From NCBI GenBank assembly GCA_010027605.1, contig RGUW01000007.1, positions 1 through 33,293 of the forward strand: a DNA stretch of 33,293 nt, read 5' to 3'. Numbering within the stretch: the stretch's first letter is position 1; the number at the start of each line of letters is the position of its first letter. The notes beneath the pieces are model-generated. The model was not told where the DNA came from. It saw only the letters and a list, made by a program, of their open reading frames with translations, and did no database searches. Below are positions 1 to 33,293 of this stretch, piece after piece. This DNA is from Synechococcaceae bacterium WB9_2_112 (lineage in GTDB: Bacteria > Cyanobacteriota > Cyanobacteriia > PCC-6307 > Cyanobiaceae). Made by a program: the position numbers and the translations under genes.

Positions 1-513
1 CGCGAGCAGCTGCTCGCGGCACAGGCGCCAGGGCTGGCCGGCGGTGAACACCTTGGCCAGTGCCGCGCTGAGGGCGGCCGCCTCTGTTTCACCGATGCGC
101 AGGTCAAACGCTGCCGGTGGCTGGCGCTGACCCACGAACACCTCGAGCAGCTCGCCCGGTCCGAGCACGGGCCCGCCGCTGCCCTGCACCGGCTGACTCG
201 AAGCCTCGAGTGCCGCCAACAGCTCGGGCTGGTCCGCCAGCCGCTGCCTGAGCCCCTCACTCAGGCGACCACCGCGGGCTTCGGCCGCCAGCAGCTGGTT
301 GATGCGCCCCAGGGCCAGAAACACCTCGGGCCCGGGCGAGGCCAGCTTGCCGTTGCGCAGCATCGAGAGCTGGCTGTTGTGCACCCGCCCCAGGTCGAGG
401 GTCTCGGCCAGGGCCGGCAGCACCCGGTGGCTCCAGCCGTTGCGCTCGTGCCAGACACGGATGAGGTGGGCGAACGCCACACGCCCCGCAGCCAGATCCT
501 CGCGGTATCCCAT
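1..513 (-). CDS. Helix-turn-helix (XRE-like) DNA-binding protein, 3' end truncated by window edge
   Basis: Minus-strand frame open from ATG at 513 to window start: MGYREDLAAGRVAFAHLIRVWHERNGWSHRVLPALAETLDLGRVHNSQLSMLRNGKLASPGPEVFLALGRINQLL...; HTH-like 'VHNSQLSMLRNGKLASPGPEVFLALGRIN'; codon use typical. Missing from the ORF track because it has no stop in the window. Confidence 0.7.
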   Translation of the reverse strand, partial: MGYREDLAAGRVAFAHLIRVWHERNGWSHRVLPALAETLDLGRVHNSQLSMLRNGKLASPGPEVFLALGRINQLLAAEARGGRLSEGLRQRLADQPELLAALEASSQPVQGSGGPVLGPGELLEVFVGQRQPPAAFDLRIGETEAAALSAALAKVFTAGQPWRLCREQLLA

Positions 514-579
514 GAACCGATTGCCTGATACGGATTCGTATTGCTACCATTTTAGGTGATCAATCCGGAGTCGGTCTCC

Positions 580-1536
580 ATGACCGCTGCAACCCACGCC
601 CGACCTGCCGCCCGCGGCACCCGCAGCCCTGCCTTCATCAACACCGGCCGCGCCGGTGCCCTGCGGGCCGCCGCCCTGCACCGGCCCCGCCGCGGCGAAC
701 CCCAGGCCGGGATCCCCCAGGGCAAGCGCCTGGGCACGGTCCTGTTCATGACGGCCATCCATGTGCTGGCGGTGGTGGCGCTGCTGCCCCGCTTCTGGAG
801 CGTGCCTGCCGTGGCCACCTTCCTGATCCTGTACTGGGTGACCGCCTGCCTGGGGGTCACGATCGGCTACCACCGGCTGCTGAGCCATCGCAGCTTCAGG
901 GTGCCCCAGTGGCTGGAGCGCTTCTTCGCCACCTGCGGCGCCCTGAGCTGCCAGCACGGCCCGATCGACTGGGTGGGGCTGCACCGTCACCACCACAAGT
1001 TCTCCGACACCGAGGTTGATCACCACACCAGCCTCAAGGGCTTCTGGTGGAGCCACATGGGCTGGATGTTTGAAGAGATCCCGGCCATGGCCGCCGTGCC
1101 GCGGCTCACCGGCGACCTGGCCAAGGACCCCTATTACCGCTGGCTCAACAATTGGTTCCTGGCGCTGCAGCTGCCCCTGGCGGCGCTGCTGTTCTGGATC
1201 GGCACCGCCACCGGCGCCGGCGGCTGGGCCCTGGTGCTGTGGGGCATCCCCCTGCGCCTGGTGATCGTGTATCACTGCACCTGGCTGGTGAACTCGGCCA
1301 CCCACTGCTGGGGCACCGCCGTCCATGACAGCGGCGACCACTCCAGGAACAACCCCTGGGTGGCGGCCCTCACCTTCGGCGAGGGCTGGCACAACAACCA
1401 CCACGCCTTCCCCCACTCGGCGCGCCACGGCTTCGGCCGTCAGATCGACCTGACCTGGCAGCACATCCGCCTGATGCGCCGCCTCGGCCTGGCCACCCAG
1501 GTGCGCCTGCCGGGGGCCGCGCGGGCCAGGGGCTGA
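580..1536 (+). CDS. desC: Acyl-lipid (delta-9 type) fatty acid desaturase
   Basis: Three His boxes: HRLLSH, HRHHH, HNNHH; DesC-like context GYHRLLSHRSF, WVGLHRHHHKFSDTEVDHHTS, GEGWHNNHHAFPHSARHG. ATG at 580 preferred over GTG at 556. Confidence 0.92.
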   Translation: MTAATHARPAARGTRSPAFINTGRAGALRAAALHRPRRGEPQAGIPQGKRLGTVLFMTAIHVLAVVALLPRFWSVPAVATFLILYWVTACLGVTIGYHRLLSHRSFRVPQWLERFFATCGALSCQHGPIDWVGLHRHHHKFSDTEVDHHTSLKGFWWSHMGWMFEEIPAMAAVPRLTGDLAKDPYYRWLNNWFLALQLPLAALLFWIGTATGAGGWALVLWGIPLRLVIVYHCTWLVNSATHCWGTAVHDSGDHSRNNPWVAALTFGEGWHNNHHAFPHSARHGFGRQIDLTWQHIRLMRRLGLATQVRLPGAARARG

Positions 1537-1537
1537 T

Positions 1538-1554
1538 CCCGAGCTTTCCTCGGG
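1538..1554. terminator. Hairpin between convergent genes (possible terminator)
   Basis: Perfect inverted repeat CCCGAG-CTTTC-CTCGGG directly after the desaturase stop; no clear U-tract. Confidence 0.4.
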
Positions 1555-1583
1555 TCAGCGCAAGCTGCCGGGCCGCTGGGAAC

Positions 1584-2396
1584 CTAGTGGCTCGGCTTCG
1601 GCCTGGTTTGCCACAACCCGCTGAAGCCATAGATCAGAGCAGGTCCAGGCGGAGGCAACCACGCCCTCCCGGCAATGAAAATCAGTGGTGCCAGCAGAAC
1701 GCGAAGGGCAGCATCCCACCGCAAGGCCCGAAGCTGCGCATCGGCGTCCATCAGCTCAGTGGCCAGAACCTGATCAGACAATTTCAAGGACTGACACTTC
1801 CGGATCTGTCGACAACGTCTGATGGCGCCAAGCAGAATCAGCACATAAATGAGCACACCATCGAGCAGAAAAAGAATCGAAACGGTATCGATCTCGATCT
1901 GCTCAAGCCAGGACGCACGGCCCAACAGAGGATGAACAAGATAGTCCTGCCTGACCTGGTTGAGAACGTAATAGAGTGGCGGCAACAATGTCGCCAGAAA
2001 CAAGGAGAAGAGAACGACGAAGTTCTCAAAGCCACTGATCCGAAAATGTTGCTCTGAAATCTCCAGCAGCCGACGCTTCTTGGACCAGATGTCGTACACC
2101 ACGAGAAACACACCCAGGTAGCCGCCGATCAACCGCAACAGAGAGGAGATCAGCACGGCAACTCCCAATTCCTCATGGTTGTAGTCATGCAACAGATCAA
2201 GCGTCAGGGCTGGCAGCTCGATCACCAGAAGCGTGAGCACGATGGCGTAGGTGCCGTCGATCAGTGGCGGCCACAGCCTCGGCTCGACACCCCCCGAAAA
2301 TTTCAGCGCCACCGATGAGACGATCAAACCAGGGCGGCAACTTAAAAGCCTGGCGGCGCGCGCTGGCGTGATCGTTGCGACACCCGTTGCGCACAA
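1584..2396 (-). CDS. TMEM175/DUF1211-like integral membrane protein (divergent putative K+ channel family member)
   Basis: '[20 protein letters not shown]' resembles the DUF1211 (F)SDGVFAIALTLLVLEI motif, followed by '[20 protein letters not shown]' and '[17 protein letters not shown]'; multiple hydrophobic segments. Confidence 0.55.
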
Positions 2397-2483
2397 CAGC
2401 TGATGCGTCCGGGGGGAGCAGACGCCGCACAGTGCTCTAGATTCTTGAATCGGCTCAAGTCAGACGTTCAAGAGACTCTCCCC

Positions 2484-2942
2484 ATGGCCAAGCGCGTTCA
2501 AGTCGTCCTGTCCGAGGACGTGTACACCCTCGGCAAGGACGGCGACCTGGTGGAGGTCGCTCCCGGTTACGCCCGCAATTTTCTGGTGCCCACCGGCAAG
2601 GCCGTGCCGGTGACCGCCGCCGTGCTGCGCCAGGTGGAGGCCCGCCGCGCCAAGGAGGCCGAGCGTCAGGCCGCCCTCAAGGCCGAAGCCGTGGCCTTCA
2701 AGACCGCCCTGGAGACCATCGGCCGCTTCACGGTCAAGAAGCAGACCGGTGGCGATGACGTGCTGTTCGGCACCGTCACCAACGCCGACGTCGCCGAGGC
2801 CATCGAAGCCGCCACCAAGAAGGAACTCGATCGCCGCGACATCAACGTGCCCGAGATCCACCGCACCGGCAGCTACAAGGTGCAGGTGAAACTGCACACC
2901 GACGTCACCGCCGAGATCAACCTCGAAGTGGCCAGCCACTGA
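2484..2942 (+). CDS. rplI: 50S ribosomal protein bL9
   Basis: [44 protein letters not shown]... classic bL9 N-terminal signature. Confidence 0.97.
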
Positions 2943-3008
2943 CAACCGTCACTGACTCAAACGGTCACGGAGTCGACCGGTCACTGAAGCCCGGGTTCCG
3001 GTCCGCAG

Positions 3009-3035
3009 GCCACCCCATCACTGGGGTGGCTTTTT
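3009..3035 (+). terminator. Rho-independent terminator after rplI
   Basis: GCCACCCC-ATCACT-GGGGTGGC followed by TTTTT. Confidence 0.85.
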
Positions 3036-3137
3036 GATGCCGACCCCACCGGCAGTGTCTGGTGGGTGGTCAAACGGACCCGCCGCAGGCAAGATCGAAG
3101 ACCGGACGATCGCGTCCCCCGCAGCGTGGGCTTCACC

Positions 3138-4565
3138 ATGGTGAGCGTTCCTCTTGATTCGAAGGGCCCTGACGGCCAACCCCTGCGCAGCGTCGGCAAT
3201 GGCAGCGACGAGCGGCGGCGCGAGGGGCGTGAGGAGCGTTTCGAAGCCCTGCCCGATGGGGTGCCGCCCCAGAACCTGGAGGCCGAGGAAGCGGTGCTGG
3301 GCGGCATCCTGCTCGACCCCGACGCCATCGGCCGGGTGGCCGATGTGCTGCAGCCCGAGGCCTTCTACCTGCGCGGCCACCGCGAGATCTATCGCACCGC
3401 CCTGATGCTGCACAGCCAGGGCAAGCCCACCGACCTCACCGCGATGACGGCCTGGTTGGCCGACACCGGCGCCCTCGAGAAGGTGGGGGGCCAGGGGCGG
3501 CTGGTGGAGCTGGTGGAGCGCACCATCTCCACCGCCTCGATCGAGCAGGTGGCCCGCCTGGTGATGGACAAGTTTCTGCGGCGCCAGCTGATCCGCTCGG
3601 GCAATGAGGTGATCGCCCTGGGCTTTGACCAGAGCAAGCCCATGGAGCAGGTGCTCGACGAGGCCGAGCAGAAGATCTTTGCCATCAGCCAGGAGAAACC
3701 CAGCAAGGGCCTCACCCCCACCGCCGAGATCCTGACCAGCACCTTCAACGAGATCGAGAGCCGCTCACTGGGCACCTCGGTGGCGGGCATCCCGGTCAAC
3801 TTCTACGACCTCGACGCCATCACCCAGGGGCTGCAGCGCAGCGACCTGATCATCGTGGCCGGACGCCCGGCCATGGGCAAGACCTCGATCGTGCTCAACA
3901 TCGCCCGCAACGTGGCCCAGCTGCACCAGCTGCCCGTGTGCGTGTTTTCGCTGGAGATGAGCAAGGAACAGCTCACCTACCGCCTGCTCTCGATGGAGGT
4001 GGGGATCGAGAGCGGTCGCCTGCGCACCGGCCGGCTGCAGCAGGAGGAGTGGCCCCTGCTGGGCCAGGGCATCAACAGCCTGGGCCAGCTGCCGTTGTTC
4101 ATTGACGACAAGCCCAACTCAGGCGTGCTCGAGATGCGCTCGCTGTGCCGGCGGCTGATGGCCGAATCGGGCAAGGAGCTGGGCCTGATCGTGATCGATT
4201 ACCTGCAGCTGATGGAGGGCAGCACCCCCGACAACCGGGTGCAGGAACTGAGCCGCATCACCCGGGGGCTCAAGGGCATGGCCCGCGAGCTCAACGTGCC
4301 GGTGATGGCCCTCAGTCAGCTCAGCCGGGGCGTCGAATCGCGCACCAACAAACGTCCGATGCTGAGCGACCTGCGCGAATCGGGCTCGATCGAGCAGGAC
4401 GCCGACCTGGTGCTGATGATCTACCGCGACGAGTACTACAACCCCGAAACCCCCGATCGCGGCATCACCGAAGTGATCGTCACCAAGCACCGCAACGGCC
4501 CGGTGGGCACCGTCAAGCTGTTGTTCGAGCCCCAGTTCACCCGCTTCCGCAACCTGGCTGCCTGA
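3138..4565 (+). CDS. dnaB: Replicative DNA helicase DnaB
   Basis: PQNLEAEEAVLGGILLD; Walker A GRPAMGKTS; SLEMSKEQL; VIDYLQLM; SDLRESGSIEQDADLV. ATG at 3138 preferred. No intein. Confidence 0.97.
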   Translation: MVSVPLDSKGPDGQPLRSVGNGSDERRREGREERFEALPDGVPPQNLEAEEAVLGGILLDPDAIGRVADVLQPEAFYLRGHREIYRTALMLHSQGKPTDLTAMTAWLADTGALEKVGGQGRLVELVERTISTASIEQVARLVMDKFLRRQLIRSGNEVIALGFDQSKPMEQVLDEAEQKIFAISQEKPSKGLTPTAEILTSTFNEIESRSLGTSVAGIPVNFYDLDAITQGLQRSDLIIVAGRPAMGKTSIVLNIARNVAQLHQLPVCVFSLEMSKEQLTYRLLSMEVGIESGRLRTGRLQQEEWPLLGQGINSLGQLPLFIDDKPNSGVLEMRSLCRRLMAESGKELGLIVIDYLQLMEGSTPDNRVQELSRITRGLKGMARELNVPVMALSQLSRGVESRTNKRPMLSDLRESGSIEQDADLVLMIYRDEYYNPETPDRGITEVIVTKHRNGPVGTVKLLFEPQFTRFRNLAA

Positions 4566-4576
4566 ACCTGAGCGGC

Positions 4577-5467
4577 TCAGCCCAGCCGATCGATCGCGTA
4601 GGCCACAACCGAGGCCACGTAGGCCCGCTGATCGTTGAGCAGCACCGGTGCGTCATCGACCTGGCGCGAGGGGGGATCCGACACAAAGTCGGGGGCGCCC
4701 CGGCCTGTCGCCAGATTGAAGTCGGCGAAGTGGTGGAAGGTGGAGTGGTGCAGCACGGCACCCCGGCCCGGCGCCTCGTCGAGGATCGCCGTGATCTGCT
4801 CGCGGCCACTGGTGATCGAGTAGCTCGACAGCAACACCTGCTGGCTGGCGGTGGTGGGGCGGATCACCCCTTCATGGGGATGGGCGGGCAACAGCACATG
4901 GCCCGGGATCAGGGTGTCAAACGCCAGCAACGGATGGGCGCAGCGCTGGCGGCAGAGTTGCACGCCCCCGTTCTGACCGGTGACCACACAGGGGAACTCG
5001 ATCGAGGGGCAGTCGGGGTTGGCGTATTCGTTGTCGCAGGGCAGGCCCGGCCAGGTGCGTTTGAACGTCTGGGTCTCGGTGACCGGTGCCAGGCAGCCGC
5101 CCAACTGCAGCAACGACGACCCCAGATCGGTGTGGTCGCGGGCGATCACCAGCTGGGTACCGGTGGCGACCGCCGCCTCGAGCGCCGCAAAGAACGCCGG
5201 TTCCGGACCGTTGTCGAGGTCGGGGGCCATCAGCCAGACCTGGCCATAGTGCCCTTCGCGCAACTGGCCGTGCAGCAGCTCGCGCGCCTCTGTGGCGGTG
5301 GGGTAGTCCTGAACCGTGAGTGCAAAGGCTGGATCACGGGCCACACCGGCCTGGCGGATCTGCTCGGCCAGCAGGCTGAACCGGGCGACGCACCAATCGT
5401 TGGGATCGGCGGCGATCGTGGTCTGCAGCAGGGCCCGCTGGGCCCTCGCCGGAATTGCCTCGTTCAT
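4577..5467 (-). CDS. Conserved hypothetical protein (Cys/His-containing, family not recognised)
   Basis: 296-aa ORF with native codon use, ATG at 5467; ends just after the dnaB stop (convergent). Distinctive segment GAVLHHSTFHHFADFNLATGRG. Confidence 0.75.
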   Translation of the reverse strand: MNEAIPARAQRALLQTTIAADPNDWCVARFSLLAEQIRQAGVARDPAFALTVQDYPTATEARELLHGQLREGHYGQVWLMAPDLDNGPEPAFFAALEAAVATGTQLVIARDHTDLGSSLLQLGGCLAPVTETQTFKRTWPGLPCDNEYANPDCPSIEFPCVVTGQNGGVQLCRQRCAHPLLAFDTLIPGHVLLPAHPHEGVIRPTTASQQVLLSSYSITSGREQITAILDEAPGRGAVLHHSTFHHFADFNLATGRGAPDFVSDPPSRQVDDAPVLLNDQRAYVASVVAYAIDRLG

Positions 5468-5523
5468 GAACGCACGGGCCTGAAGGGGAGTGCACCAGTT
5501 TGACGGCCATAGAGAATTGATCG

Positions 5524-7470
5524 ATGCAGAGCAGCGTTGTCACCGAGCAGTTCGACGTGATCGTCGTGGGCGGCGGCCATGCCGGCTGCGAGGCGGCACT
5601 CACCTGCGCCCGGCTGGGGCTGCAGACGGCCCTGTTCACGCTCAATCTCGATCGCATCGCCTGGCAGCCCTGCAACCCGGCGGTGGGCGGACCGGCCAAG
5701 AGCCAGCTGGTGCATGAGGTCGATGCCCTGGGCGGGGTGATCGGCCGGCTCGCCGACGCCACCGCCCTGCAGAAGCGCATCCTCAACGCCAGCCGCGGCC
5801 CGGCGGTGTGGGCCCTGCGCGCCCAGACCGACAAGCGCCAGTACGCCCGCCAGATGCTGCAGCTCCTGCAGCACACCCCCAACCTGGCCCTGCGCGAGGC
5901 CATGGTCACCGGCCTGCTGATCGAAGGCGACCCCGCGGGGGGTGGAGCCGGCTGGAACCCAGCCCTGGGCCCGGCGGCACGGGTCAGCGGCGTGCGCACC
6001 TACTTCGGCAGCAGCTACGGCGCCAAGGCGGTGATCCTGACCACCGGCACCTTTCTGGGGGGCCGCATCTGGGTGGGCAGCCAGAGCATGGCCGCCGGCC
6101 GCGCCGGCGAGCAGGCGGCCGAGGGGCTCACCGAAGCCCTGGCGGCCCTGGGCTTTGCGCTCGATCGGCTCAAGACCGGCACCCCCGCCCGGGTCGACCG
6201 GCGCAGTGTCGCCCTCGATCAGCTCGAGGAGCAGCCCAGCGATGCCCACGACCGCTATTTCTCGTTTGACCCGGCGGCCTGGGTGAGCAGCACGCCGATG
6301 AGCTGCCACATCACCCGCACGACGGCAGAAACCCATGCGCTGATCAAGGACAACCTGCACCTGACGCCGATCTACGGCGGTCACATCGACAGCAAGGGCC
6401 CCCGCTACTGCCCCTCGATCGAAGACAAGATCGTGCGCTTTGAAGACAAGGACAGCCACCAGATCTTTCTGGAGCCCGAAGGGCGCGACACGCCCGAGCT
6501 GTACGTGCAGGGCTTTTCGACCGGGCTGCCCGAGCACCTGCAGCTGGCGCTGCTGCACACCCTGCCGGGCCTGGAGCAGTGCGTGATGCTCAGGCCCGCC
6601 TATGCGGTCGACTACGACTACCTGCCTGCCACCCAGCTCAAGGCCTCGCTCGAAACCAAGCGGGTGGCCGGGCTGTTTGCCGCCGGCCAGCTCAACGGCA
6701 CCACCGGCTACGAGGAAGCCGCGGCCCAGGGCCTGGTGGCCGGCCTCAACGCGGCGCGCCAGGTGCAGGGCCAGGAGCCCGTGCACTTTGAACGGGCCGG
6801 CAGCTACATCGGCACCATGGTCGACGACCTGATCAGCAAGGACCTGCGCGAGCCCTACCGGGTGCTCACCAGCCGCAGCGAATACCGCCTGGTGCTGCGC
6901 GGCGACAACGCCGACCGGCGGCTTACCCCCCTGGGCCGTGAGCTGGGGCTGATCGACGATCGCCGCTGGCAGATCTACCAGCAGAAGCAGGCGGCGATCG
7001 CCGCCGAACAGCACCGCCTCGAGACCGTACGCCTCAAGGTGAGCGATCCCATGGCGCCTGCCGTCGAAGCCGAAACCGGCGCGCCGATCAAGGGCTCGAT
7101 CCTGCTAGCCGATCTGCTGCGCCGGCCCGGTTTCCACAGCGCCGATCTGGTGCGCCATGGGCTGGCGGCGGCCGACCTGCCCCGTGATGTGCGCGAAGGG
7201 GCCGAGATCGACATCAAGTACAGCGGCTACCTGGAGCGTCAGCAGCAGCAGATCAACCAACGCCCCCTGCCGGCCGGCATCGACTACGGCTGCATCGGCA
7301 CCCTGTCGCGCGAAGCGCGCGAGAAGCTGAACGCCGTGCAGCCTGCCACCCTGGGGCAGGCGAGCCGTATCCCCGGGGTGAGCCCGGCCGATGCCAACGC
7401 CCTGCTGCTGTGGCTGGAGTTGCGCAACCGCTCGCTCAGAGCTGACGCAGCGACTCGCTCTTGTCCTTGA
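5524..7470 (+). CDS. mnmG: tRNA uridine-5-carboxymethylaminomethyl(34) synthesis enzyme MnmG (GidA)
   Basis: [82 protein letters not shown]. Confidence 0.97.
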
Positions 7471-8602
7471 ACTCGCCGAGCAGCAACTGCAGGTAGCTGA
7501 CCTTGCGCAACTTGATGTTGGCCGTCAACGACATGCCGACCTGCAGCGGCAGTCGCTGCCCAGAACGCAGCTGCAGCTGCTGGCTGTTGAGCCGAATCTC
7601 GGCCGGGTAGCGGTAGGTCTGCTTGAGCTGATCGGGCGCCAGGGCATCGGAGCCGATGCGACTGACCGTGCCATGCAGCACCCCGAAATCGACCGCCGGG
7701 AACGAGTCGATGCTGATGTCGGCGGGGCGTCCGACCTTGACGAAGCCGATCTTGCTGCTGTCGATCTCGACGTTGGCCTTGAGGTTGTTGAAGGGCACGA
7801 TCTTCATCACCGGCTCACTGCCCTGGGCCACAAACCCCGGTCCTTTGGGCTTGAGATCAAAGACCAGCCCGTCGACAGGGGAGCGGATGTCCTGATAACG
7901 CAGATTGACGCGCAGCTCGGTGCGCCGGCTCTGCAGATCGGCCAGCTCACCGCGCAGTTGCTGCACCGCCTGCTCGAGGATGGCGACCTGGCGTTGCCGG
8001 TCGACGGCCGTCTTGGCCAGGGAACCCTGCACCTCACGCACCTTGTTGCGCTGCTGCAGATACTGCAGTTCAGGGGTGGCGCCCACGCGCCGCAGGCTGC
8101 CCAGCCGATCGAGAATCTCGCGTTCGAGCTGCAGGTTCTGCCGCAACACCTGCTGTTCGGTGTCATTGAGGGTGAGATAGCGCTGCAGCTCAACCTCCTT
8201 GAGACGCAGCTGCTGTTCCTTGGCGAGGATCGACTTCTCGATGCCCTGCTCGCGCTCGAGGCTGGCCTCGTTGTCGAGCCGGAGCAGCACCTGCCCCTTG
8301 CTCACCCGCTGCCCCTCCTTGACCAGCAGGGTCTCGAGCACGCCGCCGACCGGCACCTGAATGGTCTTGACATCGCCGATGGGCTCCAGCTTGCCGGGGG
8401 CCACCACGACCTCCTCGGTCTTGGCCAACGCCAGCCAGGCGAACCCGAAGGCGGTGGTGCCCACCAGAAACCAGGTGATGGTGCGGGCCAGCCGGGGTGA
8501 CTGCTGCAGCACCACCTCCTCGTGGCTCGAGCTGACGCGGCGCTCGAGCTGGTTCTGGGCCGCCCTGACCAGGGCTTGTCCACGGCGCACGAGACCACTC
8601 AT
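7436..8602 (-). CDS. HlyD-family membrane fusion (periplasmic adaptor) protein of type I secretion
   Basis: One N-terminal TM, biotinyl-lipoyl-like halves ([50 protein letters not shown]), long coiled coil; adjacent to the HlyB-type ABC gene. Confidence 0.9.
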
Positions 8603-11496
8603 CAGCTCACCTCCTGCTGGCGATAGAGGGCGTAGTAACGACCACGCCGGGCCATCAACTCATCGTGGGTTCCGGTTTCCACCACGGCGCCCTCATCCAT
8701 CATGACGATCAGATCAGCACGCCGAATCGTCGACAACCGGTGGGTGATGAAGAACACCGTGCTGTGCTGAAGGTTGTCGAGAAGGTTGTCACAGACGCGC
8801 CGCTCGGTGTCGTAGTCGAGCGCGCTGGTGGCCTCATCAAGCACCAGCAATCGCGGGTTGGAGAGCAACGTACGGGCGAGGGCCAGTCGCTGACGCTGAC
8901 CACCCGAAAGGTTGGCGCCCCGCTCACCCACATCATTGGTGTAGCCGCCCGGCAAGGCCATGATGAAATCGTGGGCACAGGCCAGCTGAGCTGCATGCAC
9001 GATCGCCTCGCTGGTGGCGTCGGGATCGGTCAAGGCAATGTTCTCAGCGACACTGCCTGTGAACAACAACGGCTCCTGGGGAACGATGCCGATCTGACGA
9101 CGCAAGGAATACAGTTCAACCTTATCGATGTCGTACTGATCGATCAGAATTCGTCCACTTGCGGGTGAGTACAGCCGCGAAATCATTTTCATGAACGTGC
9201 TCTTGCCGCTGCCGCTCTGACCGACCACACCCACAAAGGTTCCGGCCGGAATCTTGATATTGATATGGCGCAGCACCTGGGGCGAACTCGGCGTGAACGA
9301 GAAGCAGACGTCTTCAAACGAGACCTCTCCTTGGATGGGCGGCAGCGGAATCTTCTGGCGATCCTTCTGATCCGACTCCTCGGGGGTATCGACCACGTCG
9401 GCGAGTCGTTCGAACGACACCTTGAGCTCCTGAATCGTCTGCCAGAGCGAGGAGAGGCGCAGCAGGGGCTGGGTCACATAGCCGGAGATGATGCGGAAGG
9501 CGATCAGCTGACCCAGACTCAGATCCCCCTTGAGCACCTGGGCAGCACCGACCCAGAGCACCAACAGCTGGGAGAGTTTCTGCAGCACCTGTGAGGTCTC
9601 GGTCAGCGCGGTGCCGGTGATGGTCTTCTCAAAACTGCGCGAGATGTAGCGGGCGTAAAGGTCCTGCCACTTCCAGCGGCTGATCATCTCGACGTTCTGG
9701 GCCTTCACGGTCTGAATGCCGGTGAGGACCTCCACCAGGTGGCTCTGGGTGCGGGCGTTCTGATTGGCGGTTTCGCGGTACTGACGGCGAAACAGGGGTG
9801 CACCGAGCACGGTGAGGCCGATCTGGATCGGCAGCACGCTCAGGGCGATCAGGGTCAGCACCCAGCTGTACATCACCATGACGACGATGTAGATCACCGA
9901 AAACGCGGTGTCGAGCAGGGTGGTGAGCGCCTGGCCGGTGAGGAAATTGCGGATCTTCTCGAGCTCGGCGATGCGGGTGCCCAGTTCGCCCACCGGTCGG
10001 CGGTCGAAGTAATTGAGCGGCAGCCGCAGCAGATGGTCGATGACCTCGGAGCCGAGCCGCAGGTCGATGCGGTTGGTGGTCTCGGTGAACAGGAACGTGC
10101 GCAGGGCGCCGATCACACCCTCGAGCAGGGTGACCACCACCAGAGCCAGGCCCAGCACCTGCAGGGTGTCGAGGCTGCGCTGGCTGATCACCTTGTCGAT
10201 GATCACCTGAATCAACAGGGGATTGGCCAGGCTGAACAGCTGAACCACAAACGAGGCGATCAGCACCTGGGTGAGGATGCCGCGGTAGCGCTGCAGGGCC
10301 GGCCAGAACCAGGCGAAGTTGAAGCTCTGCTCAGGCGAGGTGGAGCTGCGCTCCATCAACAGCAGGGCGATGCCTTCGGGAAAGGCGTCCAGCAGCTGAT
10401 CGGGCGGGATCTCAACCCAGCCATCGCGGGGCGAAGCCAGCAGCAGGCCCCGGGCGTTGGAGGAGCGCAGCACGGCGAAGCCGCCCTTCCACAGCACCAG
10501 ACCGGGGGACTGCAGACGGGTGCCCTGGGCCGCCGGCACCCGCATGCCGCTGACGTGCAGGCCCATGCTGGCGGCGATGTTGCCGCAGAGCTGCAGATCA
10601 GGGGTCTGCCCGCGGCGAAACGCGTCGCGCAGGATCTTTTCGATGCCGTCACGGCGAAACGGCAACCGCAGTTCGGCCGCCAGCATCTGAAAACAGGCGA
10701 GCAGCTCATCGAGCGGGCCGGTGGCCCGCTTCAGCTCAAACACCGGCCGGTCGCGCTGACCCAGATCCAGACCCGACGCCAGGGGGGCATCGGCCTGGGC
10801 CACGCTTTCAGCGCTGAGCACCAGGGCATGGCCGTCCTCGGCAGGGGTCTCGATCAGATGGTCGGGCAGGGCGATCAGGCGTGGCGGCAGCGGCGGCAGC
10901 GCCTCCGGCACACCGGCTGCCGGATCCAGACGGGTGCCCAGGGCAACGGCGGGCAGGTTGTGGCTGCCGGCATAGAGGGCCTGCGACACCGGCAGCGCAG
11001 CCAGGGCCTCGGCCTGGGGCGACACCAGATGGGCCAGGGGGCGCGCCTGCTGCAACAGCTCCAGCAGGGACAGCGAATCGCGGGGCTGCTGGGCCAGCAG
11101 GTGCTGCAGCAGATCCAGCAGTTCGGCGGTGAACAGCTGGCTGGCGCACCAGGCCCTGAAGCTGGGCTCGCGGGTCAACAGCTCCAGCACCAGCGCATCG
11201 GGCAGCACCCAGGCCTCCAGAGCCATGCCGGCGCTGACCTCCTCGCAGGGTGAGGCCCGCAGCAGCGAAGCCAGACCGATGAAGGCGCCGGGCTCGAGCT
11301 TTTCGGCCGTGACCAGCCTCCCCTGGTCCCGCACCAGCAGACGGGCGGCACCGGCCCGGATCAGCAGGATGCGGGAGGGGATCAGTTCGGCTGAACTGAG
11401 CGAGACCCCCAGGTCAAAGCGGGCACTGGAGCACTGTTGCTCCAGCAGCGACCGGCCCTCGGCCGTCAGGCCGTCAAACGCGGGATGCTCAATCAC
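8602..11496 (-). CDS. Type I secretion ABC transporter (HlyB/PrtD-like) with N-terminal cyclic-nucleotide-binding-like domain and degenerate C39-like domain
   Basis: NBD: GVVGQSGSGKSTFMKMISRLY, LSGGQRQRLALARTLL, LLVLDEATSALD; TMD: ANPLLIQVIIDKVISQRSLDTL; N-terminus resembles a CNB/Crp barrel (LIRAGAARLLVRDQGRLVTAEKLEPGAFIGLASLL). Confidence 0.9.
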   Translation of the reverse strand: MIEHPAFDGLTAEGRSLLEQQCSSARFDLGVSLSSAELIPSRILLIRAGAARLLVRDQGRLVTAEKLEPGAFIGLASLLRASPCEEVSAGMALEAWVLPDALVLELLTREPSFRAWCASQLFTAELLDLLQHLLAQQPRDSLSLLELLQQARPLAHLVSPQAEALAALPVSQALYAGSHNLPAVALGTRLDPAAGVPEALPPLPPRLIALPDHLIETPAEDGHALVLSAESVAQADAPLASGLDLGQRDRPVFELKRATGPLDELLACFQMLAAELRLPFRRDGIEKILRDAFRRGQTPDLQLCGNIAASMGLHVSGMRVPAAQGTRLQSPGLVLWKGGFAVLRSSNARGLLLASPRDGWVEIPPDQLLDAFPEGIALLLMERSSTSPEQSFNFAWFWPALQRYRGILTQVLIASFVVQLFSLANPLLIQVIIDKVISQRSLDTLQVLGLALVVVTLLEGVIGALRTFLFTETTNRIDLRLGSEVIDHLLRLPLNYFDRRPVGELGTRIAELEKIRNFLTGQALTTLLDTAFSVIYIVVMVMYSWVLTLIALSVLPIQIGLTVLGAPLFRRQYRETANQNARTQSHLVEVLTGIQTVKAQNVEMISRWKWQDLYARYISRSFEKTITGTALTETSQVLQKLSQLLVLWVGAAQVLKGDLSLGQLIAFRIISGYVTQPLLRLSSLWQTIQELKVSFERLADVVDTPEESDQKDRQKIPLPPIQGEVSFEDVCFSFTPSSPQVLRHINIKIPAGTFVGVVGQSGSGKSTFMKMISRLYSPASGRILIDQYDIDKVELYSLRRQIGIVPQEPLLFTGSVAENIALTDPDATSEAIVHAAQLACAHDFIMALPGGYTNDVGERGANLSGGQRQRLALARTLLSNPRLLVLDEATSALDYDTERRVCDNLLDNLQHSTVFFITHRLSTIRRADLIVMMDEGAVVETGTHDELMARRGRYYALYRQQEVS

Positions 11497-12200
11497 GATG
11501 GCGACACCAGGCTGGGACGGAGCTCAGCGAGGGTGAGCTCCAGTTGCTCATCGACCCACTGGTCGAACAATTCGCGGCTCATGGCGTCAGCGGTGGCCTG
11601 ATCAAAGGTTGCCGGGTTGTACTGCTCGAGCCGCACGATCAACCACCAATCGAGCACCTGAAAGGGCTCCAGCACCACGCCGGGATCGGCCGTGCGCAGG
11701 CGGTCGGCCAGAACCGGGTGGGCCTGACTCAAGGGAACCGGGCCGATGATGCCATGGGTCTGCTTCTCGGGCCCCTCGGCATGGGCGGCTGCCAGGTCAG
11801 CGAAACCTGACTCGCCTGCAGCGATCTGGAGATAGAGCTCCCTGGCGAGTCCGGCATCGCGCAGCCGCAGCAGGCTGTAAACGACGACATCGAGCTGGCT
11901 CTTGCGCTCGAGGAAACGGGCTTCGGCCTTGGCTGAAAAATGGTCGCGGCAGAGCTTCATGACCCTGAGGGGCCGCAGAACCTGGGCATCGAGATCGGCC
12001 ACGCGCAACAGACGCGACGCCGCAAACGCCTCGAGATCAGCCTCGCTTTCGATCTGATGCTCGCGGGCAAACATGGCCCTGGCCTGCATCACCTCTTCGT
12101 CAGACAATTGCACGTTTTCAATCTGACTGGAGACCAGCCTCGTCTTCAGATAAGGCAGCAACAAACCAAGCTGCGCAAGCTCTGCATATGTCGCGTTCAT
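11493..12200 (-). CDS. Parvulin-type (PpiC) peptidylprolyl isomerase associated with type I secretion
   Basis: FADLAAAHAEGPEKQTHGIIGPVPLSQAHPVLADRLRTADPGVVLEPFQVLDWWLIVRLEQY matches rotamase-domain layout; 4-nt overlap with the HlyB-type gene. Confidence 0.8.
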   Translation of the reverse strand: MNATYAELAQLGLLLPYLKTRLVSSQIENVQLSDEEVMQARAMFAREHQIESEADLEAFAASRLLRVADLDAQVLRPLRVMKLCRDHFSAKAEARFLERKSQLDVVVYSLLRLRDAGLARELYLQIAAGESGFADLAAAHAEGPEKQTHGIIGPVPLSQAHPVLADRLRTADPGVVLEPFQVLDWWLIVRLEQYNPATFDQATADAMSRELFDQWVDEQLELTLAELRPSLVSPS

Positions 12201-12225
12201 TCAGATCACACTTGACACATCAATT

Positions 12226-12240
12226 GGGTGCTCTGCACCC
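12226..12240. promoter_or_regulatory. Inverted repeat in divergent intergenic region
   Basis: GGGTGC-TCT-GCACCC, about 26 nt upstream of the ppiC-like start codon. Confidence 0.4.
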
Positions 12241-12440
12241 ACCAGGCCTCGCTGTGGTTGGCTCAGCCGCCGAAGGCCGGACGTCACCATGCTCCACAGC
12301 TCACTCATCAGCTCACGGTCACCAGAGGCGACAGTCACACTCACGATCTACACAGAAGTTGGCGGGGGTGAACCATCGCCGCCAGACTCTGGCACAGGTT
12401 GCACGGCACCGATAGGTTCGGTGACAAATCCTGCAGCACG

Positions 12441-13109
12441 GTGACATCTCCCCGCGGCATTCCCACCTCACGGGCCTACTGGGAACTGAAAGCCGAGCAG
12501 ATGCTGAACCGGGTGTTCAGCGGCGATGCACCGATTGTGGTGGAGGTAATTGAACAGTATTACCTGAATCTTTACTGGATCACCGCCGCGGCCTGCGCCA
12601 CCGCCCTGGTCACCACCGCGGCCGCCATGCTCTGGAACGGGCAGCAACAGGCCCTGCGTCAGGAGCGCAACCTGATGCTGCTCGAGCGGATCAGGACGCT
12701 GGGTCCGGCCACGGCCCAGGCCCAACCCCAGGTCAACGGCGGCGAGCAGCTGCCGCCACCGCCGCAGGAGCCCTGGATGGAAGAACTGGCGCAGCTGCCC
12801 GCCGCCAGCGCGCCCCCGGCCGAGGTCCTCAAGGTGCCCTTCACACCCGCGATCACCGCCGGGGCGCCCATCGCCCCTCCGCCACTGCCCAGCGACACCA
12901 GCGCCGGCCTGCCGCTGCTGGTCGGTGTGGTGCAGAGCCAGGGCCGCGGCGCCTCAGCGATCTTTCAGATCGGCGGCAGCTCCACCAGTGCAGCCGTGGG
13001 CGAGAGCATCGCCGGCAGCGGCTGGCGCCTGCGCTCGGCCTCCGGCGACGTGGCCGTGATCGAACGGGGCGGCCAGCAGCGCCGCCTCAGCCTCAGCAGC
13101 GGTCTCTGA
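12441..13109 (+). CDS. Single-TM protein with C-terminal GspC/PilP-like (HR) domain
   Basis: TM WITAAACATALVTTAAAML, Pro-rich linker, then LPLLVGVVQSQGRGASAIFQIGGSSTSAAVGESIAGSGWRLRSASGDVAVIERGGQQRRLSL, similar to the GspC HR pattern. Start uncertain (TTG 12399, GTG 12441, ATG 12501). Confidence 0.65.
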   Translation: MTSPRGIPTSRAYWELKAEQMLNRVFSGDAPIVVEVIEQYYLNLYWITAAACATALVTTAAAMLWNGQQQALRQERNLMLLERIRTLGPATAQAQPQVNGGEQLPPPPQEPWMEELAQLPAASAPPAEVLKVPFTPAITAGAPIAPPPLPSDTSAGLPLLVGVVQSQGRGASAIFQIGGSSTSAAVGESIAGSGWRLRSASGDVAVIERGGQQRRLSLSSGL

Positions 13110-13149
13110 AACAGGCTTCCTAAGCTGCAGCTCACCGCGGCCCGAATCG

Positions 13150-13818
13150 ATGGGGCGTCCACCTGCCGTGCTGCTGAGCTCCCCCGCGATGCTCTGGCAG
13201 GCCCCGTTTCAGACCGTGGCCAGCGGGTCGGCAGGCTTCGTGTTGAACGGGGCCTGGCGCCTGCTGCTGCTGGGCGATGGCAGCCCCACCCGCCACCTCG
13301 AACTGCTGAGCGGCCTGCCCCTGGAGGTGGACCTGATCGCCATGGCCGCCGAACCGGCCGGCCAGCCCGGCGCCCCTGTTGAAATCAACGAACTGAGGGG
13401 TCCACTGCTGCGGCGCCAGGTGTGGCTGCGCTGCGGCGCCGAGACCCTGGCCTGGGCCGAGAGCTGGTGGAATCAGGCCGCAGCCGAGCTGCATCTGCAG
13501 CAGCGCGACCTTCCGATCTGGCGCAGCCTCACCGCGGACCGGGCCGAGCTGTTTCGCGAGGTCGACGGCCTCGCCCGGGTGGAGGCCGACTGGCTCGAAC
13601 AACGCTTTGGACGACCGGGCCCCTATTGGAGTCGGCATTACCGCTTCTTTCGCAACGGCCAGCCCCTCACGGTGATCCGTGAAGTGTTTTCACCCAACCT
13701 GGAACGCTGGCTGGGACCGGCCATCGCCGACGCCACGGCAGCCAACACCGCGACCTCGGACACCACAACTGATTACAGATTGCAACAAGTGTCACGTGTT
13801 GCTGCAAACGGAACTTGA
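13150..13818 (+). CDS. Chorismate lyase-like (DUF98 family) protein; 4-hydroxybenzoate synthesis for plastoquinone
   Basis: WRLLLLGDGSPTRHLELLSGLPLEVDLIA ... LLRRQVWLRCGAETLAWAESWW ... REVFSPNLERWLG resembles the DUF98/chorismate lyase layout (DGS-TR-LE; RRV-L; A-S). Confidence 0.75.
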   Translation: MGRPPAVLLSSPAMLWQAPFQTVASGSAGFVLNGAWRLLLLGDGSPTRHLELLSGLPLEVDLIAMAAEPAGQPGAPVEINELRGPLLRRQVWLRCGAETLAWAESWWNQAAAELHLQQRDLPIWRSLTADRAELFREVDGLARVEADWLEQRFGRPGPYWSRHYRFFRNGQPLTVIREVFSPNLERWLGPAIADATAANTATSDTTTDYRLQQVSRVAANGT

Positions 13819-13845
13819 CAGATTGACGCCCTATGTGGTGTAGCC

Positions 13846-14082
13846 ATGCTGGGTTCAGTCCACCTTCTGGTCATGGCTCACCATCAACACGGCCACCATC
13901 CACCCGGCAGACCCATGCAGCAGGTCCAGCTCTGGGCCGACCTGCTGGCCGATCTTGACCATGGCGAACCCGCCATCAGCACCAGCGCCAGCGAAATGGC
14001 CGAAGACGTGCCCCTCAAGCTGCGCAAGGCGGTCGATCGTGAACTCGAGCGTCGTGGCTGCCGCTTTCGCATCAGCGCCTGA
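13846..14082 (+). CDS. Small conserved hypothetical protein
   Basis: Good codon use, especially from MQQVQLWADLLADLDHGEPAISTSASEMAEDVPLKLRKAVDRELERRGCRFRISA; start uncertain (13846, 13873 or 13915). Confidence 0.6.
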   Translation: MLGSVHLLVMAHHQHGHHPPGRPMQQVQLWADLLADLDHGEPAISTSASEMAEDVPLKLRKAVDRELERRGCRFRISA

Positions 14083-14096
14083 GCACCGCCAGGGCT

Positions 14097-14672
14097 TCAG
14101 CGCCTGCGGGTCGAGCGTGGCAAGGGCCGAGCCGGCAATGCTGCTGCAGCTGCATCCTGCCTGCGCTGGGGCTGCGGGGGCGCCTCTCGCTGCCAGCGGC
14201 TGACACTGAAGCTGTCGTCGTCGGGCCAGGCAGCGTCGTCATCGCCGCGGTTCACAAGGGGCTCAGGGCCTGATTGAGGGCCTGGGTCAGCAGCTGGGCC
14301 CAGACCGGGTTGACGGTCCAGGCCGCGGCCTGGGAAACCGTCCCTGCCCTGGGAGCCGTCCGGGCGTGGGGTGCCGACCCGGCGTGAAATGGCCTCCAGC
14401 GGTCGACGCCGGGCCACGGGCCGCGTCTGCAGACCCAGGTCGGCCTCAGGTCGACGGGCTTGCCAGGGCTCACGCCAGTCGTCATCAGCCTCGTCGTCGA
14501 GCAGCCACTCGAGCTTGGTCTGAGCCCAACGACCCAGCTCGCCAGGGTTCAGGCGGGAACGACCCCGACGGGAGCCTGGCCGCGCTCCCGACACCCCATC
14601 GACCAACTGCCGCCCGGCTTCGACCCAACGGTCGAGACGCTGCTCCAGGCCCTCGTCACCACTGCGTGCCAT
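14097..14672 (-). CDS. Conserved hypothetical protein, possibly carrying compensating frameshifts in its middle
   Basis: MARSGDEGLEQRLDRWVEAGRQLVDGVSGARPG...ELGRWAQTKLEWLLDDEADDDWREPW...; C-terminus DDSFSVSRWQRE. Middle section has atypical codons (see findings). Confidence 0.6.
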   Translation of the reverse strand: MARSGDEGLEQRLDRWVEAGRQLVDGVSGARPGSRRGRSRLNPGELGRWAQTKLEWLLDDEADDDWREPWQARRPEADLGLQTRPVARRRPLEAISRRVGTPRPDGSQGRDGFPGRGLDRQPGLGPAADPGPQSGPEPLVNRGDDDAAWPDDDSFSVSRWQREAPPQPQRRQDAAAAALPARPLPRSTRRR

Positions 14673-14681
14673 CGGATCAGG

Positions 14682-14777
14682 CTAGCGGCGGTGCACCCGC
14701 GGCCAACGCTCGAGCACCAGCCCGAGCCCAACGATGCCCAGGCCGGCGAACTGCAGAGTCCACAAGAAGACGTCCAT
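14682..14777 (-). CDS. Putative 31-aa single-TM small protein
   Basis: MDVFLWTLQFAGLGIVGLGLVLERWPRVHRR*, preferred codons (CTG, GGC, GTG, CTC), 9 nt upstream of the ATG at 14672 on the same strand. Confidence 0.55.
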   Translation of the reverse strand: MDVFLWTLQFAGLGIVGLGLVLERWPRVHRR

Positions 14778-14822
14778 GGCCACGGCGGGACTGGGCCGAC
14801 CCTAGGGCGTGGCTGCCGATGG

Positions 14823-15359
14823 TCATCGGGCCGCTTCAAATTCAAGCAGGCAACTGGCATGCCAGCGCCCACCATGGAGCGCCTGGCAGCAGTGGCGGCA
14901 GGCCAGACCGCGCACCCGGCGTCGGTAGGGGGCACTGCTGCCGCAGCGGGGGCAGCGGGCCAACCAGCGAGGTGCAGCCGCGTCGGTGGCACCCGGCAGC
15001 GGATAGCTGTGGCGCAACCGCACCACAAAGCCATCCTGGGCGGCATTGATGGCGGCCATGCGGGCACGGAAGCAAGGGCCATGCACCTCACGCCGTTGCA
15101 GCACCCGATCGACCCAGGCGTGGATCATTTCGTGGCACAGGGTGCTCAGCACCGCCTCCCGGGGCAGGGGCTCCAGCAGGGGTCGCGACAGCACGATCTC
15201 GCAGAGATCGGGGCCCCGGCGGTAGAACCCGGCCGTGCGGGTCATGCGGCCATCGCTCCAGCGCAGGCTCACCAGTGCATGCCCACCCGGAGCCAGCGTG
15301 CCCTCGAAATGCTCCCGGTCGAGCCGGTGAAACAGAGGCAGGAGGGGCTCGATCGGCAT
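14823..15359 (-). CDS. SprT-like zinc metallopeptidase domain protein
   Basis: HEMIHAWVDR (HExxH), downstream HG..F, and a C-terminal Zn-ribbon ARCPRCGSSAPYRRRVRGLACRHCCQALHGGRW. Confidence 0.85.
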   Translation of the reverse strand: MPIEPLLPLFHRLDREHFEGTLAPGGHALVSLRWSDGRMTRTAGFYRRGPDLCEIVLSRPLLEPLPREAVLSTLCHEMIHAWVDRVLQRREVHGPCFRARMAAINAAQDGFVVRLRHSYPLPGATDAAAPRWLARCPRCGSSAPYRRRVRGLACRHCCQALHGGRWHASCLLEFEAAR

Positions 15360-15432
15360 CGAGTCTGGGGCTCGCGGCCCATTGTGACCCCCTGTCGTTC
15401 AGACTCGTGGCCCTGAATCGAGCTGTGCGTCC

Positions 15433-15855
15433 ATGGACTGGGCCCTGACCCGTGAGATCGGCACCAAGGCCCTGCTGGCCGGGGCTGGGGCCCTGCTCCT
15501 GTACTGGACGATCAGCGCGGTGAAGCTGGTGCTCAGCGCCCGCGGCATCAACCCGCTGATCAAGCAGTTCTTCAATCAGATCGCCAGCGGCCAGGTCGAC
15601 GGCGCCTACCTGCTGACCACCAAGAACTACCGCTCCCATGTGAACCGCAGCCAGTTCATTCGCTTTCTGGCGGGCCTGCAGCTCAACCGCTACCGCAACC
15701 TCAAGTCGGGTCGGCCCCGCATCGAAGACGGCGTGATCGTGCTGACGATCAAGCTCAAGAGCGAGGGCAACGACGAGATGCCCCTCGATTTCACCTTCGT
15801 GAAGGTGGAGGAGCAGTGGCGGGTCGATCGCATCACCAAGCTGGCCGCCAGCTGA
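15433..15855 (+). CDS. Membrane-anchored conserved hypothetical protein (NTF2-like/DUF4864-type fold suspected)
   Basis: N-terminal TM ALLAGAGALLLYWTISAVKLVL then INPLIKQFFNQIASGQVDGAYLLTTKNYRSHV...FVKVEEQWRVDRI. Confidence 0.7.
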   Translation: MDWALTREIGTKALLAGAGALLLYWTISAVKLVLSARGINPLIKQFFNQIASGQVDGAYLLTTKNYRSHVNRSQFIRFLAGLQLNRYRNLKSGRPRIEDGVIVLTIKLKSEGNDEMPLDFTFVKVEEQWRVDRITKLAAS

Positions 15856-18084
<2,229 letters not shown>

Positions 18085-18129
18085 GTTGAAGTCTGAACAG
18101 ACACCTGAGCAGTGGGTGCAACAACGGGC

Positions 18130-18450
18130 TCAACGGCGCCCGGCACGGTTGACCGGACCGCCGGCATTGGGGCCGACGCCTGGGCCGGCTGCCGGACGAA
18201 CGCCGACGCCGGGTGCACCCGCACCCACACCGGGAGTGACCCCCACACCAGGAGCTCCGGCACCCACACCGGGCCGGGCCACACAACCCACCGGCAGACC
18301 GGGCGAGGTGCAGTAGACCGCCGCTGCAGGACCGGCCACGGCAGGCCTGAAGGCGGTTCCCGCCAGCACAACGCCGCAGCAGGAGCCGGCCAGTGCGGTG
18401 AGCAGCAGGGAACGTCGGGCCATGGGGACAGCGCTTGGAGTCATGGACAT
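18130..18450 (-). CDS. Small exported protein with elastin-like Gly/Pro/Val repeats
   Basis: MSMTPSAVPMARRSLLLTALAGSCCGVVLAGTAFRPAVAGPAAAVYCTSPGLPVGCVARPGVGAGAPGVGVTPGVGAGAPGVGVRPAAGPGVGPNAGGPVNRAGRR; signal-peptide-like N-terminus. Confidence 0.7.
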   Translation of the reverse strand: MSMTPSAVPMARRSLLLTALAGSCCGVVLAGTAFRPAVAGPAAAVYCTSPGLPVGCVARPGVGAGAPGVGVTPGVGAGAPGVGVRPAAGPGVGPNAGGPVNRAGRR

Positions 18451-18492
18451 CCTGGCGGAATCCGGCGGCAGCGGCCAGCCTGCGCCAGGCTG

Positions 18493-18678
18493 GTGATCGC
18501 TGGCAGCAACCCGGTGCCGAACCCCAGGGCGTTTCGCTGGATCAAGACCGACTGCGGCCGTGCCCGATACACCGAACTGGCCGGCCGCACGGGCCTGGCG
18601 GCGTCGCTGCGCCTGGGCTGGTTTGTGATGGTTGCCGCCCTGCGCGACTGGCCCCTGCCCAACCCCGATCAACGCTGA
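18493..18678 (+). CDS. Small conserved-looking hypothetical protein
   Basis: VIAGSNPVPNPRAFRWIKTDCGRARYTELAGRTGLAASLRLGWFVMVAALRDWPLPNPDQR*; codon use good in this frame, GTG start assumed; overlaps the next gene's stop by 10 nt. Confidence 0.5.
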   Translation: MIAGSNPVPNPRAFRWIKTDCGRARYTELAGRTGLAASLRLGWFVMVAALRDWPLPNPDQR

Positions 18679-19313
18679 GGCGGCTCTGCGGGCCCACCCC
18701 CGGTTGGCTCTGCCAGGGCCTGCCGTGCAGCGTTGCCCACCAGAGCGACCACCACAACCGTGGCGACAACGCCCAGCACCCGCAGGGCCCAGGTGGCCGG
18801 ATCGGCACGCCCCGACAGCACCGCCCCGAAGCGGGCCACATCGCCGGCCAGGGCCCCGAGGGCGCAGAACAGCACCGTGCCGGGGAGAATCCCGATCAGC
18901 CCGAGCGTGTAGTCGCGCAGGCTCACCTGCGAGAGGCCATAGGCCAGATTGAGCAACGAGAACGGAAACGCCGGCGACAACCGGGTCAGCAACACCAGCT
19001 TGAGGCCCTCGCGACTCACGGCCCCCTCGATGGCCTGCAGCCGGGGAGCCCGCTGCAACTGACCGCGGGCCCAGTCCCGCAGCCAGGAGCGGCCCAGCAG
19101 AAACACCACTTCGGCCCCCAGGCAGGCCCCCACGAACACCACCACGCTGCCCCAGGCCGTGCCGTAGAGGGCTCCGGCCAGCATCGAGGCCCACACCCCC
19201 GGCAACAGCAGCGTCACCCAGAGGGCATACAGCGGCACAAAGGCGATGGCGCCCAAGGGAGAGGCGAGTGCCTCCACAACCGCATCCAGAGGGGGCAGGC
19301 CGGCCATCGGCAC
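18669..19313 (-). CDS. TVP38/TMEM64 family (DedA/VTT-like) membrane protein
   Basis: LPGVWASMLAGALYGTAWGSVVVFVGACLGAEVVFLLGRSWLRDW ... LLTRLSPAFPFSLLNLAYGLSQVSLRDYTLGLIGILPGTVLFCALGA. Confidence 0.88.
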   Translation of the reverse strand: MPMAGLPPLDAVVEALASPLGAIAFVPLYALWVTLLLPGVWASMLAGALYGTAWGSVVVFVGACLGAEVVFLLGRSWLRDWARGQLQRAPRLQAIEGAVSREGLKLVLLTRLSPAFPFSLLNLAYGLSQVSLRDYTLGLIGILPGTVLFCALGALAGDVARFGAVLSGRADPATWALRVLGVVATVVVVALVGNAARQALAEPTGGGPAEPPQR

Positions 19314-19395
19314 AGGGGCGCAAGGGTGCTCGACCCGACGCTACCGAGATCGGCAGCGCCCCCTGAACTCGAGGGCTTCTCAGCTCGAGGAATTC

Positions 19396-20184
19396 TCAGC
19401 TCGAGGCCGAGGTGTAGTGGCCCAGGGCAAACCGCCAGAACGCCCTGCTGGCTGCAAAGCTCAGGGCCGCCATCACCAGCGCGGCGCTCAGCCAGGGAAC
19501 CGTGGCCCGGCCCAGGATCGCCTCGGCCGGCACCGTGGTGAGAAAGGCCACCGGCAGCACCAGGGTGAACAGCAGCCGCAACGCCGGCGGATAGGCCGCG
19601 ATCGGGAAACGACCGGCGGTCAAGGCCGCCCGCAGCACTTCGGTGGCATTCCAGGTCTTGACGAACCAGATGCTGGTGGCGGCCAGCAGAAACCACAGTG
19701 CATAGAGAATCACCACCCCCGTGAGCAGGGTCAGCACTGCCAGCGCCAGCTGCAGGGGCCCGGCAGCGGCGCCGGCCCGGGGCGCCGCCCAGACGATCAG
19801 CCCCAGGCCCAGTACCAGCTCACTGAGACCGGCCGGCGAGAGGGTGCGCAGCGACAGCCAGAACTGACTGTCGATCGGCTTGAGCAACACGAAATCGAGG
19901 GTTCCCTCGCGCACATGGCTGACGATCGCCCCAAGGTTGGGCCGCAGCCAGGTGGTCGCCACGCCGTCAAGCAGGGTGTAAACCCCCTGCACCACCAGGG
20001 CCTGCGGCCAGCTCCAGCCTCCCAGGCTGTCGGCTTGCTGAAAGAACAGCGACAGGATGAACAGGCTGCCGGCCAGGTTGGCCGCCGCCGCCAGCAGCTC
20101 GATCAACACATTGAGCTGGTACTCAAGCTGGCCGGCGATGGCCGTGCCCCAGAAGCGGCGCAGGGTCAGCAGGTAGCGCCGCAT
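19396..20184 (-). CDS. ABC-2 type transporter permease (COG3694/DUF990-like)
   Basis: MRRYLLTLRRFWGTAIAGQLEYQLNVLIELLAAAANLAGSLFILSLFFQ...REGTLDFVLLKPIDSQFWLSLR...; paired with permease and ATPase upstream. Confidence 0.85.
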   Translation of the reverse strand: MRRYLLTLRRFWGTAIAGQLEYQLNVLIELLAAAANLAGSLFILSLFFQQADSLGGWSWPQALVVQGVYTLLDGVATTWLRPNLGAIVSHVREGTLDFVLLKPIDSQFWLSLRTLSPAGLSELVLGLGLIVWAAPRAGAAAGPLQLALAVLTLLTGVVILYALWFLLAATSIWFVKTWNATEVLRAALTAGRFPIAAYPPALRLLFTLVLPVAFLTTVPAEAILGRATVPWLSAALVMAALSFAASRAFWRFALGHYTSASS

Positions 20185-20963
20185 CAGGCCCCCATGGCGG
20201 TGTAGCGCCGCACCCCGGCGCGCCACAGCAGCAGCGCCGCCGGCAGCAGCAGGGCGATCCAGACCAGCTGGGCGGCAAAGCCGGCGGCGGCATCCACCGG
20301 CAGCCCCGCCAGCAACCGGGCCGGGAAGTTGATCAACCAGGGGAAGGGGGTCCACTGGGCCAGGGCCCGCATCCCAGGCGGAAAGGCGGCCAGGGGTGCC
20401 AGCAGGCCCGAGAAAAACAGGTAAGGAACAAACAGCAGGCGCTCGAGGGCGCTGGCCTTTTCGCTCCAGAAGCACAGCGCCGCCACCAGGCTCTGGATCA
20501 GAAAAGCGATGGCGAAGGCGCCGAGGGTGGCCAGCCAGGCCAGCAACAACCGGCCAGGCGAAGGAAGCCAGAAGGCGCCGGGGTTGAGCGCAAAGAACAG
20601 CGCTGCGATCGCCGCCGCGAAGGGCAGACGCGTCAGCTGTTCGGCCAGGTGGGCCGCCAGGTAGCGCCACAACGGATGCAGGGGCTGCAGCAGGTAGGGC
20701 GAGAGCCGGCCCAGCAGGGCATCTTCCTCAAAGGCGAACACCACCCACACCACCGAGAACTGGCGCACCAGATAGGCACTGAGGAAATAGCGGTCGAGCC
20801 CGCCGGTCCCCAGCCCCAGGTGTGCCCCTGCCGGAGCCTGACGCCACAGGGCGAGCATGATGAACGGCAGCAGACCCGACAGCGCCCACAGGGCGATCTC
20901 GGCCCGGTACTCGAGCATCAGCGCGTACTGACTGCCCAGCAGGGCCCGGGCAACACGCCGCAT
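20184..20963 (-). CDS. ABC-2 type transporter permease (COG4587-like)
   Basis: MRRVARALLGSQYALMLEYRAEIALWALSGLLPFIMLALW...YLLQPLHPLWRYLAAHLAEQ...; overlaps the next permease by 1 nt. Confidence 0.85.
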   Translation of the reverse strand: MRRVARALLGSQYALMLEYRAEIALWALSGLLPFIMLALWRQAPAGAHLGLGTGGLDRYFLSAYLVRQFSVVWVVFAFEEDALLGRLSPYLLQPLHPLWRYLAAHLAEQLTRLPFAAAIAALFFALNPGAFWLPSPGRLLLAWLATLGAFAIAFLIQSLVAALCFWSEKASALERLLFVPYLFFSGLLAPLAAFPPGMRALAQWTPFPWLINFPARLLAGLPVDAAAGFAAQLVWIALLLPAALLLWRAGVRRYTAMGA

Positions 20964-21248
20964 TCAGCGCACCTGCACCCCTTTCCAGAACGCCACCCGC
21001 CCTTTGATCTGGGCAGCGGCGTCCTTGGGCTCGGGATAGAACCAGGCGGCGTTGGCGTTGACCTGACCATCGACGACCACGTCGTAGTAGTGGGCTTCGC
21101 CTTTCCAACCACACACGCTGCGATGGTCTGACGCTCGAAAGCAACCCTCGACCAGGGCGTCAGGCGGGAAGTAGGCGTTGCCTTCAACGGTGACGATGTC
21201 TTCGCTGGAGGCGATCACAGTGCCGTTCCAGTGGGCTTCGGTGGCCAT
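20964..21248 (-). CDS. DUF427 domain protein
   Basis: MATEAHWNGTVIASSEDIVTVEGNAYFPPDALVEGCFRASDHRSVCGWKGEAHYYDVVVDGQVNANAAWFYPEPKDAAAQIKGRVAFWKGVQVR; GWKG..YY and WFYP.P motifs. Confidence 0.92.
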   Translation of the reverse strand: MATEAHWNGTVIASSEDIVTVEGNAYFPPDALVEGCFRASDHRSVCGWKGEAHYYDVVVDGQVNANAAWFYPEPKDAAAQIKGRVAFWKGVQVR

Positions 21249-21278
21249 GGCTGCCAGGGTCAGAGACGTCGGCTCAAC

Positions 21279-22298
21279 CTATTCGCCGCCGTCATCCACC
21301 AGCGCTGGCGGCTGGGGTCTGGCGGCTGTGTTCTGATCACGGAACAAGCCGCCGATCAGCTCCTCGATGGGGGGATCGCTCACCTCCAGATCCAGCACCT
21401 CAAACCGGGCCAGCAGCTGGGCCACCACGGCCGTCAGACGGTCGCGGGGCACCAGCAGGGTGGCGGCGCGGCCCTCGAGGCGCTCCAGGTCACCAAAGGG
21501 TGCGAGGGCCTCAGCCGCTGGGGGTTCGGCCAGCTCCAGCCGCACCTGACGGCAGGGAGCCAGACGGGCGGCCAGCTGCTCCAGCGGCCCGTCGTGGAAC
21601 AGCGCACCCTGGTGAATCAACAGCACCCGCGGGCACAGGGCCGTGATGTCGGCCATGTCATGGCTGGTGAGCAGCACCGTGGCACCGGTGCGGCGGTTGT
21701 AGTCGGCCAGAAAGCTGCGCACCCGCGCCTGGGCATTGACGTCAAGGCCCAGGGTGGGTTCATCGAGGAACAGCACCCGGGGCCTGTGCAGCAGAGCCGC
21801 CAGCAGCTCGGCCTTCATGCGCTGCCCGAGCGACAGCTTGCGCACCGGGCGGTTGAGCTCCTCGCCCAGTTCGAGCATCGCCGCCAGCTCGTCGATGCGC
21901 CGCGCGGCCTCGCTGTCGCTGAGGCCATAGACCGCGGCGTTGACCCGCAGCGAGTCCATCGGTGGCAGATCCCAGATGAGCTGCTGCTTCTGCCCCATCA
22001 CCAGGGTGATCTGCTGCAGAAAGGCCCGCTGCCTCCGCCGCGGCTCGAACCCGGCCACCCGCACCAGGCCGCCGCTGGGGTGAATCAGACCGCACAGCAT
22101 CTTGAGGGTCGTGGTCTTGCCGGCGCCGTTGGCCCCGAGAAACCCCACCATCTCGCCCGGCTCGATCGCAAAGTTCAGCCCGCGCACCGCCAGCACCTCA
22201 CGGGTGCGACGGCGCACGAAATGGCGCAGGGTGCCGGCCAGGCCGGGCTGTTTGGCGGCCACCCGATAGGTCTTGCCGAGGGCCTCGACCTGGATCAT
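21279..22298 (-). CDS. ABC-2 type transporter ATP-binding protein (COG4586-like)
   Basis: FLGANGAGKTTTLKMLCGL; LSLGQRMKAELLAALLHRPRVLFLDEPTLGLD; ATG at 22298 (MIQVEALGKTY). Confidence 0.92.
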   Translation of the reverse strand: MIQVEALGKTYRVAAKQPGLAGTLRHFVRRRTREVLAVRGLNFAIEPGEMVGFLGANGAGKTTTLKMLCGLIHPSGGLVRVAGFEPRRRQRAFLQQITLVMGQKQQLIWDLPPMDSLRVNAAVYGLSDSEAARRIDELAAMLELGEELNRPVRKLSLGQRMKAELLAALLHRPRVLFLDEPTLGLDVNAQARVRSFLADYNRRTGATVLLTSHDMADITALCPRVLLIHQGALFHDGPLEQLAARLAPCRQVRLELAEPPAAEALAPFGDLERLEGRAATLLVPRDRLTAVVAQLLARFEVLDLEVSDPPIEELIGGLFRDQNTAARPQPPALVDDGGE

Positions 22299-22324
22299 CG
22301 GCACCGGATCGGGCACAGCGTCAC

Positions 22325-22702
22325 TCAGACCAGATCGGCGAGCCGCTGCCGAGCCAGCTGGGCCTGGGCTTCGGCCTCGGCCAGGTTGGCGCGGCACTCG
22401 GCCACCACCTCGGGCGGCGCCTTGTCGGCGAAGTTCGGGTTCGCCAGCCGACCCGCGAGGCCCTTGATCTCTTTGTCGGCCTTGGCGATGTCCTTGTCGA
22501 GCCGGGCTCGCAGCGCATCGAGATCCACCAGGCCGTCGATCGGCAGCAGCACCTGCAGTTCACCACTGACCCCGGCCAGGGCGCGCTGCTGGCTGACCTG
22601 CTGGGGACTCAGCACGTCGACCCGTTCAGCGCGGGTCAGCGCGGTGATGTCGGCGCTGGCGGCCTTCAACAGCGCAGCCAGCGCGTCCCGACCGGTGACG
22701 AA
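22325..22702 (-). other. Conserved C-terminal coiled-coil arm of valyl-tRNA synthetase, in frame, downstream of an in-frame TAG
   Basis: Same frame as valS: ...[43 protein letters not shown]...LAGVSGELQVLLPIDGLVDLDALRARLDKDIAKADKEIKGLAGRLANPNFADKAPPEVVAECRANLAEAEAQAQLARQRLADLV*. Confidence 0.9.
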
Positions 22703-25174
22703 CTACACCGGCGCGCTCTGGTTGGGCTTGAGACCGGCCACGGCCCGCAGGTTGCGCACCACCCGGATGGCCTCGATCAGCTCGGCAAACGACGACTCGA
22801 GCGCGTCGTCGAGGGCGGCACCATCGACCCGGGGCCAGGGTTGCCGTGCCACGAACACCTCAGCTGATTCGCCCGTGAGGCCATGCCAGAGCTCCTCACT
22901 GAGGTGCGGCATCAGCGGATGCAGCATCACCAGCAGCTCACTGAGCACCTTGGCGAGCACCTGGCGGGCGGTGCGCTGATCGGCCAAGGCCGCGTCCCGG
23001 GCAGCGCCTTCGAGATCAGCCGGCACCTGCAGGCGGCGCTTGATCAGCTCGACATACCAATCGCAGATCTCGTTCCAGGCGAGCTCATAGAGCCCTTTGG
23101 AGGCTTCGCCGAGGCCATAACTGCCATAGCGCTCAGCGGTCTCGCGGTTGACCCGGCCCAGGCGGGAGAGAATCCAGCGGTCAGCCAGCTGCAACTGCGT
23201 CGGATCCGGCTCGCCCAGCGACGCCGGCGTTTCGCCATCCAGATTCATCAGCGCAAAGCGCGTGACGTTCCAGAGCTTGTTGGCGAAATTGCGCGCCGAC
23301 TCGACCGTGGCCGAGGTGTCGCTCTTGCGGTCGTAGTCGAGGCGGATGTCCTGACCCGCACCGGCCACCTCCCGCACCAGAGCAAACCGCAGGGCATCGG
23401 CGCCATAGCGCTCGATCAGCAGCAACGGGTCGATGCCGTTGCCCGCTGATTTGCTCATCTTGCGGTTGTTCTCATCGCGCACCAGGCCGTGGATGTAGAC
23501 ATCCCGGAAGGGAATCCACGCCGCCGGTTCGCCATCGCGGCCGTCATCGCCCATCAGGGCGCCGGCCATCATCGTCATGCGGGCCACCCAGAAAAAGATG
23601 ATGTCGAAGCCCGTCACCAGCACGCTGGTGGGGTACCAGCGGGCCAGGTCAGGGGCGTCAGCAGCGGGCCAACCGAGCGTTGAGAACGGCCACAACCCGC
23701 TGGAGAACCAGGTGTCGAGCGCGTCGGGGTCCTGCTCGAGCACCAGCGGGTGGGCGTGGGTGCCGGTGCCATAAATGGATTCCGCCTTGGCCATGGCTTC
23801 TGACTCATCGCGGGCCACCACGTAGGGGGTGCTGTCGGTGATCAGCCCACCGGTCTCGCTGACCACGAACCAGGCCGGGATGCGGTGACCCCACCACAGC
23901 TGGCGGCTGATGCACCAGTCGCGGATGTCGGTGAGCCAGTCGCGGTAGACCTTGGCCCAGCGCTCGGGCACGAAACGGGGATTGGCACCTGTCGCAGCGT
24001 CCAGTGCCTCGCGGCAGCGGGCCGCCAGGGGCTCGGTTTTCACAAACCACTGGGTCGAGAGCAGGGGCTCAACAGGCACCTTGCCCCGATCCGAAAAGGG
24101 CACGCTGTGGCGGTAGGGCTCCACCTTGACCAGGAACCCTTCGGCCTCCATGGCCGCCACCACGGCCTTGCGCGCCTCAAAGCGATCGAGGCCGGCGAAG
24201 CGACCGGCGGCTCCGTTCATGGTGCCGTCCTTGGCCATGACCGTGATCAGCGGCAGGTCGTGGCGCTGACCGATCGCAAAGTCGTTGGGATCGTGGGCGG
24301 GGGTGACCTTGACGCAGCCCGTGCCGAAGTCGGCATCGACGTGGTCATCGGCCACGATCGGGATCTGGCGCCCCACCAGCGGCAGGGTCAGGGTCTGACC
24401 CACCAGCTCGGCGTAGCGCGGGTCCTTGGGGTTCACCGCCACGGCGGTGTCGCCCAACAGGGTCTCGGGGCGGGTGGTGGCCACCTCCAGGTGGGTGCGG
24501 CCACCTGCTGTGGGGCCCCCGCTGAGCGGATAACGGAAATGCCAGAGATGGCCGTCCACCTCCTTCATCTCGACTTCCAGATCGCTCACCGCCGAGCCCG
24601 AGGCGGGGCACCAGTTGACCAGGTATTCGCCGCGGTAGATCAGCCCCTGCTCATGCAGGCGGTTGAAGGCTTCGACCACCGCCGCGCTGCAGCCGGCATC
24701 GAGGGTGAAGCGCTCACGCTGCCAGTCGACCGAGTAACCCAGGCGCCGCAGCTGGCCCACGATCGTGCCGCCGCTGCCTGCCTTCCAGGCCCAGGCCCGC
24801 TCGAGAAAGGCCTCGCGACCCAGGTCCTCCTTACGCAGCCCCTCGGCCTTGAGCTGCTTCTCGAGGATCGTCTGCACCGCGATCGAGGCGTGGTCGGTGC
24901 CCGGCAAGCACAGCACGTTCCTGCCGGCCAGGCGCTGATAGCGCACGATCGTGTCGATCAGGGCCGTGTTGAAGGCGTGCCCCATGTGCAGGCTGCCGGT
25001 CACGTTGGGCGGCGGGATCACCACCGCAAACGGCTCGCCAGGGGCGTCGGGGTCGGGGTGAAAGACGCCGGCCTGCTCCCAGGCCTGCTGCCAGCGGGCT
25101 TCGGTGCCGGCAGGGTCATAGGTCTTGGGCAGGGCCGCGTCGGCAGCTGCAGGGGCGTTCACGGCCTCGGTCAC
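22703..25174 (-). CDS. valS: Valyl-tRNA synthetase, ORF ended by in-frame TAG before the C-terminal arm
   Basis: [15 protein letters not shown] (HIGH), [12 protein letters not shown] (KMSKS), [24 protein letters not shown]; 823 aa to TAG at 22703-22705. Confidence 0.95.
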
Positions 25175-25210
25175 GGAACAATCAAACGGCAGGGCGATCA
25201 GCCCATGCTC

Positions 25211-25804
25211 TCAAAGCTCACTGATGAGCACGGCGCCACTCACCTGCGCCTGGGCTGCCAGCAGCACCTCAAGCGGAGCCTCATGGTCGACACGGGGGGG
25301 CTCGATCGCCACCAGCCGACGGTTGCAGGCCGCGGTCCAGGGCAGGCTGATGCACAGGTCCAGAACCTGCTGCACCAAGGTGGTGATCCACGGGGCATCA
25401 AGGGCCGCCAGGGCACGCTCAATCGCCAGGGCATGGATGGCTGCCACGGCACAGCGTCCCTGCTCCAGCCAATCATCGAGCTGGGGGTCCATGCCGCACA
25501 GCAGCGCACCAAGGGATGCTGCATCGAGCAGCAGCATCCGATCGAGGGGCGGCGCGCACGGCCCGGTTCGCACCCCGCGGGGTTCGGCGATCGCTGGCGC
25601 CAACTGGGGCAGCACCGGCCGCAACTGCTGAAACAGGCCAGCCCGCTGCATGAACCAGGCCTGGACCGAGGGCCGCAATGGCCGCAGGATCACCACCCCG
25701 GTTGCCGGATCCCGTTCGATTTCGACGGCGTCGCCCTCGAAGCGGCACGCGGCGGGCAACCGCACCGCCTGACTGCCGCCATTGGCAAAAAGCTTGGCCT
25801 TCAT
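25211..25804 (-). CDS. VapB-like (AbrB-fold) antitoxin fused in one ORF to a PIN (VapC-like) domain
   Basis: N-term [42 protein letters not shown] (VapB); C-term [15 protein letters not shown]...[11 protein letters not shown]...[44 protein letters not shown] (PIN layout). Confidence 0.75.
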
Positions 25805-25990
25805 AGGGGGATCCGCTCCAGAAATGACCGAGATCCGGTCTTGGCTTCCAAAAGCCCGACGTTGGCCTGGCAACGCCAGGGCGATTCCTCCAGGATCGCG
25901 ATCAGACGGTCGCCATGGGGAGGTCGGGCGTAAGCATCACGACGGATGAGCCAAAGTGTCTCGGCCGGGCAGGCCTGCTCTTGCCAGTGC

Positions 25991-26010
25991 AGGTCAGGAC
26001 AGGTCAGGAC
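25991..26010. repeat. Exact 10-bp tandem direct repeat (AGGTCAGGAC x2)
   Basis: Read directly. Confidence 0.9.
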
Positions 26011-26021
26011 ACGAGAGGCGA

Positions 26022-26055
26022 CGAGAAGAGAGGAGAAGAGAGGAGAGGAGAGGGA
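26022..26055. repeat. Near-pure polypurine (GA-rich) tract
   Basis: GAGAAGAGAGGAGAAGAGAGGAGAGGAGAGGGA, followed by further purine-rich sequence. Confidence 0.9.
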
Positions 26056-26087
26056 ACTGAAAGGGAGGAGATGGGGACCGGAGCGTT

Positions 26088-26107
26088 GTCGATACAAAGT
26101 CGATACA
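26088..26107. repeat. Two GTCGATACA direct repeats with 11-bp period
   Basis: GTCGATACA-AA-GTCGATACA. Confidence 0.85.
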
Positions 26108-26248
26108 TCACGCCGAACCGATCAAAGCCAATGCTGCTGCCCGGCGGCGGCAATGATCTCGACCCACGATCACAGTCCCAGCATGTGCACCCGGCGGGAT
26201 TCACGCAAAAACAGCGCGACGAGGCCACGGCACGGTGCCAGGACAGAC

Positions 26249-26302
26249 CGCTGTGCTTGGGCAGGCCGCTGTGCTTGGGCAGGACCCAGTGCTTGGGCAG
26301 GA
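26249..26302. repeat. 18-bp tandem repeat, about three copies
   Basis: CGCTGTGCTTGGGCAGGC / CGCTGTGCTTGGGCAGGA / CCCAGTGCTTGGGCAGGA. Confidence 0.9.
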
Positions 26303-26387
26303 GTTCACTTCCGACGCTCCGCACTTGGGAGTGGGCGTACTCGCAAACCGGCCCGCAAGCGGGATGATGGGGTCGCAACTGGACACC

Positions 26388-27650
26388 ATGAGCCGGCCGC
26401 CAGTCCACCATTGCGTCAGCCCGGCCAGCCTGTTCGCCAGCCTGCTCGGTCTTTTGGGCTGCCTGGCCCTCACGGGTTGCCGGCAGCTACCGGCGCTGCC
26501 CAGGGTTCTGTTTGTCTCGGTGGGCACCAACGCCGATCAGAAGATCGATGCCAACGGCCTGAGTGAACTCAAGGCCGACATGGCCTTTCTGGCCAACGGG
26601 TTCCGGCGGATCGATCCCAAGACGGTCTTTCAACTCAGCCTCTACTCCGATGACGACCTGCTGCCCGTGATGCAGCGGCGCAACCGGGCCGCGCTGGGAC
26701 CTGATCTGTTTCTGATCAACGGCGACACGTCGAGGCTGCTGCTCAAGGCCGGGCTGGTGCAGGCCTTTCCGACGACGCGCGAGGAGCTGAATCGCTTCAC
26801 CCCGGCGACGGTGCATCGGCTGCGTACCGCACAGGGGCAGCTGGCCGGCCTGCCGGCCTATCTGCAGACCCAACTGGCCTGCTTCAACAGCCGTCGCCTC
26901 CCAACACCGCCCGGAACCCTGAATCAGCTCCTGGCGGTGAGCGCCGCCGGCCATCAGGTCGGCCTCTCACTGAGGGCTGCCGACGTCTTCTGGACGGCTG
27001 GCAGTCAAGGGGCGATTCCAGGACTGGAGCAGGCCATCCGCCGGCAACAGCCCACTGCGGCCCAGCTGAAGACGATTGAGGGCTGGCTGGCCTGGCTGCA
27101 GGACGCGAGCAATCAGCACCGGGTCACGTTCTACGCCGATCAGGCCATGGCCGAGCAGCAGCTTGCGCGAGGACAGCTGGACTGGCTCCCCTGCCGCAGC
27201 ACCAGCCTGGTGCGGTTGCGACGCAAGATGGGTGCAGCCCTCGGCGTCACGCCCCTGCCGCGTGGGGATGGCGGCGAGGCCAGTCCAATGAACCGGCTGC
27301 GGGTCTGGGCGCTGGGGTCCAATTCGGACGCGCTTGCGCGTGAACGGGCGATCCGGTTCGCCCGTTTCAGCACCAACCCCCTGATCCAACGGGAACTGAC
27401 CGTGAGCACCCAGGCGGTGCTGCCGACGAACCGCTTCGTCGAAGTGCCCGAGTTGAGTTCGACCGTGCTGGCGGCGATGGTGCGCGCGTCGGTCCAGGGT
27501 GAGCAGGCCGCACGGTTGATCAGCCTGCTGGAGATCAACGACCCCCGTGTCGCCAGCGCCCAGTACGTGATCACCGAGCTGGTGTTCGGTCAGCTCACGC
27601 CCAAGGCCGCCACCCGGCTGCTGATCAACGACCTGATCAACAAACCATGA
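26388..27650 (+). CDS. Extracellular solute-binding lipoprotein (family 1-like, cluster B/D)
   Basis: Lipobox LALTGC; periplasmic binding-protein layout (GPDLFLINGDTSRLLLKAGLVQAFP; LRTAQGQLAGLPAYLQTQLACFNSRRL; LLAVSAAGHQVGLSL...). ATG at 26388 placed just before the signal peptide. Confidence 0.75.
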   Translation: MSRPPVHHCVSPASLFASLLGLLGCLALTGCRQLPALPRVLFVSVGTNADQKIDANGLSELKADMAFLANGFRRIDPKTVFQLSLYSDDDLLPVMQRRNRAALGPDLFLINGDTSRLLLKAGLVQAFPTTREELNRFTPATVHRLRTAQGQLAGLPAYLQTQLACFNSRRLPTPPGTLNQLLAVSAAGHQVGLSLRAADVFWTAGSQGAIPGLEQAIRRQQPTAAQLKTIEGWLAWLQDASNQHRVTFYADQAMAEQQLARGQLDWLPCRSTSLVRLRRKMGAALGVTPLPRGDGGEASPMNRLRVWALGSNSDALARERAIRFARFSTNPLIQRELTVSTQAVLPTNRFVEVPELSSTVLAAMVRASVQGEQAARLISLLEINDPRVASAQYVITELVFGQLTPKAATRLLINDLINKP

Positions 27651-28906
27651 TCCAGTTGCTGCTTGAGATCCTCGGCTGGCTGGGCTATCTGGAGCGGCCC
27701 CTGGTGCTGTTGCAGCTGGTTCTGGCCATCGGGCCGATGCTGCTGCTGCGCTGGGCGCGGCGGCAGCATCGGCGACCCTTCGGCATCCCCGAAGGCCTGC
27801 TGACACCAGCCGCCCTGGCGCTGCTGGCGCTGTGCTGCCTGCTGCTGGCCGCACTGCGCCTGCCCTATGGCCTGACCAGCCTGTTGGGCGGGCTGTGGCT
27901 GGGCTGGTATGGCCTGAAGCTGCTGCACCCCGTGCTGCTGCTTGGAATCCCCGCCGATCAGGTGCATCGGCTGGAATCCCGGTTGCTGCGGCCGATGTTT
28001 CTGGTGATCGCAGCCCTGGCGCTGATGGCCCGCGTCGACAGCCTGCACGACCTGAGCCTGATTCCGGTGGGGGATGTGCTCGATGTCACGCTCAACATCG
28101 GCGATCTGTTCAACGCGATCCTGGCGCTCTACCTGGTGCTGGTGGCCTGCGGCCCACCGGCTGCAGGCCTGGCCTGGCTGATGCATCAGGCTCTGGGCAT
28201 CAGTGAAGGCAGCCGCAAGGCGATCGAGCTGATCCTGCGCTACCTGGTGGTGGGCATCGGACTGGTGGCCGTCGGAATTCACCTGGGGCTCAATCCCACC
28301 GCCCTGATCGCCGTGGCCGGCGGTCTCTCGGTGGGCCTGGGTTTCGGCATCCGGGAGGTCTTCTCCAACTTCATCAGCGGCCTCTGGCTGCTGTTTGAAG
28401 GCTCGGTGCGCCCCGGTGAGGTGCTGATGATCGACGGCGAACCCTGTGAAGTGCGACGACTGGGGCTGCGGGCCACCCTGCTGTGGCGCGACCGGGACAA
28501 CGCCGAACTGCTGATCCCGAACCAGACCTTCTTCACCCAGTCGACGACGACCTACACCGCGAGCGACCGGCTGCGCCGCAGCCAGGTGACCGTGGGGGCC
28601 GCCTATCACCATGACCCCGAGACCGTGCTCGCCCTGCTCGAAGCCACAGCGCTGCAGGTGCCGCGGGTGCTGCATGAGCCCGCACCCAAGGCCTTGCTGA
28701 TCAGCTATGGCGACTCGGCGATCCAGTACGCCCTGCGGTTCTGGATCACCAATCCGATGAACAACATCGGCATCTGCAGCGAGGTGAACCAGGCCATCTG
28801 GCGGGCCTTCGGCCAGCAGGGCATCGAGATCCCCTTTCCCCAGCAGGTTCAGTACTCGATGGTCTGGCCGCCTGAGCAACACCAGACCAACACCGGCACG
28901 CCCTAA
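27647..28906 (+). CDS. MscS-family mechanosensitive channel
   Basis: GLNPTALIAVAGGLSVGLGFGIREVFSNFISGLWLLFEGSVRPGEVLMIDG...LIPNQTFFTQSTTTYT; ATGA overlap with upstream gene. Confidence 0.93.
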   Translation: MIQLLLEILGWLGYLERPLVLLQLVLAIGPMLLLRWARRQHRRPFGIPEGLLTPAALALLALCCLLLAALRLPYGLTSLLGGLWLGWYGLKLLHPVLLLGIPADQVHRLESRLLRPMFLVIAALALMARVDSLHDLSLIPVGDVLDVTLNIGDLFNAILALYLVLVACGPPAAGLAWLMHQALGISEGSRKAIELILRYLVVGIGLVAVGIHLGLNPTALIAVAGGLSVGLGFGIREVFSNFISGLWLLFEGSVRPGEVLMIDGEPCEVRRLGLRATLLWRDRDNAELLIPNQTFFTQSTTTYTASDRLRRSQVTVGAAYHHDPETVLALLEATALQVPRVLHEPAPKALLISYGDSAIQYALRFWITNPMNNIGICSEVNQAIWRAFGQQGIEIPFPQQVQYSMVWPPEQHQTNTGTP

Positions 28907-29346
28907 CGCCAGGGGATCCGCACCAGGCCATCGAGCTGCTGCCAGGCCTCGGGGCCGGCCACGCGCTCGCTGAGGCCACAGCGCTCCAGGGCCTGGTGCA
29001 CGCGCTCGGGTTGCAGCCGTGCAGGCTCGGGAGCCTGGGCCAGGATCAGGACCTGGGGTTCGGCCGGATCGGCCATGAGCCGCAGCTCCAGATCGTCGAG
29101 CTCCCGCTCAAAGAACAGGCGACGCAGGCGGGCACTGAGCAGCGGGCCCAGAGCCTCGGCAAACGCCCTGAGACCGGCTTCGTCGCCCGAGCAGCCGCAG
29201 TTGAGTGCCAGCCAGATGAGCAGCTTGGCCCAGCTCTCGGCGCTCCACAGGGGCTGAAAACTGCCACGGTGCCGGCGCACCAGCTCCGTGATGGCGAACT
29301 CGAACAGGGTGGCCTGCAGGGCCGCAGGACTGGGGTCGGTGGCCAT
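28903..29346 (-). CDS. Conserved hypothetical protein
   Basis: MATDPSPAALQATLFEFAITELVRRHRGSFQPLWSAESWAKLLIWLALNCGCSGDEAGLRAFAEALG...; native codon use; 4-nt convergent overlap with the MscS gene. Confidence 0.75.
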   Translation of the reverse strand: MATDPSPAALQATLFEFAITELVRRHRGSFQPLWSAESWAKLLIWLALNCGCSGDEAGLRAFAEALGPLLSARLRRLFFERELDDLELRLMADPAEPQVLILAQAPEPARLQPERVHQALERCGLSERVAGPEAWQQLDGLVRIPWR

Positions 29347-29380
29347 TCAGACTGATTGGATCTCTGTGGAGCATGGCCCC

Positions 29381-29635
29381 ATGGCCCTGGATCTCAACGA
29401 CCCCGACCTTGAGTTCGCCGACCTGGTCACCGCCTATCAGAGCTGGGTGATGGCCGTGATCAACGACGAAAAGCTCGGTGGCGACAAGCTTCTCAGCGAT
29501 GACATCGTCGACGACGCCCTCAACGCCATGCGCTTTCTGCCCGACGTGGTGACCAGCGCCATCGAAACCACCCTGGCCCGGGTCTACGACGTTGACGCCG
29601 AGGAACTGGCCGCATTGCTCTACCCAGAGGACTGA
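29381..29635 (+). CDS. Small acidic conserved hypothetical protein
   Basis: MALDLNDPDLEFADLVTAYQSWVMAVINDEKLGGDKLLSDDIVDDALNAMRFLPDVVTSAIETTLARVYDVDAEELAALLYPED. Confidence 0.8.
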   Translation: MALDLNDPDLEFADLVTAYQSWVMAVINDEKLGGDKLLSDDIVDDALNAMRFLPDVVTSAIETTLARVYDVDAEELAALLYPED

Positions 29636-29709
29636 GCCCCAGGGCGAGCAGGCGTCCCTTCACGGCCAGGGCCGGCACGGATCAGGCTTGGCTGATCACT
29701 CTTAGCCGA

Positions 29710-31680
29710 TCAGGCTTGCTCGATCAGCCTGTGCTCCCAGCCACCGTGACCGTCGAGACAAAGCTCACGGCCATGGAAGGCCCGCAGGCTGGGGCGATGG
29801 CCCACGCTGATCAGGGTGAAACCCTGCGCGATCAGCAGCCGGTAAAGGCGGCGCTCACTGGCCAGATCCGTGGCACTGCTGGCCTCATCCAGCATCACCA
29901 GCTGAGGATGCTGCAGCAGCACACGCACGATCGCCAGCCGCTGCTGCTCACCACCAGACAGCACCCGGGCCCAGTCGTCTTCAGCATCAAGACTGGGATA
30001 ACGCTCGGCCAGGTCCGCCAGACCGACCTGCAGCAGGAACTGACGCAACAACGGATCAGCCGCCGCTGAGCGGTGACCGGGAAACGTCAGCTGTTGGCGC
30101 AGGGTGCCCAGTGCCATGAAGGGTTGCTGGGGCAGCAGCATCCAGCCGCGGCCGGGCGGCAGGGACACACGGCCCTGCACGGGGTCCATCAGCCCGGCCA
30201 GCACCCGCAGCAGCGTGGTCTTGCCGCAACCGCTGGGGCCGCTGATCAGCAGCCGCTCACCTGGCTCGAGGCTGAGCTGGAGCCGGTGGATCAGCACCCC
30301 CCGACCCTGTGGATGGCCCACGGTCAGATCCTGGATCCTGACCAGAGCCGACGATGCCGTCTCCATGCCATGTGGGGTCCTGCCCCGTGCCGCGGATTGC
30401 GCGGGAGTGCAGGCGTTCTGCAACGTGCTGATGCGGTGCAGGCTGGCGAACAGGCCCGCGAACACATCGGCGCGGTCAATCAGAAATGACAGCGCGATCT
30501 GCACCTGCCCAAAGGCGATGCTTCCCACCGTGAGCTCACCCAGGCCCAGATGGCCGCCGAAATAGGCCGAGGCCAGGATCACGTAGGGCACGAACTGCAT
30601 CACAAAGCCATAGAGCGAACTGCTCTGGCTGACCAGTTCGCGCCAGCGGATCACCCGTTCGAGGTTGCGCAGCAACGGCTGAAAGCGCTGCAGCAGTCCC
30701 AGGGCCACCGCCCGCTCGCCGCGCAGCATCGCCACCGCCTCGGCGTGGCTGCGCAGATGCATCAACGCATAGCGGTAATTGGCCTCCAGGCCCTGCTGGC
30801 GCACGCTCAGACCCGCGAGCTGACGCACCAACGTCGCGATCGCCACATTGCCGATCAACGTCGACACAACCAGCGCCACCACCAACCAGCCGCTGATGCC
30901 CACCAGCACCAACACATAAGCGGCCAGCGACAACAAGGTGGCGCAGAAGCCGAACAACAGCTCGGTGGAGCTGAACACCACCCGGTTGACATCGTCGGCG
31001 ATGCGCTGATCGGGGTTGTCGATCTGACCGTTGCCTGGGTTCAAGGCCTGACGCTCGAGACGCTCGTAGGCGTGATCCTGCAGATAGCGCCGTTGCAGCG
31101 CCGTGGTGGCCGCCGCACGCCACACGAGCGCCAGACACTGCTGGCCATAACCGTTGAGGTACTGCAGGGGCAGGGTCAGCAGATAAATCGCTCCCAGGCC
31201 AAGGGCCGAGGCCCAGAAGCGTGGTGCACTGCGGGCATTCAGCGCTTCCATGACGGCCCCGTTGCCCTGGGTGAACGCCACATCCACCGCAGTGCCCACC
31301 ACCAGGAGGATCAGCAGCGCCAGCAAGGCCCACCAACGCCAGTGCTGCGCCGGCGGCCGTCGCGCAGGCAGCAGGGCCACCCCCAGCACGCCGGCTGCTG
31401 TGCAGAGCCCCAGCCCTGCCCAGGAAAGACCGGGGAGATGCCAGAGACTGAGGGCGGGCCGCAGGTACGGAAAAACCAGCGTCAGGCGCCCATCGCCGAG
31501 CAACACCCTCAGCAGATTGGCCGCCGCAGCGATCATCAGTGCAGAAGCCGCCAGGGCAGCAAGAACCGCACTCAACACGAGTGCGGCGCTTCGCAGTGAA
31601 GCCAGGTCAGCAAGCCAGAAGGCCCTGAAAAGCTGCTGCCATTCCTTGAGAAAAGCCCAGAAACCCGGGCGGCTTGTCAT
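29710..31680 (-). CDS. ABC transporter, fused permease/ATPase, SbmA/BacA-YddA type (COG4178-like)
   Basis: QIDNPDQRIADDVNRVVFSSTELLFG in the permease; Walker A SGPSGCGKTTLLRVLAGL; LSGGEQQRLAIVRVLLQHPQLVMLDEASSATD. Confidence 0.88.
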   Translation of the reverse strand: MTSRPGFWAFLKEWQQLFRAFWLADLASLRSAALVLSAVLAALAASALMIAAAANLLRVLLGDGRLTLVFPYLRPALSLWHLPGLSWAGLGLCTAAGVLGVALLPARRPPAQHWRWWALLALLILLVVGTAVDVAFTQGNGAVMEALNARSAPRFWASALGLGAIYLLTLPLQYLNGYGQQCLALVWRAAATTALQRRYLQDHAYERLERQALNPGNGQIDNPDQRIADDVNRVVFSSTELLFGFCATLLSLAAYVLVLVGISGWLVVALVVSTLIGNVAIATLVRQLAGLSVRQQGLEANYRYALMHLRSHAEAVAMLRGERAVALGLLQRFQPLLRNLERVIRWRELVSQSSSLYGFVMQFVPYVILASAYFGGHLGLGELTVGSIAFGQVQIALSFLIDRADVFAGLFASLHRISTLQNACTPAQSAARGRTPHGMETASSALVRIQDLTVGHPQGRGVLIHRLQLSLEPGERLLISGPSGCGKTTLLRVLAGLMDPVQGRVSLPPGRGWMLLPQQPFMALGTLRQQLTFPGHRSAAADPLLRQFLLQVGLADLAERYPSLDAEDDWARVLSGGEQQRLAIVRVLLQHPQLVMLDEASSATDLASERRLYRLLIAQGFTLISVGHRPSLRAFHGRELCLDGHGGWEHRLIEQA

Positions 31681-32933
31681 AACAACCAGAACACGATTGA
31701 GCCCACCACGAGAAACACAACGGCAGCCACCTGAAAACGAAGGTCAATCTGATTGATTGTGTCAATCAGCTGCAGCTCCTCATCCTCTGGCGCCATGGAC
31801 AACTTGTTGGAACCCCACATGAATTGCAGGAATGAGCAGAGGGTAACGACATAACCCAGCCCATAGATCTCATCGAGATAGGTCAGATAGGAGAGCTCAG
31901 GCAACGTTGATCGGTAGGCCTGCTGCAGAAACACCAGCGTCAGCAGCACGGTTGTTGGAATCGCAATGCGCACTTCCCACAGATTGGAGGCCAGCGAAGG
32001 AGACAGCACAACGATCAGCAATGTGACCATCAAGGGCAGAAAAGCCATCCAGATGCCCGTCCAGGTGGACTTGAAATAATCGACATCAAAGATGATCTGA
32101 CTGTAGTTGAAATCGGTCGGGTCTTCACGCTCAGCGCCGGCCTGACTCTTGTGATCTCGCAAGCCAAAAGAGGTTGGATAATGATGCCTGAACTCGGCCA
32201 TTCTCCAACCCTCCATGACATAACCATCAAGACCGATGTGCGAACCAACCCCTGAATCATTGAGGTCAGGGACAAGACGGACATTCTCGAACCGGAAAAT
32301 ATCGGAAGGATCGTTCAGCTCAACCTCAACGGGCAAACCAAGATTTGAAAAAGGATATTTTCTCAGGTCAAGATTATCAATGTAAAAGTTCTGATCATAC
32401 ATGAACTGCTGGTAGTAATCACCATTGTCAAGCTGCCTGGGCGCACCAACGGGATCGAGCAAGGAGAACCAGGATTCAACCTGGTTCGGAAAATTCAACA
32501 ATCCCTTATCAGGTGCAAGCCTGTTGTCATCGAGAATGCGCTGAAAATCCTCCTTCCACCGCATCCAGACGAACCCAGTTGACGCAAAGCTTGGCGTCAC
32601 CAGAGATTCGCCATAATTATTATCATTGTAAATCCCGATCCGCACAACCGGCGTCTTGTCATCGAATCTGTATTCCTCGCCTCGCTGAGATTCGCCATCA
32701 AAGACTCCGCCAAAGTGCCTGCGTCCCGATTTCGAGAGATTGCGCACCAGCCGCTCCCCTCCCGACCCCATGCCCCGCAGATCGCCGGAACGGGATTCCT
32801 GTATTAAATAGTCGCTTGATCGGTAGGCGACCGGCTCATAAACGGAAAACAGGTTGACAGCGGCAACAATCAGCGCCCCCAGTACAACCAAGAGCCAGAA
32901 TACTTTTCTGATCGTTTTTGCTTTGTGAAGCAT
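31677..32933 (-). CDS. Pentameric ligand-gated ion channel (pLGIC)-like protein with extra N-terminal TM/signal anchor
   Basis: LDLRKYPFSNLGLPVEVEL (pLGIC 'xDxRxFPFDxQ' site), Pro-containing TM1 AFLPLMVTLLIVVL, M2-M3 RIAIPTTVLLTLVFLQQAYRSTLPELSYLTYLDEIYGLGYVV, TM4 near C-terminus; ATGA overlap with downstream ABC gene. Confidence 0.75.
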   Translation of the reverse strand: MLHKAKTIRKVFWLLVVLGALIVAAVNLFSVYEPVAYRSSDYLIQESRSGDLRGMGSGGERLVRNLSKSGRRHFGGVFDGESQRGEEYRFDDKTPVVRIGIYNDNNYGESLVTPSFASTGFVWMRWKEDFQRILDDNRLAPDKGLLNFPNQVESWFSLLDPVGAPRQLDNGDYYQQFMYDQNFYIDNLDLRKYPFSNLGLPVEVELNDPSDIFRFENVRLVPDLNDSGVGSHIGLDGYVMEGWRMAEFRHHYPTSFGLRDHKSQAGAEREDPTDFNYSQIIFDVDYFKSTWTGIWMAFLPLMVTLLIVVLSPSLASNLWEVRIAIPTTVLLTLVFLQQAYRSTLPELSYLTYLDEIYGLGYVVTLCSFLQFMWGSNKLSMAPEDEELQLIDTINQIDLRFQVAAVVFLVVGSIVFWLL

Positions 32934-33293
32934 GACGCGAGTCCTCGCTCTCCAAGGAAAGCAGCAACATTGAATGCTAGGTCGACCATCCCAAGTCCAT
33001 CTGGTTGTCGCAAATGTTTTCGGGGCCGTGTCCTGTCTGTCTCAGCAAAGGCCTGCCTCCAGGCAGATGCAAGAAGGACCGGCGGCCAACCCTGCCTGCC
33101 ACCGGTCCTGCGACAAGGAACGTGGCTCGTGCAACGACGACATCGGCTTGATCGCTGCGCGCCAGACTCGATGCGCTTCAGCAGCAGGCCGGCACGACCC
33201 ATGGTCGAGAACGCCTGGTTTCAACGGTGCCCTGGATCAGTGAGGCCGGTGACATTGATCTCAGGTATCAGTCATGCCCGGTGCCGGGTTCGA

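Follow-up and report, generated by a model that had tools for sequence, protein, structure and literature searches.

A divergent pLGIC without the usual Asp-Arg interface residues in a picocyanobacterial genome, and its lineage-specific ABC transporter neighbour

Identification of the channel

The window analysed here, i.e. the whole 33 293 nt of one contig (C417) of Synechococcaceae bacterium WB9_2_112, encodes a bacterial relative of the human neurotransmitter-gated ion channels. The product of a minus-strand open reading frame with an ATG start (P0001; Table 1) is a pLGIC, as judged from its sequence profile, its predicted fold and the positions of its motifs. We are confident that it is a true but divergent member of a picocyanobacteria-centred subfamily, which would form a homopentamer with a ligand-opened pore and an altered coupling of its domains, and that its juxtaposition with an ABC transporter gene is specific to this lineage.

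When searched as a single sequence against the PDB (phmmer), the protein matched an insect GABA-A subunit over M1-M3 (E = 1.1e-5) and, more weakly, ELIC and GLIC chimeras. A family profile (alignment A1, 32 relatives) matched ELIC in the PDB over both LBD and TMD (positions 80-359; E = 2.3e-20), giving homology along the full length of the two domains, and also matched GLIC across both (about 1e-13). Given the phmmer match to GABA-A and the profile match to ELIC, the resemblance is beyond chance. The channel sequence alone returned nothing above cut-off from Pfam and NCBIfam, the Pfam channel models included, and 14 of the 32 members of the alignment matched the Pfam model Neur_chan_memb (best 1.3e-5). 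Sub-threshold single-sequence Pfam matches to DUF5656 and ASC were taken as chance.

An AlphaFold (AF2) model of the monomer, built with alignment A1 (pLDDT 83.5), comprises a beta-sandwich (residues 96-288) and four helices, M1-M4, with a low-confidence linker of 60 residues following the N-terminal helix. Foldseek matched this model best to sTeLIC (E = 3.5e-19; TM 0.77 on the target; the same fold at 16% identity), and further to GLIC (TM 0.80 on the target), ELIC and GABA-A receptors. The first-pass annotation, made from the letters of the sequence, had proposed a pLGIC-like channel in a picocyanobacterial genome, to be checked by profile search, predicted fold and Foldseek comparison with GLIC and ELIC; all three found the superfamily, and the identity is borne out. 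Homology and predicted fold thus place the protein among the pLGICs, and the absence of two interface residues that are typical but not absolute makes it a variant that is still a member.

Table 1. Positions in the window of the channel gene, its parts and the adjoining ABC transporter gene.
Feature	Position	Strand	Basis
pLGIC gene P0001, 418 aa	31677..32933	-	ORF; profile to ELIC, AF2 model, Foldseek
N-terminal hydrophobic segment, residues 11-29, VFWLLVVLGALIVAAVNLF	32847..32903	-	helix 3-31 in AF2 model
Extracellular (periplasmic) ligand-binding-type beta-sandwich, residues 96-288	32070..32648	-	model strands; ELIC LBD alignment
Pro-loop Y193-P194-F195-S196, without the Asp of F/YPxD	32346..32357	-	alignment; PMC4795631
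Pre-M1 position, K288 replacing the usual Arg, 12 residues before Pro300	32070..32072	-	alignment
M1, residues 290-313, Pro300	31995..32066	-	model, alignment
M2, residues 319-341: E-2', R0', A2', P4', T6', L9', T10', F13', Q15', R19'	31911..31979	-	
M3, residues 352-380	31794..31880	-	model
M4, residues 383-417; M3-M4 loop short	31683..31787	-	model
ATGA overlap: channel stop (TGA) / ABC gene start (ATG)	31677..31680	-	sequence
ABCD/BclA-type half-transporter P0002, permease + ATPase, 656 aa, motifs intact; lineage-specific neighbour	29710..31680	-	

Architecture of the channel protein

The features from which the channel had first been recognized stood up to closer inspection. The three quoted strings (LDLRKYPFSNLGLPVEVEL, RIAIPTTVLLTLVFLQQAYRSTLPELSYLTYLDEIYG and the N-terminal VFWLLVVLGALIVAAVNLF) are all present in the translation, M1 carries its Pro, and the reported likeness of the M2-M3 region to Cys-loop receptors extends without a gap from R0' (R322) to P23' (P345) in the alignment with GlyR and GABA-A. 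No Cys flanks the Pro-loop, as had been noted, so that the protein is not a Cys-loop receptor in the metazoan sense; prokaryotic members normally lack this pair (PMC549065; PMC4795631), and its absence is therefore not in itself notable.

The N-terminal hydrophobic segment of the first-pass annotation was also found; it is very hydrophobic, has a net charge of +4 ahead of it and no AxA site, and reads as an uncleaved signal anchor. Given this hydrophobicity, the preceding positive charge and the mostly missing AxA cleavage site, a fifth, anchoring helix at the channel N-terminus is likely. The subunits would most likely assemble in the plasma membrane as a homopentamer whose ligand-binding sandwich faces the periplasm and whose cytoplasmic side is short.

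Like ELIC (Erwinia/Dickeya) and GLIC (Gloeobacter), the window protein combines an LBD with four TM segments and a Cys-less loop, has no large cytoplasmic domain, and retains the Pro residues of the loop, M1 and the M2-M3 region, at about 16-18% identity (structural alignment). Unlike both, it lacks the loop Asp and the pre-M1 Arg, carries a Pro at M2 4' and possesses an anchor-like N-terminal helix plus a linker of about 60 residues before the LBD.

Loss of the Asp-Arg contact and conservation of the pore

Motif statistics were drawn from 92 aligned non-redundant loci and set against superfamily frequencies of 93% for the Pro-loop Asp, 94% for the pre-M1 Arg and 100% for the beta6-beta7 loop Pro (PMC4795631). 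In the picocyanobacterial family, the loop Asp is present in 10/92 loci (S196 in the window) and the pre-M1 Arg in 9/92, a count that a shift to the preceding alignment column would raise to at most 18/92; Lys occupies this position in another 9/92, including K288 of the window protein. Only two of the 92 loci, both among the most distant members, have the two residues together. The replacement of PFD by PFS, already picked out in the first reading of the sequence, thus turned out to be its most telling observation, given that most of the family has lost the Asp and the Arg. Other motif positions are kept, with the loop Pro (P194), the M1 Pro (P300) and R/K at M2 0' (R322) in 92/92 loci, L9' (L331), the M2-M3 Pro (P345) and the Pro at M2 4' in 91/91, and near-invariant T10', F13' and Q15' across the family alignment.

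ELIC mutants with alanine in place of either the loop Asp or the pre-M1 Arg fail to activate, and in GLIC the Asp mutant is non-activating and the Arg mutant was not expressed (PMC4778918). The absence of both residues from most family members is therefore also compatible with a pLGIC-fold sensor that lost its gating salt bridge and no longer conducts, a reading to which we give little credence: the near-invariance of L9', T10', F13', Q15' and the M2-M3 Pro would be unexpected without conduction or gating, and no fused signalling domain was found. With the salt bridge gone but strong conservation retained at the pore-lining and M2-M3 positions, we prefer an altered coupling interface to a dead channel.

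With such an altered interface, a small periplasmic ligand would open the M2-lined pore, L9' and F13' would form the hydrophobic gate, and the sandwich would be coupled to the pore through contacts that replace the usual salt bridge of Asp and Arg. GLIC has an acidic ring at -2' and is cation-selective; by analogy, the acidic -2' residue found in 83/92 loci suggests that this pore, too, is probably cation-selective. The Asp/Arg contact is central to models of pLGIC gating, and a natural family that lacks it with the pore intact offers a test of which contacts are required.

Distribution of the family

Channel matches were found in 104 of the 399 genomes of the order and in 18 of its 44 genera. 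Named matches come mainly from Cyanobium and Synechococcus isolates and bins, and a few from bins with deltaproteobacterial, alphaproteobacterial or other labels. A single-sequence scan of genome contigs for relatives returned none, and an alignment query did find them. Cyanobacterial pLGICs have been noted since 2004 (PMC549065) and those of Synechococcus and Prochlorococcus also earlier than this study (PMC4795631); a literature search of partial coverage, and thus weak evidence of absence, returned no paper on picocyanobacterial pLGIC function. Some carriers of the family are cultured strains of Cyanobium and Synechococcus, tractable organisms in which to address the long-standing question of what pLGICs do for bacteria.

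In a quick tree with long branches, 48 rows form a clade (SH-aLRT 99) that leaves the window sequence outside. Three more members of the channel family are encoded on other contigs of the window genome. In a distant channel subgroup (L004/L057, L072, L073, L074 and L213) the reading frames continue without a stop far ahead of the channel, and no periplasmic binding protein (PBP) gene is adjacent; the start of L074, the only member examined in this respect, resembles a signal peptide.

A periplasmic binding protein as recurrent neighbour

The recurrent neighbour of the channel family is a type-1 PBP (Peripla_BP_6, 1e-42 to 1e-55), adjacent at 38/92 loci (34 divergent and 4 convergent), all of them inside the 48-row clade (38/48) that excludes the window sequence. 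This adjacency is not chance, since only 2-4 such PBP genes exist per genome. The window genome itself has a PBP-channel pair on contig C6, and the window locus shows no such partner. In three of the loci (L050, L052 and L068), where the PBP-channel pair is convergent, the channel is preceded by a PALP (tryptophan synthase beta-like) gene, which overlaps the channel start in L050 and L052.

An association of channel and PBP-I as a possible ligand sensor, like that seen here, was described for bacterial ART-LGICs by Tasneem et al. (PMC549065), where PBP-I is an N-terminal fusion and PBP-II a stand-alone neighbour; in the picocyanobacterial family it is PBP-I (Peripla_BP_6) that stands alone, usually divergent, and it is absent from the window locus. 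Within the 48-row clade, the PBP encoded by the adjacent gene probably senses or presents the ligand, and the window paralogue, lying outside this clade, has no PBP partner in view. A possible extension, less likely than not, is that the subfamily dispenses with the Asp-Arg salt bridge in gating and uses a different domain interface and the M2 Pro instead, and that in its main clade the channel makes up a two-gene receptor together with a separate periplasmic binding protein as ligand sensor.

Upstream of the window channel, no convincing gene was found in the 360 nt that remain before the contig end (32934-33293), and a search for shared end sequence past 33293 matched no other contig, so that a partner gene further upstream of the channel is possible. 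Promoter and terminator scans at the channel locus gave results at or near chance level.

The ABC transporter gene downstream

The stop codon of the channel gene overlaps the start of the next gene on the same strand (ATGA, 31680-31677), exactly as the first-pass annotation had described. Its SbmA/BacA-type label for the encoded transporter, P0002, holds roughly for the permease fold (Pfam ABC_membrane_2, 4e-42; SbmA_BacA, 1.4e-13) and fails for the class, as SbmA/BacA proteins are secondary transporters without an ATPase and P0002 has an intact ABC_tran domain (Pfam, 2.7e-22). Because it carries its own ATPase, P0002 is an ABCD/BclA/Rv1819c-type half-transporter, with the ABC_membrane_2 permease plus ATPase layout of the BclA/Rv1819c/YddA-type ABCD proteins and a match to the Rv1819c-type structure 6tqe (E = 2.4e-64). 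This class is broadly distributed in cyanobacteria (PMC12003926). The clade of P0002 is small, being found in 8 of the 399 genomes of the order (the window genome and seven others; closest homologues 55-59% identical), and most relatives possess a distinct, commoner homologue (31-38% identical).

The two genes had been proposed to form a channel/sensor plus transporter module. In such a module the channel might, for example, sense a peptide or solute, or set an ion gradient, for the transporter translated from the same message. The same-strand 4-nt overlap fits this idea, as do the natural C-terminus of the channel and N-terminus of the ABC protein at the junction. The gene preceding four of the seven close ABC homologues, moreover, encodes an MgtA-type Mg2+ P-type ATPase (TIGR01524 equivalog where tested), and in at least three of them the two genes share a 4-nt overlap like that in the window, so that the ABC gene may tend to travel with ion transport. 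Against it, the survey of recurrence found the pair in 1 of 92 non-redundant loci, i.e. in the window only: the 91 other family loci and the loci of the seven close ABC homologues all lack it, and such an absence from close homologues is what the first-pass annotation had itself named as refuting its proposal. Beside the nearest channel relatives lie different genes, namely a DevBCA-like exporter cluster (L035/L036) and an ATP-grasp ligase (L037), and ATGA junctions also link unrelated genes at several of the channel and ABC-homologue loci. We therefore consider joint function improbable. The pairing is real and is a lineage-specific juxtaposition, not a general module, and the ABC gene would be co-translated with the channel here as a result of that juxtaposition. 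No mgtA remnant was found beside the window ABC gene, and no pLGIC remnants beside the close ABC homologues, even with filters off. The loci in which an MgtA-type ATPase gene is coupled to the BclA-type ABC clade are L105, L107, L205 and L208.

That the pair might instead be an assembly chimera was weighed in view of the bin, which is fragmented (460 contigs, 73% complete), and of the base composition, the channel gene having a GC content of about 50% and the rest of the window mostly 60-72%. A false join of a 50% GC channel to a 66% GC contig would account for the sharp GC change at the junction, with the contig ending 360 nt upstream of the channel start. It would not be expected to leave two full-length proteins in perfect ATGA overlap, and low channel GC is common in the family even in single-contig genomes (0.47 in L058; 0.54 in L045). 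With the three further family members in the same genome also speaking against it, a chimera is very improbable, and the lineage-specific juxtaposition remains our reading of the locus.

Other gene neighbourhoods

A low-GC cassette containing a channel relative was observed in L063 (2722-8351), L067 (7880-13498), L144, L145, L146, L150 and L116, and in part in L071. It comprises genes for a histidine decarboxylase (NF002748 in L063; 390 bits, cut-off 305), a membrane protein of about 613 aa, an MFS transporter and the channel, possibly bringing together amine synthesis, transport and receptor. The histidine decarboxylase of these relatives and the recurring PBP partner are leads to the ligand.

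Elsewhere in the window, two plus-strand genes meet in an ATGA overlap: a lipoprotein-like gene (26235-27650) and, after it, a gene for an MscS-type channel (27647-28906). The lipoprotein-like product had no Pfam match and resembles maltose-binding proteins (profile match to 4hs7, 4e-14; model pLDDT 87.5, Foldseek match to GacH, 5.5e-20). Its homologue precedes the MscS gene in 15/15 loci of the taxonomic family, the window included, and binding protein and mechanosensitive channel (26235-28906) are thus a conserved pair.
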